64,000 bases of DNA, from positions 186,001-250,000 of the forward strand of contig NZ_JAFBIV010000001.1 in NCBI RefSeq assembly GCF_021531915.1. Direction: 5' to 3'. Made by a program: the position numbers and the translations under genes. The notes beneath the pieces were generated by a model, which searched no databases, had not been told where the DNA came from, and saw only the letters and a list, made by a program, of their open reading frames with translations. Below, one piece after another: positions 1 through 64,000 of this stretch (positions are counted from its first letter, which is position 1; the number at the start of each line of letters is the position of its first letter). This DNA is from Oscillibacter valericigenes. GTDB taxonomy: Bacteria; Bacillota; Clostridia; Oscillospirales; Oscillospiraceae.

Positions 1-849
1 GTGGTGATCCTCTCCGGTGACCACATCTATAAAATGGACTACTCCGACATGGTGGCCCGCCACAAGGCGGCGGGTGCCGCCTGCACCATCTCCGTCATGG
101 AGGTGCCCTGGGCCGAGGCCTCCCGCTTCGGCATCATGGCCGTCAATGAGGAGGACATGATCACGGAGTTTGCCGAGAAGCCCAAGGAGCCCAAGAGCAA
201 TCTGGCTTCCATGGGCATCTACGTGTTCTCCTGGCAGGCCCTGCGGAAGTACCTGACCGAGGACGAGGCCGACCCCAACTCCGAGAACGACTTCGGTAAG
301 AACGTGATCCCCGCCATGCTGAATAACGGCGAGCGGATGGCCGCCTACCGCTTCGCAGGCTACTGGAAGGACGTGGGCACTCTGGAGTCCCTGTGGGACG
401 CCAACATGGACATGCTGTCTCCCGAGTCCGGTCTGGACCTGAGCGACGAGTCCTGGCCCATCTACGCCCGCTCCGTCAATGCGCCGCCCACCTTCCTGGG
501 CAGCAATTCCCGTGTGACCCACAGCGCCTTCAACCGCGGCAGCGACATTGAGGGCACGGTGGAGAACTCCGTGCTGTCCCCCAACGTGGTGGTGGGTGCA
601 GATGCCCGCGTCAGCTATTCCGTGCTGCTGCCCGGCACAGTGGTGGAGCCCGGCGCCGTGGTGGAATACGCCATCCTGGGCGAGGAGTGCCGCATCGGAA
701 AGAACTGCCATGTGGGCGGCACGCCCGAGAGCGCGGAGGGCGGCAAATGGGGCCTGACGGTCCTGGCGCCCCACTGCCAGGTGGCGGAAGGAAGACAGGT
801 GGCCCCCGGCACCATGCTGGACCGCAACGGTGAGGAGGTGTCCAAATGA
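1..849 (+). CDS. glgC: Glucose-1-phosphate adenylyltransferase, catalytic subunit (5' truncated)
   Basis: This enzyme makes ADP-glucose from glucose-1-phosphate and ATP, the committed step of bacterial glycogen synthesis. The window opens inside the gene: the first visible residues are the internal family motif [14 protein letters not shown], so position 1 is not the real start. About 282 residues remain, covering the rest of the nucleotidyltransferase domain (with FAEKP and GYWKDVGT motifs) and the C-terminal left-handed beta-helix hexapeptide repeats (about residues 160-270). The stop overlaps the glgD start by 4 bp (ATGA), implying translational coupling. It is the first visible gene of glgC-glgD-glgA-glgP. 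Confidence 0.96.
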
Positions 850-1958
850 ACGGACTGCACGGAATTATCTTTTCCTATGAAAAGCGCAACGACCTGCGGG
901 AACTGAGCGAGATCCGCTCCTCCGCGTCTATCCCCTTCGGCGGACGGTACCGCATGGTGGATTTTGCCCTGTCCAACCTGGTGAACGCCGGCGTGACGGA
1001 CGTGGGCGTGGTGCTCCACGGCCGCTACCAGAGCATGGTGGATCATCTGGGCACCGGCAAGGTCTGGGACCTGAGCCGCAAGCGCGGCGGCCTGCGCATT
1101 CTGCCTCCCTTCAACTACCAGAAGGATTGGGGCACCATGCCCTTCCGGGGCAAGCTGGAGGCCTTGGCCGGCGTCCGCACCTATCTGGACACCATCCGCC
1201 AGGACTATGTGGCCCTGATGGAGGGCGACCTGGTGGCCAACCTGCCCCTGGCGGACATTTATGAGGACCACGTGAAGTCCGGTGCGGATATCACCGTGGT
1301 CTGCGGAAACGACAGCTTCGCCACTGCCGGCGGCACCTATTTCGAGAAGAACGCCGAGGGCCGGGTCACGGAGGTCCTTTATAACCTGACCACTCCCCGG
1401 GGTTACCGGGGCCTGGAGGTCTATATCGTTTCCACCAAGCTGCTGAAGGAGCTGGTGGACGAGTGCCACGCCAAGGACCAGTTCAGCTGGCGCCGGGATG
1501 TGCTGCGGGCCAAGAAGGATACCCTGACCCTGCGCACCTACATCTGGGAGGGCTTTGCCGCCCAGGTCCGCTCCGTCCAGGAGTATTATGACCGCAGCAT
1601 GCAGCTGCTGGACCCCGCCATCCGGGCGGAGCTGTTCACTGCCCAGCGTCCCATCCGGGCCAAGGGTGCGGACAAGGCCTCTACCTATGTGGGTTCCAAC
1701 GGCCGCTGCGTCAACTCCCTGGTGGCCGAGGGCTGCCGCATCGAGGGCACGGTGGAGAATTCCGTCCTGTTCCCCGGCGTGGTGGTAGAGGCCGGCGCCG
1801 TGGTCCGGAACAGTGTGCTGTTCAAGGAGGACGTGGTGAGCGCCAACAGCCAGCTGGCCTATGTCATCGCGGATAAGGATGTGAAGATCCAGGCGGGCCG
1901 CAGCCTCATGGGCCACGCGACCTATCCTATTGTGATCGCCAAGGGCAGCATCGTTTAA
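846..1958 (+). CDS. glgD: Glucose-1-phosphate adenylyltransferase regulatory subunit GlgD
   Basis: GlgD is the GlgC paralogue of Firmicutes that forms a heteromeric ADP-glucose pyrophosphorylase with GlgC and modulates its activity. The 370-residue protein keeps the fold ([13 protein letters not shown] near the N-terminus, hexapeptide beta-helix at about 280-365). The glycine-rich GGxGTRL nucleotide loop expected of GlgC is replaced by [13 protein letters not shown], which supports the subunit assignment. It starts inside the glgC stop codon. A GC-rich hairpin lies just downstream, so glgA may be expressed at a different level. Confidence 0.94.
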
Positions 1959-1964
1959 GTCTTG

Positions 1965-1988
1965 AAGGGGGGACTTGCGTCCCCCCTT
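1965..1988 (+). terminator. Hairpin between glgD and glgA
   Basis: A perfect 10 bp stem (AAGGGGGGAC / GTCCCCCCTT) with a TTGC loop lies 6 bp after glgD. Only three T follow, so it looks more like an attenuator or mRNA-stability hairpin inside the glycogen operon than a full terminator. Confidence 0.55.
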
Positions 1989-2047
1989 TCCCAAGCATCT
2001 TAGTAAACCGATTACGAAGTGGAATTTGTGGTGAAAAGGAGAACTTT

Positions 2048-3811
2048 ATGAAGATTTTGTATGCGACCAGCGAGGCTGTCCCCTTCTGTAAGACCGGTGG
2101 ATTGGCGGACGTGGCGGGCTCTCTGCCTCCGGCTCTGGCGGCCGAGGGCGCCGAGGTGGCAGTTGTCCTGCCCCTGTACCAGAAGGTGCGGGAGAAGTTC
2201 GGCGACCAGCTGCACTTCGAGTGCTATGACTTCGTGGACCTGGCCTGGCGGCACAGCTACTGCGGCCTGTTCTCTCTGGAGCGGGACGGTGTTACCTGGT
2301 ACTTCCTGGACAACGAGCAGTACTTCAACCGGCCCGACCTGTACGGCTACATGGACGACGGCGAGCGCTTCGGCTTCTTCTCCCGGGCCATCGTGCGGAT
2401 GCTGGGCCACCTGAAATTCTGGCCGGAGGTCATCCACTGCAACGACTGGCAGACTGCCCTGGTGCCCATCTATCTGAAGGATGACGGCGTGCGGGAGGAC
2501 CGCTTCCGCTCCATCAAGACCACCCTGACCATCCACAACATCGAGTACCAGGGCCGCTACGGCATGGAGACCCTGGGCAACCTGTTCGGCCTGAATCAGG
2601 GCTGGGCCAACGACGGCACCATCGTCATGGACGGAGATGTGAACCTGCTGAAGGGCGCCATCCTCTGCGCCGATGCCGTCAACGCCGTGTCCCCCACCTA
2701 CGCCAACGAGCTGAAAATGGCCTATTACGCCCACCGGCTGGAGAATATCATCCGTCAGTGCGACTATAAGCTGTACGGCGTGCTCAACGGCATCGACATG
2801 AAGCTCTACGACCCCTCTGCTGACCAGCGGATCACCGCCCGGTACTCTGCGGAGGATATGAGCGGCAAGGCGGAGGACAAGGCCGCCCTGCAGCGGATGC
2901 TGGGCCTGCGGGAGGAGGCCGGTACGCCGATCTTGGCTATGGTCAGCCGCCTGGTCTCCCACAAAGGTTTGGACTTGATTTGCGAGGTTCTCCATGATAT
3001 TATGGAGCTCCCGGTGCAGTTGGTGATCCTTGGCAAGGGCGACCAGAGATACGAGGAGTTCTTCTACTGGGCCGCCCAGCAGTACAGCGGCCGCATGGCC
3101 GTGCGCCTGGACTACAACGAGGCGCTGTCCATGGCCATTTACGCCGGCGCCGATCTGTTCCTGATGCCCTCCAAGAGCGAACCCTGCGGTCTGAGCCAGA
3201 TGATCGCCATGCGGTACGGCACCGTGCCCATCGTCCGGGAGGCCGGCGGCCTGAAGGACACCGTCCACGCCTACGAGGCCTGGCGGGATGCGGGCAACGG
3301 CTTCTCCTTCACCAATTACGCCAGCGGCGACATGCTCTACGTGATCCGCGAGGCGGTGCAGCTGTACAAGGAGAATCCCGACGCCTTTGACCGCCTGCGC
3401 AAGCGGGCCATGGCCGGCGATTTCAGCTGGGCCAGAAGCGCCAAAGAGTACCTGCGGATATACGCCAATATTACCGGCCAGACCTGGCCCGTGCCCGCCC
3501 CCGCCGCGGAGGAGCCCGCCGTGACGGCCTTCGCCGAGGAGAAGGCGGAAGTAGCCGTTCCGGAGGAGGCCCCCGCTGAGGAGAAGCCCAAGAAGAAAAC
3601 CGTCCGCAGGACCGCGGCCAAGAAGGCCGAAAAGGCCGAAAAGCCTGAAAAAGCCGAAAAGAAGGCCGGAAAGGCAGAGAAAAAGACCGTAAAAAAGGCG
3701 ACTCCCAAGAAGGAATCCGCCAAAAAAGATACCGAACAGAAAGAGACCCCGAAAAAAGAGACCAAAAAGAAAGGGCCCGCCAAGTCCAAAAAGGAGGATC
3801 AGGCGGAGTAA
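2048..3811 (+). CDS. glgA: Glycogen synthase with long Lys/Ala/Glu-rich C-terminal tail
   Basis: It transfers glucose from ADP-glucose to the growing alpha-1,4-glucan. The GT5 N-terminus is clear (CKTGGLADVAGSLP at about 15-28, the ADP-glucose-binding KTGGL motif), and the C-terminal Rossmann half carries SKSEPCGLSQ and GGLKDTV. The catalytic part ends near residue 480, the usual length of the family. After it come about 100 extra residues composed almost only of A, E, K, P and V, with repeated KK and EKAEK units. A Shine-Dalgarno AAGGAG precedes the ATG. The gene ends 9 bp before glgP. Confidence 0.95.
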   Translation: MKILYATSEAVPFCKTGGLADVAGSLPPALAAEGAEVAVVLPLYQKVREKFGDQLHFECYDFVDLAWRHSYCGLFSLERDGVTWYFLDNEQYFNRPDLYGYMDDGERFGFFSRAIVRMLGHLKFWPEVIHCNDWQTALVPIYLKDDGVREDRFRSIKTTLTIHNIEYQGRYGMETLGNLFGLNQGWANDGTIVMDGDVNLLKGAILCADAVNAVSPTYANELKMAYYAHRLENIIRQCDYKLYGVLNGIDMKLYDPSADQRITARYSAEDMSGKAEDKAALQRMLGLREEAGTPILAMVSRLVSHKGLDLICEVLHDIMELPVQLVILGKGDQRYEEFFYWAAQQYSGRMAVRLDYNEALSMAIYAGADLFLMPSKSEPCGLSQMIAMRYGTVPIVREAGGLKDTVHAYEAWRDAGNGFSFTNYASGDMLYVIREAVQLYKENPDAFDRLRKRAMAGDFSWARSAKEYLRIYANITGQTWPVPAPAAEEPAVTAFAEEKAEVAVPEEAPAEEKPKKKTVRRTAAKKAEKAEKPEKAEKKAGKAEKKTVKKATPKKESAKKDTEQKETPKKETKKKGPAKSKKEDQAE

Positions 3812-3820
3812 ACAACATCC

Positions 3821-6247
3821 ATGACACCATTTACCACGAAAACACTGGAAGAGGCGCTGACTGCCAAGCTGATGCTGAACTTCGGAAAGGCGCCTGACGA
3901 AGCCACCGACCAGGAGATGATGAAGGCCAGCGCCCTGGTGCTGCGGGACGTGATGGCCATCCGCGGCGTGGAGTCCCACAAGAAGGCCCGCCGGGAGCAG
4001 CAGAAGCAGGTGCACTACCTGTCTCTGGAGTTCCTCATGGGCCGCAGCCTGATGAAGAACGCCTACAACCTGGAGGTCCTGCCCCAGCTGAAGGAGGCGC
4101 TGGAGCACCTGGGCTTCAAGGCCGCCGATATCTTTGAACTGGAGCCCGACGCGGGCCTGGGCAACGGCGGCCTGGGCCGCCTAGCCGCCTGCTATCTGGA
4201 TTCCATGACCACCCTGGAGATCCCCGCTACCGGCTATTCCATCTGCTATGAGCTGGGCATCTTCAAGCAGAAGATCGTGGAGGGTCAGCAGGTGGAGCTG
4301 CCTGACGACTGGAAGAATCTGGGCGCCGCCTGGCTGCTGCCCAAGCCCGAGGAGGCCCAGGAGGTCCGCTTCGGCGGCACCCTGCGGGAGTTCTGGGACG
4401 ACGGCCACCTGCACATCGTCAACGAGAACGCCATTACCGTCCAGGCCATCCCCTGCGACATGGTGGTGGCGGGCTACGGCACCAAGCATGTCAACACCCT
4501 GCGCCTGTGGGACGCCCGGGCCAGCCATCCCGTGGACATGGCCCTGTTTTCCCGTGGTGAATATCTGAAAGCGGCCGAGGAAGAGGCCATGGCCAAGACC
4601 ATCGCCCGCATCCTCTATCCCGAGGACAACCATTACGAGGGCAAGTCCCTGCGCCTGAAGCAGCAGTACTTTTTCGTGTCCGCCACGGTGCAGTCCATCG
4701 CCCGCAATCATCTGGAGACCTACGGCACCCTGAAAAACTTCCATGAGAAGAACGTCATCCAGATCAACGACACCCATCCCACCCTGGTGATCCCCGAGCT
4801 GATGCGCATCTTCATCGACGAGGCCGGCATGAGCTGGGACGAGGCCTGGGACATCACCCGCCAGTCCGTGGCCTACACCAATCACACGGTGCTGGCCGAG
4901 GCCCTGGAGCGCTGGCCCCAGAGCCTGGTGGAGACCCTGCTGCCCCGTATCTGGCAGATCATCCAGGAGATCTCCGCCCGCTGGCAGAAGAAGGTGGAGG
5001 AGTTCTATCACGATCCTACCAAGACCAAGAAGATGGCCATCCTCTGGGACGGCGAGGTCCGCATGGCCAACCTGTGCATTGCCGGCGGTATCGCCGTCAA
5101 CGGCGTCAGCGGCCTCCACTCCGATATTCTGAAGAAGGACGTTTTCAAGGAAGCCTGCGGCATGGAGCCCTGGAAGTTCCAGAACGTCACCAACGGCATC
5201 GACCACCGCCGCTGGCTCAGCGAGATCAACCCTGGCCTGGACGGCCTGATCCGGGACCTGACCGGCGGCGACGAGTACCTGACCCATCCCGCCGCTCTGC
5301 GGAAGCTGGACGATTACGCCGACGACAAGACGGTCCAGGCGCGGCTGGCCGCCATCAAGCGGAAGAACAAGGAGGACTTCGCCGCCTACGCCAAGAAGAC
5401 CCAGGGCGTGGTGCTGAATCCCGACGCCATCTTCGACGTGCAGGTGAAGCGGCTCCATGAGTACAAGCGCCAGCTGCTGAATGTGCTGCATATCATCAGC
5501 CTGTATCAGAAGCTGCAGGAAGACCCCAACGCCATCACCCATCCCCACACCTTCCTCTTCGGCGCCAAGGCCGCCCCCGGCTATGCCGTGGCCAAGCGCA
5601 TCATCCGCCTGATCAACTCCCTGGCGGACGAGATCGACCACAACCCCATCTGTAAGGACAAGCTGCAGGTGGTGTTCCTGGAGAACTACCGGGTCTCTCT
5701 GGCGGAGCGTCTGATGCCCGCCAGCGAGGTCAGCCAGCAGATCTCCACTGCCGGCAAGGAGGCCAGCGGCACCGGCAACATGAAGTTCATGATGAACGGC
5801 GCACTGACCGTTGGCACCCTGGACGGCGCCAACGTGGAGATGCATGAGGTCCTGGGCGACGAGAACATGTTCCTCTTCGGCCTCCACGCGGATGAGGTGG
5901 AGCGGCTGAAGAAGGAGGGCTATGTACCCCAGCGGCTGTACAACCGGGACCCGGTGCTGCAGAACTGCCTGAACGCCCTGCGGAAGGGTTTCCGGGACGG
6001 CGTCAGCTACGAGGATCTGTACCAGCGGCTGCTGTTCGGCGCCGGCGGAAGTCCTGCCGACGAGTATCTGCTGCTGGCGGACTTTGCGTCCTACTGCCAG
6101 GCGGAGCAGCGCATGGCGGAGACCTACGGCAACGCTGAGCGGTGGAACCGCATGAGCATCCACAATATCGCCCGCAGTGGCATCTTCGCTGCTGACCGGG
6201 CCGTGGCGGAGTACGCCGACAACATCTGGCACGTGCCTCACAAGTAA
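3821..6247 (+). CDS. glgP: Glycogen/alpha-glucan phosphorylase
   Basis: This PLP enzyme releases glucose-1-phosphate from glycogen. Its 808 residues match the family length. Visible signatures are GNGGLGRLAACYLDS in the N-terminal half, QINDTHPTL, and the PLP-lysine motif EASGTGNMKFMMNGAL with GTLDGANVE behind it. The start follows the glgA stop by 9 bp, and the AGGAGG upstream is rather distant (about 25 bp), so translation probably depends partly on coupling to glgA. Having synthesis and breakdown genes in one operon is common in Clostridia. A strong terminator follows directly. Confidence 0.96.
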   Translation: MTPFTTKTLEEALTAKLMLNFGKAPDEATDQEMMKASALVLRDVMAIRGVESHKKARREQQKQVHYLSLEFLMGRSLMKNAYNLEVLPQLKEALEHLGFKAADIFELEPDAGLGNGGLGRLAACYLDSMTTLEIPATGYSICYELGIFKQKIVEGQQVELPDDWKNLGAAWLLPKPEEAQEVRFGGTLREFWDDGHLHIVNENAITVQAIPCDMVVAGYGTKHVNTLRLWDARASHPVDMALFSRGEYLKAAEEEAMAKTIARILYPEDNHYEGKSLRLKQQYFFVSATVQSIARNHLETYGTLKNFHEKNVIQINDTHPTLVIPELMRIFIDEAGMSWDEAWDITRQSVAYTNHTVLAEALERWPQSLVETLLPRIWQIIQEISARWQKKVEEFYHDPTKTKKMAILWDGEVRMANLCIAGGIAVNGVSGLHSDILKKDVFKEACGMEPWKFQNVTNGIDHRRWLSEINPGLDGLIRDLTGGDEYLTHPAALRKLDDYADDKTVQARLAAIKRKNKEDFAAYAKKTQGVVLNPDAIFDVQVKRLHEYKRQLLNVLHIISLYQKLQEDPNAITHPHTFLFGAKAAPGYAVAKRIIRLINSLADEIDHNPICKDKLQVVFLENYRVSLAERLMPASEVSQQISTAGKEASGTGNMKFMMNGALTVGTLDGANVEMHEVLGDENMFLFGLHADEVERLKKEGYVPQRLYNRDPVLQNCLNALRKGFRDGVSYEDLYQRLLFGAGGSPADEYLLLADFASYCQAEQRMAETYGNAERWNRMSIHNIARSGIFAADRAVAEYADNIWHVPHK

Positions 6248-6251
6248 GACA

Positions 6252-6284
6252 AAAAGCTCCCGGCCATGGCCGGGAGCTTTTCTG
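6252..6284 (+). terminator. Terminator of the glycogen operon
   Basis: A perfect inverted repeat AAAAGCTCCCGGCC / GGCCGGGAGCTTTT with AT at the centre lies 5 bp after glgP. A/T runs on both sides let it also stop the convergent XRE gene at 6293-6517. Confidence 0.88.
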
Positions 6285-6292
6285 TCCGTACG

Positions 6293-6517
6293 TTAACGCT
6301 CTTTACTCAAACCCAGCAAATAATCAGTGCTGACACCGTAATATTTGCTCAGAGTGATCAGATGGTGGATGGGCAATTCATTGGCACCGCGTTCATACCT
6401 GGCGTACATGGTCTGGGAGGTCCCCAGGACTTCGGCGATCTGAGTCTGGGTCTTGTCGGCGTCCTCCCGTAAGTCGCGCAAAATGCGGACATAGGCCATC
6501 TCATCCACGTTTGACAC
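6293..6517 (-). CDS. Small XRE-family helix-turn-helix regulator
   Basis: A 74-residue protein that is essentially one HTH_3 domain: ILRDLREDADKTQTQIAEVL (helices 1-2) and TSQTMYARYERGANELP (recognition helix and turn). It ends in the common YYGVSTDYLLGL tail. Nothing else is fused to it. It is convergent with glgP and divergent from the helicase gene. The 270 bp upstream region is AT-rich and contains its likely promoter. The target is unknown; autoregulation or control of the divergent helicase is only a guess from position. Confidence 0.85.
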   Translation of the reverse strand: MSNVDEMAYVRILRDLREDADKTQTQIAEVLGTSQTMYARYERGANELPIHHLITLSKYYGVSTDYLLGLSKER

Positions 6518-6720
6518 CTCCGTTCAGAGAAAAGTCTTTGCATGTTCAATTTATCATAAAAAGAGGAATCTCATGTAGAGGCAATACAAAATTTTACTAC
6601 AAAAATACGCGGTTTTTTCTCAAAAAACCGATGAATAATGAGGGTTTTGTGCAGATTTTTACTAAATTCCAAAACTTCCTGAGAAAAAGGACAAATCCGC
6701 GCCATCCTTTGCCGTTTTGC
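6518..6720. other. AT-rich divergent intergenic region
   Basis: This is the upstream region shared by the XRE regulator (minus) and the DEAD-box helicase (plus). It is much richer in A/T than the flanking genes. It contains a small hairpin (GGTTTTTTCTCAAAAAACC near 6612). No ORF or RNA gene is recognisable. Confidence 0.5.
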
Positions 6721-6749
6721 TTTACAAGAAGGTGTTTTACGGTTATAAT
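6721..6749 (+). promoter_or_regulatory. Sigma-A-type promoter of the DEAD-box helicase
   Basis: TTTACA (6721-6726), a 17 bp spacer and a perfect TATAAT (6744-6749) lie about 40 bp before the start codon. Confidence 0.8.
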
Positions 6750-6787
6750 ACTACCTGAAATTCAGTCAAAAGAAAAGGAAAAACGCT

Positions 6788-7942
6788 ATGGAATATACAG
6801 AAGGTGTACGATTTGACAGTTTGGGACTGTCACCGGAGATCATGCGGGCCATTGCTCAGCGGGAGATCGAGGTCTCCACGCCGGTGCAGGCAGGCTGCAT
6901 CCCGCCCATGATGGACTGGCAGGACGTGATCGCCAAGGCCCCCACCGGCACGGGCAAGACCTTTGCCTACGGCATCCCCATCGTGGAGCATGTGGACCCT
7001 GAGGACGAATCCGTGCAGGCCGTCATCCTGGCCCCTACCCGGGAACTGGCCATCCAGATCACCGATGAGATCCGGGACCTGTCTCGGTACAAGCCCGGCG
7101 TCCGCTGCGTTTGCCTGTACGGCGGCCAGCCCATTGGCCGGCAGATCGATACGCTGAAAAAGCGGCCCCAGATCGTGGTGGCTACCCCCGGCCGCCTCAG
7201 CGACCACATGAAGCGCCGCACCGTCCGGGTGGATACCGCCCAGACCGTGGTGCTGGACGAGGCGGACCGGATGCTGGACATGGGCTTCATCCACGATGTG
7301 ACCCGCCTGCTGGACCGCATGGACAAGCGGAAAAACCTGGGCCTGTTTTCCGCCACCATCTCCCGGGAGGTCATGGACATTGCCTGGGTGTATCAGCGGG
7401 ACGCGGCGGAGATCACCGTCCGGGAGGACGAGAAGAACAAGCCCGACATCAAGCAGTTCCGCATGGATGTCAGCTACGACGGCAAGGCCGACGCCATTGA
7501 GAGAATTCTCAACGAGACGGGCTTTGACCGCTGCATGGCCTTCTGCAACACCAAGGGCTCCACGGAGCGGATCACCAAGTTCCTGCAGCTGCGGGGCATC
7601 GACGCCGAGTGCATCCACGGAGACATTCCCCAGAAGAAGCGGGAGCAGGTGATGGACAAGTTCCGCCAGGGCAAGCTGCGGGTCTTTGTCTCCACCGATG
7701 TGGCCGCTCGTGGCATTGACGTGGACGACGTGGACATCGTGTTCAACTGCGACGTGCCCGACGAGAACCAGGACTATATCCACCGCATCGGCCGTACCGG
7801 CCGGGCCAGGCGCCAGGGCGTGGCCGTCAGCCTGATCGCGGACTATCCCTCCAAGATGCGGATCGACGACATTGCCAAGAAGACCCGGAACGAAATCGTC
7901 CCGGTGAAATTCGACGAAAACGGCAAGCTGGCCCCCGCCTGA
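6788..7942 (+). CDS. DEAD-box ATP-dependent RNA helicase
   Basis: It unwinds RNA duplexes with ATP; such proteins act in ribosome assembly, RNA decay or cold adaptation. All core motifs are present in order: Q-motif region (TPVQAGCIPPMM), Walker A APTGTGKT, PTRELAIQ, TPGR, VLDEADRML (DEAD), SAT, and HRIGRTGRAR. The 384 residues are just the two RecA domains plus a short tail. There is no C-terminal RNA-binding extension as in DbpA or CshA, so the subfamily cannot be named. RBS AAAGGAAA precedes the ATG. It appears to be monocistronic, with its own promoter and terminator. Confidence 0.93.
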   Translation: MEYTEGVRFDSLGLSPEIMRAIAQREIEVSTPVQAGCIPPMMDWQDVIAKAPTGTGKTFAYGIPIVEHVDPEDESVQAVILAPTRELAIQITDEIRDLSRYKPGVRCVCLYGGQPIGRQIDTLKKRPQIVVATPGRLSDHMKRRTVRVDTAQTVVLDEADRMLDMGFIHDVTRLLDRMDKRKNLGLFSATISREVMDIAWVYQRDAAEITVREDEKNKPDIKQFRMDVSYDGKADAIERILNETGFDRCMAFCNTKGSTERITKFLQLRGIDAECIHGDIPQKKREQVMDKFRQGKLRVFVSTDVAARGIDVDDVDIVFNCDVPDENQDYIHRIGRTGRARRQGVAVSLIADYPSKMRIDDIAKKTRNEIVPVKFDENGKLAPA

Positions 7943-7957
7943 TGAAGAGAAGATCAA

Positions 7958-7986
7958 ACGCCCCGCCGTCAGGCGGGGCGTTTTTC
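7958..7986 (+). terminator. Terminator after the DEAD-box helicase
   Basis: Stem ACGCCCCGCC / GGCGGGGCGT with a GTCA loop, followed by TTTTTC. Confidence 0.92.
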
Positions 7987-8101
7987 TGTGTTCTCGGCTT
8001 TTATGGGGGAAAGACGTTCGGGAGAAATCGGAAGGGACCGGAAACTTTATGAACGATTTCTAAAATTTTGTAATTATTTGTTACTTTTTCGCCTGGTTGC
8101 C

Positions 8102-8130
8102 TTTACAAGTCTGCCAAAATTCTTTATAAT
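8102..8130 (+). promoter_or_regulatory. Promoter of the oligopeptide-binding lipoprotein gene
   Basis: TTTACA (8102-8107), a 17 bp spacer and TATAAT (8125-8130), about 73 bp before the chosen ATG. Confidence 0.78.
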
Positions 8131-8203
8131 ATTTGTGGGTTTTGATCAAATGCGGTGCTGCTTCCGCGGCACCCGATTTTTTCGATGCAAAAGGAGCCGG
8201 TCT

Positions 8204-9877
8204 ATGCGCAAACTGAAAAGGGCCGTGTCATTGCTGCTGGCGGCCGTATTGTGTGTTTCCGTGCTGGCGGGATGCGCGGATGGAGGAGACAGTGTTTCCC
8301 TGTCTGTCTCCGTGGGGAGCCGGGTGACCACCCTGGACCCCATTTATGCCGAGGATATCAACAGCCAGACAGTGCTGGTCCACCTGTACGAAAATCTGCT
8401 GAAAGTGGCGCCGGATGGCGCCGGGGGGACCGCCGTGGTCAACGGCATGGCGAAAAATGTGAGCGTGGAGGAGAACTTTGACGGGACCGTCACCTACACC
8501 TTCCGCCTCCGCAGCGCCCGATGGTCCGACGGGCAGAGCGTCAAGGCGACGGATTTTGTCTACGCCTGGCAGCGGCTGGCGGACCCCGCCAGCTATTCCC
8601 CCTATGCGGCCCTGCTCAGCGTGGTCTGCGGCTATGAGGAGGCCCGGGCCTCGGGGGATATGAGCCAGCTGCAGGTGATGGCTAAGAATGCCACCACCCT
8701 GGTGGTGACGCTGAACGGCAATTACGACTGGTTCCTGCGGGAGGTCTGCACCTCTCCCGCCACCATGCCTCTGCGCAGGGATGTGGTGCAGCGGCTGAAG
8801 GAGGCGGGCATCCAGGCCACCGGGGCGGACGGCGAGGCCCGTGCCTGGTGGAGCGATCCCACGGCTCTGGTGACCAACGGTCCCTATCTGGCCACGGGCT
8901 ATCAGTTCAGTGAGTATCTGGAACTGACTGCCAGTGAGCGGTACAACAGCGACCAGCTGGGCCCGAAGACCCTGACCTTCCGGTTTGCGGAGGACGCGGA
9001 GGAGGCCTGGGAGCTGTATGAGAATAAGGAAGTAGACGCTGTCTGGCCCCTGACCCAGGAGCGGCTGACGGAGCTGACAGCGGACGAGGAGTGGACCGCC
9101 ATCCCGCAGCTGAGTACCTACACGGTAATTTACAACTGCGACCATGAGCTGCTGGAGGATGTGATGATCCGACAGGCCATGGCCCAGGTGATCGACCGGA
9201 ACGCCCTGGCGGCGGCAGCCGGCGTCACTGCCCGGGCGGCAGAGGGGCTGGTGCCCTGCGGCGTTCCGGAAAATGAGGAAGGCGACTTCCGCACAGTGGG
9301 CGGTGTCCTGCTGGACAACGACCCGGAGCAGTACGAGACCCGCTGTCAGGAGGCGGCGGACCTGCTGAGCGAGGCTGGCTATGACCGGGGCTCCGTCCTG
9401 GGAGAGCTGGAGTACCTGTATGTGGAGGAGGGGGCCAACGCCGCCGTGGCGGAGGAGCTGTGCCGCCAGTGGCAGGAGACCCTGGGCATCACAGTGGTGC
9501 CTAAAGGCGTCACCACCCGGGAGCTGTGGTCGGCCCTCCGCAAGGGAGAATACACCCTGGCGGGCGTGGATCTGGAGGCTGCCGGCAACGACGCAGAGTG
9601 TTTCCTGATGGAGTGGACCTCCGACAGCCAGGACAACGTGGCGGCTTACGAGAACAGCGCTTATGACACCCTTATGGCCATCATCGCCAGCGCGGCGGAC
9701 GGCACTGCCCGTATGGGATGCCTCCACGATGCGGAGGCCCTGCTGCTGGGCGACTACGCCCTGAGCCCCCTGTATACCATGGGCACTGCCTGGGAGCTGC
9801 GGGATACCCTGACTGGTGCGGCGCGGGACGCCCGGGGCTGGTTCAATTTCTCCACCGTGGTGGCAAGGTCCACATAA
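8204..9877 (+). CDS. ABC-type oligopeptide-binding lipoprotein (SBP family 5, OppA-like)
   Basis: A predicted surface lipoprotein that captures peptides or similar ligands. The reading frame is open from 7988, but the ATG at 8204 has a good RBS (AAGGAG) and begins a lipoprotein signal: MRKLKR, hydrophobic stretch, then VLAGC lipobox. The mature part shows the family-5 pattern: LDPIYAEDINSQTVLVHLYE, the SDGQSVKATDFVYAWQRL block, and TNGPYLATGYQ. At 557 residues the length is typical. No permease or ATPase gene is beside it, so it is an orphan binding protein that may work with a transporter elsewhere. Confidence 0.9.
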   Translation: MRKLKRAVSLLLAAVLCVSVLAGCADGGDSVSLSVSVGSRVTTLDPIYAEDINSQTVLVHLYENLLKVAPDGAGGTAVVNGMAKNVSVEENFDGTVTYTFRLRSARWSDGQSVKATDFVYAWQRLADPASYSPYAALLSVVCGYEEARASGDMSQLQVMAKNATTLVVTLNGNYDWFLREVCTSPATMPLRRDVVQRLKEAGIQATGADGEARAWWSDPTALVTNGPYLATGYQFSEYLELTASERYNSDQLGPKTLTFRFAEDAEEAWELYENKEVDAVWPLTQERLTELTADEEWTAIPQLSTYTVIYNCDHELLEDVMIRQAMAQVIDRNALAAAAGVTARAAEGLVPCGVPENEEGDFRTVGGVLLDNDPEQYETRCQEAADLLSEAGYDRGSVLGELEYLYVEEGANAAVAEELCRQWQETLGITVVPKGVTTRELWSALRKGEYTLAGVDLEAAGNDAECFLMEWTSDSQDNVAAYENSAYDTLMAIIASAADGTARMGCLHDAEALLLGDYALSPLYTMGTAWELRDTLTGAARDARGWFNFSTVVARST

Positions 9878-9892
9878 GTTTGCATGAAAAAC

Positions 9893-9924
9893 AACAGGAA
9901 GGACGCCGGGCGTCCTTCCTGTTT
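9893..9924 (+). terminator. Terminator of the SBP-5 gene
   Basis: Stem AACAGGAAGGACGC / GCGTCCTTCCTGTT with a short loop, followed by a weak T run, 16 bp after the stop. Confidence 0.8.
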
Positions 9925-9935
9925 GCTTCTGGAAA

Positions 9936-9966
9936 AAACCGGGGATGGCTGTGCCATCCCCGGTTT
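9936..9966 (-). terminator. Terminator of the sulfatase/ABC operon (minus strand)
   Basis: Perfect stem AAACCGGGGATGGC / GCCATCCCCGGTTT with a TGT loop. On the minus strand it is followed by a T-rich run, and it lies 22 bp past the stop of the substrate-binding gene. Confidence 0.88.
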
Positions 9967-9988
9967 GTGCTGTGATGGGAGAAGCTGA

Positions 9989-11047
9989 TTACTTGCCGGC
10001 CTCGATCATGTTGTCGAACATGACATAATCGGCAACGGGGACTTCCTTCTCCACGGCGCCGGCCGCGATGAAGTTGTCCTGCTGGACCTTGTAGTAGCCC
10101 TCAATGGAGCCATCAGCGGCACCGGCGGCCACTTCCTTGCCGGTGAACCAGTCGGCAACACCGCGCTCGGCATAAACGGCATCATAGTCGGTCTTGGTCT
10201 GGTCAGCCACATACTGGGCGACTTCCTCATAGTTGCCGTCAGCAGCGTAATCCATGCCCTTGTACAGAGCCTTGGTGAAACGCAGGATCTTGTCGGCGTT
10301 GTTCTCGGCATACTTGGGAGTCACGATCCAGCTGGCCAGGGAGACGGTGGTGTCGGAGAAGGTCATGTTGTCGCACAGCAGAGTGCCCTTGTCGCCCAGC
10401 TCTTCCATGATCTTCAGGCTGTTGGGGGACCAGGTGGCGCAGGCGTCCACGCCGCCGGACAGCATGGCGGTGACGATGTTGGAGGCGTCCATATCCATGG
10501 CCTTGATGTCATCCATGGACAGGCCGGCCTTCTCCAGGCCGTTCTTCAGGATGTCCTCGCTGGAGGTACCGGAGGAATAAGCCACGGTCTTGCCCTTCAG
10601 GTCTTCCAGGGTCTTGACGTCGGGACCGCCGATGACGGCGTCGCCGTTGGAGATGTGGGACAGGGCGAAGATCTTGGCCTTGCCGTTGATGCACAGCTTG
10701 TGGGCGCCCTGGCCGATATAGCCCATGTCGATGGAGCCGGATTCCATGGCGGCGATGATGGTCGGGCCGTCAGCGAATTCCATCAGGTTGACGGTGATGC
10801 CGGCTTCCTCGAAATAGCCCTTGTTGATGGCGGTGGTCACGGACCACAGGCTGCCGTAGTTGGGCATGTAGGCGATGTTCAGGGTAATGGGCTCCTCAGC
10901 GGGCTCGGCGGGGGTGTTATCTGCCGGCTGCTCGGTCTGCTCGGGCTCCTTGGTCTCAGCGGAAGCGGGTTCTTCCTTGGCACCGCAGGCGGCCAGGGAC
11001 AGCACCATCACGAGCGCCAGCAGCAGGGAAATGAACTTGTTCTTCAT
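9989..11047 (-). CDS. Sulfonate/sulfate-ester-type ABC transporter substrate-binding lipoprotein (NMT1/SsuA-like)
   Basis: A 352-residue binding lipoprotein: MKNKFISLLLALVMVLSLAAC is a classic signal with an LAAC lipobox, followed by an acidic E/P/T linker. The fold is that of the SsuA/TauA/NMT1 family (LNIAYMPNYGSLWSVTTAIN, AMESGSIDMGYIGQGAH, GVDACATWSPNSLKIMEELG). The family is known for sulfonates, taurine, sulfate esters and pyrimidine precursors; the ligand cannot be read from sequence alone. It is the last gene of a minus-strand operon behind sulfatase, permease and ATPase, so a sulfated compound is the favoured ligand. RBS GGAGGT precedes the ATG. Confidence 0.88.
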   Translation of the reverse strand: MKNKFISLLLALVMVLSLAACGAKEEPASAETKEPEQTEQPADNTPAEPAEEPITLNIAYMPNYGSLWSVTTAINKGYFEEAGITVNLMEFADGPTIIAAMESGSIDMGYIGQGAHKLCINGKAKIFALSHISNGDAVIGGPDVKTLEDLKGKTVAYSSGTSSEDILKNGLEKAGLSMDDIKAMDMDASNIVTAMLSGGVDACATWSPNSLKIMEELGDKGTLLCDNMTFSDTTVSLASWIVTPKYAENNADKILRFTKALYKGMDYAADGNYEEVAQYVADQTKTDYDAVYAERGVADWFTGKEVAAGAADGSIEGYYKVQQDNFIAAGAVEKEVPVADYVMFDNMIEAGK

Positions 11048-11103
11048 CTTATACCTCCAAAAAATGTTTATTTTCCACCGGGCACAGCCCGAAGTGGTTC
11101 AAC

Positions 11104-11895
11104 TTATTTGCGGACCTCCAGGTATTCCTGATAGACCTCGCCCCAGATCTGGGCCTTCAGGTCCAGGAACTCCTTCTGCATCTTCAGGTCCTGGGTGCGG
11201 GGATAGGGCAGGTTGATGTCGATGATGGTCTTGATGCGGCCGGGACGGGCGCTCATGACGATGACCTTGGTGGCCAGGATGATGGCCTCCTCCACGTCGT
11301 GAGTGATGAAGAAGCAGGTCTTCTTCTCCTCCTGCCAGGTTTTGGTGAGCTCCGCCTGCAGCTGGGTGCGGGTCTGGGCATCCAGAGCGCCGAAGGGCTC
11401 GTCCATCAGCAGCACCTCGGGCTGCACGGCGTAGGCGCGGGCGATGGCCACGCGCTGCTTCATGCCGCCGGACAGCTCCTTGGGATAGGCGTCCACGAAG
11501 CCCTCCAGGTCCACCATCCTGATATACTTCATGGCGATCTCTTTGGCCTGATCGTCGGGCATGCCCTTCAGCTTCAGGCCGAACATGACGTTCTTCAGCA
11601 CGGTGAGCCAGGGGAACAGAGCGTACTGCTGGAACACCACGCCGCGCTCGGTGCCGGTGCCCTCCACCTTCTTGCCGTCCACATACACGGCGCCGGAGGT
11701 GGGCTCCAGCAGGCCGGCGATGATGTTCAGCAGGGTGGACTTGCCGCAGCCGGAGGGGCCGACGACACAGATAAATTCGTTTTCATAGATATCCAGATCC
11801 ACGCCGTTGAGAGCGACCATTTTGCCCTGACGGCCGTCGTAGATCTTTTCCACATGGTCGATTTTGACCTTCAGATTTCTCTCTTCTCCTGCCAT
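11104..11895 (-). CDS. ABC transporter ATP-binding protein (SsuB/TauB type)
   Basis: The motor subunit of the importer. Walker A GPSGCGKST, Q-loop FQQYALFPW, ABC signature LSGGMKQR, Walker B VLLMDEPFGALD and the switch histidine (FITHDVEEA) are all present in 263 residues, the typical size of the nitrate/sulfonate/taurine ATPase group. Its first codons overlap the end of the permease gene by 25 bp, so the two are translationally coupled. Together with 9989-11047 and 11871-12653 it forms one complete importer. Confidence 0.93.
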   Translation of the reverse strand: MAGEERNLKVKIDHVEKIYDGRQGKMVALNGVDLDIYENEFICVVGPSGCGKSTLLNIIAGLLEPTSGAVYVDGKKVEGTGTERGVVFQQYALFPWLTVLKNVMFGLKLKGMPDDQAKEIAMKYIRMVDLEGFVDAYPKELSGGMKQRVAIARAYAVQPEVLLMDEPFGALDAQTRTQLQAELTKTWQEEKKTCFFITHDVEEAIILATKVIVMSARPGRIKTIIDINLPYPRTQDLKMQKEFLDLKAQIWGEVYQEYLEVRK

Positions 11896-12653
11896 CCCGT
11901 CAGCTTCCTTTCTAATGTTTTGATGATTTTTTCAGAGGTGATGCCGATGATGCCGATCAGAATGATGTACAGCAGCATGGGAGCCACTTCAAAGCTGTTG
12001 CTGAAAGAGCGGATTCGCATGCCCATACCGGCGGAGGCGCCGGTGGACTCGGCGGCGATCAGGGTGGTCAGTGCCACGGAGACGCCCAGACGGACCGCGG
12101 TGAGGATGAAGGGGGTGGTGGCGGGGAACACGACCTTGATGAACAGGTCCTTGTCCTTGGCGCCCAGCACCCGGGCGGCCTTCAGCAGCGTCTCATCCAC
12201 GTTGCGCACGCCCTGATAGATGGTGACGGTCATGATCAGGAAGGTGGCCAGCCAGATGACGATGATCTGGGGCTTGCGGCCAACGCCCACGGCAATGACC
12301 ACCAGAGGCACGTAGGCCAGAGGGGGAATGTTGCGGATGAACTGAATCCAGGGCTCCAGGATGTTCCGCACCGGCAGGTACCAGGCCATCAGGAAGGCCA
12401 CGGGGACCGCCGTCACAAAGCCCAGAGCGAAGCCGGCCAGCACGGAGATCATACTGCTGATGAAGTCCTCCGCCAGGATGCCTCTGGAAATGACGGTGCC
12501 CAGCGCCTGGATGATGGCGGGCAGGAAGGGGAAGCTGCGGGCCGTCTTTTCATTGACGGACAGGAAGAACCACAGCAGCATAGCCACCAGGAAGGAGATG
12601 ATCAGCCATCCCCAGGGCGGTATTTGGAGTTTGCTTTTCTTTTTGTTGTCCAT
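11871..12653 (-). CDS. ABC transporter permease (SsuC/TauC type)
   Basis: The 260-residue inner-membrane component has about six predicted membrane segments and a binding-protein-dependent transport core (FIRNIPPLAYVPLVVIAVG, ARVLGAKDKDLFIKVVFPA). The latter is the EAA-like loop that contacts the ATPase. It belongs to the nitrate/sulfonate/taurine permease family. It starts 15 bp downstream of the sulfatase stop, which ties the transporter to the sulfatase in one transcript. Confidence 0.92.
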   Translation of the reverse strand: MDNKKKSKLQIPPWGWLIISFLVAMLLWFFLSVNEKTARSFPFLPAIIQALGTVISRGILAEDFISSMISVLAGFALGFVTAVPVAFLMAWYLPVRNILEPWIQFIRNIPPLAYVPLVVIAVGVGRKPQIIVIWLATFLIMTVTIYQGVRNVDETLLKAARVLGAKDKDLFIKVVFPATTPFILTAVRLGVSVALTTLIAAESTGASAGMGMRIRSFSNSFEVAPMLLYIILIGIIGITSEKIIKTLERKLTGWQEKREI

Positions 12654-12668
12654 ATTCCTCTCTCCCGT

Positions 12669-14120
12669 TTAATAGAATTCCTTGATCCGGTGGAACCAGG
12701 TGCCCGCGGGGTCCTTCAGCTCCTTCATATACTTGGACATGATGTCCAGGTATTTCTTTTTCACGTCGGCATAGGCCGGATCGTAACACACATTGTGGAG
12801 CTGATAGGGGTCCTTTTTCAGGTCGTACAGCTCGCCCCGCTCGCTCTCGTTGAAGGTCAGCTGGTAGTCGTGGTCCCGGACCATCCGCTGGCGGCCCACA
12901 TAGAAGTGGCTGTGGAACTCGCCGTAGACCTCCGAGCGGCCGTTGCTGGCCTTTTCGCCCATCATCAGGGGCAGGACGCTCTCGCCGTCCACCGGCTGGG
13001 GAGGCTTCACGCCCGCCACGTCCAGGATGGTGGGCATCATCTCGTGGAGGTAGACGAAGCTGTCGTTGTCCTCTGTGCCGGCACCCTTGACCACCATGGG
13101 GATGTGGTAAATTTCATCGAAGGTGAAGGCGCCCTTTTCAATGAGCTTGTGGGCGCCCAGGCAGTCGCCGTGGTCGGCGCTGTAAATGATAATGGTGTCG
13201 TCGTAGAGACCCTCGGCCTTCAGCTTGTCCACAATCATGCCCACCATGTCGTCGATCATGGTGCAGTGGCCGTAGTACCGGGCTGCGATCTCCTGGAAGC
13301 CCTTCCAGCCGTAGTTCCCCAGGCCCCACATCTTCTCGCTGAGGTAGTAGCCGTAGGGCTTGTCCAGCATGTCATCGCAGTAGCTGGGATGCTCCGGGAT
13401 GTCCTCCGGGTTGTACATGGAGTAGTAAGGCTCCGGCACGATGCTGGGGCTGTGGGGGCCCCAGAAGTTGGCCCAGATGAAGAAGGGCTTGTCCTCCTCC
13501 TTGGCCTTGTCAATGAGCCGGTTGGTCTCGTGGGCCACAAAGTATTCGATGGTGCTCTCCACCGGGCCCTCATGCTTGCAGAACATCTCCTGGATCTGGA
13601 GGGCGGGGTTGTCCCCCAGGAAGCCGTGGGATACGTCCACGTTGTCAAAGCCGTTTTCCTTGAGATACTCCTCGTAGTAGTTGGGCTCATTGTCAGGGGG
13701 CTGGTCGAAGATCAGGCTCTTGAACACCCGGCTGCCGGGGAAGCCGTAGCCCATGAAGGGCTTGCCGTCGTCAAAGCCGCATTCCTCGGGGGTCTTGTCC
13801 GGGGTGACATGCCACTTGCCGGCGTAGCCGCAGTAGTAGCCCGCGTCGTGCATGCAGTCGCCCAGCAGGGGTGTGCCCTCTTTGATACAGGTGAAATTGT
13901 CCACCACGCCGTGCTTATGGGGATAGAGGCCCGTCATCACGCTGGCCCGTGCCGGCGCGCAGATGGCGGAGGGGGTGTAGGCATTGGTGAATTTCATGCC
14001 TTCCGCCGCCAGCTGGTCGATATGGGGCGTTTTGCAGATGGGGTTCAGCCCATAGGCGCTGATGGTGTCCATGCGCTGCTGGTCGGACAGGATCAGCAGA
14101 ACATTTTTGCGTTTCGCCAT
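12669..14120 (-). CDS. Type I sulfatase (formylglycine-dependent, Cys type), predicted cytoplasmic
   Basis: It hydrolyses sulfate esters. The active-site signature is CAPAR at residues 54-58, where Cys54 must be converted to formylglycine. Metal ligands are visible as LSDQQR at the N-terminus and SADHGD in the middle. I chose the ATG at 14120 (MAKRKNVLLI) because GGAAAGG lies upstream; the longer frame back to 14168 lacks a good RBS. There is no signal peptide, so the enzyme should act in the cytoplasm after uptake by the ABC importer encoded next in the operon. The maturase it needs is encoded at 15346-16476. The substrate is not certain; neighbouring amino-sugar genes suggest GlcNAc- or GalNAc-sulfate. 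Confidence 0.93.
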   Translation of the reverse strand: MAKRKNVLLILSDQQRMDTISAYGLNPICKTPHIDQLAAEGMKFTNAYTPSAICAPARASVMTGLYPHKHGVVDNFTCIKEGTPLLGDCMHDAGYYCGYAGKWHVTPDKTPEECGFDDGKPFMGYGFPGSRVFKSLIFDQPPDNEPNYYEEYLKENGFDNVDVSHGFLGDNPALQIQEMFCKHEGPVESTIEYFVAHETNRLIDKAKEEDKPFFIWANFWGPHSPSIVPEPYYSMYNPEDIPEHPSYCDDMLDKPYGYYLSEKMWGLGNYGWKGFQEIAARYYGHCTMIDDMVGMIVDKLKAEGLYDDTIIIYSADHGDCLGAHKLIEKGAFTFDEIYHIPMVVKGAGTEDNDSFVYLHEMMPTILDVAGVKPPQPVDGESVLPLMMGEKASNGRSEVYGEFHSHFYVGRQRMVRDHDYQLTFNESERGELYDLKKDPYQLHNVCYDPAYADVKKKYLDIMSKYMKELKDPAGTWFHRIKEFY

Positions 14121-14183
14121 ACTGTTAGTTCCTTTCCTGCTACCCAGGCATATTGGCCAAAATAGCACAAAGATTCTGCTATT

Positions 14184-14212
14184 ATACTACTACCTTTTGA
14201 AGAAATTGTCAA
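14184..14212 (-). promoter_or_regulatory. Promoter of the sulfatase-ABC operon
   Basis: On the minus strand TTGACA (14207-14212), a 17 bp spacer and TAGTAT (14184-14189). An overlapping TATAAT (14181-14186) gives a 20 bp spacer. About 65 bp upstream of the sulfatase ATG. Confidence 0.6.
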
Positions 14213-14252
14213 ACTTGCGAATGGTTTCGTCAAAAAGTTCGGTCTCTTTTTG

Positions 14253-14266
14253 GCTAAACGTTTACA
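14253..14266. promoter_or_regulatory. cre-like / LacI-family operator palindrome
   Basis: GCTAAACGTTTACA contains the perfect palindrome TAAACGTTTA and matches 12 of 14 positions of the Gram-positive catabolite-responsive element consensus TGWAARCGYTWWCW. It lies about 40 bp upstream of the -35 of the sulfatase operon and overlaps the stop codon of the epimerase gene, so part of the match is coding. CcpA or another LacI-family repressor could bind here; this is inference. Confidence 0.4.
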
Positions 14267-15143
14267 TAAGCGCAATCCTGTAACACAAATCCCGGATTTC
14301 CCCGGGAACCAGGGTGATGCAGTGGGACTTGTGGAAAAATTCACCATCCTCATTGTCCACGGCGGCGCATCCGTGCCAGGGCTCCAGGCAGACGAAGGGA
14401 GCCTCGCAGCCGCTCTTGGTCCAGAAGGCCACCATGGGAAAGCCGGCGAAATCCAGACGGACGCCGTGGCCGGTCTCCCGGTGGAGGAGGCTGACGCCGG
14501 TGGACCGCAGGTTTTCCAGAATGATGGTGTCCAGCCGGTCGAAGACGGCGCGGTCCAGGGGGAAGCGGTCCGTGCCGTGCAGCAGGGGTTCCCGCCCGTC
14601 ATGGCGCACCAGGCCCTCCGGAGTCAGCAGGATGGTATCTGCCTGCTCCGGCCGGTCAAAGACGATCTGGTAATCCTCAAAGCGCTCGCCCGCGTGGAGG
14701 GGGCAGCGGAAGGCGGTATGGGCGCCGATGCAGAAGGGCATGGGGGCGCTGCCGGTGTTCTCCACCCGGAAGGCGGTGGAAAAGCCGTCCTCCGTCAGGG
14801 TGTGGCAGACCCGGAGGGAGAAGGGGAAGGGGTAGCGGACCAGGGTCTCCGGGCACTCCCGCAGCTCCAGAACCACATGGCGGTCATCCTGCTCCACCGG
14901 GGAAAAGTCCAGATCCCGGGCAAAGCCGTGGCGGGACATCTCATAGGGCTGTCCGTGGAACAGGACCTGCCCGTCCTTCAGATTGCCCACAATGGGGAAC
15001 AGCAGCGGGTTCCGCCCGGGCCAGTAGGCCGGGTCCCCGTTCCAGATGTATTCGGTGCCGGCGGCGTCCCGCAGGGAGACCAGCTCGCCGCCATGGCTGT
15101 CCACAGTGGCCCGCAGACCGTGATGGGAAAGTGTAAACTGCAT
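14262..15143 (-). CDS. Aldose 1-epimerase family protein (GalM/LacX-like)
   Basis: A predicted mutarotase that interconverts alpha and beta anomers of a sugar. The start at 15143 (MQFTLSHHGLRATVDSHGGE) has AGGAGG at a good distance; the frame extends further upstream without an RBS. Family features are the SLRDAAGTEYIWNGDPAYW block, the NPLLFPIVG motif, the conserved histidine in SRHGFARD, and IGAHTAFRCP. At 293 residues it fits the LacX/YeaD-like branch. Its place between the sulfatase and the maturase suggests it serves the same sugar pathway. Confidence 0.85.
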   Translation of the reverse strand: MQFTLSHHGLRATVDSHGGELVSLRDAAGTEYIWNGDPAYWPGRNPLLFPIVGNLKDGQVLFHGQPYEMSRHGFARDLDFSPVEQDDRHVVLELRECPETLVRYPFPFSLRVCHTLTEDGFSTAFRVENTGSAPMPFCIGAHTAFRCPLHAGERFEDYQIVFDRPEQADTILLTPEGLVRHDGREPLLHGTDRFPLDRAVFDRLDTIILENLRSTGVSLLHRETGHGVRLDFAGFPMVAFWTKSGCEAPFVCLEPWHGCAAVDNEDGEFFHKSHCITLVPGEIRDLCYRIALM

Positions 15144-15255
15144 GGCAGAACCTCCTGAGTGTATGTATGAAAGTGTGCTTCTGCATCCATTATACCGGGC
15201 TGCCGGAGAAAAGTCACGGGATATTGGGTGATTTTGAAAGGATCGCAAAAAGCCA

Positions 15256-15284
15256 TTGCCGTTTTGCGAAAAAGTGTGTAAAAT
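15256..15284 (+). promoter_or_regulatory. Promoter of the maturase-ROK-nagB-nagA operon
   Basis: TTGCCG (15256-15261), a 17 bp spacer and TAAAAT (15279-15284). It lies in the divergent region facing the epimerase gene, about 60 bp before the maturase ATG. Confidence 0.6.
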
Positions 15285-15345
15285 GTCAGTATAGCCAACA
15301 GGCGGCCCCGGGAATGGGAAGACGCCGCCGGACAGGAGTTTTGTC

Positions 15346-16476
15346 ATGCCCCCCCTGAGCCTGCTGATCAAACCGGTCTCCGGCAGCTGCAACATGCGGT
15401 GCCGTTACTGCTTTTACGCCGATGAAACGGAAAACCGCGCTGTGGCCCTGCTGGGCCGCATGACCCGGGAGACCATGCACACCATCGTGGACAAGGCTCT
15501 GGATTACGCCGACGGTGATTGCACCTTCGCCTTCCAGGGCGGCGAGCCCACCCTGGCGGGACTGGACTTTTTCCGGGACCTGTCGGAGTACGTGAGCCGT
15601 CACCCCAATCCCAAGGGTGTCCGGGTCCATTACGCTGTCCAGACCAACGGCTATGCCCTGGACGAGGACTGGGCCCGGTGGCTGGCGGAGAACCATGTCT
15701 TAGTGGGCATCTCCCTGGACGGGCCCAAGGAGCTCCACGACCGCTACCGGATGGACCGGGAGGGGAAGGGGACCTTCAACCGCGTCATGGCTGCCATCCG
15801 CCTGCTGGAAAAACACGGCGTGGACTTCAACATCCTGACGGTGGTCTCCGCCGCCAACGCCCGCCGGGGCCAGCAGGTGTACAGCTTCTTCAAAAAGCAG
15901 GGCTTCCGGTATCAGCAGTATATCGAATGTCTGGACCCCATCGGTGAGGTGCAGGGCGGACATGAGTACTCCCTGACGCCGGAGCGGTACGAGGCCTTTT
16001 TGAAGAGCGTGTTCGACGCCTGGTATCAGGACATGAAGGCAGGCCGCTACGTCTACAACCGCTATTTTGAAAACCTGATGATGCTGCTGACCGGACAGGC
16101 TCCGGAGAGCTGCAATCTGCGGGGCGTCTGCGCCCCCCAGTGGGTCATCGAGGCCGACGGCAGCGTCTATCCCTGCGATTTTTACGCATTGGACCGGTGG
16201 CGGCTGGGCAATATTCTGGAGGACTCCTTCGAGACGATGGAGGAGGTCCGCCGGGCCTCCGGCTTCGTGGAGTGGTCCCGGCGGCTGCCGGAGGACTGCA
16301 AAGCCTGCCGCTGGCTGCCCCTGTGCCGCAACGGCTGCCGCAGGAACCGGGAGCCCGTGACAGCGGACAGCACCGGAAAGAACTATTTCTGTGAGGCGTA
16401 CAAGCACTTTCTGGAATACGCCTGCCCCCGGCTGATGGAAGTCTGCCAGCTGCTGCGGCAGCGGGCCGGACGATAA
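15346..16476 (+). CDS. Anaerobic sulfatase-maturating enzyme (radical SAM/SPASM)
   Basis: It oxidises the active-site Cys (or Ser) of sulfatases to formylglycine without oxygen. The radical SAM cluster motif is CNMRCRYC (Cys15, 19, 22). The C-terminal SPASM domain has the expected cysteines for two auxiliary clusters (ESCNLRGVCAP, CKACRWLPLCRNGC, FCEAY). The PCDFYAL stretch contains the aspartate known from anSME as catalytic base. The 376 residues match the family length. RBS AGGAGT precedes the ATG. It begins the plus-strand arm facing the sulfatase operon, a strong functional link. Confidence 0.95.
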   Translation: MPPLSLLIKPVSGSCNMRCRYCFYADETENRAVALLGRMTRETMHTIVDKALDYADGDCTFAFQGGEPTLAGLDFFRDLSEYVSRHPNPKGVRVHYAVQTNGYALDEDWARWLAENHVLVGISLDGPKELHDRYRMDREGKGTFNRVMAAIRLLEKHGVDFNILTVVSAANARRGQQVYSFFKKQGFRYQQYIECLDPIGEVQGGHEYSLTPERYEAFLKSVFDAWYQDMKAGRYVYNRYFENLMMLLTGQAPESCNLRGVCAPQWVIEADGSVYPCDFYALDRWRLGNILEDSFETMEEVRRASGFVEWSRRLPEDCKACRWLPLCRNGCRRNREPVTADSTGKNYFCEAYKHFLEYACPRLMEVCQLLRQRAGR

Positions 16477-16519
16477 AACCTGTCAACAACCAAGACTATT
16501 ATTTTTTGGGAGGTCAGAT

Positions 16520-17896
16520 ATGGAACGATTTGGAATCTCTGTGGACGTGAAGAACAAGCCTGTGCTGGACCCGGAGTTCATCCCCATGCTGAAATTCAAC
16601 CGCGCGTTTCTGCAGGACGCGAAAAAGCCGGTCTCTATCGCCGTGGAGCGGGCAGACGGCCAGATCGCCACGACCCACACCTTTCTTCACGGCACCCCGG
16701 ACATGGCTGACGCCGACCGCTATTACATCGACCGTCTGGTGAAGACCGAACTGTGGATGAAGGGCGGCTACAAGGTCTATGTGAACGACAAGGACATCTA
16801 TGAGTACCTGCGCGGTGTGTACTGCGCGGGCGGAGCCCGGGCCTTCGACTGGGAGTTCATGGCCGACGTCTTTGAGCACCCCTTTGAGGTGGTCTATACC
16901 GAAGACATCCCCGAGACGCTGGACAAGCCCGTCCCCATGGGCGGCCACCTGGAGGGCTGCCGCATCGGCTTCGACGCCGGCGGCTCCGACCGTAAGGTCT
17001 CCGCTGTCATCGACGGCGAGACCGTCTTCTCCGAGGAGGTGGTCTGGCTGCCCAAGATCAATCCCGACCCGGAGTATCACTACGAGGGCATCGTCTCCGC
17101 CCTGAAGGCCGCTGCCGCCCACATGCCCCGGGTGGACGCCGTGGGCGTCTCCTCCGCCGGCATCTATATCAACAACCGCACCATGAAGGCCTCCCTCTTC
17201 CTGAAGGTCCCCAAGGACCTGTACGAGGAGAAGGTGAAGGACATCTTCATCCGCGCCATCACCGATACCTTCGGCGACGTGCCCTACGCCGTGGCCAACG
17301 ACGGCGACGTGTCCGCCCTGGCCGGTACCATGAGCCTGAACGACAACAACGTCATGGGCATCGCCATGGGCACCAGCGAGGCCGTGGGCTATGTGGATGA
17401 GAATGGCCAGATCACCGGTTGGCTCAACGAGCTGGCTTTTGTCCCCGTGGACGCCAACCCTGACGCCATGCTGGACGAGTGGTCCGGTGATATCGGCTGC
17501 GGCGTCAAGTACTTCTGCCAGGACGGCGTGAACAAACTGGCGCCCCGGGCGGGCATCGAGCTGGACGAGAGCGCCTCTCCCGCCGAGAAGCTGAAGGTCA
17601 CCCAGAAGCTGATGGAAGAGGGCGACCAGCGGGCCGCCAGGGTCTACGAGTCCATCGGCTGCTACCTGGGCCACACCCTGGCTTACTACTACGAGAAGTA
17701 CGGCTTCCGCTATGTGCTGCTGCTGGGCCGCGTCATGAGCGGCAAGGGCGGCGATCTGCTGCTGGAGACCTGCCAGAAGGTGCTGAACGACGAGTATCCC
17801 GAGGCTGCCGCCGGCTTCAAGCTGACCCTGCCGGACGAGAAGTTCCGCCGGGTGGGCCAGTCCATGGCCGCTGCCAGCCTGCCTGAGATGAAGTGA
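16520..17896 (+). CDS. ROK-family protein, probable amino-sugar kinase with N-terminal extension
   Basis: A 458-residue protein. Residues from about 150 on resemble ROK sugar kinases: phosphate motif IGFDAGGSDRKVSAVIDGE, catalytic-Asp region VANDGDVSALAG, GIAMGTSEAVG, and adenosine-side LLLGRVMSGKGGD. The first ~145 residues are an extra region I do not recognise. The usual ROK zinc motif with its CGCGxxGC cysteines is missing; the equivalent stretch reads DIGCGVKYFC. Its position upstream of nagB and nagA suggests phosphorylation of GlcNAc (or a related sugar). Activity is inference. RBS GGGAGG precedes the ATG. Confidence 0.75.
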   Translation: MERFGISVDVKNKPVLDPEFIPMLKFNRAFLQDAKKPVSIAVERADGQIATTHTFLHGTPDMADADRYYIDRLVKTELWMKGGYKVYVNDKDIYEYLRGVYCAGGARAFDWEFMADVFEHPFEVVYTEDIPETLDKPVPMGGHLEGCRIGFDAGGSDRKVSAVIDGETVFSEEVVWLPKINPDPEYHYEGIVSALKAAAAHMPRVDAVGVSSAGIYINNRTMKASLFLKVPKDLYEEKVKDIFIRAITDTFGDVPYAVANDGDVSALAGTMSLNDNNVMGIAMGTSEAVGYVDENGQITGWLNELAFVPVDANPDAMLDEWSGDIGCGVKYFCQDGVNKLAPRAGIELDESASPAEKLKVTQKLMEEGDQRAARVYESIGCYLGHTLAYYYEKYGFRYVLLLGRVMSGKGGDLLLETCQKVLNDEYPEAAAGFKLTLPDEKFRRVGQSMAAASLPEMK

Positions 17897-17930
17897 TCCG
17901 GGCGCATCATCACTGAGGAGGAGATTTCAT

Positions 17931-18686
17931 ATGATCAGAATTTATCAGGAGGCGGACTACGAGGCCATGAGCCGCCGGGCCGCCAACCTCATTTCCGCGG
18001 AGGTCATCCGCAATCCCGCCTGTGTGCTGGGTCTGGCCACCGGCTCCACCCCCATCGGCACCTACAAGCAGCTGGCTGCCTGGAATCAGCGGGGCGACTT
18101 CAGCTTCAGGGAAGTCCAGACCGTCAACCTGGACGAGTACAAGGGCCTGGCTCCCACCCATGACCAGAGCTACCGCTACTTCATGCAGACCAACTTCTTC
18201 GACCACATCGACATCGACGTGGCAAAGACCCACGTGCCCGACGGCCTGGCCGCCGACCCCGACGCCGAGTGCGCCCGGTATGACGAGCTGGTGCGCTCCC
18301 TGGGCTACGCCGACCTGCAGCTGCTGGGCCTGGGCCACAACGGACACATCGGCTTCAACGAGCCCTGCGATAACTATGTGAAGGAGACCCATGTGGTGGA
18401 CCTGACCGAGAGCACCATCGAGGCCAACGCCCGCTTCTTCGCCTCCGCCGATGATGTGCCCCGCCAGGCCCTGACCATGGGCATCGGCTGCATCATGGCG
18501 GCCCGCCGGGTGCTGCTGATCGCCAGCGGCGCCGACAAGGCAGACGCGGTGTACAAGGCCTTCTGCGGCCCCATCACGCCCTTCTGCCCGGCCTCCATCC
18601 TGCAGCTCCACAACGACGTGGTGCTGGTGGGCGACAAGGCGGCTCTCAGCAAGCTGGTAGCTGCGGGGGTGCCCGTATGCGAGTGA
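17931..18686 (+). CDS. nagB: Glucosamine-6-phosphate deaminase
   Basis: It converts glucosamine-6-phosphate to fructose-6-phosphate and ammonia. Family motifs are ATGSTPIGTYKQL (phosphate loop), NLDEYKGLAPTHDQSYRYFM and LGLGHNGHIGFNEP, including the catalytic Asp and His. The 251-residue length matches the family. GAGGAGGAG precedes the ATG. The 3' end overlaps nagA by 10 bp, so the two are translationally coupled, and the gene follows the ROK gene by 34 bp. Confidence 0.96.
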   Translation: MIRIYQEADYEAMSRRAANLISAEVIRNPACVLGLATGSTPIGTYKQLAAWNQRGDFSFREVQTVNLDEYKGLAPTHDQSYRYFMQTNFFDHIDIDVAKTHVPDGLAADPDAECARYDELVRSLGYADLQLLGLGHNGHIGFNEPCDNYVKETHVVDLTESTIEANARFFASADDVPRQALTMGIGCIMAARRVLLIASGADKADAVYKAFCGPITPFCPASILQLHNDVVLVGDKAALSKLVAAGVPVCE

Positions 18687-19807
18687 CAGGCGGCCAGGTC
18701 TTTGACCTGGAACAGGGTTTTGTCTCCCGGGATGTCTGCACCGACGGCACCCTGCTCACCGCCGCCAGCGGCGATGAACAGGTCCTGGATGCGTCCGGCT
18801 GCTATGTGATCCCCGGCCTGGTGGATGTGCATTTCCACGGCTGCGTGGGGGAGGATTTCAGCGACGCCACCCCGGAGGGTCTGCAGCGCATCGCGGACTT
18901 TGAACTGAGCCAGGGCGTCACCTACATCTGCCCCGCCGGTATGACCCTGCCGGAGGACCAGTTGACGGCCATCTGCGAAAATGTTGCTGCCCACCGTGCG
19001 AAGAACGCCGGCGGCGCGGAGGTGGTGGGCGCCCACCTGGAGGGGCCCTTCCTCTCCACTGCCAAAAAGGGCGCCCAGAACGGCGATTTCCTCCACGATC
19101 CTGACGTCCCCATGCTGGAGCGCCTGCAGAAGGCGGCCAAAGGCTGCGTGAAGCTGGTGACGGTGGCCCCCGAGCAGCCCGGCGCCATGGACTTTATCCG
19201 GGCCGCCACGGACATGGGCATCACGGTGTCCGTGGGTCACACCGTGGCGGATTACGACACCGCCAAGGCGGCCTTTGAGGCCGGCGCCACCCACGCCACC
19301 CACCTCTATAACGGTATGCCGCCCATCCATCACCGGGCACCCGGCGTCATCGGCGCCGCCTTTGATACCCCCGGCGTCCAGGCGGAGCTGATCTGCGACG
19401 GCGTCCACATCCACGGTGCCATGATCCGTCTGACCTTCCAGCTGTTCGGCAAGGAGCGGGTCATCCTGATCTCCGACTCCCTGCGGGCCACGGGTATGCC
19501 CGACGGCCAGTATCCCTTCGGCGGCCAGGAGATCGAGGTCCACGGCAACCGGGCCACCATCGTGGGCCATCCCGAGACGCTGGCGGGCTCCGTTACCAGC
19601 CTGATGGGCTGCCTGCGGCAGGCGGTGAAGTTCGGCATCCCCCTGGCGGACGCGGTGCGGGCCTGCACCTACAACCCCGCCCAGTCCATCGGCATTGATG
19701 ACCGGGCAGGCACCCTGGACACCGGCAAGGAGGCCAGCTTCGTCCTGCTGAACAAGGAGGACCTGTCCCTCCGGGCCATCGTGTTCAAGGGCCGGGTCGT
19801 GGCATAA
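18677..19807 (+). CDS. nagA: N-acetylglucosamine-6-phosphate deacetylase
   Basis: It removes acetate from GlcNAc-6-phosphate and feeds NagB. The metal-dependent amidohydrolase motifs are present: DVHFHGC near residue 55, GAHLEGPFLS, VGHTVADYD, THLYNGMPPIHHR and LISDSLRATG (catalytic Asp). At 376 residues it has the usual size. The start overlaps the nagB end by 10 bp and is the last gene of the maturase-ROK-nagB-nagA operon. A terminator hairpin follows. Confidence 0.95.
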   Translation: MRVTGGQVFDLEQGFVSRDVCTDGTLLTAASGDEQVLDASGCYVIPGLVDVHFHGCVGEDFSDATPEGLQRIADFELSQGVTYICPAGMTLPEDQLTAICENVAAHRAKNAGGAEVVGAHLEGPFLSTAKKGAQNGDFLHDPDVPMLERLQKAAKGCVKLVTVAPEQPGAMDFIRAATDMGITVSVGHTVADYDTAKAAFEAGATHATHLYNGMPPIHHRAPGVIGAAFDTPGVQAELICDGVHIHGAMIRLTFQLFGKERVILISDSLRATGMPDGQYPFGGQEIEVHGNRATIVGHPETLAGSVTSLMGCLRQAVKFGIPLADAVRACTYNPAQSIGIDDRAGTLDTGKEASFVLLNKEDLSLRAIVFKGRVVA

Positions 19808-19826
19808 GCGAATATACAGATACCAA

Positions 19827-19859
19827 AACACGGACATGGCGCGTTGCCATGTCCGTGTT
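19827..19859 (+). terminator. Terminator after nagA
   Basis: Stem AACACGGACATGG / CCATGTCCGTGTT with a 7 nt loop, 19 bp after the stop. The T run is short. Confidence 0.75.
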
Positions 19860-19908
19860 GCACGTTTCTGTGCAATTTCTTCAAAATCCTGCAAGATTTT
19901 ACGGATAT

Positions 19909-19986
19909 AGATATAGACATAGAAACAGGTATAGGAATAGGGACAGATACAGGAACAGACACAGACACAGCTATATAGACAGGAAT
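19909..19986 (+). repeat. Degenerate hexanucleotide repeat tract 1 (AGRNAY), 13 units
   Basis: Thirteen consecutive hexamers in exact phase, such as AGATAT, AGACAT, AGAAAC, AGGTAT, AGGAAT, AGGGAC, AGATAC and AGACAC (one imperfect unit, ATAGAC). Units differ at the variable positions but keep AG at positions 1-2 and A at 5. Read as codons on the plus strand it gives alternating Arg-X dipeptides. A GTG-initiated frame (19870-20004, 44 codons) spans it but has no RBS. Confidence 0.75.
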
Positions 19987-20025
19987 AAAAAAGAAAATAA
20001 ATAGATATTCTTTTCAAAAAGAAAC

Positions 20026-20091
20026 AGATATAGAAAGAGCCAAAGGAAAAGCCACAGCCACAGAGACAGCCAGAGTCAAAGAGAAAGCCGC
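20026..20091 (+). repeat. Degenerate hexanucleotide repeat tract 2 (AGNNAN), 11 units
   Basis: Eleven hexamers in exact phase: AGATAT, AGAAAG, AGCCAA, AGGAAA, AGCCAC twice, AGAGAC, AGCCAG, AGTCAA, AGAGAA, AGCCGC. The rule is the same as in tract 1 but the composition is different. It lies in the nagA-rpsI intergenic region; between it and the rpsI terminator (20092-20181) I see only GC-rich sequence with no clear feature. Confidence 0.72.
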
Positions 20092-20181
20092 TTCCGGCCG
20101 GGGGAAGGCAGCAGTATTCTCCGCGGCGGTTTCGCTTTCGCCTGACGGCAGGATGGAAGCAGCCCGCATCAGCTATGAAAA

Positions 20182-20211
20182 AAGAACGCCGCCCGGATGG
20201 GCGGCGTTCTT
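20182..20211 (-). terminator. Terminator of rplM-rpsI
   Basis: Stem AAGAACGCCGCCC / GGGCGGCGTTCTT with a 4 nt loop; six T follow on the minus strand, just past rpsI. Confidence 0.92.
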
Positions 20212-20229
20212 GATGGTGCAGAGATAAAA

Positions 20230-20634
20230 TCAGCGCTTGGAGAACTGGGGAGCACGACGGGCGGCTTTCAGGCCGTACTTCTTGCGCTCCTTCATACGAG
20301 GATCGCGGGTCAGGAAACCGGCCTTCTTCAGGATGGGACGGTTGTCCTCGCTGGCCAGCAGCAGGGCGCGGGCGATGCCGTGGCGCAGGGCGCCGGCCTG
20401 GCCGGAGACGCCGCCGCCGGTGACGGTGGCAACGATGTCCATCTTGCCGGTGTTGCCGGTGGCATCCAGGGGCTGACGGACCACCATCTTCAGGGTGTCC
20501 AGACCGAAGTAATCGTCGATGTCACGGCCGTTGATGGTGATGGAGCCGGTGCCGTTGGGGAACAGATGGACGCGGGCCACGGAGGACTTCCGGCGGCCGG
20601 TGCCATACAGATAAGGCTTCTTAGACTGATACAT
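20230..20634 (-). CDS. rpsI: 30S ribosomal protein S9
   Basis: Small-subunit ribosomal protein whose C-terminal tail contacts tRNA. The family core is clear: [40 protein letters not shown], and the basic C-terminus ending in APQFSKR. The 134 residues are standard. AAGGAGGAG precedes the ATG. It follows rplM by 14 bp, the universal L13-S9 operon. Confidence 0.98.
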
Positions 20635-20648
20635 GCTCTTACTCCTCC

Positions 20649-21074
20649 TTACTCCAGAACGACGGGCTTCTGAGCCTGCTGCTCATAGTTGGCATCGGCA
20701 TAGATGTGCAGGCGCTTCAGAGAATCCTTGGTGATGACGTTGTTGGGCATCATACCCTTGACGGCGACCTTCATGGCCAGCTCGGGCTTCTCCTGCATCA
20801 GGATGCGGTAGGGAGTCTCCTTCAGACCGCCGACCCAGCCGGAGTGATGGCGATAGAACTTCTGGTCGCCCTTCTTGCCGGTCAGGACAGCCTTGGCGGC
20901 ATTGATGATGATGACGTTGTCGCCGCAGTCGGCGTGGGGAGTGTAGGTGACTTTGCCCTTGCCGCGCAGCAGGTCAGCAGCCCGGACAGCGGTCTTGCCC
21001 AGGGGCTTACCGGCAGCGTCCAGGATGTACCACTTGCGCTCAATGTTGGCCTTGTTTGCCATAAAAGTGGACAT
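20649..21074 (-). CDS. rplM: 50S ribosomal protein L13
   Basis: Early-assembly large-subunit protein. The ATG at 21074 is chosen because GGAGGAAA precedes it; the frame continues 10 codons upstream without an RBS. Motifs are [37 protein letters not shown], and VKGMMPNN. The 141 residues match the family. A short leader with a small GC-rich hairpin (near 21121-21143) separates it from the promoter. Confidence 0.97.
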
Positions 21075-21150
21075 GGTGTTTCCTCCGTTACATATATTTT
21101 GCATTTGCTTTACAAATCAAGAGCTCCGGGTTAAAATCGGAGCAAGACTA

Positions 21151-21179
21151 TTTATACCACGGCGGACAAACCCTGTCAA
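21151..21179 (-). promoter_or_regulatory. Promoter of rplM-rpsI
   Basis: Minus-strand TTGACA (21174-21179), a 17 bp spacer and TATAAA (21151-21156), about 75 bp upstream of rplM. Confidence 0.82.
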
Positions 21180-21293
21180 CATGATTTTTATTTAGCACGG
21201 AAAAAGCTCTTGTTTTCTTTGAATATCTCTTGTTATCTCGCAAATTCTCGCATTCATTTTTGAGATTTGCGCGGATTGCTCGGAACGGGGCAG

Positions 21294-21320
21294 AAAAAAC
21301 GGAGGGAATCCCTCCCTCCG
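21294..21320 (-). terminator. Terminator of the DUF2508-bofA operon
   Basis: On the minus strand the stem CGGAGGG / CCCTCCG (loop AGGGATT) is followed by TTTTTT, 11 bp past bofA. Confidence 0.82.
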
Positions 21321-21331
21321 CGCTTATGTAA

Positions 21332-21595
21332 TTACAGCACCCACTGCACCAACAGCAGCAGCACGAAGCCCGGCAGGCCCAGGATGCCGATGACCAGGGC
21401 GTTCAGCAGGTTCAGCCCCAGGGCGATGCCGGTCCAGGCAGCTGTCAGGTTCACTACCCACAGGGCCAGAAACCCCAGCAGGGTGTTCAGCAGCAGCTTC
21501 AATGCCACCCGCAGGGGCGTGCGGAACACCCGGATCAGGGCGATGATGAAAAAGCCCACCAGCAGGGCCGCGATGATCTTCTGATTCAGGTCCAT
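21332..21595 (-). CDS. bofA: BofA-family pro-sigma-K processing regulator
   Basis: An 87-residue integral membrane protein with about three hydrophobic segments. BofA homologues inhibit the SpoIVFB protease that activates sigma-K in the mother cell. The C-terminal NALVIGILGLPGFVLLLLVQ carries the conserved G-x-P-G-x2-L/V pattern of the family. The gene overlaps the preceding DUF2508 gene by 10 bp; the same pairing (yaaL-bofA) occurs in Bacillus, which supports the call. Confidence 0.85.
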   Translation of the reverse strand: MDLNQKIIAALLVGFFIIALIRVFRTPLRVALKLLLNTLLGFLALWVVNLTAAWTGIALGLNLLNALVIGILGLPGFVLLLLVQWVL

Positions 21596-21852
21596 ACGGT
21601 ATTGCCCTCACTTTCACAGGGGCCGCTCTGCCCATCTTCCGGGCAGCGGGCCTTGATGGCGCGGAGCAGATAGTTGCACCGGGCCTTGTCGGCGCTGATC
21701 TGATAGACGCAGGACTCCACCAGCTCCGGGTCCACCGCCTGGTTGAACCGGCGGTAGGCCAGGGCCAGCTGGTCCTGAGCCTCCTGTAATTCGGCCCGCA
21801 GAGCCAGCAGCTCCGGGTCGGGGCGGCGTTTTTTGGAAAAAGAAGCACTCAT
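21586..21852 (-). CDS. DUF2508 family protein (YaaL-like)
   Basis: An 88-residue, mostly helical soluble protein with the family pattern LQEAQDQLALAYRRFNQAVD followed by YQISADKARCNYLLRAIK. Its biochemical role is unknown. It directly precedes and overlaps bofA, as in other spore formers, so a sporulation-linked context is likely. RBS GGAGGG lies upstream of the ATG. Confidence 0.8.
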   Translation of the reverse strand: MSASFSKKRRPDPELLALRAELQEAQDQLALAYRRFNQAVDPELVESCVYQISADKARCNYLLRAIKARCPEDGQSGPCESEGNTVWT

Positions 21853-21932
21853 GGCAATGTCCCTCCTACCTTACAGGTGTATGGAGAGTTTGGACAAATA
21901 TGCCAGATTTCATACGGCAGGGAGGGGATCTC

Positions 21933-22397
21933 ATGCAGACGGAGCAGGAACGGTATATGATGGAGGCCCTGGCGCTGGCCCGGGAGGCCGCCGCCGCGGG
22001 AGAGGTCCCCGTGGGCTGCGTCATCGTCCGGGAGGGACAGGTGGTGGGCCGGGGCCGCAACCGCCGGGAGGAAAAGCAGTCCACCGCCTCCCACGCGGAG
22101 ATGGAGGCCATTGCCCGGGCCAACGAGAACCTTGGCACCTGGCGGCTGGACGACTGCGAGTTATATGTGACCCTGGAGCCCTGCCCCATGTGCGCCGGGG
22201 CCATCCTCAACGCCCGCATCCGCCGGGTGTGGTACGGCGCCCGGGATGAAGCCATGGGGGCCTGCGGCGGGGTGACGAACCTGTTTATGGAGGCATTTCC
22301 CAACCGGCCCGCCCTGGTGGGGGGCATCCTGGCAGACGAGTGCCGGACAGTGCTGGCGGATTTTTTTGCCGAACTCCGGCGGGACAGGGAACGTTGA
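21933..22397 (+). CDS. tadA: tRNA-specific adenosine deaminase
   Basis: It deaminates A34 to inosine in the anticodon of tRNA-Arg(ACG). The zinc-deaminase motifs HAE (in SHAEMEAI) and PCPMCAGA are intact, and NARIRRVWYGARD follows, as in TadA. I place the start at 21933 (MQTEQERYMM) because GGGAGGGG lies 6 bp upstream; the frame extends back to 21900 without one. The 154 residues are typical. It is divergent from the DUF2508 gene. Confidence 0.94.
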   Translation: MQTEQERYMMEALALAREAAAAGEVPVGCVIVREGQVVGRGRNRREEKQSTASHAEMEAIARANENLGTWRLDDCELYVTLEPCPMCAGAILNARIRRVWYGARDEAMGACGGVTNLFMEAFPNRPALVGGILADECRTVLADFFAELRRDRER

Positions 22398-22518
22398 CAT
22401 AAAAAATTTCTGGGATTTAAAACTTTTGTAACAATTGAGACTGTTTTGGTTAACAACTCTCCTGTATTGTAAGAATTGCAAGAGACAAAACTTCTTTTCA
22501 TCCAATCTTCCAAAAAAT

Positions 22519-22554
22519 AGCCAAAGGGCCAACCGAGAGGTTGGCCCTTTGGCT
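22519..22554 (-). terminator. Strong hairpin terminator between tadA and the minus-strand membrane gene
   Basis: A perfect 16 bp stem AGCCAAAGGGCCAACC / GGTTGGCCCTTTGGCT with a GAGA loop. On the minus strand it is followed by a T-rich tail (ATTTTTTGG). It probably ends minus-strand transcripts from 22722-23606 and may also serve tadA. Confidence 0.88.
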
Positions 22555-22721
22555 GTTCTTTTGGAAGTCTTTCCTGTTTCGTTGTCTGTTGTTCGGGACT
22601 CGCAGGGCGCGATGCCCCCGGCACGCTGTCTCGCCAGCCTTCGGTGTCTGCGGCGTGCCCAGTGGTCACGCTCTACATGCATTTCTTGCGGTGTCGGACC
22701 CTGTGGAAAAACAGGTGGTTT
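22555..22721 (-). other. Structured 3' region, possible non-coding RNA or long 3' UTR
   Basis: There is no plausible gene between the membrane-protein stop and the terminator. Read on the minus strand it holds several complementary segments: CCTGT/ACAGG near 22707, and GGCACGC/GCGTGCC enclosing a smaller stem (about 22618-22660). It resembles no tRNA, SRP RNA, tmRNA or RNase P motif I know. The remaining AT-rich stretch 22398-22518 has no feature apart from weak promoter-like A/T blocks. Confidence 0.35.
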
Positions 22722-23606
22722 TCAGGCATCCCCTGTGCTATCATGGACCTCGCAGTCCCCGGGGACATGGGCCAGCCGCAGCAGCAGAAAGCCCAGCAGG
22801 GCCGCCGCACCGCCGGCGTACAGCAGCAGGGAGGAGAGGTGGGGACCGCCGTCTGCCAAAGCGGCGATACACAGGACCACGGCCGCGCAGGCGTACAGGG
22901 CGAACCGCCGGGTCCGTCCGGACTGGAAAGCGAAGGAGGACAGCCGGTAGAAGCCCAGGGTCAGGAACACCAGGGCCAGCAGCTCGACATAATATGCCTC
23001 CAGGGCGGGGTCGATGGAGTCCAGGCGGTAGGTCAGCACCAGCCGCACCACCAGAGCCACCGGGGGAACCAGCAGGAGGGTGCCCTGAAAACTGCTCTCA
23101 GACTCCCGGGTCCCTCTGCGGCAGGCGGCGGCTGCCAGAAACACCGCCGCGCCGGATACCAGACCCAGCAGGCCCAGCAGCAGCTGAGCCTTGGGCGCGA
23201 AACCGGAGACGGATTCCATGGCCACGGCGCCGTAGGGATCGGCGGCGGCCTGAAGCCGCGCCAGCAGATTGACGCCCCCCAGGCCCTCGGCCAGGTCTGC
23301 CAGGCCGGACAGCAGCATCAGCAGGGCGCCGGCCACCGGAAGGAACACCTGCCCAGAATTTCCTGCGGCGAATTCCGCCGGGAAAGCGGGACCGGGGTCG
23401 GTCTCCCCGGGCAGGCGGCGGACTAGCAGCAGGAACGCAAGGGCCAGCACCGCCAGCAGGGCAATCAGCGCCAGACCGGGCACATTGCCGGAGACCGGCA
23501 GGCCGGTGGCGGCCTCAAAGCCGGTGCGGTTCTGCAGCAGCCGCAGCACGAAAGCTGCCATGCCCCCCACCAGGGCCAGCAGGGGGAGAAACGATTGCTT
23601 TTTCAT
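22722..23606 (-). CDS. Polytopic membrane protein of unknown function
   Basis: A 294-residue protein with roughly seven or eight hydrophobic segments (for example LALIALLAVLALAFLLLV, AQLLLGLLGLVSGAAVFLAA, LYACAAVVLCIAALA) and a short hydrophilic C-terminus. I see no catalytic motif, transporter signature or signal beyond the first membrane helix. An AGGAT-type RBS precedes the ATG. It is divergent from spoIID, but no functional link is evident. Confidence 0.7.
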   Translation of the reverse strand: MKKQSFLPLLALVGGMAAFVLRLLQNRTGFEAATGLPVSGNVPGLALIALLAVLALAFLLLVRRLPGETDPGPAFPAEFAAGNSGQVFLPVAGALLMLLSGLADLAEGLGGVNLLARLQAAADPYGAVAMESVSGFAPKAQLLLGLLGLVSGAAVFLAAAACRRGTRESESSFQGTLLLVPPVALVVRLVLTYRLDSIDPALEAYYVELLALVFLTLGFYRLSSFAFQSGRTRRFALYACAAVVLCIAALADGGPHLSSLLLYAGGAAALLGFLLLRLAHVPGDCEVHDSTGDA

Positions 23607-23754
23607 TTGAATAGCATCCTTTCGGACTGAAATCTTGAAAATCCGGATTCACTATATCACGTTTGCGGTGGTTTGTCCATGCCGCGTCTCATGTTCTCAC
23701 GGCGGGGCGCATAGGATGGAGGGACAGGCTGCGGAACGAAAGCGAGGAAATTCT

Positions 23755-24774
23755 ATGAAGCGAAATCATCCGGTCCGGCAGAGCATGGCCGTCTCAGGCC
23801 TGCTGCTGGCGGCGTTGTTTTTACTGCCCCTGGCGGTGATCGTCCCCTTCCGGGCGGAGCTGTTTGACCGGGAGCCCCCGGTGGACGAGACGGAGGGCGC
23901 GCCCTTCGTCAGCGGAGAACTGGACGCCCGGACCACATTGAAGGTCCTGGACGGGGACACCGTGGTGGAGATGGACCTGGGGACGTACCTGGTGGGCGTG
24001 GTGCGGGCGGAGATGCCCGCCTCTTTCCATCAGGAGGCCCTGAAAGCCCAGGCGGTGGCCGCCCGGACCTACACCCTCCATAAAATCCAGAGCGGCGGGA
24101 ACCACGGGGAGCAGGCGGACATCTGCACGGACTCCACCTGCTGCCAGGCGTATATCAGCGAGGAACGGGCCCGGGCCAACTGGGGCGGTGACGCCGACGA
24201 TTATGAGGCCAAGGTGGAGACCGCGGTCAAGGAGACCGACGGACAGGCCATCCTGTACGGCGGCGTACCCATCCTGGCGGTGTTCCACTCCTCATCGGCG
24301 GGCCTGACCCGGGCTGCCGGAGAGGTCTGGCTGAACGACCTGCCCTACCTGCAGGCGGTGGAGTCTCCGGAGGAGACGGACCGCATCCCCAACTATTATA
24401 GCCGCGTGGAATTCACGGCGGCGGAGTGTAAAGAGAAGCTCCTTGCCGCCTTCCCGGAGGCGGACCTGTCCGGCCCCATCAGCGGCTGGCTGCAAAACGC
24501 CGTCACCGACAGTGCCGGCAGTGTGGAGACGGTGGAGGTGGGGGGCGTCACCGTAAAGGGCGCCCGGGTGCGGTCGGCCCTGGGCCTCCGGTCCGCCTGC
24601 TTTGACTGGGAGGCGCGGGACGGCAAGCTGGTGTTCTATGTCACCGGCTACGGCCACGGCGTGGGGATGAGCCAGTACGGCGCCGACAAAATGGCCGCCG
24701 ACGGCGCGGACTACCGGGAGATCCTGACCCACTACTACACCGGCGTCACCGTGGACAGCTATCTCCCCGGCTGA
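23755..24774 (+). CDS. spoIID: Stage II sporulation protein D (SpoIID/LytB family)
   Basis: SpoIID is a membrane-anchored peptidoglycan transglycosylase that drives septal thinning and engulfment. The ATG at 23755 gives a basic N-terminus (MKRNHPVRQ) and one membrane anchor (residues 11-33). Family signatures follow: YLVGVVRAEMPASFHQEALK with QAVAARTYTLHK, and the C-terminal GYGHGVGMSQYGA. The 339 residues match SpoIID. The chosen start has GAGG upstream; an earlier in-frame ATG at 23635 lacks an RBS. Confidence 0.92.
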   Translation: MKRNHPVRQSMAVSGLLLAALFLLPLAVIVPFRAELFDREPPVDETEGAPFVSGELDARTTLKVLDGDTVVEMDLGTYLVGVVRAEMPASFHQEALKAQAVAARTYTLHKIQSGGNHGEQADICTDSTCCQAYISEERARANWGGDADDYEAKVETAVKETDGQAILYGGVPILAVFHSSSAGLTRAAGEVWLNDLPYLQAVESPEETDRIPNYYSRVEFTAAECKEKLLAAFPEADLSGPISGWLQNAVTDSAGSVETVEVGGVTVKGARVRSALGLRSACFDWEARDGKLVFYVTGYGHGVGMSQYGADKMAADGADYREILTHYYTGVTVDSYLPG

Positions 24775-24777
24775 CGC

Positions 24778-24807
24778 TTTACAACCGCCGCGTCCCTGTG
24801 ATAAAAT
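24778..24807 (+). promoter_or_regulatory. Promoter of the deacetylase-like gene
   Basis: TTTACA (24778-24783), an 18 bp spacer and TAAAAT (24802-24807), directly after spoIID and 35 bp before the next ATG. Confidence 0.6.
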
Positions 24808-24841
24808 AAAGTGTTCAGAAACAAGGAAGGGAGGCTCCGCC

Positions 24842-26005
24842 ATGAAAAAGAAGCTCACCGCGCTGCTGTGCTGTGCGCTGCTGGTGTTCCAGCTGGCGGC
24901 GCCGCCCAGGGCCCAGGCGGCCGGTTACGTGTATTTTGTGGCGGCGGGCGAAAACGTGCTGCCCCTGTCCGACGCCACCATGCCCTTCTGGCACGGGGGC
25001 TACCTGTACATCGCCAGCTCCATCTTCACCGGCATCGCCCGGGATGCGCTGGACATCGGCCGCAGCCGCAATGACAAGGACAAGCTGGTGGTGCTGTACA
25101 GCGGCAGCCGGGCCAAGTCCCTGTGGTTTGAGTGGGAGAAGACCTACGCCCACGATGTGGACGGCAATGTGTACCACCCCGGGGCGATCTACCGCAACGG
25201 CGAGGTCTATGTGCCCGTGTCTCTGGTGGCCCGCTTCTTTGATCTGCAGTACAGCGTCAACAAGGTCAACAGCCGGGTGAACGGGGAGCTGATCCAGGGC
25301 GACCTGGCCTGGATCCGGCGGCCGGGCAACATTTTGACGGACAAGTATTTCATGGACGCGGCATCCTCCGTCATCACCAACCGCTATGAGGCCTATCTGA
25401 AAGACAAGGAGAAGGAGCAGCAGGGCGCCTCCACGCCCGGATCATCCCAGACCCCCGCCGGCGTGGACATCGAGGGCAAGCGCATTTACCTCTGCATGAC
25501 GGCGGGGGCGAATACATCTGCCCTGCTGGATACCCTGGACCGCTACGGCGCCCAGGCGGCCTTTTTCTGCACGCCGGAATTTCTGGAGCAGCAGGGGGAC
25601 CTGCTGCGGCGCATGACGGCCACGGGCCAGACCATCGCCATCCTGGCGGACGCCGGGGACGAGACCCGGACCGTGGAGGAGCAGCTGGAGGCGGGGAACC
25701 GGGCTCTGGAGCGGGCCACCTGCGGCAGGACCCGGCTGGTCCGGGTGGAGAACGGCGACGAGCAGACCTTCCAGCGGCTGGGGGAGGCGGGCTACCGCTG
25801 CCTGGAGCCGGACCTGGACCGCTCCGGGTATGACCTGCGCAGCGCCTCCAACGCTGACAGCCTGCTGCGGCGGGTGCTGTCCTATCGTGGGGACGATGTG
25901 ACCGTATGGGCGGCGGACCGGGCGGACGCCCTGGGCCTGCGGTACTTCCTGGCGGACACGGAGAGCGGCGACGGCCGGTGCCTGGCCTGGACGGAAACCA
26001 CTTAA
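24842..26005 (+). CDS. Secreted copper-amine-oxidase-N-like plus degenerate polysaccharide-deacetylase-like protein
   Basis: A 387-residue protein with a Sec signal (MKKKLTALLCCALLVFQLAA, cleavage near AQAA). Residues about 28-140 resemble the copper amine oxidase N-terminal (stalk) domain found in clostridial wall proteins. After a Q/S/T linker, residues about 210-387 have the NodB deacetylase layout: KRIYLCMTAGANTSALLDTL, then RYGAQAAFFCTPEFL, then a GQTIAIL turn. The catalytic TFDDGP, HxxxH and RPPYG motifs are absent (CMTAGA, GQTIAIL and RVENGD stand in their places), so it should lack deacetylase activity. It lies between spoIID and a two-component system. Confidence 0.7.
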   Translation: MKKKLTALLCCALLVFQLAAPPRAQAAGYVYFVAAGENVLPLSDATMPFWHGGYLYIASSIFTGIARDALDIGRSRNDKDKLVVLYSGSRAKSLWFEWEKTYAHDVDGNVYHPGAIYRNGEVYVPVSLVARFFDLQYSVNKVNSRVNGELIQGDLAWIRRPGNILTDKYFMDAASSVITNRYEAYLKDKEKEQQGASTPGSSQTPAGVDIEGKRIYLCMTAGANTSALLDTLDRYGAQAAFFCTPEFLEQQGDLLRRMTATGQTIAILADAGDETRTVEEQLEAGNRALERATCGRTRLVRVENGDEQTFQRLGEAGYRCLEPDLDRSGYDLRSASNADSLLRRVLSYRGDDVTVWAADRADALGLRYFLADTESGDGRCLAWTETT

Positions 26006-26043
26006 TCTTTACAGAATATTCAACACCCGGGAAAATACCGGGG

Positions 26044-26049
26044 TATAAT
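26044..26049 (+). promoter_or_regulatory. -10 box upstream of the response-regulator operon
   Basis: A perfect TATAAT 36 bp before the ATG. No good -35 is at 17 bp; TTTACA at 26008-26013 is too far (30 bp), which hints at activator-dependent or alternative recognition. Confidence 0.5.
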
Positions 26050-26084
26050 GGAATCAGAAATCTGTGAAACTGGGAGGGAGCGTC

Positions 26085-26792
26085 ATGGGACGTAATATTC
26101 TGGTGGTGGAGGACGATCGGAACATCTCCGACCTGATCCAGATGTATCTGGTAAAGGAGGGCTTCGATGTGCGCATCGCCAGGGACGGCGGGAAGGCCAT
26201 CGAGGAGTTTCAGAAGGAGATCCCGGACCTGATCCTGCTGGATATCATGCTGCCCGTTATGGACGGCTGGGCCGTCTGCGCCAAGATCCGGGAGACCAGC
26301 AAGGTGCCCATTATCATGCTGACCGCCAAGAGCGAGGTCTTTGACCGCATCCAGGGTCTGGAAATGGGCGCCGACGACTACATCGTCAAGCCCTTCGAGA
26401 TGAAGGAACTGATCGCCCGCATCAACGCGGTGCTGCGGCGGACGGAGATCCCCAATGATACCAGCAAGCGGCTGACCTTCGACAAGCTGGTCATCGACCT
26501 GGACTCCTACGAGCTGATCGTGGACGGCAAGAAGGTGGACACGCCCCCCAAGGAGCTGGAGCTGCTGTATCACCTGGCGGCCACCCCCAACCGGGTCTAT
26601 ACCCGCAACCAGCTGCTGGACGAGGTGTGGGGCTTCGACTACTTCGGCGACAGCCGCACCGTGGACGTGCACATCAAGCGCCTGCGGGAAAAGGTGGAGA
26701 ATGTCAGCGACCAGTGGGCGCTGAAAACGGTCTGGGGCGTGGGCTACAAATTTGAGGTGGCCGGCGCCAAGACGGAGAAGGCAGAAGCATGA
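26085..26792 (+). CDS. OmpR/PhoB-family response regulator
   Basis: The DNA-binding half of a two-component system. The receiver has the acidic pair ED-D at residues 9-11, phospho-acceptor Asp53 (LILLDIMLP), and KPF with the conserved Lys; the C-terminal winged helix contains RVYTRNQLLDEVWG and DSRTVDVHIKRLREKV. The ATG at 26085 follows GGGAGGG. Its stop overlaps the kinase start by 4 bp. The downstream htrA-like gene suggests an envelope-stress role comparable to CssR, by inference from order only. Confidence 0.94.
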   Translation: MGRNILVVEDDRNISDLIQMYLVKEGFDVRIARDGGKAIEEFQKEIPDLILLDIMLPVMDGWAVCAKIRETSKVPIIMLTAKSEVFDRIQGLEMGADDYIVKPFEMKELIARINAVLRRTEIPNDTSKRLTFDKLVIDLDSYELIVDGKKVDTPPKELELLYHLAATPNRVYTRNQLLDEVWGFDYFGDSRTVDVHIKRLREKVENVSDQWALKTVWGVGYKFEVAGAKTEKAEA

Positions 26793-28243
26793 AGCGCCTG
26801 AAAAACCAGTTCAAGGGTCTCTATTGGCGGCACATGCTGGTGACGGTGGGCATGGTGGCCCTGACGCTGTTCCTGTTGGGCGCATCCTTCTTCTCCCTGA
26901 GCTATAACTACGCCCGAAACCAGACGAGCGAGGAGATCGGCGGCCGGGCAAGGATCCTGAGCCGCCTGTCCGTCAGCTACCTGGAGAGCGGCCGGTATCT
27001 GGACATGGAGGAGCTGCGCAACGACCGGGACTTCCAGAAGCTGGCCACCTTCGCTGCCACCGTGTCCGATGTGCAGTTCCTGATCTGCGACACCGACGGC
27101 CATGTGCTGCTGACCACCGACGGCCAGTTGGAGGGCCAGGTGCTGACCATGCCGGAGGAGATGACCCGGGAGGTTCTGGAGGACGGCCAGGCCGCCCGGC
27201 GGGATGACCTGGGGGGGCTGTATGAGAAGAAGCGGTTCATCGTGGGCGTCCCCGCCGTCAGTCCCGTCAGCGGAGCGGCGGTGGGTGAGGTCTTCGCCGT
27301 GGCCGCCACCACGTCTCTGGACAACATGTGGCAGGGTTTTATCGGTCTGTTCTTTATGACGGCCTTCGTGGTGCTGATGATCTCCTTCATGGCGTCTTCG
27401 GTCACCACCATGCGGCAGATCCAGCCCATCCGGGAGATGGCCGCCGCCACCCGGCAGTATGCCGAGGGCAACTTTGACATCCGCATGAACGACTATGGCC
27501 GGGAGGACGAGATCGGCGAGCTGGCGGCCTCCTTCAACAACATGGCGGAGAGCCTCCAGCAGACGGAGCGCCAGCGGCGGGAGTTCATCGCCAACATCTC
27601 CCATGAGCTGAAGACTCCCATGACCACCATCGCCGGCTATACCGACGGCATCCTGGACGGCACCATCCCGCCGGAGAACGAGCGGCAGTACCTGCAGATC
27701 ATCTCCAATGAGAGCCGCCGCCTCAGCCGCATGGTGCGGCGGATGCTGGATGTCAGCCAGCTGCAGGCCATGGACCCCCTGCGGGGCGGCAACCACTTCG
27801 ACGTGTGCGAGAGCATGCGCCGGGTGCTGATCTCCATGGAGAAGAAGATCAACGACCGCCATCTGGACGTGGATGCCGATATCCCGGAGGAGCCTATCCT
27901 GGTCCTGGGAGACACCGACATGATCACCCAGGTCATTTACAACCTGCTGGAAAACGCGGCCAAGTTCGCCCGGGAGGGGTCTACCCTGTATCTGGGCGTC
28001 ACCACCCTGGACGGCAAGGCCCGGGTCACCGTGCGGAACCTGGGTGACACCATCCCCGCCGAGGAACTGCCCCTGCTGTTCGAGCGGTTCCACAAGAGCG
28101 ACAAATCCCGCAGCGAGGACAAGGACGGTGTGGGCCTGGGCCTTTACATCGTCAAGACCATTCTGGAACAGCATCATGAAAAAATCAATGTGACCAGCGA
28201 GAACGGCGTCACTACCTTTACGTTCTCCCTGAGTACGGAATGA
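26789..28243 (+). CDS. Membrane sensor histidine kinase (HAMP, HisKA, HATPase)
   Basis: A 484-residue kinase: two membrane helices (about 16-38 and 186-210) enclose an extracytoplasmic sensor domain of about 145 residues. A HAMP region follows, then the H-box ISHELKTPM with phospho-acceptor His272, and the ATPase with N-box (NLLENAAKFA) and G-box (DGVGLGLYIVK). It overlaps the response-regulator gene by 4 bp and ends 6 bp before the protease gene, so all three are probably one operon. Confidence 0.94.
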   Translation: MKRLKNQFKGLYWRHMLVTVGMVALTLFLLGASFFSLSYNYARNQTSEEIGGRARILSRLSVSYLESGRYLDMEELRNDRDFQKLATFAATVSDVQFLICDTDGHVLLTTDGQLEGQVLTMPEEMTREVLEDGQAARRDDLGGLYEKKRFIVGVPAVSPVSGAAVGEVFAVAATTSLDNMWQGFIGLFFMTAFVVLMISFMASSVTTMRQIQPIREMAAATRQYAEGNFDIRMNDYGREDEIGELAASFNNMAESLQQTERQRREFIANISHELKTPMTTIAGYTDGILDGTIPPENERQYLQIISNESRRLSRMVRRMLDVSQLQAMDPLRGGNHFDVCESMRRVLISMEKKINDRHLDVDADIPEEPILVLGDTDMITQVIYNLLENAAKFAREGSTLYLGVTTLDGKARVTVRNLGDTIPAEELPLLFERFHKSDKSRSEDKDGVGLGLYIVKTILEQHHEKINVTSENGVTTFTFSLSTE

Positions 28244-28249
28244 GGACAC

Positions 28250-29530
28250 ATGGAAGAACGTGATACCCGCGAGATCGTGGAGGTCTACCGGCAGCCGGAG
28301 CCCCGGGAAGTGGTGGAGGTTTACAGCCGCCCCCTGCCCGGAATAGAATCGCCCGGGCCGGAGCCTTCGGCAAAGCGGAAGAGCCGGAAGGGTCTGTGGA
28401 TCTTTCTGGCCTGCCTGGCGGTCATCGTACTGCTGGCCGTGGCCGGGCGGTTCCTGGTGGACCGGTTTGCTCCGCCCGCCCAGAACTATTTTGAATGGGA
28501 CCCCGGGGAGAAGTGGGAGACCGAGCCCGCCGGAGACATTACCATCCCCACCGTTCCCGCGGGGCAAGGTGGTCAGCTCCGCCTGACCCGGGACCACGGG
28601 ACCGTGCTGACGGCCCAGCAGGTCTATCAACAGGTGAATCCGTCTGTGGTGACCGTCATGGCTAACCTGGGCGAGTCCATGTCGGTGGGCACCGGCGTGA
28701 TCTTCTCAGAGGATGGCTATATCGTCACCAACTACCACGTGCTGGAGGGCGGCTCCGAGTGCTATATCAGCCTGGACACCGGCGGGATGTTCGAGGCCCG
28801 CTATGTGGGCGGCGACGCCGCCAATGACCTGGCGGTGCTGAAGATCGACGGCATGGACCTGCCCACCGCGGAGTTCGGGGATTCGGACCTGCTGACGGTG
28901 GGGGACAAGGTGTACGCCATCGGCAACCCCCTGGGCGTGGAGCTGCGTGGCACCCTGACGGACGGCATCGTGTCCGCCATCAACCGGGATGTGTGGGTAG
29001 ACAACCGCACCATGACCCTGATCCAGACCAACGCCGCCCTGAACTCCGGCAACTCCGGCGGCCCCCTCATCAATGAATACGGTCAGGTGGTGGGCATCAA
29101 CGTCATCAAAATGACCTCCCGCTACTCCAATGTGGAGGGCCTGGGCTTTGCCATCCCCACCGCATCCATGCAGCGCATCGTCAACGACCTGCTGGCCTAC
29201 GGCGAGATCCAGCCGGAGCCCCTGCTTGGGGTGACGGTCATGTCACTGGCCGAGGAGGCGGCGGAGGGCGTCCGGGGCCTGCGGGTGGATTCCGTGACAC
29301 CGGGCGGCGCGGGCGACCTGGCGGGCATCCGGAAGGGCGACTTCCTCCTCACCGCCGACGGTGATACCCTGACCACCAGCCAGGACCTGCTGCGGGTGCG
29401 CCGCCGCTTCTACGTGGGCGACAGTCTGGGCATGACCCTCTGGCGGGACGGCCAGGTCCTGGAGGTCACTCTGGACTTGAAAGACGCCGTGGAGGAGGAG
29501 CCGGAGACGGCCCCCTGGTACGCCGAGTAA
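28250..29530 (+). CDS. htrA: HtrA/DegP-like membrane-anchored serine protease with PDZ domain
   Basis: An envelope quality-control protease. About 43 cytoplasmic residues precede one membrane anchor (FLACLAVIVLLAVAGRFL), then a trypsin-like domain with the triad His163 (NYHVLEG), Asp193 (NDLAVLKI) and Ser269 (GNSGGPLI). A C-terminal PDZ domain covers about residues 325-410. The N-terminus contains two near-identical EVVEVYxxP segments (REIVEVYRQP, REVVEVYSRP). It follows the two-component genes with a 6 bp gap, as in CssRS-HtrA type systems. Confidence 0.94.
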   Translation: MEERDTREIVEVYRQPEPREVVEVYSRPLPGIESPGPEPSAKRKSRKGLWIFLACLAVIVLLAVAGRFLVDRFAPPAQNYFEWDPGEKWETEPAGDITIPTVPAGQGGQLRLTRDHGTVLTAQQVYQQVNPSVVTVMANLGESMSVGTGVIFSEDGYIVTNYHVLEGGSECYISLDTGGMFEARYVGGDAANDLAVLKIDGMDLPTAEFGDSDLLTVGDKVYAIGNPLGVELRGTLTDGIVSAINRDVWVDNRTMTLIQTNAALNSGNSGGPLINEYGQVVGINVIKMTSRYSNVEGLGFAIPTASMQRIVNDLLAYGEIQPEPLLGVTVMSLAEEAAEGVRGLRVDSVTPGGAGDLAGIRKGDFLLTADGDTLTTSQDLLRVRRRFYVGDSLGMTLWRDGQVLEVTLDLKDAVEEEPETAPWYAE

Positions 29531-29543
29531 CTCTGAAAGACAG

Positions 29544-29580
29544 CAAGCCTCCGTGCGGCTATGGCCGTACGGAGGCTTGT
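29544..29580. terminator. Bidirectional terminator between htrA and the hydrolase gene
   Basis: Stem CAAGCCTCCG / CGGAGGCTTG with an inner GCGGC/GCCGT stem, placed between the convergent ends of htrA and the alpha/beta hydrolase. Confidence 0.8.
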
Positions 29581-29584
29581 ATGA

Positions 29585-30403
29585 TTATGGGATCGCGTTG
29601 ACGAACTCCTCGATCAGTTGATTGACCCGTTCGGGCTGGTCGGTGTTGGAGTTGTGTCCGGCGTCCTTGATCCATTCCAGGCGGATGCCCGTCTGCTTGT
29701 GCCATGCCTTGTTGTACCGGACACAGGACCCAGCGTGGTCCTGCTCTCCGCAGAGCAGCAGGGCGGGACAATGGAGCGCATACGGCAGATCGGCTTCCAT
29801 GGCCTGGGCCAGCATCCGGAATCCGTGACCGGACAGCTTGGCGTACCGCGCCTGGTCGCCGTCGTACACCAGCATCATGGCGCGCATCAGGTCCCTCCCG
29901 TAACGGGAGACCGCCACGCCTTGGGAACCCGTTTTCACCAACGCGTTCCACGGATAGCGGCGGTATACCGGCTCCATCCGTTTCAGCAGCCAGATCTCCG
30001 CCGCGGTCACGTAGCGCCGCTGCAGCGGCGCCGAGTCGATGGACACAAAGCCCGCCAGCCGGTCCGGGAACAGCTCCACGTAGGCCTGACCCACATAGCC
30101 GCCCATGGACTGTCCGACGATCACCGGCCTGTCGATGGCTTCCGCACGGAAAATCCCGTCCAGCCAACGGGCCTTGTCCATCAGGTCAAAGTCAAAGGCA
30201 AAGGGCCAGGAGGCGGCATGCCCCGGCGGGTCCCATACGAACACGTTGTACTTGCCCTCGAAATACGCAATCTGCCGGTCAAACAGCCGGTGATCGGCGG
30301 TCAGGCCCGGCAAAAAAACCAGAGTAACAGTGTGTTCCCTGATTTGGTCGCTGATCCAATAGTGGATGGTCCCGCAGGGGGTATCATAGGTTTTTTCGAT
30401 CAT
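29585..30403 (-). CDS. Alpha/beta-fold hydrolase
   Basis: A 272-residue soluble hydrolase of the alpha/beta superfamily. The nucleophile elbow is GQSMGG (Ser at about residue 94). The oxyanion region LVFLPGLTADHRLFD near the N-terminus and the catalytic histidine in DAGHNSNTDQPERV near the C-terminus complete the triad pattern, with Asp in CGEQDHAG. No signal peptide. The substrate cannot be predicted. It stands alone between two terminators. Confidence 0.87.
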   Translation of the reverse strand: MIEKTYDTPCGTIHYWISDQIREHTVTLVFLPGLTADHRLFDRQIAYFEGKYNVFVWDPPGHAASWPFAFDFDLMDKARWLDGIFRAEAIDRPVIVGQSMGGYVGQAYVELFPDRLAGFVSIDSAPLQRRYVTAAEIWLLKRMEPVYRRYPWNALVKTGSQGVAVSRYGRDLMRAMMLVYDGDQARYAKLSGHGFRMLAQAMEADLPYALHCPALLLCGEQDHAGSCVRYNKAWHKQTGIRLEWIKDAGHNSNTDQPERVNQLIEEFVNAIP

Positions 30404-30483
30404 GGAAGCATCTCCCGCATCCCTGAGATGCTTTGATCATACCAGGAAACTGTGAAGAAATCTACCGTCCCGCAGACGGGCGG

Positions 30484-30846
30484 TCATTTTTTGGCGGGCA
30501 GAAGCAGGGACACGCCCGACAGCAGCAGATAGACGCCGAAGGGCTTCCGCAGCACCTCCACGTCCAGGGCGGTGGCGGCCCAGGCCCCCAGAGCGGCGGC
30601 CAGCACGGCCCAGGGTACGGCGCTTTTCAACGTGGGCTTGTCCAGATAGCCGCCCCGCCAGTGGCAGATCAGGGCGCTGAGGGCCGTGGGAAGGAAGAAC
30701 AGCAGGTTGATGCCCTGGGCGGTCCGCTGGTCCACCCCCAGGAACAGGGTCATCACCAGAAGCAGCAGCGTGCCGCCGCCCACGCCCCAGGCGGAGATGA
30801 CGCTGGCTCCCAACCCGCACAGAAAGGGAAGCAGCCAGTCCGTCAC
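30484..30846 (-). CDS. TauE/SafE (TSUP) family protein, C-terminal half-like partner
   Basis: A 120-residue membrane protein with about four helices. It begins with a GTG overlapping the stop of the upstream partner (GTGA). The GLGASVISAWGVGGGTLLLL stretch is one copy of the repeated TSUP motif (glycine-rich, ..GGG..). Full-length sulfite/anion exporters of this family contain two such halves in one chain of about 240-260 residues. Here each half is a separate gene, so the two probably form a heterodimer. The substrate is unknown; organosulfur anions are typical of the family. Confidence 0.8.
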   Translation of the reverse strand: MTDWLLPFLCGLGASVISAWGVGGGTLLLLVMTLFLGVDQRTAQGINLLFFLPTALSALICHWRGGYLDKPTLKSAVPWAVLAAALGAWAATALDVEVLRKPFGVYLLLSGVSLLLPAKK

Positions 30847-31196
30847 AGCAGATACTTCACCCCCGCGTAAAAGAGAAAGGCGGCGAACAGCCACTTCAGC
30901 GCCTTGGTGGGGACCTTGCCGTAGAGCTTCCCGCCAACAAAGCCGCCGATCAGCCCGCCTGCCAGATAGGGCAGGGCAGTCCAAAGGGACACACCGCCCC
31001 GGAACAGGTACACGGCGGCGGACACCAGACACACCGGGAAGATGACCCCTACGCAGGTGGCGTACAGCTTCCGCTGCTCCAGCCCGCCCCAGCGGGAGAG
31101 AATGGGCAGGAACACCATGCCGCCGCCCCCGCCGAAGAGGCCATTGGCCAGTCCCGCCGCGCCGCCGGCGATCCGCGCCGGCCATCTGGAATCCAT
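30843..31196 (-). CDS. TauE/SafE (TSUP) family protein, N-terminal half-like partner
   Basis: A 117-residue membrane protein: AAGLANGLFGGGGGMVFLPI is the first TSUP repeat motif, and GGLIGGFVGGKLYGKVP matches the conserved loop after the third helix. It ends within the start codon of the second half-gene, so the pair is translationally coupled. GGGGGTGG serves as RBS. Both genes are intact, with no sign of a recent frameshift at the junction. Confidence 0.82.
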   Translation of the reverse strand: MDSRWPARIAGGAAGLANGLFGGGGGMVFLPILSRWGGLEQRKLYATCVGVIFPVCLVSAAVYLFRGGVSLWTALPYLAGGLIGGFVGGKLYGKVPTKALKWLFAAFLFYAGVKYLL

Positions 31197-31220
31197 GACA
31201 CCACCCCCAAAGCTATGTAA

Positions 31221-31245
31221 GGAACGGCTCGGGCCGTTCCTTTTT
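31221..31245 (+). terminator. Hairpin between the TSUP pair and the DUF1540 gene
   Basis: Stem GGAACGGC / GCCGTTCC with loop TCGG; TTTTT follows on the plus strand. On the minus strand it lies 9 bp beyond the DUF1540 stop and could act there too, although its T run is weaker. Confidence 0.65.
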
Positions 31246-31253
31246 GCGCGAGT

Positions 31254-31445
31254 TTATTTTAATTTGAAGCTCTCGCAGTCGGTGCACTTGATCTCGGTGG
31301 GGTTGGCTTCATGGGTGCCCACGGTGATGGAGTCCAGGCCGCAGTAGTTGGAGTCCTGGCAATGGTGGGCGCAGTTGTTCACGGTGCACTTGATGCTCTG
31401 GTTGGGGGTGCATTCGCAGCCGCTGTTGGTGCAATCCTTGTTCAT
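31254..31445 (-). CDS. DUF1540 domain-containing cysteine-rich protein
   Basis: A 63-residue protein with eight cysteines (CTNSGCECTP, IKCTVNNCAHHC, YCGLDSITVG, CTDCESF), the spacing of the DUF1540 domain common in spore-forming Firmicutes. It may bind metal through these cysteines. Function unknown. The ATG at 31445 has a near-perfect AGGAGG upstream. Its promoter region is abutted by the left inverted repeat of the HNH unit (31526-31554). Confidence 0.85.
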   Translation of the reverse strand: MNKDCTNSGCECTPNQSIKCTVNNCAHHCQDSNYCGLDSITVGTHEANPTEIKCTDCESFKLK

Positions 31446-31525
31446 GAGAAATTCCTCCTGCGTGAAAGAATGTTGGCTTTTCGCCGGAGGTAGTGTGCGC
31501 CGGGACGCGAAAAGTATGCAAAAAA

Positions 31526-31554
31526 GCAGAGCCGCGTGGCAAATGTCATTAAGT
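31526..31554 (+). repeat. Left inverted repeat of the HNH unit
   Basis: Begins GCAGAGCCGCGTGGC and ends AATGTCATTAAGT. Its reverse complement recurs at 32543-32574 with one 3 bp insertion and one mismatch. Confidence 0.8.
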
Positions 31555-31650
31555 TGAGCCGAAAATGCAGCTGTTAAGAAACAGGAAAACGTGTCCTGTT
31601 TCTTTATGTGAATATTAACCAGTCTGTAAGAAGAGTACATCCATTTTTAC

Positions 31651-31680
31651 TTTTCATTTGTGGATCAAATATGATATAAT
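31651..31680 (+). promoter_or_regulatory. Promoter of the HNH gene
   Basis: TTTTCA (31651-31656), an 18 bp spacer and TATAAT (31675-31680), 38 bp before the ATG. Confidence 0.55.
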
Positions 31681-31718
31681 TCATTACAGAGGCAATATGG
31701 TATGTGAGGAGAGATAGC

Positions 31719-32477
31719 ATGGAGGCTGTCGCATTATCAGAAGCCATTGATTTACTATTGGCCAACTGCAAAAACGAAGCGCAGCATTTGATTGCTGAAA
31801 AGTATCCATTTAAGCCTGACAAGGTCCAGAACAGAAGTTACTCCGAAAAAGAAAAGATGCAAATATTTTTGAAGGACGGTTTTGTTGACCGATACAGTGG
31901 GAAACAGTTAGTCAACCCGGGAATTTTGAAGAGCATTACTTGCTTTTTCCCCGAAGAGTTCCCCTATCATCCTCATTGGAAGATGAACCAATGTCATAAA
32001 GCATACTGGGACTTGCTCCCGACTATAGATCACATTGTACCGGTTGCCCGAGGTGGAGCGGATGCCCCTGAAAATTGGGTCACAACATCCATGCTTAACA
32101 ATTCCATCAAATCAAACTGGACTCTTGAAGAATTAAAATGGAATATCTGCACTGCCGGAAGTTTAACCGAATGGGATGGATTGACAGGAAAATTCATTCA
32201 ACTGGTAGAGGCTGTACCAGATATTCTATCCGATACTTATATCCGAAGGTGGTACAATATTAGCAAGCGTTCATTATATACACCAACATCAGCTGCAGAA
32301 AAGTCTTTTTACTGCCCCCTATATAACGGCAAGATTACGCAATATGATTGTGACGAGTTGTGCTGTGGTGTAAAAACTGGTTATTTTCCAAATGATGGAT
32401 TACCACATCTTATGAAACTGTCAGATATTAGCCGAAAAAGGGAGTCTTGCATTAAGTGTTCCCGAAACAAGGCTTGA
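31719..32477 (+). CDS. HNH endonuclease domain protein
   Basis: A 252-residue protein with an HNH nuclease core: DHIVPVARGGADAPENW followed by SMLNNSIKSNW (His, Asn and the second His/Asn positions). The C-terminal third has cysteine pairs (FYCPLY, CDELCCG, CIKC) that could form one or two zinc sites. The ATG at 31719 follows GAGGAGAG; an in-frame ATG at 31704 is less well placed. Codon use is AT-rich, unlike the flanking genes, and the gene has its own promoter and terminator. It might be a homing-type or defence nuclease; the sequence does not decide. Confidence 0.8.
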   Translation: MEAVALSEAIDLLLANCKNEAQHLIAEKYPFKPDKVQNRSYSEKEKMQIFLKDGFVDRYSGKQLVNPGILKSITCFFPEEFPYHPHWKMNQCHKAYWDLLPTIDHIVPVARGGADAPENWVTTSMLNNSIKSNWTLEELKWNICTAGSLTEWDGLTGKFIQLVEAVPDILSDTYIRRWYNISKRSLYTPTSAAEKSFYCPLYNGKITQYDCDELCCGVKTGYFPNDGLPHLMKLSDISRKRESCIKCSRNKA

Positions 32478-32481
32478 TATG

Positions 32482-32522
32482 AAAAAGTACCCACCCCCTT
32501 CAAAACGGGGTGGGTACTTTTT
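32482..32522 (+). terminator. Terminator of the HNH gene
   Basis: A 16 bp perfect stem, AAAAAGTACCCACCCC / GGGGTGGGTACTTTTT, with a 9 nt loop. It can work in both directions and would insulate the element from mgtE. Confidence 0.92.
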
Positions 32523-32542
32523 CGTGTTCGGCAAAAACTTTG

Positions 32543-32574
32543 ACTTAATGACATTGGCCACGGCGCGGCTCTGC
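32543..32574 (-). repeat. Right inverted repeat of the HNH unit
   Basis: Reverse-complement copy of 31526-31554 (ACTTAATGACATT ... CGCGGCTCTGC) with three extra bases. It ends 26 bp before the mgtE stop. Confidence 0.8.
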
Positions 32575-32600
32575 CTTTTGAAAAATTTTGAAAACGGGCA

Positions 32601-33983
32601 TCAGATCCCCAGCAGGATGGTGGCGAACTGGAAGTAGATCAGCAGGGAGATGGAGTCCACAATGGTGGAGATGAAGGGCGATGCCATGACCGCCGGGTCG
32701 AAGCCCAGCTTTTCCGCCAGAATGGGCAGGGTGCAGCCCACCAGCTTGGCGCAGGCCACGGTGCACACCAGGGTGGAGCAGACCACCAGGGCCACCATGG
32801 CCGTCACGTCCGGATTGTGCATCAGCCAGCGGTCGATCACCATCATCTTCACGAAGTTGGCCGCTGCCAGACACACACCGCAGCAGAGGGACACCCGGAA
32901 CTCCTTCCACAGCACCTGGATGCAGTCGCTGAACCGGACCTCGCCCAGGGACAGGGCACGGATCACGGCGGTAGAGGCCTGGGTGCCGCTGTTGCCGCCG
33001 GTGCCGGACAGCATGGGCACGAAGGAGGTCAGAATGGCGCAGCTCATAAGGGCGTCCTCAAAATGGGTCAGGATGATGCCGGTGAAGGTGGCCGACAGCA
33101 TCAGGATCAGCAGCCAGGGGGTGCGGGCCTTCCAGGTCTCGAACACGCCGGTCTTGAGGTAGGGCTTGTCCGAGGGCAGCATGGCCGCCATCAGCTCAAT
33201 ATCCTCCGTGGTCTCTTCCTCGATAACGTCCATGGCGTCGTCCACGGTGACGATGCCCACCAGCCGGTTCTCCGTGTCCACCACCGGCAGGGCCAGGAAG
33301 TCGTATTTGCTCAGGGCCTGGGCGGTGGTCTCCTGGTCGTCCAGAGTCTGGACGGAGATGAAGTTCCGCTCCATGATGTCGCCGATGACATCGTCCTCCT
33401 CCGCCAGCAGCAGCGTCCGGATGGACAGCAGGCCGAGCAGGTGGCGGCCGTCGTCGATGACATAGCAGACGTTGATGGTCTCCTTGTCGGGGGCGGTGCG
33501 GCGGATGCGCTTCAGGGCGTCCTCCACCGTCATGTGCTCCTTCAGGTCCACGAACTCCGTGGTCATGATGCTGCCGGCGGAGTCATCTGGGTATTTCAGA
33601 ATTTCGTTGATGCTCTTGCGGGTCTCCGGGTCGGAGTGCTTCAGAATGCGCTTCACCACGTTGGCGGGCATCTCTTCCACGATGTCCACGGTGTCGTCCA
33701 GATACAGCTCGTCCAGCACTTCCTTCAGCTCCGTGTTGGAGAAGCCCTGGATCAGCAGCTCCTGCTCGTCGGAGTCCAGCTCCACGAATACCTCGGCGGC
33801 CAGCTCCTTGGGCAGCAGCCGGAACATGATGGGCACCCGCTCGTCCAGATCGTTGCAGATGGCGGCGATGTCGGCTGCCTCCAGGGGCAGAAGGAGGTCC
33901 CGCAGCTGCGGGTACTGTTTTCGTTCAAAGTATTCCTCGATTTTTTCCACCAGCTCCCGGCGCTCCTCTTCCAGTTCCAACAT
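32601..33983 (-). CDS. mgtE: Magnesium transporter MgtE
   Basis: A Mg2+ channel of the MgtE family. The 460 residues comprise an N-terminal superhelical domain (about 1-130), two CBS domains that sense cytosolic Mg2+ (about 135-255), a connecting helix, and five membrane helices with the conserved TGGNSGTQAST pore motif. The C-terminal PAVMASPFISTIVDS is also typical. The leader contains an M-box riboswitch, so low Mg2+ should switch expression on. The stop lies next to the right inverted repeat of the HNH unit. Confidence 0.96.
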   Translation of the reverse strand: MLELEEERRELVEKIEEYFERKQYPQLRDLLLPLEAADIAAICNDLDERVPIMFRLLPKELAAEVFVELDSDEQELLIQGFSNTELKEVLDELYLDDTVDIVEEMPANVVKRILKHSDPETRKSINEILKYPDDSAGSIMTTEFVDLKEHMTVEDALKRIRRTAPDKETINVCYVIDDGRHLLGLLSIRTLLLAEEDDVIGDIMERNFISVQTLDDQETTAQALSKYDFLALPVVDTENRLVGIVTVDDAMDVIEEETTEDIELMAAMLPSDKPYLKTGVFETWKARTPWLLILMLSATFTGIILTHFEDALMSCAILTSFVPMLSGTGGNSGTQASTAVIRALSLGEVRFSDCIQVLWKEFRVSLCCGVCLAAANFVKMMVIDRWLMHNPDVTAMVALVVCSTLVCTVACAKLVGCTLPILAEKLGFDPAVMASPFISTIVDSISLLIYFQFATILLGI

Positions 33984-34030
33984 AGCGCGCTGACCTCCTT
34001 TCCCAGGGTACTCATAAAATTGATACTAAA

Positions 34031-34069
34031 ATAAAAACTCCCCAATCGTCCTGTCCGGCACGACTGGAG
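34031..34069 (-). terminator. Riboswitch-controlled terminator of mgtE
   Basis: Minus-strand stem CTCC-AGTCGT / ACGATT-GG-GGAG followed by TTTTTATTTT, between the M-box core and mgtE: the expression platform. Confidence 0.8.
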
Positions 34070-34109
34070 AATCCTTCCTGACGGGAAACAGCAAGCCCTG
34101 CTTCCCCAA

Positions 34110-34258
34110 CCGTTCAAGCTTTAGCATCACAAGGCGGTGAAATCGCGTTAGATGATACCTTCGTGTTCGATATCACCTGCTCATACCATCGCATGATGTC
34201 TCCATCATTTTGCGGCAGCGATCCATATCCCTGTGGTAGCCTTACCTACCGGAGACAG
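34110..34258 (-). promoter_or_regulatory. M-box (ykoK) Mg2+ riboswitch
   Basis: Read on the minus strand, the core elements GGTAGGTAAGGCTACC, CAGGGATATGGATCGCTGCC and GATGCTAAAGCTTGAACG occur in the order of the M-box aptamer. An intrinsic terminator and mgtE follow. When Mg2+ is bound the aptamer folds and the terminator forms. The call rests on the conserved motifs and on mgtE being a classic M-box target. Confidence 0.9.
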
Positions 34259-34276
34259 TATTCAACCTTTATGTTT

Positions 34277-34305
34277 ATATTATGCCAAAAATATGATGGT
34301 GTCAA
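34277..34305 (-). promoter_or_regulatory. Promoter of the M-box-mgtE transcript
   Basis: Minus-strand TTGACA (34300-34305), a 17 bp spacer and TAATAT (34277-34282), just upstream of the aptamer. Confidence 0.8.
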
Positions 34306-34351
34306 CCCAACAGGAAAAATGCGCATGGGAATTTTGCGGGCGGAAAAACTC

Positions 34352-34380
34352 TTGTGATGGATGGACGGGCGTGATATAAT
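34352..34380 (+). promoter_or_regulatory. Promoter of radC
   Basis: TTGTGA (34352-34357), a 17 bp spacer and TATAAT (34375-34380), 60 bp before the chosen start. Confidence 0.65.
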
Positions 34381-34439
34381 ATGATATTCCAGAAAAATGG
34401 GATTTCAGGCCCTTTCCGAAGAAAAAAGAGGTGGCACAG

Positions 34440-35126
34440 GTGGGCATTCACGACGGGCACAGAGAGAAGATGCGACGCCGTTTTCTCAGCGGCGGACTGG
34501 AGCAGTTCGCGGACCACGAGGCCCTGGAGCTGCTGCTGTACTACGCCATTCCCCGCAGGGATACCAACCCCATCGCCCACGCGCTGATGGACCGCTACGG
34601 CTCCCTCTCCGCCGTGCTGGCGGCCCCGGTGGAGGACCTGCAGAAGGTAGAGGGCATCGGCGAGAGTGCCGCCATCTTACTGAAGCTGGTGCCCCGACTC
34701 TGTGCCAAGGCCCGCCTGGCGGACGCCGACCGGCAGGAGCTGGTGCTGAACACCGCCTCCCGGGCGGGGGCCTACCTGCTGGAACGTTTTTACGGCGAGC
34801 AGAACGAGGTCATCTATCAGCTGTGCCTGGACCGGAAGGGCAAGCTGCTGGCCTGCAAAAAGCTGGGGGAGGGCAACATCGCCTCGGCGGCGCTGGATGT
34901 CCGCAAGCTGGTGGAAAACGCCATCCTGAACTCTGCCAGCTCCGTGGTGCTGGCCCACAACCATCCCAGCGGCGTGGCCAGTCCCTCCGGGGAGGATTAC
35001 GCCGCCACGGACCGGGCCAGGGCTGCCCTGGAGACCATCGGCGTGGCCCTGGCGGACCACATCATCGTGGCCGACGGAGACTTTGTGTCCCTGGCGGAGA
35101 GCGGATACCTGGAAAGAGGTCTCTGA
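34440..35126 (+). CDS. radC: RadC-family JAB/MPN-domain protein
   Basis: A 228-residue protein with an N-terminal helix-hairpin-helix region (KVEGIGESAAILLKL) and a C-terminal JAB/MPN+ metalloprotease-like domain (HNHPSG, with Ser and Asp further on in SGEDYAATDRAR). The true role is unclear despite the name 'DNA repair protein'. GTG at 34440 (VGIHDGHREKMRRRFL) is chosen, as homologues begin with GIHxGHR and AAGAGG lies upstream; GTG at 34431 is an alternative. Confidence 0.9.
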   Translation: MGIHDGHREKMRRRFLSGGLEQFADHEALELLLYYAIPRRDTNPIAHALMDRYGSLSAVLAAPVEDLQKVEGIGESAAILLKLVPRLCAKARLADADRQELVLNTASRAGAYLLERFYGEQNEVIYQLCLDRKGKLLACKKLGEGNIASAALDVRKLVENAILNSASSVVLAHNHPSGVASPSGEDYAATDRARAALETIGVALADHIIVADGDFVSLAESGYLERGL

Positions 35127-35130
35127 TATA

Positions 35131-35144
35131 GAACAAATGTTTGC
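35131..35144 (+). promoter_or_regulatory. LexA (SOS) box of uvrB
   Basis: GAACAAATGTTTGC fits the Firmicute LexA consensus CGAACRNRYGTTYC except at its ends. It overlaps the -35 hexamer of the uvrB promoter, so LexA binding would block RNA polymerase. Confidence 0.78.
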
Positions 35145-35169
35145 AAATGGGTATCGTTTGTGATAGAAT
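35141..35169 (+). promoter_or_regulatory. Promoter of uvrB
   Basis: TTGCAA (35141-35146), a 17 bp spacer and TAGAAT (35164-35169), 35 bp before the ATG. Confidence 0.75.
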
Positions 35170-35203
35170 CATCCTATTCTGATTGTCATATTTGGAGCGT
35201 GCC

Positions 35204-37174
35204 ATGCCGAAATTTGAAGTGGTTTCTGAATACGCCCCCTCGGGTGACCAGCCCCAGGCCATCGCGGCCCTGGCGGAGGGCATTGAGAACGGCCTGAAGG
35301 AGCAGGTGCTGCTGGGCGTTACCGGCTCCGGCAAGACCTTCACCATGGCCAAGGTCATCGAGGCCGTCCAGCGGCCCACCCTGGTGCTGGCCCACAACAA
35401 GACCCTGGCGGCCCAGCTCTGCGCGGAGTTCAAAGAGTTCTTTCCCAACAACGCCGTGGAATACTTCGTCAGCTACTACGACTACTACCAGCCCGAGGCC
35501 TATATCCCCCACACCGATACCTATATCGCCAAGGACGCCTCTACCAACGAGGAGATCGACCGCCTGCGGCTCAGCGCCACCTGCGCCCTTCTGGAGCGGC
35601 GGGATGTCATCGTGGTGTCCTCCGTCTCCTGCATCTACGGCCTGGGCGAGCCGGACGACTTCGCCAAGATGGTGGTGTCCCTCCGCGTGGGCGCCGAGTG
35701 GGACCGGGACGAGCTGCTGCGCCGCCTGGTGGAGATCCGCTACGAGCGCAACGACATCGCCTTCGAGCGGAACATGTTCCGTGTCCGGGGCGACACCGTT
35801 GAAATTTACCCCGCCTACTATAAGGACCACGCCATCCGGGTGGAGTTCTTCGGGGACGAGATCGACCGCATCTCCGACTTCAACCCCATCACCGGCTCCG
35901 TGAACCGGGTGCTGAACCACATCGCCATCTACCCCGCCAGCCATTACGTCACCACCAAGGACAAGATGGACCGGGCCATCGGGGAAATTCGCAAAGAGAT
36001 GGAGGAACAGGTCAAATACTTTACGGACAACGACCAGCTGGTGGAGGCCCAGCGCATCCGCCAGCGGACGGAGTACGACATGGAGATGATGGCGGAGCTG
36101 GGCTACTGCTCCGGCATCGAGAACTACTCCCGCATCATCTCCGAACGCCCCGCCGGGTCGGCCCCCATGACATTGCTGGACTTTTTCCCCGACGATTTCC
36201 TGCTGTTCGTGGACGAGAGCCACGTCACTTTGCCCCAGGTGCGGGCCATGTACAACGGCGACCACGCCCGGAAAGACAGCCTGGTCAGGTACGGCTTCCG
36301 CCTGCCCTGCGCCTACGACAACCGCCCCCTGAAATTCGAGGAATTCGAGGAGCGCATCGGCCAGGCCGTGTTCGTCTCCGCCACCCCCGGCCCCTACGAG
36401 CGGGAGCGGGCGGACCAGGTGGTGGAGCAGGTCATCCGCCCCACGGGCCTGCTGGACCCCCGGGTGGAGGTCCGGCCTGTCACCGGACAGATCGACGACC
36501 TGATGGACGAGATCCGCGCCCGTGCCGCCAAGAACGAGCGGGTGCTGGTGACCACCCTGACCAAGAAGATGGCGGAGGACCTGACGGAGTTCTTCAAAAA
36601 CGCGGGCATCCGGGTGCGGTATATGCACTCCGACGTCCAGACCATCGAGCGCATGGAGATCATCCGGGACCTGCGCCTGGGGGAGTTCGACGTGCTGGTG
36701 GGCATCAACCTGCTGCGGGAGGGCCTGGACCTGCCGGAGGTGTCCCTTGTGGCCATCCTGGACGCCGACAAGGAGGGCTTCCTCCGCTCTGAGACATCCC
36801 TCATCCAGACCATCGGCCGCGCCGCCCGAAACGCCGAGGGCCTGGTGATCATGTATGCCGACGAGATCACCCCCTCCATGCGGGCGGCCATGGACGAGAC
36901 GGAGCGCCGCCGGACGATCCAGGACAACTTCAACAAGGAGCACGGCATCGTCCCCAGGACCATCATCAAGGGCGTCCGGGAGGTGCTGGAGATTTCCAAG
37001 ACAGCAGAGGGCGACACCGGCGGCAAGGGCAAACGGCGCAAGCTCTCCGACCAGGAGCGGGCCGCCGAGATCGCCAGGTTGGAAAAGGAAATGAAGGAAG
37101 CGGCGAAAATGCTGGAGTTTGAATATGCTGCTGTCCTGCGTGACCGCATTATCGAGCTGAGAGGGGAAAAGTAG
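35204..37174 (+). CDS. uvrB: Excinuclease ABC subunit B
   Basis: The damage-verification helicase of nucleotide excision repair. It has Walker A GVTGSGKT, the beta-hairpin region [12 protein letters not shown], motif [15 protein letters not shown] near motif VI, and the C-terminal UVR domain ([17 protein letters not shown]) that binds UvrC. At 656 residues from the ATG at 35204 (RBS TTGGAG) it is full length. A second copy of its last 21 codons lies at 37319-37384, after a hairpin-rich spacer. uvrA is about 3 kb away, with unrelated genes between. Confidence 0.97.
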
Positions 37175-37318
37175 CTTCCTTCATTTCTAATACAATCAAA
37201 CGATAAGGGCTCCCGCGCGAGCCCAACGAAGTGGGTCGCGTGGGAAAAGGAGCGGCAACGAAATGAGAGAGCTTTCGGCGCAGCCGGAAGCGAAGGATAT
37301 GGAGCTTGCCGCGACGCA
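37175..37318 (+). repeat. Hairpin-rich spacer between two copies of the uvrB 3' end
   Basis: 144 bp with two strong foldbacks: 37212-37244 (CCCGCGCGA-G-CCCA / TGGG-TCGCGTGGG, 13 pairs) and 37252-37312 (GCGGCAA / TTGCCGC enclosing GCTTTCGGC-GCA-GCCGGAAGC). No ORF. It lies exactly between uvrB and the duplicated uvrB tail. Confidence 0.65.
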
Positions 37319-37384
37319 ATGCTGGAGTTCAAGTATGCCGCCGTGCTGCGTGACCGCATCATCGAGCTGAGAGGGGAAAAGTGA
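37319..37384 (+). pseudogene. Duplicated 3' end of uvrB
   Basis: 66 bp encoding [21 protein letters not shown] and a stop, about 85% identical in DNA to the true uvrB end at 37109-37174 and with only one amino-acid change (E to K). The stop TGA overlaps the ATG of the transposase gene (TGATG). Most differences are silent, so both copies were under selection for the protein sequence, at least before they came together. Confidence 0.85.
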
Positions 37385-37875
37385 TGCTGCCGGAGCGGAA
37401 GCGTCTGCGCCTGCCGGAGTATGATTACGGGCAGAACGGTGCGTATTTTGTGACATTTTGTACGGAGGGACGCCGTCATTTGCTGGGAACCGTGGGGCGC
37501 GACGACCTCGGCGCGCCGGCGGTGCACCTTTCCCGATGCGGGACCATTGTGGATAGTTATATTCGGTCCATCCCAAAGGCGTATTCCAATGTATGTTTGG
37601 AAAAATATGTGGTCACGCCGAATCATGTTCATTTGATTTTGCGCATTATGGGAAACGGCGCGCCGGGGTCGTCGCTCCCTACGCAATTGTTGTCCCGGAT
37701 GATTGCAGCGGTGAAACGGTTTTCCAACCGGGATGCTGGCATGAATATCTGGAAATCCTCTTTCTACGACCACGTCATCCGGGATGACAACGACTTTCTC
37801 CGCATCTGGACCTACATCGACACCAACCCCGCCAGATGGGCGGAGGACTGCTATGACATGGAGGACGCCCGATGA
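37384..37875 (+). CDS. REP-associated-type transposase (RAYT, IS200-like Y1/HUH family)
   Basis: A 163-residue HUH-fold protein. It shows the family start (YDYGQNGAYFVTFCTEGR), the metal-binding HUH motif TPNHVHLILR, and the C-terminal IWKSSFYDHVIRDDNDF with YIDTNPARW. These are domesticated relatives of IS200/IS605 transposases that process REP-like palindromes. The region where the nucleophilic Tyr usually lies reads AAVKRFSNR, so the catalytic residue is uncertain. RBS GAGAGGGG lies within the duplicated uvrB tail. It overlaps the next gene by 4 bp. Confidence 0.85.
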   Translation: MLPERKRLRLPEYDYGQNGAYFVTFCTEGRRHLLGTVGRDDLGAPAVHLSRCGTIVDSYIRSIPKAYSNVCLEKYVVTPNHVHLILRIMGNGAPGSSLPTQLLSRMIAAVKRFSNRDAGMNIWKSSFYDHVIRDDNDFLRIWTYIDTNPARWAEDCYDMEDAR

Positions 37876-38252
37876 AATACGAATGGCTGGACGACTACCT
37901 CCTGTCCCTCCCGGGGGCGGAGAAGGACTACAAGCCCGAATGGGGCTGGTTCCGCTATATGCTCCGGGGCAAGCTGTTCGCCGCGGTCTGCTCTCCCGGC
38001 CCGGAGCACAAGACTTACGGCGGACACGACCTCATCAACCTGAAATGCGACCCCGCCCGGTCCCAGCTGCTGCGGGCGGCATATCCTGATATTTTACCGG
38101 GCTTCTATTCCGACAAGCGCACCTGGATCGCCTGCTTCCTGGACGGGGAGCTGCCGAATGAGTTGTTGCGGGACTTGTGTGCCGACTCCCACCGACTGGT
38201 TTTGGAAAAGTTGCCCAAATATGTGCAAAGAGAGATCAAAAGCCGTGAGTGA
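37872..38252 (+). CDS. MmcQ/YjbR family protein
   Basis: A 126-residue soluble protein of the MmcQ/YjbR (CyaY-like fold) family: WLDDYLLSLPGAEKDYKPEWGW at the N-terminus, KLFAAVC, the basic/aromatic centre YPDILPGFYSDKRTWIAC, and a C-terminal RDLCADSHRLVLEKLPK that matches the family end. Possible DNA-binding role; not established. The start overlaps the transposase stop (ATGA), so the two are translationally coupled. Confidence 0.85.
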   Translation: MKYEWLDDYLLSLPGAEKDYKPEWGWFRYMLRGKLFAAVCSPGPEHKTYGGHDLINLKCDPARSQLLRAAYPDILPGFYSDKRTWIACFLDGELPNELLRDLCADSHRLVLEKLPKYVQREIKSRE

Positions 38253-39135
38253 GAGAACGCAAACGCAAAAAAAGGCCCCGCTGGGGGCCTGTGCCAGCAT
38301 TCTGCTGAGCGCCGCCCTGTGGGGCATCATCGGCCTGTGGAACCGCCGCCTGATGGCCGGGGGCTTTTCTCCCACGGACATTGTGGTGGTCCGGAATTTC
38401 GGCGGAATGGTGCTGCTGGCAGGCATTTTCGCTGTGAAGGACCGCTCCGTGTTCCGGGTAAAACGGGAGCATCTGAAGTACTTCTTCGGCACCGGCATCG
38501 TCAGCGTGCTGCTGTTCACCGTGTGTTACTTCAACTGCCAGAAGCTGTGCTCCCTGGCGGTGGCGTCCATCCTGCTGTACACGGCGCCGTCCTTTGTGGT
38601 GGTCCTGTCCGCCCTTTTGTGGAAGGAGCCGGTGACGAAAAAGAAGCTGCTGGCTCTGCTGCTGACCCTGGTGGGCTGCGCCCTGGTGTGCGGCCTGTTC
38701 TCCGGCGGCCTGACCGTCACCCTGACCGGCGTGCTGCTGGGCCTGGGGGCCGGGTTCTTCTATGCGCTGTACAGTATCTTCGGCCGCTACGCCCTGGCTC
38801 ATTACAGCTCCATGACCGTCACGGTCTGGACCTTCCTGTTTGCGGGTCCGGCATCTCTGGTGCTGGTGCCCGGCTCCCGGACCCTGGGGCCCGCCCTGGC
38901 CCGGCCGGACATGTGGCTGACGGCGGCGGGGCTGGTGGTGTTCTCCACCGTGCTGCCCTACATCTTTTATACCAAGGGCCTGAGCCGCGTGGAGGCGGGG
39001 CAGGCCTCCATCATGGCCAGCCTGGAGCCGGTAGTGGCCGCCCTGGCAGGCATCCTGGCTTTTGGCGAGCCGGTAAACGCCGCCACTGTCGCCGGTATCA
39101 TCTGTGTGCTGGCGGGAGTCATCATTCTGAGGTGA
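38245..39135 (+). CDS. EamA/DMT-family exporter
   Basis: A 296-residue membrane protein with about ten helices in two EamA repeats (residues about 10-140 and 155-290). Start GTG at 38245 (VSERTQTQKK) is taken because the hydrophobic part begins shortly after; it overlaps the MmcQ gene by 8 bp. Drug/metabolite transporters of this kind export small amino-acid-like compounds; the substrate is unknown. It ends 5 bp before ybaK. Confidence 0.88.
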   Translation: MSERTQTQKKAPLGACASILLSAALWGIIGLWNRRLMAGGFSPTDIVVVRNFGGMVLLAGIFAVKDRSVFRVKREHLKYFFGTGIVSVLLFTVCYFNCQKLCSLAVASILLYTAPSFVVVLSALLWKEPVTKKKLLALLLTLVGCALVCGLFSGGLTVTLTGVLLGLGAGFFYALYSIFGRYALAHYSSMTVTVWTFLFAGPASLVLVPGSRTLGPALARPDMWLTAAGLVVFSTVLPYIFYTKGLSRVEAGQASIMASLEPVVAALAGILAFGEPVNAATVAGIICVLAGVIILR

Positions 39136-39140
39136 GAAGC

Positions 39141-39629
39141 ATGGCAAAGAAAAAAGAGGAAAAAACCAATGTGATGCGGGTGCTGGAGCAGAAAAACATT
39201 CCCTACACCGCCCACACGTATCCGCCTGACGGCCCCATCGACGGTGTCAGCGTGGCATCCTATCTGGGCCAGGACGTGGAGCAGGTGTTCAAGACCCTGG
39301 TGACAAAAGGCGCCAGCGGAAATTACTATGTATTTGATATCCCCGTGGCGGAAAACCTGGATTTGAAGAAGGCCGCCAGGGCGGTGGGGGAGAAGTCCAT
39401 CGCCATGATCCACCAAAAGGAGCTGCTGCCCCTGACCGGGTATGTCCACGGCGGCTGCAGTCCGGTGGGCATGAAAAAGCAGTTCCCCACCGTGTTCCAT
39501 GAGACGGTGGTGCTGTTCGATACCATCTGCGTCTCCGCCGGAAAGATCGGCGCCCAGGTGGAGGTCTCGCCCCAGGCGCTGCTGGACCTTCTGGGGGCGG
39601 AGACGGCGGATATTGTTGTGGAGCAGTGA
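39141..39629 (+). CDS. ybaK: Cys-tRNA(Pro)/Cys-tRNA(Cys) deacylase, YbaK/EbsC type
   Basis: It hydrolyses mischarged Cys-tRNA(Pro) in trans. The 162-residue protein has the YbaK editing-domain features: VFKTLVTKG with the catalytic Lys, and GYVHGGCSPVGMKKQFP, the conserved GxxSPxG loop. The preceding sequence gives a moderate RBS (GAGGTGAGAAGC). It is the last gene before the long non-coding repeat upstream of uvrA. Confidence 0.92.
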   Translation: MAKKKEEKTNVMRVLEQKNIPYTAHTYPPDGPIDGVSVASYLGQDVEQVFKTLVTKGASGNYYVFDIPVAENLDLKKAARAVGEKSIAMIHQKELLPLTGYVHGGCSPVGMKKQFPTVFHETVVLFDTICVSAGKIGAQVEVSPQALLDLLGAETADIVVEQ

Positions 39630-40231
39630 CAGATGTGTTCCGCTGCGGGCGGGGACCGTGAACGGCGCCGCCTTGCGGCACGGGAATGCGCCCCCATTTC
39701 TCTCTTGAAGAGAGAAACGGCTGCGCCCGGTCAAAGAGAGACGCAGGGGAACCCTTTCGATTGGGTTCCCCCACACCCCCTCCTGAACGACACAGACCAG
39801 GGGGCCTGCGAGCCCCCTATTCTGGACTACACCCCCGGGGTGTTCTACCGTACTTTCCCGACCATGCTGCAACAGGAGTGCGGAAAGAGAAGCAGGGCCA
39901 TACGACAACCACCTACGAAAGCCGCACCCATGTCATCAGATGCGGGGAAGCACCATCTCTATTCCCACAGACTTGGGTGCACCCGGTAGGAGACCATCGA
40001 TTTACAGGGGCACCGTCTCGCTCGACCCCCGTTTTGCCCAAACCTGACCGAAGGGAAGGATTTGGGCCTTAGCGCCTTTTCTTTTGGACCGTGAACGGCC
40101 CGTTTCCTTTTCGGCAAGACCGAAAAGAAAATGGGGGGTTCATTTCCTCGTCCCCCCGAGGGGGGACACCCCCGCACCCGCCTGCCCGGCGGTCAACACT
40201 GCATCTTGTAAAAAAGGAGAACCCTTCGTCT
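39630..40231 (+). repeat. Long non-coding repeat, copy 1 (upstream of uvrA)
   Basis: About 600 bp without a credible gene. Three blocks are shared, in the same order and orientation, with 43058-43652. Block A (39768-39839) contains CCAGGGGGCCTGCG and TATTCTGGACTACACCCCCG; block B (39977-40015) has GCACCCGGTAGGAGA and GGGCACCG; block C (40070-40146) has AGCGCCTTTTCTTTT and TTCGGCAAGACCGAAAAG. Several hairpins lie inside (GGGGAACCC/GGGTTCCCC; AGGGGGC/GCCCCCT). The uvrA RBS and start follow. Confidence 0.75.
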
Positions 40232-43057
<2,826 letters not shown>

Positions 43058-43652
43058 CGACGGAACTACGCTGCACTTCCCCCATCATGCCGTAGGGGCG
43101 GATATCATCCGCCCGTGGGGAGGAGGGGGAGATGTCTTTGGCGCAAAGACACCTCCCCCTGCGACCCCGACCAGAAACGTGGGGGGATTCCGAATTTCCC
43201 CCCACACCCCCTTGAAACGGCCAGACCAGGGGGCCTGCGGACCCCCTATTCTGGACTACACCCCCGGGAACGGCAGCGCGTAGCGAAGCGGAACGCGCGG
43301 GGCCAGAAGGACAGGCCTTGCGTCAAGCACCCCGAAAGTAAGTCTGCAGTTCCGACTTGCGGCGGCGGGGTATCTCTGTTTCGCTAATGTTAGGCGCACC
43401 CGGTAGGAGACTATCAAATGACATGGGCACCGGCCACGACGACTCCCGTATTTGCGGTCAACTTGACACACTTGTGTCAAGTTGATCCGCTCAAGCGCCT
43501 TTCTTTTCCACCGCTGCGGCGGCGACTTTTCTTTCGGCAAGACGAAAGAAAAGTGGGGGCCGCATTCCCGCACCGCAAAGCGGCACACCCCCCGTCCTCT
43601 GGTCAGGGGACACCCAATCTATTGCTTAACAAAAGAAAGTTGAGGATCACCT
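43058..43652 (+). repeat. Long non-coding repeat, copy 2 (between uvrA and era)
   Basis: About 595 bp. It shares blocks A (43198-43268), B (43393-43432) and C (43494-43572) with the copy upstream of uvrA, while the sequence between the blocks differs. It also contains a REP-like palindrome, GGGCGGATATCATCCGCCC (43096-43114), and a long hairpin at 43124-43160 (AGGGGGAG-TGTCTTTG / CAAAGACA-CTCCCCCT). There is also a palindrome AACTTGACAC/GTGTCAAGTT near 43460. I see no gene. Confidence 0.75.
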
Positions 43653-44552
43653 ATGTCTGACATCAAAAACGTTGCTATGATCACCGTCTGCGGCCGCCCC
43701 AACGTGGGCAAATCCAGCCTGACCAACGCCCTGGTGGGCGAAAAGGTCGCCATCGTCTCCAACAAGGCCCAGACCACCCGGAACCGCATTTACGGCGTGG
43801 TGAACCGGGAGGACACCCAGTATATCCTGCTGGACACCCCCGGCCTCCACAAGCCCAAGTCCGCTTTGGGGGACTATATGGTGAAGGTGGTCACCTCCAG
43901 CCTGTCCGATGTGGACTGTGCGCTGCTGCTGGTGGAGCCCATCCCCCATGTGGGCGCCCCGGAGCTGGCCCTCATTGAGCGCATCAAGGAGGAGCACCTG
44001 CCCGCCATCCTCTGCATCAACAAGATCGACACTGTGGAGCCGGCGGAGCTGCTGCCGGTCATCGCCGCCTATAACGAGGCCTGGGACGGCTTCGACGCCA
44101 TCATTCCCATCTCCGCCCACAGCGGCAGCGGCCTGGACGACCTGATGCAGGAACTGCGGAAGTACGCCAGTGAGGGACCCCAGCTGTTCCCCGACGGTCA
44201 GACCAGCGACCAGCCGGAGCGGCAGGTGGTGGGCGAGATCGTCCGGGAAAAGCTGCTGCTGTGCCTGGACAAGGAAATTCCTCACGGCACCGCCGTGGAG
44301 ATCACGAAGTTCTCCGAGCGGGATTCCGGCGTCATCGACGTGGACGCCACCATCTACTGCGAAAAGGCCAGCCACAAGGGCATCATCATCGGCAAGCAGG
44401 GTGCAATGCTGAAGAAGATCAGCACCCTGGCCCGCCACGACATCGAAAAGTTCATGGGCACCAAGGTCTATCTGGAGACATGGGTGAAAGTGAAAGAGAA
44501 TTGGCGCGACAATGTGAACTACGTCCGCAGCTTCGGCTATAACGACGACTGA
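43653..44552 (+). CDS. era: GTPase Era
   Basis: An essential GTPase that binds 16S rRNA 3' ends in 30S assembly. G1 GRPNVGKSS, G2 with TTRNRI, G3 DTPGLHKP, G4 NKID and G5 SAHSG are all present, followed by the C-terminal KH domain (GIIIGKQGAMLKKI). The length of 299 is standard. GAGG lies upstream of the ATG. Followed by yqzL and recO in the usual Firmicute order. Confidence 0.97.
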   Translation: MSDIKNVAMITVCGRPNVGKSSLTNALVGEKVAIVSNKAQTTRNRIYGVVNREDTQYILLDTPGLHKPKSALGDYMVKVVTSSLSDVDCALLLVEPIPHVGAPELALIERIKEEHLPAILCINKIDTVEPAELLPVIAAYNEAWDGFDAIIPISAHSGSGLDDLMQELRKYASEGPQLFPDGQTSDQPERQVVGEIVREKLLLCLDKEIPHGTAVEITKFSERDSGVIDVDATIYCEKASHKGIIIGKQGAMLKKISTLARHDIEKFMGTKVYLETWVKVKENWRDNVNYVRSFGYNDD

Positions 44553-44612
44553 TTTTTCCAGCCATAAACATTCGACTTTCTTCGCAGACTATCCGTAAAG
44601 GAGGTCTGCGCC

Positions 44613-44723
44613 ATGGAAGCCGAGCCCTTTTGGGAATTATTCTGCATGACCGGGGAGCCGTTGGCCTATATGCTCTACCGGAAACTGGAGGAGGGAGGAG
44701 ACCAGCTTCCGCCCATCCTCTGA
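44613..44723 (+). CDS. yqzL: YqzL-like small protein
   Basis: A 36-residue protein, starting MEAEPFWELFCMTGEPLAY. The aromatic F-W-x-L-F-x-x-T-G-x-x-x-x-Y core matches the YqzL family, found precisely between era and recO in Firmicutes. AAGGAGG precedes the ATG at optimal distance, which supports real translation. Function unknown. Confidence 0.82.
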   Translation: MEAEPFWELFCMTGEPLAYMLYRKLEEGGDQLPPIL

Positions 44724-44763
44724 TTCACGGGGGCGCTGCCCCCGTACATAAGGTGGTGAACGC

Positions 44764-45540
44764 ATGGCGGGAACGCCTTACATCGTGCTCCGGGGCGTCG
44801 TGCTCCGGGAAACCGAAACGAAGGAAGCGGACAAAATTCTGACCCTCCTGACGGCGGAGCGGGGGAAGCTCTCCGTCATCGCCCGGGGCGTCCGGCGGAA
44901 AAGCTGCCGCTACGCCGCCTGCGCCCAGCCCCTGGTGTGGTCCGAGTGGACCCTCTATCAGAAGGGCGATTGGTACTACGCCAACGAGGGCTCCACGGTG
45001 GAGCTGTTCAAGGGCCTACGGGATGACCTGGACGCCATGGCCCTGGGCTTCTACTTCGCGGAGCTGACGGAAGCCGTCACCAGTGAGGAGACTCCGGCGC
45101 CGGAGCTGACCCGCCATCTGCTGAACGGGCTGTATGCCCTTTCCACTTTACACAAGCCCCCCGCCCTGGTGAAGGCGGCCTTCGAATTGAAGCTGCTGTG
45201 CCTGGCGGGCTACGAGCCCCTGGTGGACGCCTGCGCCTACTGCGGCTGTCCCGACCCGGAGCAGCCCCTGCTGGATGTGGTCCAGGGGGTCCTGCGGTGC
45301 CGGAACTGCGGTGTGAAGGAAAGTGCCTTGTCCATGCCCCTGTGCCGGGATTCTCTGCTGGCCCTGCGGCATATCGTGTACGGCGACCCCAAGCGGCTGT
45401 ACTCGTTTACCTTGGGGGCGGAGGCCCTGCGGCTCCTGTCCGCTGCGGCGGAGTCTTTCGCCGCCGCCCAGCTGGAGCGGGGCTTCAAGACCCTGGACTT
45501 CTACAAGAGCCTCCAGCCGGTGGAATTGCCGTCGAAATGA
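44764..45540 (+). CDS. recO: DNA repair protein RecO
   Basis: It loads RecA together with RecR in gap repair. The N-terminal OB fold (VLRGVVLRETETKEADKILTL, GVRRKSCRYAACAQPL) and the C-terminal zinc cysteines (CAYCGCPDPEQ ... CRNCG) are visible. At 258 residues it is standard. RBS AAGGTGG precedes the ATG. It belongs to the era-yqzL-recO cluster. Confidence 0.94.
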   Translation: MAGTPYIVLRGVVLRETETKEADKILTLLTAERGKLSVIARGVRRKSCRYAACAQPLVWSEWTLYQKGDWYYANEGSTVELFKGLRDDLDAMALGFYFAELTEAVTSEETPAPELTRHLLNGLYALSTLHKPPALVKAAFELKLLCLAGYEPLVDACAYCGCPDPEQPLLDVVQGVLRCRNCGVKESALSMPLCRDSLLALRHIVYGDPKRLYSFTLGAEALRLLSAAAESFAAAQLERGFKTLDFYKSLQPVELPSK

Positions 45541-45588
45541 GATACATTCTGTATAATACGGTCAAGATTATACGGAAAGGAACGAATT

Positions 45589-47982
45589 ATGAGCGAATTG
45601 TTTGACAAATCCATCCGCACCCTGGAGCTGCCCCGGGTGCTGCAGATGCTGTCCGACCAGGCCGTCAGCGCCGAGGCCAAGGAGCGGGCCCTGCGGGTCC
45701 GGCCCGAAACGGAGACGGAGGAGGTCCTGCGCCTGCTGGACCAGACCGATGCCGCCCGCACCATGATCGGCCTTCACGGCAGCCCCTCCTTCTCCGGCGT
45801 CAAGCCGGTGGCGGAGGCCCTGGACCGGGCGGACCGGGGCGGCAGCCTCAATACCCGGGAGCTGCTGACCATTGCCGACCTGCTGACCGCCGCCCGGCGG
45901 ACGAAAGAGTATTTCAACAGCGACGCGGTGGAAAAGACCGCCATCGACCACCTGTTTTTGTCCCTCCACGGCAACCGCTTCCTGGAGGACAAGATCAAGC
46001 GGTGCATCGTGGACGAGAACACCATCGCCGACGCCGCCAGCACGGAACTGGCGGACATCCGCCGCCACATGCGGCAGGCTCAGGCCAAGAGCCGTCAGAT
46101 CCTGCAGAAGATCATCTCCTCTCCCAGCTACGCCAAAATTTTGCAGGAGACCATCATCACCCAGCGGGACGGCCGCTTTGTGGTGCCTGTGAAGTCGGAG
46201 CACCGGGGGGATCTGCCCGGCCTGGTCCATGACATCTCCTCCACCGGCGCCACGCTGTTCGTGGAGCCCATGGGGGTGGTCCAGGCCAACAACGAATACA
46301 TCGAGCTGGAGGCCAAGGAGCAGAAGGAGATCGACCGCATCCTGGCGGAGCTGTCCGCCGACGCGGCGGCCCACCGGGAGGACATCCAGTGGGACTATGA
46401 CGCCCTGGTGCACCTGGACCTGATCTTTGCCCGGGGCCAGCTGAGCTACAAAATGGACGCGGCCCGGCCGGAGGTGCGCCGGGACGGCTCCATCAACCTC
46501 CGCAAGGCCCGCCACCCGCTGCTGGACCCCAAAAAGGCGGTGCCCATCGACATCGAGCTGGGCGGCAGCTTCGACACCCTGGTCATCACCGGCCCCAACA
46601 CCGGCGGCAAGACTGTCAGCCTCAAGACCCTGGGCCTGCTGACCCTCATGACCCAGTGCGGCCTCCACATCCCCGTGGCGGACCGCAGCGTCATCTCCGT
46701 CTATGAGCGGGTGCTGGCGGACATCGGCGACGAGCAGAGCATTGAGCAGAACCTGTCCACCTTCTCCGCCCACATGACCAACATCGTGGCGATTTTGGGG
46801 GAGGCGGACCGCCACAGTCTCATCCTTTTCGACGAGCTGGGGGCCGGTACGGATCCGGTGGAGGGCGCCGCCCTGGCCATCGCCGTCATCCAGCGGGTGC
46901 GGCAGATGGGCGCCCGGGTGGCCGCCACCACACACTACGCGGAACTCAAGACCTTTGCCATGACCACGGCGGGGGTGGAGAACGCCTCCTGTGAGTTTGA
47001 CGTGGAGACCCTGAGCCCCACCTACCGGCTGCTGATCGGCATTCCCGGCAAGTCCAACGCCTTCGCCATCTCCAAGCGGCTGGGACTTGCGGACGATGTG
47101 ATCGAGAGCGCCAAGGTCCTCATGAGCGGTGAGAGCGTCCGGTTCGAGGATATCCTGAGCCAGCTGGAGGTCAAGCGCCAGGCACTGGAAAAGCGGGAGC
47201 TGGAGGCGGACCGCCTGTACCGCCAGCGGGAGGAGGACGCCCGCAAGGCCAGAGAGTTCCGGGAACAGATGGAGCGGGCCAAGGAGAACGCCCGCAGCCG
47301 GGGCGAGGCGGAGGCCAAGCGCATCCTGCGGGACGCCCGGGCCGCCACGGACCAAGTGTTCGCAGAGCTGGCGGAGATGCGGAAGCAGCAGGCCAAGGCC
47401 GAACGGACGATGAACGCCAACGAGGCCCGTGCCGAACTGCGGCGGATGCTGAACGAGGCGGAGGACGCCGTCAGCAAGCACGACGCCCGCCAGGAGCCCA
47501 TCCCCAAGCCCAGCCGCCCCATCCGGGTGGGAGACCTGGTGGAGATCCCCGGCGTCCGGCAGAACGCGGAGGTGGTGTCCGTGGGCAAGGACGGCACCCT
47601 GCAATTAAAGGCCGGCGTGCTGAAAATGAAGGCGAAGGCCGACGAGGTCCGGCTCATCGAGGACGACGAGCGGGCCGCCAAAAAGAAGAATCCCACGGTG
47701 ACCGTTCGCCAGAACGCGGACCGGGCCCTGCGGGCTTCCGCCAGCCGGGAGCTGGACATCCGGGGCATGGAGACCCTGGAGGCTGAGAGCGTGGTGGAGA
47801 ATTTCCTCTCCGCCGCCGTCATGGGCCGGCTGGACACCGTTACCATCATCCACGGCAAGGGCACCGGTGCCCTGCGCAAAGCTGTCCACGACATTCTGCG
47901 GCGGAACAAGGCCGTGAAGTCCTTCCGCCTGGGTGTCTACGGCGAGGGCGAGAGCGGCGTCACCGTGGTGACCCTGAAATGA
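45589..47982 (+). CDS. mutS2: Endonuclease MutS2
   Basis: A MutS-family ATPase with an Smr nuclease domain, implicated in suppressing recombination and, in Bacillus, in rescuing collided ribosomes. Walker A GPNTGGKT, Walker B ILFDELGAGTDP and the preceding helical clamp are in place. A coiled coil (about 510-620) leads to the C-terminal Smr domain (LDIRGM and HGKGTGALR). The length is 797 residues. Start ATG after GGAAAGG. Confidence 0.95.
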   Translation: MSELFDKSIRTLELPRVLQMLSDQAVSAEAKERALRVRPETETEEVLRLLDQTDAARTMIGLHGSPSFSGVKPVAEALDRADRGGSLNTRELLTIADLLTAARRTKEYFNSDAVEKTAIDHLFLSLHGNRFLEDKIKRCIVDENTIADAASTELADIRRHMRQAQAKSRQILQKIISSPSYAKILQETIITQRDGRFVVPVKSEHRGDLPGLVHDISSTGATLFVEPMGVVQANNEYIELEAKEQKEIDRILAELSADAAAHREDIQWDYDALVHLDLIFARGQLSYKMDAARPEVRRDGSINLRKARHPLLDPKKAVPIDIELGGSFDTLVITGPNTGGKTVSLKTLGLLTLMTQCGLHIPVADRSVISVYERVLADIGDEQSIEQNLSTFSAHMTNIVAILGEADRHSLILFDELGAGTDPVEGAALAIAVIQRVRQMGARVAATTHYAELKTFAMTTAGVENASCEFDVETLSPTYRLLIGIPGKSNAFAISKRLGLADDVIESAKVLMSGESVRFEDILSQLEVKRQALEKRELEADRLYRQREEDARKAREFREQMERAKENARSRGEAEAKRILRDARAATDQVFAELAEMRKQQAKAERTMNANEARAELRRMLNEAEDAVSKHDARQEPIPKPSRPIRVGDLVEIPGVRQNAEVVSVGKDGTLQLKAGVLKMKAKADEVRLIEDDERAAKKKNPTVTVRQNADRALRASASRELDIRGMETLEAESVVENFLSAAVMGRLDTVTIIHGKGTGALRKAVHDILRRNKAVKSFRLGVYGEGESGVTVVTLK

Positions 47983-47992
47983 GGCGCCTGTG

Positions 47993-48475
47993 ATGGAACT
48001 GACCTTTCGCTTTGCGGAGGAGCGGGACACCCCGTTGATCCTGGACTTTATCAAATGGCTGGCGGACTACGAGCGGATGCTGGACCAGGTGGTGGCGGAC
48101 GAGGACACCCTGGCGGACCAGCTGTTCCGGAAGAAGAACGCCGAAGTTCTGTTTGCTCTGGAGAATGGAAAAGAGGTGGGATTTGCCCTGTTTTTCCACA
48201 ATTTCTCCACCTTCCTGGGCCGCTCCGGATTGTATCTGGAGGACCTGTTCGTCCTGCCGGAGCACCGGGGCAAGGGGTATGGCAAGGCTATTTTGCAGCG
48301 CTTAGCGGCCATCGCCCGGGAGCGGGACTGCGGCCGCATGGAGTGGTGGTGCCTGGACTGGAACAAGCCCAGCATTGATTTTTACCGTTCCCTGGGGGCG
48401 GAGCCCATGTCCGACTGGACGGTCTACCGCCTGACGGGAGAGACCCTGAAAAACCTGGCAGAAATGCCGGAATGA
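47993..48475 (+). CDS. GNAT-family N-acetyltransferase
   Basis: A 160-residue acetyltransferase with the acetyl-CoA loop [14 protein letters not shown], preceded by the YLEDLFV strand, and the closing [15 protein letters not shown] with the conserved Tyr. The N-terminal half ([18 protein letters not shown]) resembles the diamine/spermidine-type N-acetyltransferase branch; the substrate is not certain. It begins 10 bp after mutS2 and overlaps the untranslated start of the udp gene by a few bases. Confidence 0.85.
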
Positions 48476-48495
48476 TGAAAGGCGAGGTGCTTGCT

Positions 48496-49269
48496 ATGCA
48501 AAAACTGGAGAAGCAATTTCACATCCACTGCGCTCCCGGTGACGTGGGCCGGTACTGCATCCTGCCCGGCGACCCGGGCCGGGTCCCCGCCATTGCCGCG
48601 CTGTTTGACGACGCAAAGCGGGTAGCTTACAACCGGGAGTACAACGTCTGGACGGGGTATCTGCTGGGGGAGAAGGTGACCGCCTGCTCCACCGGCATCG
48701 GCGGCCCCTCGGCCTCCATCGCCATGGAGGAGCTTTACAACTGCGGCGCAGACACCTTCATCCGTACCGGCACCTGCGGCGGTATCGACCTGAGCGTCCA
48801 GTCCGGTGACATCGTGGTGGCCACCGGAGCCGTCCGCTACGAGCATACCAGTCTGGAATATGCCCCCATCGAGTTCCCGGCAGTGCCGGACCTGGGGGTC
48901 ACCAACTGCTTGGCTCAGGCTACGAAGGCCCTGGGTCTGCCCCTGCACACCGGCGTGGTCCAGTGCAAGGACAGCTTTTACGGTCAGCACAGCCCGGAAA
49001 AGTCCCCGGTGTTCTATGAACTGCAGGCCAAGTGGGAGAGCTGGAAGCGGCTGGGCGTCAAGGCCAGCGAGATGGAGTCCGCTGCCCTGTTCGTAGTGGC
49101 GGCGGCCCTGGGCTGCCGCTGCGGCTCCTGCTTCCATGTGATCTGGAACCAGGAGCGGGAGGCCGCCGGCCTGGACCAGAAGATGAACGAGGACACGGCC
49201 AATTCCGTCAAGGTGGCCGTGGAGGCGTTGAAGCTGCTGATCGAATCGGACCGGAAGGTTGGGAAATAA
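48496..49269 (+). CDS. udp: Uridine phosphorylase-type nucleoside phosphorylase
   Basis: It splits uridine to uracil and ribose-1-phosphate. The 257-residue protein has the PNP/UDP-1 motifs: [12 protein letters not shown] (phosphate loop), [32 protein letters not shown], and [10 protein letters not shown], in which Glu-Met-Glu binds ribose. GGCGAGG is the RBS for the ATG at 48496; an in-frame ATG at 48472 is less likely. The last 83 bp recur at 49405-49487 behind a hairpin-rich spacer. Confidence 0.92.
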
Positions 49270-49404
49270 AGTGTCCGAGTGAATCACGCCGGGAGTCCGG
49301 CGTCAAGCGTTTTGCTGGCGGCAAAACCTTGAAATCGACCGAATTCATTTCGGGCGATTTGCGTGAAAGCAGAGGGGTCCCCATGGGACTTGTCCCATGG
49401 GGAG
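49270..49404 (+). repeat. Hairpin-rich spacer between two copies of the udp 3' end
   Basis: 135 bp that consist almost entirely of four consecutive hairpins: 49287-49302 (CGCCGG/CCGGCG), 49309-49327 (GTTTTGC/GCAAAAC), 49332-49360 (AAATCG-CCGAA / TTCGG-CGATTT) and 49379-49402 (CCCCATGGGAC/GTCCCATGGGG). No ORF. Confidence 0.75.
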
Positions 49405-49487
49405 ACGAGGACACGACCAACTCCGTCAAGGTGGCCGTGGAGGCGTTAAAGCTGCTGATCGAAGCGGACCGAAACCATCAAAAGTGA
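49405..49487 (+). pseudogene. Duplicated 3' end of udp
   Basis: 83 bp homologous to 49187-49269, about 92% identical over the first 62 bp. It encodes the same ...[13 protein letters not shown] segment and then a different last few residues (ADRNHQK versus SDRKVGK). It keeps the reading frame and its own stop, but has no start codon or RBS. Confidence 0.85.
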
Positions 49488-49489
49488 GC

Positions 49490-49530
49490 AAAAAAGTCAC
49501 CGCTTTTCCATGAAAAGCGGTGACTTTTTT
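49490..49530. terminator. Bidirectional terminator for udp and metA
   Basis: Perfect 19 bp stem AAAAAAGTCACCGCTTTTC / GAAAAGCGGTGACTTTTTT with a CAT loop between the convergent transcripts. Confidence 0.94.
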
Positions 49531-49533
49531 GCT

Positions 49534-50472
49534 TTAGTCGTCGGTGCGGACGCCTTTTTCGATGTCCCGGATGTCGTAAGGCGCGGTCTGGTACACGCAG
49601 TAGTTCAGCCAGTTGGCGTACAGCAGGTGGGCGCAGCTCCGCCAGTTCATTACCGGCATTTTTTCCGGGTCGTCGCCGGGGAAGTAGTGCTGGGGGATCT
49701 GGATGTCCACCCCGGCAGCCAGGTCCCGCATGTACTCCTTCCGCAGGGTGTCCCGGTCGTATTCCGCATGGCCCATGAGGAACACCTGGCGGCCCTGGTC
49801 GGTCTTGACGGCGTAGACCCCGGCCTCCGGGGAGGCCGCCAGGACCTTTAGCTCTGGTACGGCCTCAATATCCGCCCGGTCCACGGTGGTGTTTCGGGAG
49901 TGAGGGACCCAGAAGGTGTCGTCAAAGCCCCGGAAGAGGATGTAGTTGGGGTCCTCCACCGTGTGCTGAAAGACGCCGAAGAGCTTGTGGTCCAGCACCC
50001 GCTTGGGGATGCCGTAGTGGTAGTAGAGACCCGCCTGGGCGCCCCAGCAGATGTGCAGGGTGGAGTGGACGTGGGTCTTGGACCACTCCATGATCTCACA
50101 CAGCTCCGGCCAGTAGTCTACCTCCTCGAACTCCATCAGCTCCACCGGCGCGCCGGTGATGACCAGGCCGTCGAAGGTGCGGTCCTTTACCTCGTCGAAG
50201 GACTTGTAAAAGGCCAGCATGTGGGCCTGGGAGGTGTTTTTGGAGACGTGGCCGATGGGGGCGATGAGCTCCAGCTCGATCTGCAGTGGCGTGTTGCCCA
50301 GCACCCGGGCCAGCTGAGTCTCCGTGTCCACCTTGGTGGGCATCAGGTTCAAAAGGAGAATCTGCAGGGGGCGGATGTCCTGGGTGATGGCCCGGGTCTC
50401 CGTCATGACGAAGATGTTTTCCGCCGTCAGGGTATTGGTGGCGGGCAGTTGGTTGGGAATTTTGATGGGCAT
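49534..50472 (-). CDS. metA: Homoserine O-acetyltransferase (MetA family)
   Basis: It activates homoserine for methionine synthesis. The 312-residue protein has the MetA catalytic Cys in HICWGAQAGLYYHYG (about residue 142) and the His/Glu pair in GHAEYD. Residue 111 is Glu (in TGAPVELMEF); in this family Glu111 goes with acetyl-CoA use, Gly111 with succinyl-CoA, so acetylation is predicted. It follows metY by 47 bp and shares the Met T-box leader; O-acetylhomoserine is the MetY substrate. Confidence 0.93.
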   Translation of the reverse strand: MPIKIPNQLPATNTLTAENIFVMTETRAITQDIRPLQILLLNLMPTKVDTETQLARVLGNTPLQIELELIAPIGHVSKNTSQAHMLAFYKSFDEVKDRTFDGLVITGAPVELMEFEEVDYWPELCEIMEWSKTHVHSTLHICWGAQAGLYYHYGIPKRVLDHKLFGVFQHTVEDPNYILFRGFDDTFWVPHSRNTTVDRADIEAVPELKVLAASPEAGVYAVKTDQGRQVFLMGHAEYDRDTLRKEYMRDLAAGVDIQIPQHYFPGDDPEKMPVMNWRSCAHLLYANWLNYCVYQTAPYDIRDIEKGVRTDD

Positions 50473-50519
50473 AGGTCAAAGTCCTCCGTTTCGCCGGTTA
50501 TCTGGTGCAGCGCATTACA

Positions 50520-51803
50520 TCAAATGGCTTCCAGTGCCTGGGCAATGTCCTCGATGAGGTCCTCCTTGCTCTCCAGGCCGCAGCTCATGCGCACCAGGCC
50601 CGCGGGGACGCCGGCAGCGATCAGCTGCTCCTCGGTCATCTGGCGGTGGGTGGAGGTGGCGGGATTCAGGCAGCAGGTGCGGGCGTCGGCCACGTGGGTC
50701 TCGATGGCCGCCAGCTTCAGATGCTTCATAAACACCTCGGCGGCGGGACGGCCGCCCTTCAGCTCGAAGGACACCACGCCGCAGGAACCATGGGGTAGAT
50801 ACTTTTTGGCAACTTCATGGTAGGGGTCCCCGGGCAGGCCGCAGTAGTGGACGACCTCCACCTTGGGATGCTGCGCCAGGAACTCCGCCACGGCCTGCCC
50901 GTTTTCACAGTGGCGGGCCATGCGGACGTGGAGACTCTCCAGTCCCAGATTCAGATAGAAGGCGTTCTGGGGGGACTGGATGGAACCGAAGTCCCGCATG
51001 AGCTGAGCGGTGCACTTGGTGATAAAGGCGCCCTCCTTGCCGAATTTCTCGGCATAGGTAACGCCGTGGTAGCTGTCGTCGGGGGTGCACAGGCCGGGGA
51101 ACTTGTCCGCGTGGGCCATCCAGTCGAACTTGCCGGAGTCCACGATGGCGCCGCCCACAGCGGCGCCGTGACCGTCCATGTACTTGGTGGTGGAGTGGGT
51201 GACGATGTCGGCGCCCCATTCAAAGGGCCGGCAGCCCACGGGGGTGGCAAAGGTGTTGTCCACGATCAGGGGCACGCCGTGGCTGTGGGCGGCCTTTGCG
51301 AACTTCTCAATGTCCAGCACCGTCAGGGCGGGGTTGGCGATGGTCTCGCCGAAGACGCACTTGGTATTGGGCCGGAAGGCGGCGTTCAGCTCTTCTTCCG
51401 TGCAGTCGGGGGCCACGAAGGTGGTCTCAATGCCCATTCTGGCCATGGTGACGGAGATCAGGTTGAAGGTGCCGCCGTAAATGCTGGAGGAGGCCACAAT
51501 GTGGTCCCCGCAGGAGGCGATGTTGAACAGGGCGAAGAAGTTGGCCGCCTGACCGGAGGAGGTCAGCATGGCGGCAGTGCCGCCCTCCAGCTCCGCGATT
51601 TTGGCCGCCACGTAGTCATTGGTGGGGTTCTGGAGACGGGTGTAGAAGTAGCCGCTGGCCTCCAAGTCAAAGAGCTTGCCCATGTCCTCGCTGGTTGCGT
51701 ACTTGAAGGTGGTGGACTGGACGATGGGGATCTGGCGGGGCTCGCCGTTGCCGGGGGTGTAGCCTCCCTGGACACAGATCGTTTCAGGACGGTAGTTGCT
51801 CAT
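50520..51803 (-). CDS. metY: O-acetylhomoserine sulfhydrylase/aminocarboxypropyltransferase
   Basis: A PLP enzyme of the Cys/Met metabolism family that makes homocysteine from O-acetylhomoserine and sulfide. The PLP lysine is in HSTTKYMDGHG, the phosphate-binding part in TSSGQAANFFAL, and YFYTRLQNPT near the N-terminus binds the cofactor from the next subunit. The length of 427 fits MetY. The ATG at 51803 follows GAAAGGAGAT; the frame extends upstream without an RBS. It is controlled by a T-box leader. Confidence 0.94.
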   Translation of the reverse strand: MSNYRPETICVQGGYTPGNGEPRQIPIVQSTTFKYATSEDMGKLFDLEASGYFYTRLQNPTNDYVAAKIAELEGGTAAMLTSSGQAANFFALFNIASCGDHIVASSSIYGGTFNLISVTMARMGIETTFVAPDCTEEELNAAFRPNTKCVFGETIANPALTVLDIEKFAKAAHSHGVPLIVDNTFATPVGCRPFEWGADIVTHSTTKYMDGHGAAVGGAIVDSGKFDWMAHADKFPGLCTPDDSYHGVTYAEKFGKEGAFITKCTAQLMRDFGSIQSPQNAFYLNLGLESLHVRMARHCENGQAVAEFLAQHPKVEVVHYCGLPGDPYHEVAKKYLPHGSCGVVSFELKGGRPAAEVFMKHLKLAAIETHVADARTCCLNPATSTHRQMTEEQLIAAGVPAGLVRMSCGLESKEDLIEDIAQALEAI

Positions 51804-52000
51804 GTTGATGATCTCCTTTCGGTGTTCAGCGCTCTCAGAGAATATGCAGTTTCCGACTGCCGTGGGGCAGGCCGGAATGAGATGCGGAGACGAGAGCGCG
51901 TGAAAGTTCTTTTTTCCATTTCCCTCTGTGAGGACGTACTCCACTAAGATTTTGCTTTGCAAAATCAAGTGTCGTTACAGTCTTTCAAGAAAAGGGAAGA

Positions 52001-52046
52001 AAAAACGGCTTTCGTCCCAAAGGTTTTCTTTGAGACGAAAGCCGTA
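52001..52046 (-). terminator. T-box-controlled terminator
   Basis: Minus-strand stem ACGGCTTTCGTC / GACGAAAGCCGT followed by TTTTTTC. It would be replaced by the antiterminator when uncharged tRNA binds the leader. Confidence 0.9.
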
Positions 52047-52278
52047 TCTAGCTTCCGCGGTACCACTCAAATTGCGCCGGCCTCACAGCGGGCGCCACTC
52101 CGGGTCCAACAACCCTTTCGCACTGACGCAGCGTACGCGGGAAGGCCCTACCGGCGCCGCGCGCCCTCGAACCTCCGGCTCAGGAGCCATAGGAGCTGGA
52201 AGCCGTTCCCACCGGCTCGCACCGCCCGCCGGCTCTCTGAAAGTACGGTCCTTCCGTCCCTCTCCATCATTGCTTTGG
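52047..52278 (-). promoter_or_regulatory. T-box riboswitch leader, methionine type
   Basis: The minus strand contains the T-box sequence GAGTGGTACCGCGGAAGCTA (52048-52067), whose TGG part pairs with the tRNA acceptor end. Upstream is a long Stem I with CAGAGAGCCGG and a matching distal arm. A likely specifier triplet is ATG (minus strand, 52190-52188, in CTCCTATGGCTCC), which would read initiator or elongator tRNA-Met and fits the metY-metA genes below. The exact specifier alignment was made by eye. Confidence 0.88.
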
Positions 52279-52283
52279 AAAAT

Positions 52284-52312
52284 ATTATAGAGAGGACCCT
52301 CGGGTTTGTCAA
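52284..52312 (-). promoter_or_regulatory. Promoter of the T-box-metY-metA transcript
   Basis: Consensus TTGACA (52307-52312), a 17 bp spacer and TATAAT (52284-52289) on the minus strand. The -35 overlaps the stop codon of the mechanosensitive channel gene. Confidence 0.9.
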
Positions 52313-53130
52313 CCCTTGTTCTCCACGATGTGGACGTTCAGGTGGTCGTAGGTCATCTCCACGCCCTTCTGGGCGAAAGCGGTGCGCAGGTTCTCCCCCA
52401 GGCCGAAGTACACGTCCCAGTAGTCGGCGGCGTTGCACCAGCAGAACACCGTGTACTCAATGGAGCTCTCGCCGTAATTGGAGAGGTACACGGCGGGGGC
52501 GGGATCTTCCAGGACCTTGGGGGTGTTTGCCAGGGCGTCCCGGCAGGCGGCCTTCACGTCCTCGGTGGAGGCTTCGTAGGAGGCGGTCACCTTCCGGGTC
52601 ACGCGGCGGCGGCCCAGCACGGTGTAGTTGATGACCTTGGAGCCGGACAGCTCCTTGTTGGGCAGCATCACCAGCAGGCCGTCGGGGGTCATGACCTTGG
52701 TGTGGTTCAGGGAGATCTCCTGCACGGTGCCGCTGACGCCGGAGGCCTCAATGAAGTCGCCGATGGAGAAGGGGTGGGAGGACAGGATCACCAGGCCGCC
52801 GGCCACGTTGCCCAGAATGTCCTCAGCGGCCAGGGTGATGCCCAGGGAGCCGACGGACAGCAGGGCTACCAGGGAGGTCATGTTCACATCCAGTCTTTCC
52901 GCCACAATGACGACGGTAATGATGTACAGCACCAGCTTGATGCCGGTTTGAATGTATTTCTGCACCCGGGCGTCCAGCTTGGACCGGGAGAGCAGGCGGC
53001 CGGTGAGTTTCAGAACAGCCTTGATGACGATGAGACAGACAATGAGGGTCAGGAGCGCGGAGAGAATTTCCCCCACGGTCATTCCCACGAAGGAAGTGCC
53101 GAGCAGAGCGTTCAGATCGAGAGCGGACAT
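52309..53130 (-). CDS. Small-conductance mechanosensitive channel (MscS family)
   Basis: A 273-residue channel with three N-terminal helices; the pore helix region VALLSVGSLGITLAAEDILGNVAGG matches MscS TM3 with its Gly/Ala packing. The beta domain with PFSIGDFIEASGVSGTV and the alpha/beta C-terminal domain follow. It relieves hypo-osmotic pressure. RBS GGAGGA precedes the ATG. Divergent from the nhaC-like antiporter gene. Confidence 0.93.
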   Translation of the reverse strand: MSALDLNALLGTSFVGMTVGEILSALLTLIVCLIVIKAVLKLTGRLLSRSKLDARVQKYIQTGIKLVLYIITVVIVAERLDVNMTSLVALLSVGSLGITLAAEDILGNVAGGLVILSSHPFSIGDFIEASGVSGTVQEISLNHTKVMTPDGLLVMLPNKELSGSKVINYTVLGRRRVTRKVTASYEASTEDVKAACRDALANTPKVLEDPAPAVYLSNYGESSIEYTVFCWCNAADYWDVYFGLGENLRTAFAQKGVEMTYDHLNVHIVENKG

Positions 53131-53216
53131 GATGTGTTCCTCCTTGATTTATATTGGTATAGCGTAAGAATAATAGCGGAAAACCGGAAAAAAGTCAATG
53201 ATATGCGAAAAAACGG

Positions 53217-53246
53217 TTGCGGGAGGGGCGAATGTCCTGCTATAAT
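53217..53246 (+). promoter_or_regulatory. Promoter of the NhaC-like antiporter gene
   Basis: TTGCGG (53217-53222), an 18 bp spacer and a perfect TATAAT (53241-53246), about 40 bp before the ATG. Confidence 0.65.
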
Positions 53247-53286
53247 GGTCAGACACGACAAACGAGAAGAGAGAGGAGTTTTTACC

Positions 53287-54702
53287 ATGAATCGGGATCT
53301 GAAAAAACAGGGCAGCGGTCTGGCGCTGCTTCCGTTTCTGATCTTCATCGTCATCTATCTGGGGGCGGGCCTGTATCTGCAGGCCAGGGGGGAGGACATG
53401 GCCTTCTACCAGTTCCCCTCCGTCACCGCCATGTTCATCGCCGTGCTGGCGGCCTTCTGCATGGGCCGGGAGAGCATCGACCGGAAGTTTTCCATCTTCG
53501 CCCGGGGCGCCGCCAATGAAAACGTGCTGACCATGCTGATGATCTACATTCTGGCGGGCGCCTTTTCCACCGTGGCCAAGACCATGGGCGGCGTGGATGC
53601 CACCGTGAACCTGGGCCTGTCTCTGGTCCCCGTGGAGCTGCTGACCGCCGGCGTGTTCGTGATCTCCGCTTTCCTGGGCACCGCCACCGGCACCTCCGTG
53701 GGCACCATCACGTCCCTGGTGCCCATCGCCGTGGGTCTGGCTGCCGAGAGCGGCCTCAGCGTGCCCATGATGCTGGGCGCCTGCGCCGGCGGCGCCATGT
53801 TCGGCGACAACCTGTCCATGATCTCCGACACCACCATCGCCGCCACCAAGACCCAGGGCTGCGAGATGCGGGACAAGTTCCGGGTCAACTTCTTCATCGC
53901 CCTGCCCGCCGCCCTGGTGACCCTGGTGATCCTGCTGGTGTGCGCCCGGCCCGAGACCGCGGCTGCCATGGAGCCCCGCTCCTTTGAACTGATGAAGGTG
54001 GTGCCCTATGTGCTGGTGCTGGCCCTGGCCGTCATCGGCATCAACGTGTTCCTGACCCTGACCATCGGCATCTTCGCCGCCGGCATCATCGGCATGGCCT
54101 GCGGGGACCTGACCATCTTCACCTATGCCCAGGCCATCTGGAACGGCTTCACCGGCATGAGCGAGGTGTTCTTCCTGGCCCTGTTCTGCGGCGGACTGTC
54201 GGAGCTGATCGCCCATCACGGCGGCATCGTCTGGCTCATTGAAAAGCTGCGGGGCATGATGCGGGGCAACAAGTCCGCCCAGGTGGGCATGGCGGCGCTG
54301 GTGTCCCTGGCGGACTGTGCCACCGCCAACAATACGGTTGCCATCATCCTCTGCGGCAATGTGGCCCGGGACATCAGCCGGGAGTACCAGGTGGACCCCC
54401 GCCGGACGGCATCTTTGCTGGATGTGTTCTCCTGCGTATTCCAGGGCATCATCCCCTACGGCGCCCAGCTGCTGATGGCGGCGGCCCTGACCACCACCAC
54501 TTACGGCATCGCCATGAGCCCGGTGGAGATCGTGCCCTACATGTGGTACTGCTGGGTGCTGGCGGCCTTCGGCCTGCTGTCCATCTTCGTGCCCTACGCG
54601 GACCGTACCTGCCGCAAGGACCCCTGGAACTGGGAATACGACGTGGCGGAGTCCGGCGTGGAGGCCAAAAAGCTCCTGCTGAAGGCGGAAAAAGAAGACT
54701 GA
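53287..54702 (+). CDS. NhaC-family Na+/H+ antiporter-like permease
   Basis: A 471-residue protein with about eleven or twelve membrane helices. It matches the NhaC/YkfA-type permeases: GTATGTSVGTITSLVPIA and GACAGGAMFGDNLSMISDTT are the characteristic paired loops, and SLADCATANNTVAIILCG lies in the C-terminal half. Members exchange Na+ for protons or move carboxylates; the exact substrate is open. The ATG at 53287 follows GAGAGGAG; the much longer open frame upstream lies over the opposite mscS gene and is a shadow. Confidence 0.87.
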   Translation: MNRDLKKQGSGLALLPFLIFIVIYLGAGLYLQARGEDMAFYQFPSVTAMFIAVLAAFCMGRESIDRKFSIFARGAANENVLTMLMIYILAGAFSTVAKTMGGVDATVNLGLSLVPVELLTAGVFVISAFLGTATGTSVGTITSLVPIAVGLAAESGLSVPMMLGACAGGAMFGDNLSMISDTTIAATKTQGCEMRDKFRVNFFIALPAALVTLVILLVCARPETAAAMEPRSFELMKVVPYVLVLALAVIGINVFLTLTIGIFAAGIIGMACGDLTIFTYAQAIWNGFTGMSEVFFLALFCGGLSELIAHHGGIVWLIEKLRGMMRGNKSAQVGMAALVSLADCATANNTVAIILCGNVARDISREYQVDPRRTASLLDVFSCVFQGIIPYGAQLLMAAALTTTTYGIAMSPVEIVPYMWYCWVLAAFGLLSIFVPYADRTCRKDPWNWEYDVAESGVEAKKLLLKAEKED

Positions 54703-54706
54703 ATCA

Positions 54707-54742
54707 ACAGAGGACCCGCCTGCACAGCGGGTCCTCTGTTTT
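54707..54742 (+). terminator. Terminator after the NhaC-like gene
   Basis: Stem ACAGAGGACCCGC / GCGGGTCCTCTGT followed by TTTT. Confidence 0.92.
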
Positions 54743-54865
54743 GGCAGGGACCGGATCGTTCGCCTTTCGGACGGGTCTCCAAAGCTCCGGCGGTTCGCAG
54801 CCCTGCTTTGTTGTACAGTATGGTATGATGACCTCAATAAATTGGGATTTGCGGAGGTGTTGCAC

Positions 54866-55231
54866 TTGGATATTAAAGGAACAAAATCGTATTATGAGCG
54901 GATCAGCAATCGTGACTTATGCGACTGTGCATATTGTCAAAACTATATCCGTGAAATCAAAGCCACCTACCCGGAAATTGCTGCATATCTTTTTTCGTTA
55001 GGAATTGATATAGAAAAGCCGTTTGAAACCATGCCTCTTGAACCAGATGAAGCGGGGTATATCGAGTATATATCTGCCCAGTATATCGTTTGCGGAGAGC
55101 CTGATGATTTTGTCAAAACAGTCATAGGTTCTGTAAATGTGGATGTCGCTGATACTCATCCGTCCACACAGATAAATGAAGTCCATTTCGTTATTGAAAT
55201 ATACCCTGTTCGGTTGAAGTGGATAATGTAG
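54866..55231 (+). CDS. AT-rich orphan gene of unknown function
   Basis: About 121 residues, soluble, acidic, with a cysteine cluster CDCAYCQNY near the N-terminus and no signal or membrane segment. I do not recognise the family. The best start is a TTG (54866 or 54860) preceded by GGAGG at 54853-54857. Base composition is far more AT-rich than the flanking transporter genes, which suggests recent transfer. Its own terminator follows. Small immunity-type proteins look similar, but there is no toxin gene nearby, so no role is proposed. Confidence 0.65.
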   Translation: MDIKGTKSYYERISNRDLCDCAYCQNYIREIKATYPEIAAYLFSLGIDIEKPFETMPLEPDEAGYIEYISAQYIVCGEPDDFVKTVIGSVNVDVADTHPSTQINEVHFVIEIYPVRLKWIM

Positions 55232-55256
55232 AAAAATTCCGGCTTGGCGAACTGGC

Positions 55257-55290
55257 GGAAAGGCTCTGTCCGAAGGGATGGAGCCTTTCC
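55257..55290 (+). terminator. Terminator after the orphan gene
   Basis: Stem GGAAAGGCTC / GAGCCTTTCC with a 14 nt loop, 25 bp after the stop; T run weak. Confidence 0.6.
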
Positions 55291-55419
55291 GGCGTTTGGA
55301 CGGTGGGTCCAGAACCGGCACATGGTCAGTCCAAAAGATATAACCAAAGAAAACCATGGCGAGGTTGCATTTTTCACCCGCCTGTGCTACCATATCCAAC
55401 CGGAAATGGCGGTGGAAGA

Positions 55420-56529
55420 ATGAAACATATCCTGAATTTTCTGAAAAACGAAACGGTCCTGGCGGCGGCCTGGGTGCTGGCTCTGGTGACCATGTTCCTG
55501 GTGCCGCCGGACGGCGGGTATCTGGACTACATCGACTGGAACACCCTGATGCTGCTGTTCTCCCTGATGGCCGTCATGGCGGGGCTGCAGCGCCTGGGGC
55601 TGTTCCGGCGGCTGGGGGAGGCCCTGCTGGCCCGGACGGCCACCACCCGGCAGCTGGAGGGAGCCTTGATATTCCTCCCCTTTTTTACCAGCATGGCGGT
55701 GACCAACGACGTGGCACTCATCACCTTCGTCCCCTTCGCCCTGGAGGTGCTGCGGCTGGCGGATAGGGAGGACCGGCTGGTGCCGGTGGTGGTGCTCCAG
55801 ACCATCGCCGCCAATCTGGGCAGCATGACCACCCCCATCGGGAATCCCCAGAACCTGTATCTCTACTCCCGGTACGGCCTGACCCTGGGAACGTTTTTCT
55901 GCACCATGCTGCCCCTGACCGCAGCTTCAGCGGTACTGCTGGGGCTGTGCCTGCTGCTGACCCGGTCCCGGCCCCTGTCCATCCCGGACTTCCGGTCTGT
56001 CCCGGCGGGGAGAGACCGCAGACTGTGGCTCTATCTGGCGCTGTTTTTGCTGTGCCTGGGGGCGGTGGCCAAGTGGGTGCCTGTGTGGGCGGCCTTTCTG
56101 GCAGTGCTGGCGGCCCTGCTGCTGGCGGACCGGCCCGTGCTGGGGAAGGTGGACTACGCCTTGCTGCTGACCTTTGTGGGCTTCTTCCTGTTCGTGGGGA
56201 ACCTGGGGCGGCTGGAGGTGTTCCGGGCCCTGTTCCGGCGGCTCCTGACGGGCCACGAGGTGCTTTGCGCCGTGCTGGCCAGCCAGTGTCTCAGCAACGT
56301 TCCGGCGGCGCTGCTGCTGTCCGGCTTCACGGAAAACGGCGCCGCCCTGCTGGTGGGCACTAACCTGGGCGGCCTGGGCACCCTGATCGCCTCCATGGCC
56401 AGCCTGATCTCCTACAAGCAGATCGCCCGGAACGCTCCCGGTCTCCGGAATCGCTACCTGGGCTGGTTCACCATGGCCAACGTGGGATTTTTGCTGATAT
56501 TATTGGGCCTGCAAAGATTGCTCCCTTAA
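55420..56529 (+). CDS. SLC13/ArsB-like anion permease
   Basis: A 369-residue membrane protein with about ten helices and the ion-transporter superfamily pattern: WNTLMLLFSLMAVMAGLQRL in the first half, TNDVALITFVPFA and GSMTTPIGNPQNLYLY (SNT-like hairpin), with a matching LSNVPAALLLSGF near the C-terminus. The family includes citrate, dicarboxylate, sulfate and arsenite carriers. The ATG at 55420 is preceded by GGTGGAAG. Convergent with a LysR regulator. Confidence 0.86.
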   Translation: MKHILNFLKNETVLAAAWVLALVTMFLVPPDGGYLDYIDWNTLMLLFSLMAVMAGLQRLGLFRRLGEALLARTATTRQLEGALIFLPFFTSMAVTNDVALITFVPFALEVLRLADREDRLVPVVVLQTIAANLGSMTTPIGNPQNLYLYSRYGLTLGTFFCTMLPLTAASAVLLGLCLLLTRSRPLSIPDFRSVPAGRDRRLWLYLALFLLCLGAVAKWVPVWAAFLAVLAALLLADRPVLGKVDYALLLTFVGFFLFVGNLGRLEVFRALFRRLLTGHEVLCAVLASQCLSNVPAALLLSGFTENGAALLVGTNLGGLGTLIASMASLISYKQIARNAPGLRNRYLGWFTMANVGFLLILLGLQRLLP

Positions 56530-56533
56530 CAGA

Positions 56534-56568
56534 ACACGCCCGGACCGAAAGAGTCCGGGCGTGTTTTT
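56534..56568. terminator. Bidirectional terminator between the permease and the LysR gene
   Basis: Stem ACACGCCCGGAC / GTCCGGGCGTGT with a 6 nt loop, followed by TTTTT on the plus strand. Confidence 0.92.
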
Positions 56569-56569
56569 C

Positions 56570-57535
56570 TCAGTTGTCGTGGCGCTCTGTCAGGGACTGG
56601 TGCATCCGGGCGGTAAAGCGGATGGACTCCTGCACAGACTCCTCCAGCAGCCGCACGAACTGCTCCGTCAGGGGAGAGCGCTTGCCGCCCCGGGGGACGA
56701 TCCAGCCGATGCGGATCAGGCTCTTGCCCTCCAGGGGCACTGTCACTACCGCCTGACTGATGAAACTCTCCACCAGCAGGCCGCTGCCGGTGGTGAAGGC
56801 GTCCGTCCGGGCCAGGACGTTCATCATGGTGGCCCGGCTGTTGACGCTGATACAGCGGTCCGGCCGCTTCATGGACATCATCTGGTACTCCTCGGAAAAA
56901 TCGGCGGCCACACCCTGGGCGTGCTCAAAGGATACGTAGGGATACCCCTCTAGGTCCTTTTCGCTGACGGCGTCCCGGCTGGCAAGGGGATGGCCTTTCC
57001 GGACATAGACGCAGGGGGCCACGGCGGCCACCTCGTGGAACTCCAGCTCCCGGGCGTCCAGCAGGCGGCGGATCATCTTCTCCGTCAGCTCCGTCAGGAA
57101 GATGACGCCCACATCAGCCCGGTGGTCGTACACGTCGTCGATGACGGCATCCATGCCGGTTTCCTTGATGGAGAAGTGGAAGCGGCTGTCCCCGGCGGTG
57201 TCCAGCATCCGCAGGAAGGCGTCCTCAGTGAAGGGATACCGCTGGGTGGAGACGGAGAAGCGGGCCGGAGCCGCCGTGTCCCGGGCCTCATAGAGCCGCT
57301 CAATGCGCTGCTTCTGCTCCAGCAGGGAAATGGCGTAGCTGAGGAATTCCTTGCCCTCGGGGGTGAATTCCACGCCCCGGTTGCTGCGGACGAAGAACTG
57401 GATGCCCAGCTCCTCCTCCAGCTCCCGGACGGCGGAGGAGATGCCGGACTGGGACAGCACCAGCTTGTGGGCTGCCTTGTTGATAGAGCCGCACTTGGAG
57501 ATCTCCACCACGTAAGTCAACTGCTGAAAGGTCAT
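56570..57535 (-). CDS. LysR-family transcriptional regulator
   Basis: A 321-residue regulator: N-terminal winged HTH (MTFQQLTYVVEISKCGSINK, KLVLSQSGISSAVRELEEEL, FVRSNRGVEFTPEG) and a periplasmic-binding-like effector domain (about 90-300). The effector is unknown. It faces the SLC13/ArsB-like permease across a shared terminator; control of that permease is possible but not shown. Its promoter region (57536-57690) is AT-rich. Confidence 0.93.
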   Translation of the reverse strand: MTFQQLTYVVEISKCGSINKAAHKLVLSQSGISSAVRELEEELGIQFFVRSNRGVEFTPEGKEFLSYAISLLEQKQRIERLYEARDTAAPARFSVSTQRYPFTEDAFLRMLDTAGDSRFHFSIKETGMDAVIDDVYDHRADVGVIFLTELTEKMIRRLLDARELEFHEVAAVAPCVYVRKGHPLASRDAVSEKDLEGYPYVSFEHAQGVAADFSEEYQMMSMKRPDRCISVNSRATMMNVLARTDAFTTGSGLLVESFISQAVVTVPLEGKSLIRIGWIVPRGGKRSPLTEQFVRLLEESVQESIRFTARMHQSLTERHDN

Positions 57536-57678
57536 GCCGCGCCCTCCTCAATTTAGAATCAGTTATCGTTTTTTATTATAACCAGGGGAGGGGCTGATGT
57601 CAAATGCTGCAGCCGGGGGTCTCTTTTATCCGAAGTGCTTCCGGGGTTGGTTCGTCCGCTCACAACCGATTTGCCAAC

Positions 57679-57748
57679 AAAACTTTGCAAATACTATTGA
57701 CAATAAAACTTGGCAGTGCTATGATTGAACTGCAAAGAAAACTTGGCA
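57679..57748 (+). promoter_or_regulatory. Promoter with three direct operator-like repeats
   Basis: TTGACA (57697-57702), a 17 bp spacer and TATGAT (57720-57725). The 11-mer AAAACTTKGCA occurs three times: upstream of the -35 (57679), in the spacer (57705) and after the start point (57738). The XRE protein of the same operon is the natural candidate to bind. Confidence 0.6.
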
Positions 57749-57761
57749 TGGAGGTGCAAGT

Positions 57762-58082
57762 ATGAATAAAGAAGAGATCTTAGCTGCCAGCAGGAAAGAA
57801 AACAAAAATCAGGATATTGTTGAAGCAGAGTACTTAAAGCAAGCCGGCAGAGTGGCCTATACGGTGGGATGCCTGGTCTGCTGCCTGATTTGCGCACTGC
57901 AGTGGTTCTTCACAAAAACCGTCAACTGGGGATGCTGGGTCGTCAATTTCAGTATTTTGGGGACGATTTTTCTCGTAAAGTCAATCAAAATGAAAAAGCG
58001 CCATGAGATTTTCGTGACAGTATGCTATTATGGATTATGCGTATTTTTCGCAATCGGATTTGCAATGAGTTTGAGAGGGTAA
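57762..58082 (+). CDS. Small membrane protein, DUF6442-like
   Basis: A 106-residue protein: a hydrophilic N-terminus (NKEEILAASRKENKNQD) and three membrane helices. The start sequence ILAASRKENKNQDIVE is typical of the DUF6442-type proteins that sit next to XRE regulators in Firmicutes. Function unknown. GGAGG lies upstream of the ATG. It is co-transcribed with the XRE gene (5 bp gap) and is AT-rich relative to the surrounding DNA. Confidence 0.75.
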   Translation: MNKEEILAASRKENKNQDIVEAEYLKQAGRVAYTVGCLVCCLICALQWFFTKTVNWGCWVVNFSILGTIFLVKSIKMKKRHEIFVTVCYYGLCVFFAIGFAMSLRG

Positions 58083-58087
58083 CATCG

Positions 58088-58294
58088 ATGGAAGATTCAC
58101 TGACGCTCCATAACAGGATCAAGGAAGCGAGAACAAAAAAAGGGCTGTCCCAGGCGGCTCTTGCCGAAATGGTTGGCGTTTCAAGGAACACCATCAGTTC
58201 CATTGAGACCGGGCAGTTTAGTCCGACGGCGAAGCTGGCGCTTGTTCTGTGCATTGCATTGGATGAAAAGTTCGAGGAGTTGTTCTATTTCTGA
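58088..58294 (+). CDS. XRE-family HTH regulator
   Basis: A 68-residue one-domain regulator: RIKEARTKKGLSQAALAEMV (helices 1-2), GVSRNTISSIETGQFSPT (recognition helix), then ALDEKFEELFYF, the ending common to this small group. It lies 5 bp after the membrane-protein gene. Such pairs usually autoregulate, and three repeats at their promoter fit this. Confidence 0.88.
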   Translation: MEDSLTLHNRIKEARTKKGLSQAALAEMVGVSRNTISSIETGQFSPTAKLALVLCIALDEKFEELFYF

Positions 58295-58339
58295 GACAAA
58301 CAGCTTCCGGCATATCGGGTTGTGAAAAAGATGTTGCTG

Positions 58340-58480
58340 CTGCGGCTCCTATCCCCACGGGAACCGCTGCGCCGGGTTCCCGCGGGGACCCCGGTAGGGG
58401 CGGATTCTTCACACCCCCACGAGCTAAAAAAGAAAGACATCCGTTGGATGTCTCTCTTTTTTGGTGCGCGAGGCGGGACT
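58340..58480 (-). repeat. Tandem duplicate of terminator plus tRNA-Leu 3' fragment (copy 1)
   Basis: About 140 bp nearly identical to 58539-58681. It includes a GC-rich hairpin (CGGGAACC/GGTTCCCG), a terminator-like hairpin (58430-58462) and, at 58462-58480, the last 19 nt of tRNA-Leu(CAG) including CCA. The rest of the tRNA is missing, so this is a fragment. Confidence 0.85.
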
Positions 58481-58538
58481 GCGTCGCCGCAAGCTGCGCA
58501 TCCCTCGCTTCCGCCTGACGGCGAAAGCTCGCTTGCTC

Positions 58539-58681
58539 CGCTGCGGCTCCTATCCCCACGGGAACCGCTGCGCCGGGTTCCCGCGGGGACCCCGGTAGGG
58601 GCGGATTCTTCACACCCCCACGAGCTAAAAAAGAAAGACATCCGAAGGATGTCTTTCTTTTTTGGTGCGCGAGGCGGGACT
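58539..58681 (-). repeat. Tandem duplicate (copy 2), merging into tRNA-Leu(CAG)
   Basis: Second copy of the 58340-58480 unit with a 199-201 bp period. It runs into the intact tRNA gene at 58663-58750. Between the copies (58481-58538) is GC-rich sequence without a feature. Confidence 0.85.
58628..58662 (-). terminator. Terminator of the tRNA-Leu cluster
   Basis: Near-perfect stem AAAAAAGAAAGACATCC / GGATGTCTTTCTTTTTT with a GAA loop, directly after the tRNA 3' end. Confidence 0.92.
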
Positions 58682-58750
58682 TGAACCCGCACGTCCGTAA
58701 AGGACACTAGAACCTGAATCTAGCGAGTCTGCCAATTCCACCACTCGCGC
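58663..58750 (-). tRNA. tRNA-Leu (anticodon CAG), copy 2
   Basis: 88 nt class II tRNA. The acceptor arm GCGCGAG pairs with CTCGCGC, the anticodon arm CTAGA-TTCAGGT-TCTAG gives CAG, and there is a long variable arm, T-loop GGTTCAAGTCC and encoded CCA. Identical to the copy at 58814-58901. Confidence 0.97.
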
Positions 58751-58813
58751 GTATCAATATGCAATTCAGACCCCGGAAGGGGACCCTCCGGAATTTGCAT
58801 TCCAGAGGGAATA

Positions 58814-58901
58814 TGGTGCGCGAGGCGGGACTTGAACCCGCACGTCCGTAAAGGACACTAGAACCTGAATCTAGCGAGTCTGCCAATTCCACCACTCGCG
58901 C
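58814..58901 (-). tRNA. tRNA-Leu (anticodon CAG), copy 1
   Basis: Same sequence as 58663-58750, with CCA encoded. The 63 bp between the copies contains no gene. Confidence 0.97.
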
Positions 58902-58928
58902 GCATATATGGAGCCTTCTGAGAGGAAG

Positions 58929-59014
58929 TGGTGCGGCTGACGGGACTTGAACCCACACGTCGATACGACACCAGCACCTCAAGCTGGCCTGTCTACCAGT
59001 TCCAGCACAGCCGC
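58929..59014 (-). tRNA. tRNA-Leu (anticodon GAG)
   Basis: 86 nt class II tRNA: acceptor GCGGCTG/CAGCCGC, anticodon arm CCAGC-TTGAGGT-GCTGG giving GAG, variable arm, T-loop GGTTCAAGTCC and encoded CCA. First gene of the minus-strand tRNA cluster. Confidence 0.97.
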
Positions 59015-59135
59015 AAATGAAGCTCCCCGGAAAAGACTGCTTGATTATTATAGCGAGAAGACACCGTTCTGTCAAGCCTCATTTTTCGATTTTTTCAGAA
59101 ATTCCGAAAAGACGGTTTTCCCGGGGGAAACAGGC

Positions 59136-59167
59136 GAAAAACCGCCCGGATGATGCCATCCGGGCGG
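59136..59167 (-). terminator. Terminator of the citrate synthase gene
   Basis: Minus-strand stem CCGCCCGGAT / ATCCGGGCGG followed by TTTTT, 7 bp past the stop. Confidence 0.92.
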
Positions 59168-59173
59168 GAAAGG

Positions 59174-60565
59174 TCAGCGCTTTTCCATGGGGGTGTAAGG
59201 GCGGAAGTCCTCCACGCACTCGTAGCGGGGGCGGATCAGCTTGCTGCCGGAGGTCAGCTCCTCCATGCGGTGGGCGCTCCAGCCGGCGATCCGGGCCACG
59301 GCAAACAGGGGGGTGTACAGCTCCATGGGCAGGCCCAGCATGTCATAGACAAAGCCGCTGTAAAAGTCGATGTTGGTGGCGATGGCGTCCTTGTGCTGCC
59401 GCTCCATCAGCAGCTGCTTGCCGATGCGCTCCACGTTGGCGTACAGGGTCAGCTCGGCGTCCCGGTGCTTTTCTGCCGCCAGCCTGTGGACATAGTCCCG
59501 GAAGACCTCACAGCGGGGGTCGGACTTGGTGTAAACGGCGTGGCCCAGGCCGTAGATCAGGCCGCTGCGGTCAAAGGCCTCCTTGTTGAGCATTTTGGTG
59601 AGATAGTCGGCCACGGCGCCCTCGTCGTCCCAGTTCTTCACGTGGAGCTTGATGTCGGCCATCATGGACATGACCTTGTTGTTGGCACCGCCGTGGCGGG
59701 GACCCTTCAGGGAGCTCATAGCCGCCGTGATGGCGGAGTAGGTGTCCGTGCCGGAGGAGGTGACCACGTGGTTGGTGAAGGTGGAGTTGTTGCCGCCGCC
59801 GTGGTCCGCGTGGAGCACCAGGGCCACATCCAGGACCCGGGCTTCCAGCTCCGTGTAGCTGCAGTCCTCCCGCAGCATCCGCAGGAAGTTCTCGGCGGTG
59901 GAAAGCTCCGGCTTGGGCACATGGATGAACAGGCTCTCGCCGGGAAGGCTGTACCGCCAGGCCTGATAGGCGTAGATGGCCAGCACCGGCATGTTGCTGG
60001 TCAGCTGCAGGCACTGACGCAGCACGTTCTCCAGGCCGATGTCGTTGGGCTTGTCGTCGTAGCAGAACAACGTCAGGATGCTGCGCTGCATGGTGTTCAT
60101 CAGGTCCTGGGAGGGGGCCTTCATGATGACGTCCCGGAAGAAGTTGGAGGGCAGGGTCCGGTAGGAGGACAGCTGCACGCAGAAGTCTTTCAGCTGCTCC
60201 TCCGTGGGCAGCTCGCCGAAAAGCAGCAGGTAGGCGGCCTCCTCGAAAGCGTAGCGGCCCCGGGTGGCGGAGCCCTTGACAATGTCCCGGCAGTCGATGC
60301 CGCGGTAGTACAGAACGCCCTCGGCGGGGGTGATGTGCTCCCGGTCGGCGGCGTCCATATAGACGTTGTAGGACTGGATCTCAGCCACGCGGGTCAGACC
60401 GGTCAGTACGCCCCGCCCGTCCTCGTCGCGGAGGCCGCGCTTTACGTTGTACTCCTTGTACAGACGGGGGTCAATGTAGTTTTTCTTTTCCCACTGCTCC
60501 TTCAGGGCCAGAATGGCAGGGGTGATCTCACAGTAGGCGTTTTCCCGGTTCTCTCTCCAGATCAT
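59174..60565 (-). CDS. gltA: Citrate synthase (type II/2-methylcitrate-like fold)
   Basis: It condenses oxaloacetate with acetyl-CoA. The 463-residue protein carries the catalytic histidines in LHADHGGGNNSTF and GLGHAVYTKSDPR, the catalytic aspartate in NIDFYSGFVYD, and SSLKGPRHGGANNKV. It resembles the longer clostridial si/re-undetermined citrate synthases (N-terminal extension of about 50 residues). No aconitase or isocitrate dehydrogenase gene is adjacent; the enzyme probably supplies glutamate synthesis. RBS GGAGAGG precedes the ATG. Confidence 0.93.
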   Translation of the reverse strand: MIWRENRENAYCEITPAILALKEQWEKKNYIDPRLYKEYNVKRGLRDEDGRGVLTGLTRVAEIQSYNVYMDAADREHITPAEGVLYYRGIDCRDIVKGSATRGRYAFEEAAYLLLFGELPTEEQLKDFCVQLSSYRTLPSNFFRDVIMKAPSQDLMNTMQRSILTLFCYDDKPNDIGLENVLRQCLQLTSNMPVLAIYAYQAWRYSLPGESLFIHVPKPELSTAENFLRMLREDCSYTELEARVLDVALVLHADHGGGNNSTFTNHVVTSSGTDTYSAITAAMSSLKGPRHGGANNKVMSMMADIKLHVKNWDDEGAVADYLTKMLNKEAFDRSGLIYGLGHAVYTKSDPRCEVFRDYVHRLAAEKHRDAELTLYANVERIGKQLLMERQHKDAIATNIDFYSGFVYDMLGLPMELYTPLFAVARIAGWSAHRMEELTSGSKLIRPRYECVEDFRPYTPMEKR

Positions 60566-60716
60566 GGCAGGGTCTCCTCTCCGCTTTAAACAGATGATGT
60601 TGCAATATTACCACGCTGTACTTTCATTTTCAATGGGAGAACTGCTAAAAATCAGGAAAAAATTTTGAAATTTTGCATGATAAAAACAAGCCCTTGCAAA
60701 TAATGGGTGGACCTTT

Positions 60717-60757
60717 GTGAAAAACGACGCTCCCCGGCTTCGGAGGGCGTCGTTTTG
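60717..60757 (-). terminator. Terminator of the sirtuin gene
   Basis: Stem AAAACGACGC-CCTCCG / CGGGGA-GCGTCGTTTT with a short loop, T-rich on the minus strand. The remaining 60566-60716 interval is AT-rich and holds the presumed gltA promoter; I see nothing else. Confidence 0.85.
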
Positions 60758-60787
60758 GGGCGGACACTTGTCGTTTTGTACAAAGAC

Positions 60788-61504
60788 TCACAGCTGGGAG
60801 AGCACTTCCCCGATGGGGTCCGTGATGACCAGCCCGGCGGAGAGGTCCTGGGCCACGGCGGATTTGTTGATGAGTACCAGCTTGTGACCCCGATAATAGT
60901 TGATGAGACCGGCGGCGGGGTAGACATTCAGGGAGGTGCCGCCGATGATCAGCATGTCGGCCTCGGCAATGGCCCGGATGGCCTTGTTCAGCGTCTGCTG
61001 ATCCAGGCCCTCCTCGTAGAGCACCACGTCGGGCTTGATGATGCCGCCGCAGGGGCAGCGGGGGACGCCGGTGGTGGCCAGAATGTGGTCCAGGCCGTAG
61101 AAGGTCCGGCAGTGCTCGCAGTAGTTGCGGTGGACGCTGCCGTGGAGCTCCAGCACGTTTTTGCTGCCGGCGGCCTGGTGGAGCCCGTCGATGTTCTGGG
61201 TCACCACGGCCTTCAGCTTCCCGGCGGCCTCCCATTCCGCCAGCTTGTAGTGGGCGGCGTTGGGCCTGGCCTCCGGGGCCAGCATCTTGGCCCGGTAGAA
61301 GCGGAAGAATTCTTCGGGGTTGCTTTCGTAGAAGGTATGGCTTAAAATCGTCTCAGGCGGATACTTCCACTCCTGATGGTACAGGCCGCCGGTGCTGCGG
61401 AAATCCGGGATGCCGGACTCCGTGGAGACCCCGGCCCCGCCGAAAAACACGATGTTGTGGGAGCTGTCCACCAGTTCCTTCAGCTTTTTCACTGCATCTG
61501 TCAT
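60788..61504 (-). CDS. cobB: NAD-dependent protein deacylase (sirtuin)
   Basis: It removes acyl groups from lysines using NAD+. GGAGVSTESGIPDFR (NAD site), TQNIDGLHQAAGS, ELHGSVHRNYCEHC with catalytic His, the zinc cysteines CEHC and CPC, and GTSLNVYPAAGLI are all present in 238 residues. The ATG at 61504 follows GGAGGG. Divergent from the ArsC-like gene, sharing a short promoter region. Confidence 0.95.
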   Translation of the reverse strand: MTDAVKKLKELVDSSHNIVFFGGAGVSTESGIPDFRSTGGLYHQEWKYPPETILSHTFYESNPEEFFRFYRAKMLAPEARPNAAHYKLAEWEAAGKLKAVVTQNIDGLHQAAGSKNVLELHGSVHRNYCEHCRTFYGLDHILATTGVPRCPCGGIIKPDVVLYEEGLDQQTLNKAIRAIAEADMLIIGGTSLNVYPAAGLINYYRGHKLVLINKSAVAQDLSAGLVITDPIGEVLSQL

Positions 61505-61541
61505 CAAAATCCCTCCAATTGACAAGTAAGGAGTTCTCCCT

Positions 61542-61877
61542 ATGAATATTCAGATCTTCGGTTCCTCCAAGTCCTTCGACACCAAGAAGGCGGAGCGGTG
61601 GTTTAAGGAGCGCCGCATCAAGTACCAGTATATCGACGTCCCCTCAAAGGGATTATCCCCCCGGGAGTACCAGTCCGTCAAGCAGAAAGTTGGTTTCGAT
61701 GCCCTGGTGAACACCAAATGCCGGGCCTACGAGGACCTGTTCATGGCCTATATCACCCCGGACGCCCAGGAGAAAAAGCTGCTGGAGCACCCGGAATTGT
61801 TCCAGACCCCCATCGTCCGCAACGGCAAAGAAGCAACTGTCGGGTATTGTCCCGATATCTGGGCAAAATGGGAATAA
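61542..61877 (+). CDS. ArsC/Spx-like thioredoxin-fold protein lacking the active-site cysteine
   Basis: A 111-residue protein of the ArsC family: IQIFGSSKSFDTKKAERWFK, then KGLSPREYQSV, PELFQTPIVRNGKEATVGYC. The position of the catalytic Cys (CxxC/CxSR in ArsC and Spx) is replaced by Ser-Lys-Ser. Two cysteines elsewhere (NTKCRAY, GYCPD) do not fit the motif. It is therefore unlikely to be an arsenate reductase; function unknown. AAGGAG lies upstream of the ATG. Confidence 0.8.
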   Translation: MNIQIFGSSKSFDTKKAERWFKERRIKYQYIDVPSKGLSPREYQSVKQKVGFDALVNTKCRAYEDLFMAYITPDAQEKKLLEHPELFQTPIVRNGKEATVGYCPDIWAKWE

Positions 61878-61918
61878 ATCGCCATGCTCCGGTTTCGGGA
61901 AGAAAGGAGGTCCGCGCC

Positions 61919-62782
61919 GTGAAAGCATTTTCTCCGCCGAAAAACCGCTTCCTGCGGGGCGTGTATCTGCTGGCCCGCCGGTATCTGCGGCATAACGTGG
62001 GCGCCCAGAGCGCGGCCCTGGCCTTTTACCTGCTGTTCATGCTGTTTCCCTTTCTGATCTTCCTCAGTGCCCTGCTGGGCCTGCTGCAATTGGATGTGGC
62101 GGGCATCCTGAGGGCCCTGGGGGAGTTCCTGCCGGCCCAGGTGGTGGATGTGGTGGAGGTCTATCTGACCTATGTGGGCAGCAGCCCCAGCCCCCAGTTG
62201 CTGGTGTTCGGTCTGGTATTCTCCATCTATTTCCCCATGCGGGCCACCAACGCTCTCATGCGCTCCGTGCGGACGGCCTACCATCTGGGCCCGGCCCACG
62301 GTGTGGTCCAGGTGCTCAAGACCCTGCTGTACACGGTGCTGCTCATTGCCGCCATCGCCCTGACCCTGGTGCTCATGAGCGTCAGCGACCGGCTGCTGGC
62401 CTACTGCGTGGCCAATTTCGGCCTTCCCGTTTTCATCGCGGAGCTGTGGGCCAAGCTGCGGTTCCCCCTGGCGGCAGTGGTGGGCTACTTTGCCCTATTC
62501 CTTCTGTACGCCCTGGCCCAGGACGGCCGCCAGCCCTGGCGGAACATCTGGCCCGGGACCCTGGCGGCTCTGGCGGCCTGGATGGGCCTGAGCTGGCTGT
62601 ACGCCTGGTACGTGGAGCACATGGCCCACTACTCCCTGCTGTACGGCTCCATCGGTACGGTGATCGTCCTGCTGATCTGGCTGAATCTCAGCGCCACGGC
62701 CCTCATCATGGGGGCGGAGCTGAACGGCACCCTCATCAGCCTTCGTAAGGAGCCGCGGCCGCCGCGGAAGACCTCCAACTGA
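61919..62782 (+). CDS. YihY/BrkB-family membrane protein
   Basis: A 287-residue inner-membrane protein with six helices in the YihY pattern: NVGAQSAALAFYLLFMLFPF at the first helix, YFPMRATNALMRSVRTAY, WPGTLAALAAWMGLSWLYAWY, and YGSIGTVIVLLIWLNLSATA. The start is a GTG at 61919 with AAAGGAGG 8 bp upstream; the open frame upstream lacks an RBS and overlaps the ArsC-like gene. Its biological role is not settled. Confidence 0.9.
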   Translation: MKAFSPPKNRFLRGVYLLARRYLRHNVGAQSAALAFYLLFMLFPFLIFLSALLGLLQLDVAGILRALGEFLPAQVVDVVEVYLTYVGSSPSPQLLVFGLVFSIYFPMRATNALMRSVRTAYHLGPAHGVVQVLKTLLYTVLLIAAIALTLVLMSVSDRLLAYCVANFGLPVFIAELWAKLRFPLAAVVGYFALFLLYALAQDGRQPWRNIWPGTLAALAAWMGLSWLYAWYVEHMAHYSLLYGSIGTVIVLLIWLNLSATALIMGAELNGTLISLRKEPRPPRKTSN

Positions 62783-62834
62783 TGTCCAAACTCATGTCCA
62801 AACTGTAAAAACTGCGCGTTTCGCCGTCCTTTTC

Positions 62835-62863
62835 TTTACTTCGGCGGCAATTTGCACTACAAT
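62835..62863 (+). promoter_or_regulatory. Promoter of the aminopeptidase gene
   Basis: TTTACT (62835-62840), a 17 bp spacer and TACAAT (62858-62863), 40 bp before the ATG. Confidence 0.65.
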
Positions 62864-62903
62864 ATCACATCATTGAAAAATCTGCGAAAGGATGAAGCAT
62901 CTC

Positions 62904-64000
62904 ATGGATGAAAAACTGCGGGAATACGCAAAACTGTTGATTCAGGTGGGCCTGAACGTCCAGAAGGGCCAGCGGCTGGTGATCTCCTCTCCGGTGGAGT
63001 GCGCCTACTTTGCCCGGATGTGCGCCCAGGAGGCCTATGCCATCGGCTGCAAGGAAGTGGTCATGAATTGGCACGATGACGCCATGGCCCGGATGAAGTA
63101 CCTCCAGGCCGACGACGCCATCTTCGACGAGGTGGCACTGTGGCGCCGCCACTTCTTCAACGACTACGCCCTGGAGGGGGCCGCTTACCTGGCCATCTCC
63201 GCCTCCGACCCGGAGAATTTCAAGGGTGTGGACTCCAGACGCATTATCCGCGCCCAGCAGGCCAGCGGCAAGGCCCTGAAGGACTTTGACCGGCTGCAGA
63301 TGTGCAGCGGCTTCCCCTGGTGCATCGCCTCCATCCCCATCCCCAGCTGGGCAAAGACCGTCTTTCCCGATGTCAGTGAGGACCAGGCCATGGAGCAGCT
63401 GTGGGACGCCATTTTCAAAGCCGTCCGCATCAGCGGCGACGGCAAGGCGGTGGAGAAGTGGCAGCAGCATCTGTCCACCCTCCATGAGCGGATGGAGAAA
63501 CTGAACGCCCTGAACTTCAAGTCCCTGCACTACACCAATTCCCTGGGCACCGACCTGACGGTGGAGCTGCCCGAGGGCCACATCTGGGAGGCGGGCAACG
63601 ACGTGACGTTGTCAGGTCAGGAATATATTGCCAACATTCCCACGGAGGAGCTGTTCACCTCCCCCCTGAAAACCGGGGTCAACGGCGTGGTATACTCCGC
63701 CATGCCCCTGGTGAACGACGGCACCATCATCGACGGCTTCCACTTCGTGGTGAAGGACGGCAAAATTGTGGAGGCCCACGCCAAGCGCGGCGAGGAGGCC
63801 CTGAAGGGCGCCATCTCTGTGGACGAGGGCGCCAGCTACTTCGGCGAGGTGGCCCTGGTGCCCTACGACAGCCCCATCTCCAACCAGAAGATTTTGTTCT
63901 ACAACACCCTGTTCGACGAGAATGCCGCCTGCCACATCGCCTTCGGCGAGGCGTATCCCTGCCTGAAGGGCGGCCAGCAGATGACCAAGGACGAGCTGAA
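62904..64000 (+). CDS. M29-family metalloaminopeptidase (3' truncated by window end)
   Basis: About 365 residues are visible, starting MDEKLREYAKLLIQVGLNVQ. It matches the thermophilic-aminopeptidase (AmpS/M29) family: LNVQKGQRLVISSPVE, GCKEVVMNWHDD, YTNSLGTDLTVELPEG, and the metal-binding NIPTEELFTSP. The C-terminal metal ligands (His and Glu after AFGEAYP) lie at the window edge, and the frame stays open to 64000. AAAGGATG is the RBS for the ATG at 62904; an in-frame ATG at 62892 is too close to it. Confidence 0.92.
   Translation, partial: MDEKLREYAKLLIQVGLNVQKGQRLVISSPVECAYFARMCAQEAYAIGCKEVVMNWHDDAMARMKYLQADDAIFDEVALWRRHFFNDYALEGAAYLAISASDPENFKGVDSRRIIRAQQASGKALKDFDRLQMCSGFPWCIASIPIPSWAKTVFPDVSEDQAMEQLWDAIFKAVRISGDGKAVEKWQQHLSTLHERMEKLNALNFKSLHYTNSLGTDLTVELPEGHIWEAGNDVTLSGQEYIANIPTEELFTSPLKTGVNGVVYSAMPLVNDGTIIDGFHFVVKDGKIVEAHAKRGEEALKGAISVDEGASYFGEVALVPYDSPISNQKILFYNTLFDENAACHIAFGEAYPCLKGGQQMTKDEL

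Follow-up and report, generated by a model that had tools for sequence, protein, structure and literature searches.

An AT-rich unit with a single gene lies between mgtE and a DUF1540-type gene in Oscillibacter valericigenes, and raises the question of what it is and what brought it there. An earlier note, made from the letters of the window (the whole stretch of 64,000 nucleotides that was analysed) alone, described it as a gene between imperfect inverted repeats, a non-autonomous or self-homing unit that its HNH enzyme might mobilise. The non-autonomous unit is borne out, with ends of the IS4 family and no transposase between them; the role of the HNH enzyme is not supported. It is very likely that the unit is a mobile insertion cassette of the MIC type, in which IS4-family ends surround a passenger gene without a transposase, moved in trans and preferring terminators as targets.

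The general layout is as first described. Two pairs of inverted arms, of 20 nt (31535-31554 and 32543-32562, 95%) and 16 nt (31521-31536 and 32564-32579, 94%), enclose exactly one gene of 252 codons (31719-32477), and G + C content over positions 31500-32500 is ~40%, compared with 60-65% in the host. The ~30-bp repeat taken by the earlier note for the ends of the element is composite. It consists of an IS4-type terminal inverted repeat, an altered target duplication of ~10 bp and the halves of a split mgtE terminator; the outer 10-11 bases (GCAGAGCCGCG/CGCGGCTCTGC), about a third of the repeat, are host terminator and target duplication, and only the inner part is element end. Searching the 2.49-Mb host genome for the inner 13 bases, AATGTCATTAAGT, with at most one mismatch, returns the two ends of the unit only. 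Of 86 genomes of the genus, 41 contain the 18-base end CCAATGTCATTAAGTTAA with at most two mismatches, often in many copies, and a reversed control gave almost no matches. Confinement to two ends in its own genome, recurrence in the genus and a control close to nil together argue that the repeat is not due to chance.

Table 1. Positions of the probable cassette, its parts and its surroundings in the window.
Feature	Position	Strand	Basis
Host DUF1540-type gene, other side of the site	31254..31446	-	Open reading frame
Split mgtE terminator of the host, left outer half (GCAGA)	31526..31530		Empty sites of relatives with one intact hairpin
Putative left target duplicate, 10 bp (GCCGCGTGGC)	31531..31540		7 of 10 identical to right copy; flank lengths
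Left terminal inverted repeat AAATGTCATTAAGTTGA	31541..31557	+	2 differences from genus consensus CAATGTCATTAAGTTAA
Probable mobile insertion cassette proper, 1016 bp, without transposase	31541..32556	+	~63 nt of the left end and ~78 nt of the right end common to sister cassettes with other cargo
Left subterminal hairpin AAACAGGAAAACGTGTCCTGTTT	31580..31605 (approximate limits)		Sequence
Promoter-like site TTTTCA-18-TATAAT	31651..31680	+	Consensus scan; as a class not above chance
Cargo gene, HNH endonuclease-like, 252 aa	31719..32477	+	Pfam scores just under cut-off; homologues
Right subterminal hairpin GAAAAAGTACCCACC...GGTGGGTACTTTTTC, T-runs on both strands	32481..32523		Right end including hairpin common to sister cassettes
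Right terminal inverted repeat, reverse complement CAATGTCATTAAGTCAA	32540..32556	-	1 difference from genus consensus
Putative right target duplicate (GCCACGGCGC)	32557..32566		Exact in sister elements, altered in the window
Split host terminator, right outer half (GGCTCTGC)	32567..32574		Empty sites in relatives
Host gene mgtE, whose own terminator is the target	32601..33983	-	3' part conserved in 82 of 86 genus genomes

The promoter and terminator that had been proposed for the unit are both present as sites, but consensus scans find such sites hardly more often than in shuffled sequence (promoter-like, 4 versus 2.6 expected; terminator-like, 3 versus 2.1). The terminator scan scores one strand of the hairpin at 32481-32523, and the T-run of the second strand was read from the sequence; this hairpin is probably a bidirectional terminator that also faces mgtE. 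Hairpins at the place of the left subterminal hairpin are present in sister cassettes too, with a different sequence. A tblastn search with five IS4 transposases gave no match in the unit, neither a gene nor a relic, and its single ORF is the one with an HNH match.

Paired ends of this kind bound three types of unit in the genus: IS4-family transposons, miniature elements (MITEs) of 133 bp (L061, L064, L065, L150), and transposase-less cassettes with unrelated cargo (L054, L055, L056, L063, L068, L129, L146, and L067, of which only the right end was seen). The transposases, of ~455-475 aa, are intact in L052, L053, L058, L062 and L147 and frameshifted in L145, from O. valericigenes Sjm18-20; several of the elements that bear them also have a passenger gene. 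Four transposases score above the NCBIfam cut-off for the IS4 family (NF033592, 140-191 bits, cut-off 115) and also match Pfam DDE_Tnp_1, and the YREK motif Y-2-R-3-E-6-K is found in all five that were checked from relatives with the same ends. Published ends of the IS4 subgroup follow the pattern -AATR--------WTW, with a relaxed first nucleotide and direct repeats of 10-13 bp (PMC2266710). The genus consensus end CAATGTCATTAAGTTAA fits this pattern, the ends of the window unit miss WTW by one base on each side, and the duplications in 20 elements are 9-11 bp long. Transposase-bearing or cassette-end loci L052, L053, L062 and L120 have signal-peptide passengers of LysM or S-layer type, that is, exported proteins carried by IS4 elements. 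Small elements of ~150-190 bp in L066 (G104:C417) and in G104, G105 and G106 have a related end, CAATGTCATTAACTTTA or ...TTAG; exact duplications flank two of them, and neither of these lies in a terminator.

The window unit can be assigned to this end family because both of its ends match those of sister cassettes with unrelated cargo. The left end aligns with them over 37-63 nt at 70-84% identity and the right end over ~73-78 nt at 77-88%, and the cargo differs. The expectation that the repeat would be found elsewhere with other genes between its copies is thereby borne out: sister cargo includes an XRE-type regulator (L056), an XRE-type regulator with PAP2 (L068), an Mrr-type nuclease (L067), a DUF2089 protein (L063) and a DUF2975-like protein with an HTH (L055), among others. 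PADLOC matched the Mrr-type protein to defence nucleases and gave nothing or weak matches for the rest, and the cargo of L054 had no match in a PDB sequence search. Exact target duplications flank sister cassettes L056, L063, L068, L129, L146 and L055. Cassettes of such layout appear to derive from passenger-carrying IS4 elements, since a remnant of an IS4 transposase gene, its 3' end, persists at the same position in four of them (L055, L068, L129, L146), immediately inside the left end. A search of 84,980 species genomes for the right-end signature (hairpin, T-run and end) gave 19 places, all under Clostridia titles and mainly in Oscillibacter, Dysosmobacter and Oscillospiraceae; the signature was not found in 391 genomes sampled across the class or in viral contigs, and phage records lacked the 81-bp right end of the window unit. 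A hairpin GTACCCACC...GGTGGGTAC with a T-run is also found without an IS4-type end in the genus (L012, L013, L014, L017 and others), so this is a common terminator type of the genus and by itself no hallmark of cassettes.

Membership of this family leaves room for a different history, in which a passenger-bearing IS4 element, once complete, would have been deprived of its transposase by a deletion at this very site and would at no time have travelled as a cassette. Such an immobile remnant would fit the slightly decayed ends, the lack of an intact partner in the genome, the lack of a transposase relic and the lack of a second copy of the HNH cassette, and deserves to be kept in mind. We nevertheless consider it unlikely, given that transposase-less cassettes with exact duplications at many sites indicate that the layout as such appears to move, that four different cassettes share the same left-end deletion layout, and that the MITEs, whose ends are the same, have evidently been mobile.

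The insertion site is in keeping with an inserted mobile unit. The empty site between the DUF1540 gene and mgtE, which the earlier note proposed to look for in sister genomes, is present there with one intact terminator. In the 11 loci shown, from relatives with 81-88% identity in mgtE, this spacer is 93-173 bp long, with one terminator-like hairpin and no insert, and the closest of them (L075) has a 23-base hairpin, ACAGAGCCGCGAAGCAGCTCTGT. The left flank of the unit measures 15 nt (GCAGA and GCCGCGTGGC) and the right flank 18 nt (GCCACGGCGC and GGCTCTGC), which add up to the 23-bp hairpin plus 10 bp, as a duplication predicts. Other inserts of ~0.6-1 kb lie in the same spacer in L074, L079, L087, L092, L094, L101, L096 and L102; part of the inserts in L096 and L102 consists of ORFs like the genes at 30484-31196 of the window. 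The mgtE-DUF1540 site looks like an insertion hotspot.

A similar choice of target is seen across the end family. Pre-insertion sites were rebuilt by script for 20 non-redundant elements with exact duplications of 9-11 bp, and were scored as terminator-like where a stem of at least 7 was centred on the duplication and accompanied by an A- or T-run of at least 4. By this score, 12 of the 20 elements lie at the apex of terminator-like hairpins, compared with 0.21% of positions in the window and 0.27% of those in the retrieved loci, and 19 of 20 have the A- or T-run context found at 11% of window positions. An earlier score, with the stem barred from A/T tracts, gave 6 of 21; the rule was revised once after the data had been seen, with controls scored alike. 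A T-run of at least 4 occurs within the next 26 bases at 14 of 19 cassette right ends, compared with 6-8% of window positions. A preference of the end family for intrinsic terminators, although not an absolute one, is well supported by these sequence comparisons. Literature searches, whose coverage lacked most subscription journals, found no account of terminator targeting by IS4-family elements, and its novelty is provisional for that reason; provisionally, the choice of terminators by IS4-type cassettes is the new part.

The flanks of the unit could also be read as those of an IS1272-like event, in which the loop of the terminator would be replaced without target duplication, leaving inverted-repeat flanks. 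IS1272 likewise chooses stem-loops as targets, and removes the stem-loop with no duplication (PMC5678879). The two presumed copies of the 10-base duplication in the window agree at 7 of 10 positions, and the flanks align better in inverted orientation (15/15 with a 3-nt gap) than directly. Perfect inverted flanks, GTCCAGCCAGAGGC/GCCTCTGGCTGGAC, without a direct duplication surround a 3068-bp IS4 element with a passenger in L145 (Sjm18-20, 301-3368; the same as L122), and the relic in the unit's own genome (L108) leans, with the window unit, toward inverted flanks like those of L145. Stem-loop replacement is still very improbable, because exact direct duplications of 9-11 bp are present in 20 sister elements, and at the hairpin apex in most relatives, and the flank lengths in the window equal the L075 hairpin plus 10 bp. 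IS1272, moreover, belongs to another family, IS1182. Conversion between hairpin-bearing ends (loop homogenisation) might lie behind the inverted flanks, which we offer as a conjecture.

Cassettes of a comparable kind are known from Bacillus cereus, where MIC231 elements have IS4-family ends around passenger genes and no transposase (PMC1196294, PMC2266710, PMC3129680), and where IS231 also occurs with passenger genes adjoining its transposase (PMC2266710; PMC1196294). The window unit is built in the same way and shows the sequence features of a MIC, namely two ends of a known IS family, no transposase gene, and a passenger unrelated to transposition. It differs from MIC231 in that its family belongs to the IS4 subgroup by the published end pattern (ends CAATG...), has Oscillospiraceae as hosts, carries subterminal hairpins and prefers terminator hairpins; movement in trans has been shown for MIC231, whereas for the window unit we infer it. 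With the IS4 subgroup, for which strong target specificity is known (PMC2266710), the family shares relatives with a YREK DDE transposase, the -AATR--------WTW consensus and duplications of ~10 bp, from which the window unit departs by its lack of a transposase and its inexact duplication. Points that count against the cassette are this inexact duplication (7/10), the better inverted alignment of the flanks, the absence of a transposase relic, ends that are 2 and 1 bases off the consensus, and the lack of an intact IS4 transposase above the cut-off in the genome and of a second HNH cassette.

If the unit is such a cassette, an IS4-type DDE transposase from an intact relative would have bound both ends and excised it, and would have inserted it by cut and paste into the mgtE terminator with the duplication of ~10 bp. 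Insertion at the apex of the hairpin would split the terminator, and transcription from the HNH gene and from mgtE could then both end at the right-end hairpin of the cassette. The insertion may have been nearly harmless because this hairpin could replace the broken mgtE terminator. The genome itself contains only a decayed IS4 relic (C55, L108), between the halves of a hairpin, and no intact IS4 transposase above the cut-off; for this reason the cassette is probably stranded and immobile at present, unless a transposase arrives.

The passenger resembles a nuclease. Its protein has an HNH region (residues 1-188) and a cysteine-rich domain (191-251), and scores 21.1 bits with Pfam HNH (cut-off 21.4) and 21.4 bits with HNH_4 (cut-off 22); a phage homologue (L103) passes the Pfam HNH cut-off with 25.0 bits, and D104, H105, N119 and N128 are invariant across the homologue alignment. 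Homologues of the HNH region, with 42-59% identity, occur in Evtepia phages, on plasmids of Rhodococcus, Mycobacterium, Treponema and others, and in viral contigs, in which an alignment query gave two matches and a single protein query none. The proteins of Evtepia phage NatCom_42594 (XTK84525) and Rhodococcus (WP_065923632) share 45-50% identity over ~residues 1-185 and the conserved HNH motif. The window protein differs from these phage and plasmid proteins by its added C-terminal cysteine-rich domain, which is shared (49% over 61 residues) with an otherwise different Clostridia protein of 366 aa (L115, 1156-2256), whose gene adjoins one for a DUF262-like protein, named by eye. The homologue in L135 sits between tail-gene-like ORFs, and free-standing phage nucleases often lie between such tail genes.

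No relatives of the whole protein were found in genome contigs and no others in 400 family genomes, and an order-level search gave two partial relatives, L114 (N-terminal part) and L115 (C-terminal domain); a second HNH cassette was not found in genome contigs, the 400 family genomes or the order. By their annotation, the HNH relatives that were inspected are not described as lying in such cassettes. PADLOC gave no match for the protein, a PDB sequence search gave a generic HNH match only (4h9d, E 0.004), and an AlphaFold model from 3 sequences was set aside at a mean pLDDT of 43. We regard the HNH protein as cargo, probably a nuclease that may benefit itself or its carrier.

Homing driven by this enzyme, which would cut the empty terminator site, with repair then copying the unit into the break and producing the inverted repeats as by-products, could appeal to an HNH-like sole gene and to the phage homologue between tail-gene-like ORFs, and was rejected as extremely unlikely, because the ends belong to a DDE transposon family, sister cassettes at other sites have other cargo unrelated to HNH, the insertion sites are alike in structure and not in sequence, and HNH homologues were found without such ends noted. 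The earlier note had taken repeats that are widespread apart from the gene as a reason to abandon its proposal; they are indeed widespread, as the ends of a transposon family, which counts against mobility driven by the HNH enzyme and not against a mobile unit.

The cassette reading has wider implications for these bacteria. It is possible, although we would stop short of calling it probable, that Oscillospiraceae harbour a family of IS4-derived, transposase-less cassettes with one cargo each, which would choose terminator hairpins by structure, bring a replacement terminator and accumulate without burdening the host much; single genes would travel between conserved ends of 60-80 nt, with the cassettes as interchangeable carriers. 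Besides IS231 in Bacillus, a second subgroup of the IS4 family, at home in common gut Clostridia, would make one-gene carriers. Its choice of target can be read from the sequence, in terminator hairpins split by elements that carry hairpins of their own, and would offer a concrete, testable example of a DDE transposase guided to its target by structure. Since such cargo has no adjoining transposase, this traffic in genes for nucleases, regulators and enzymes would be overlooked by ordinary annotation.
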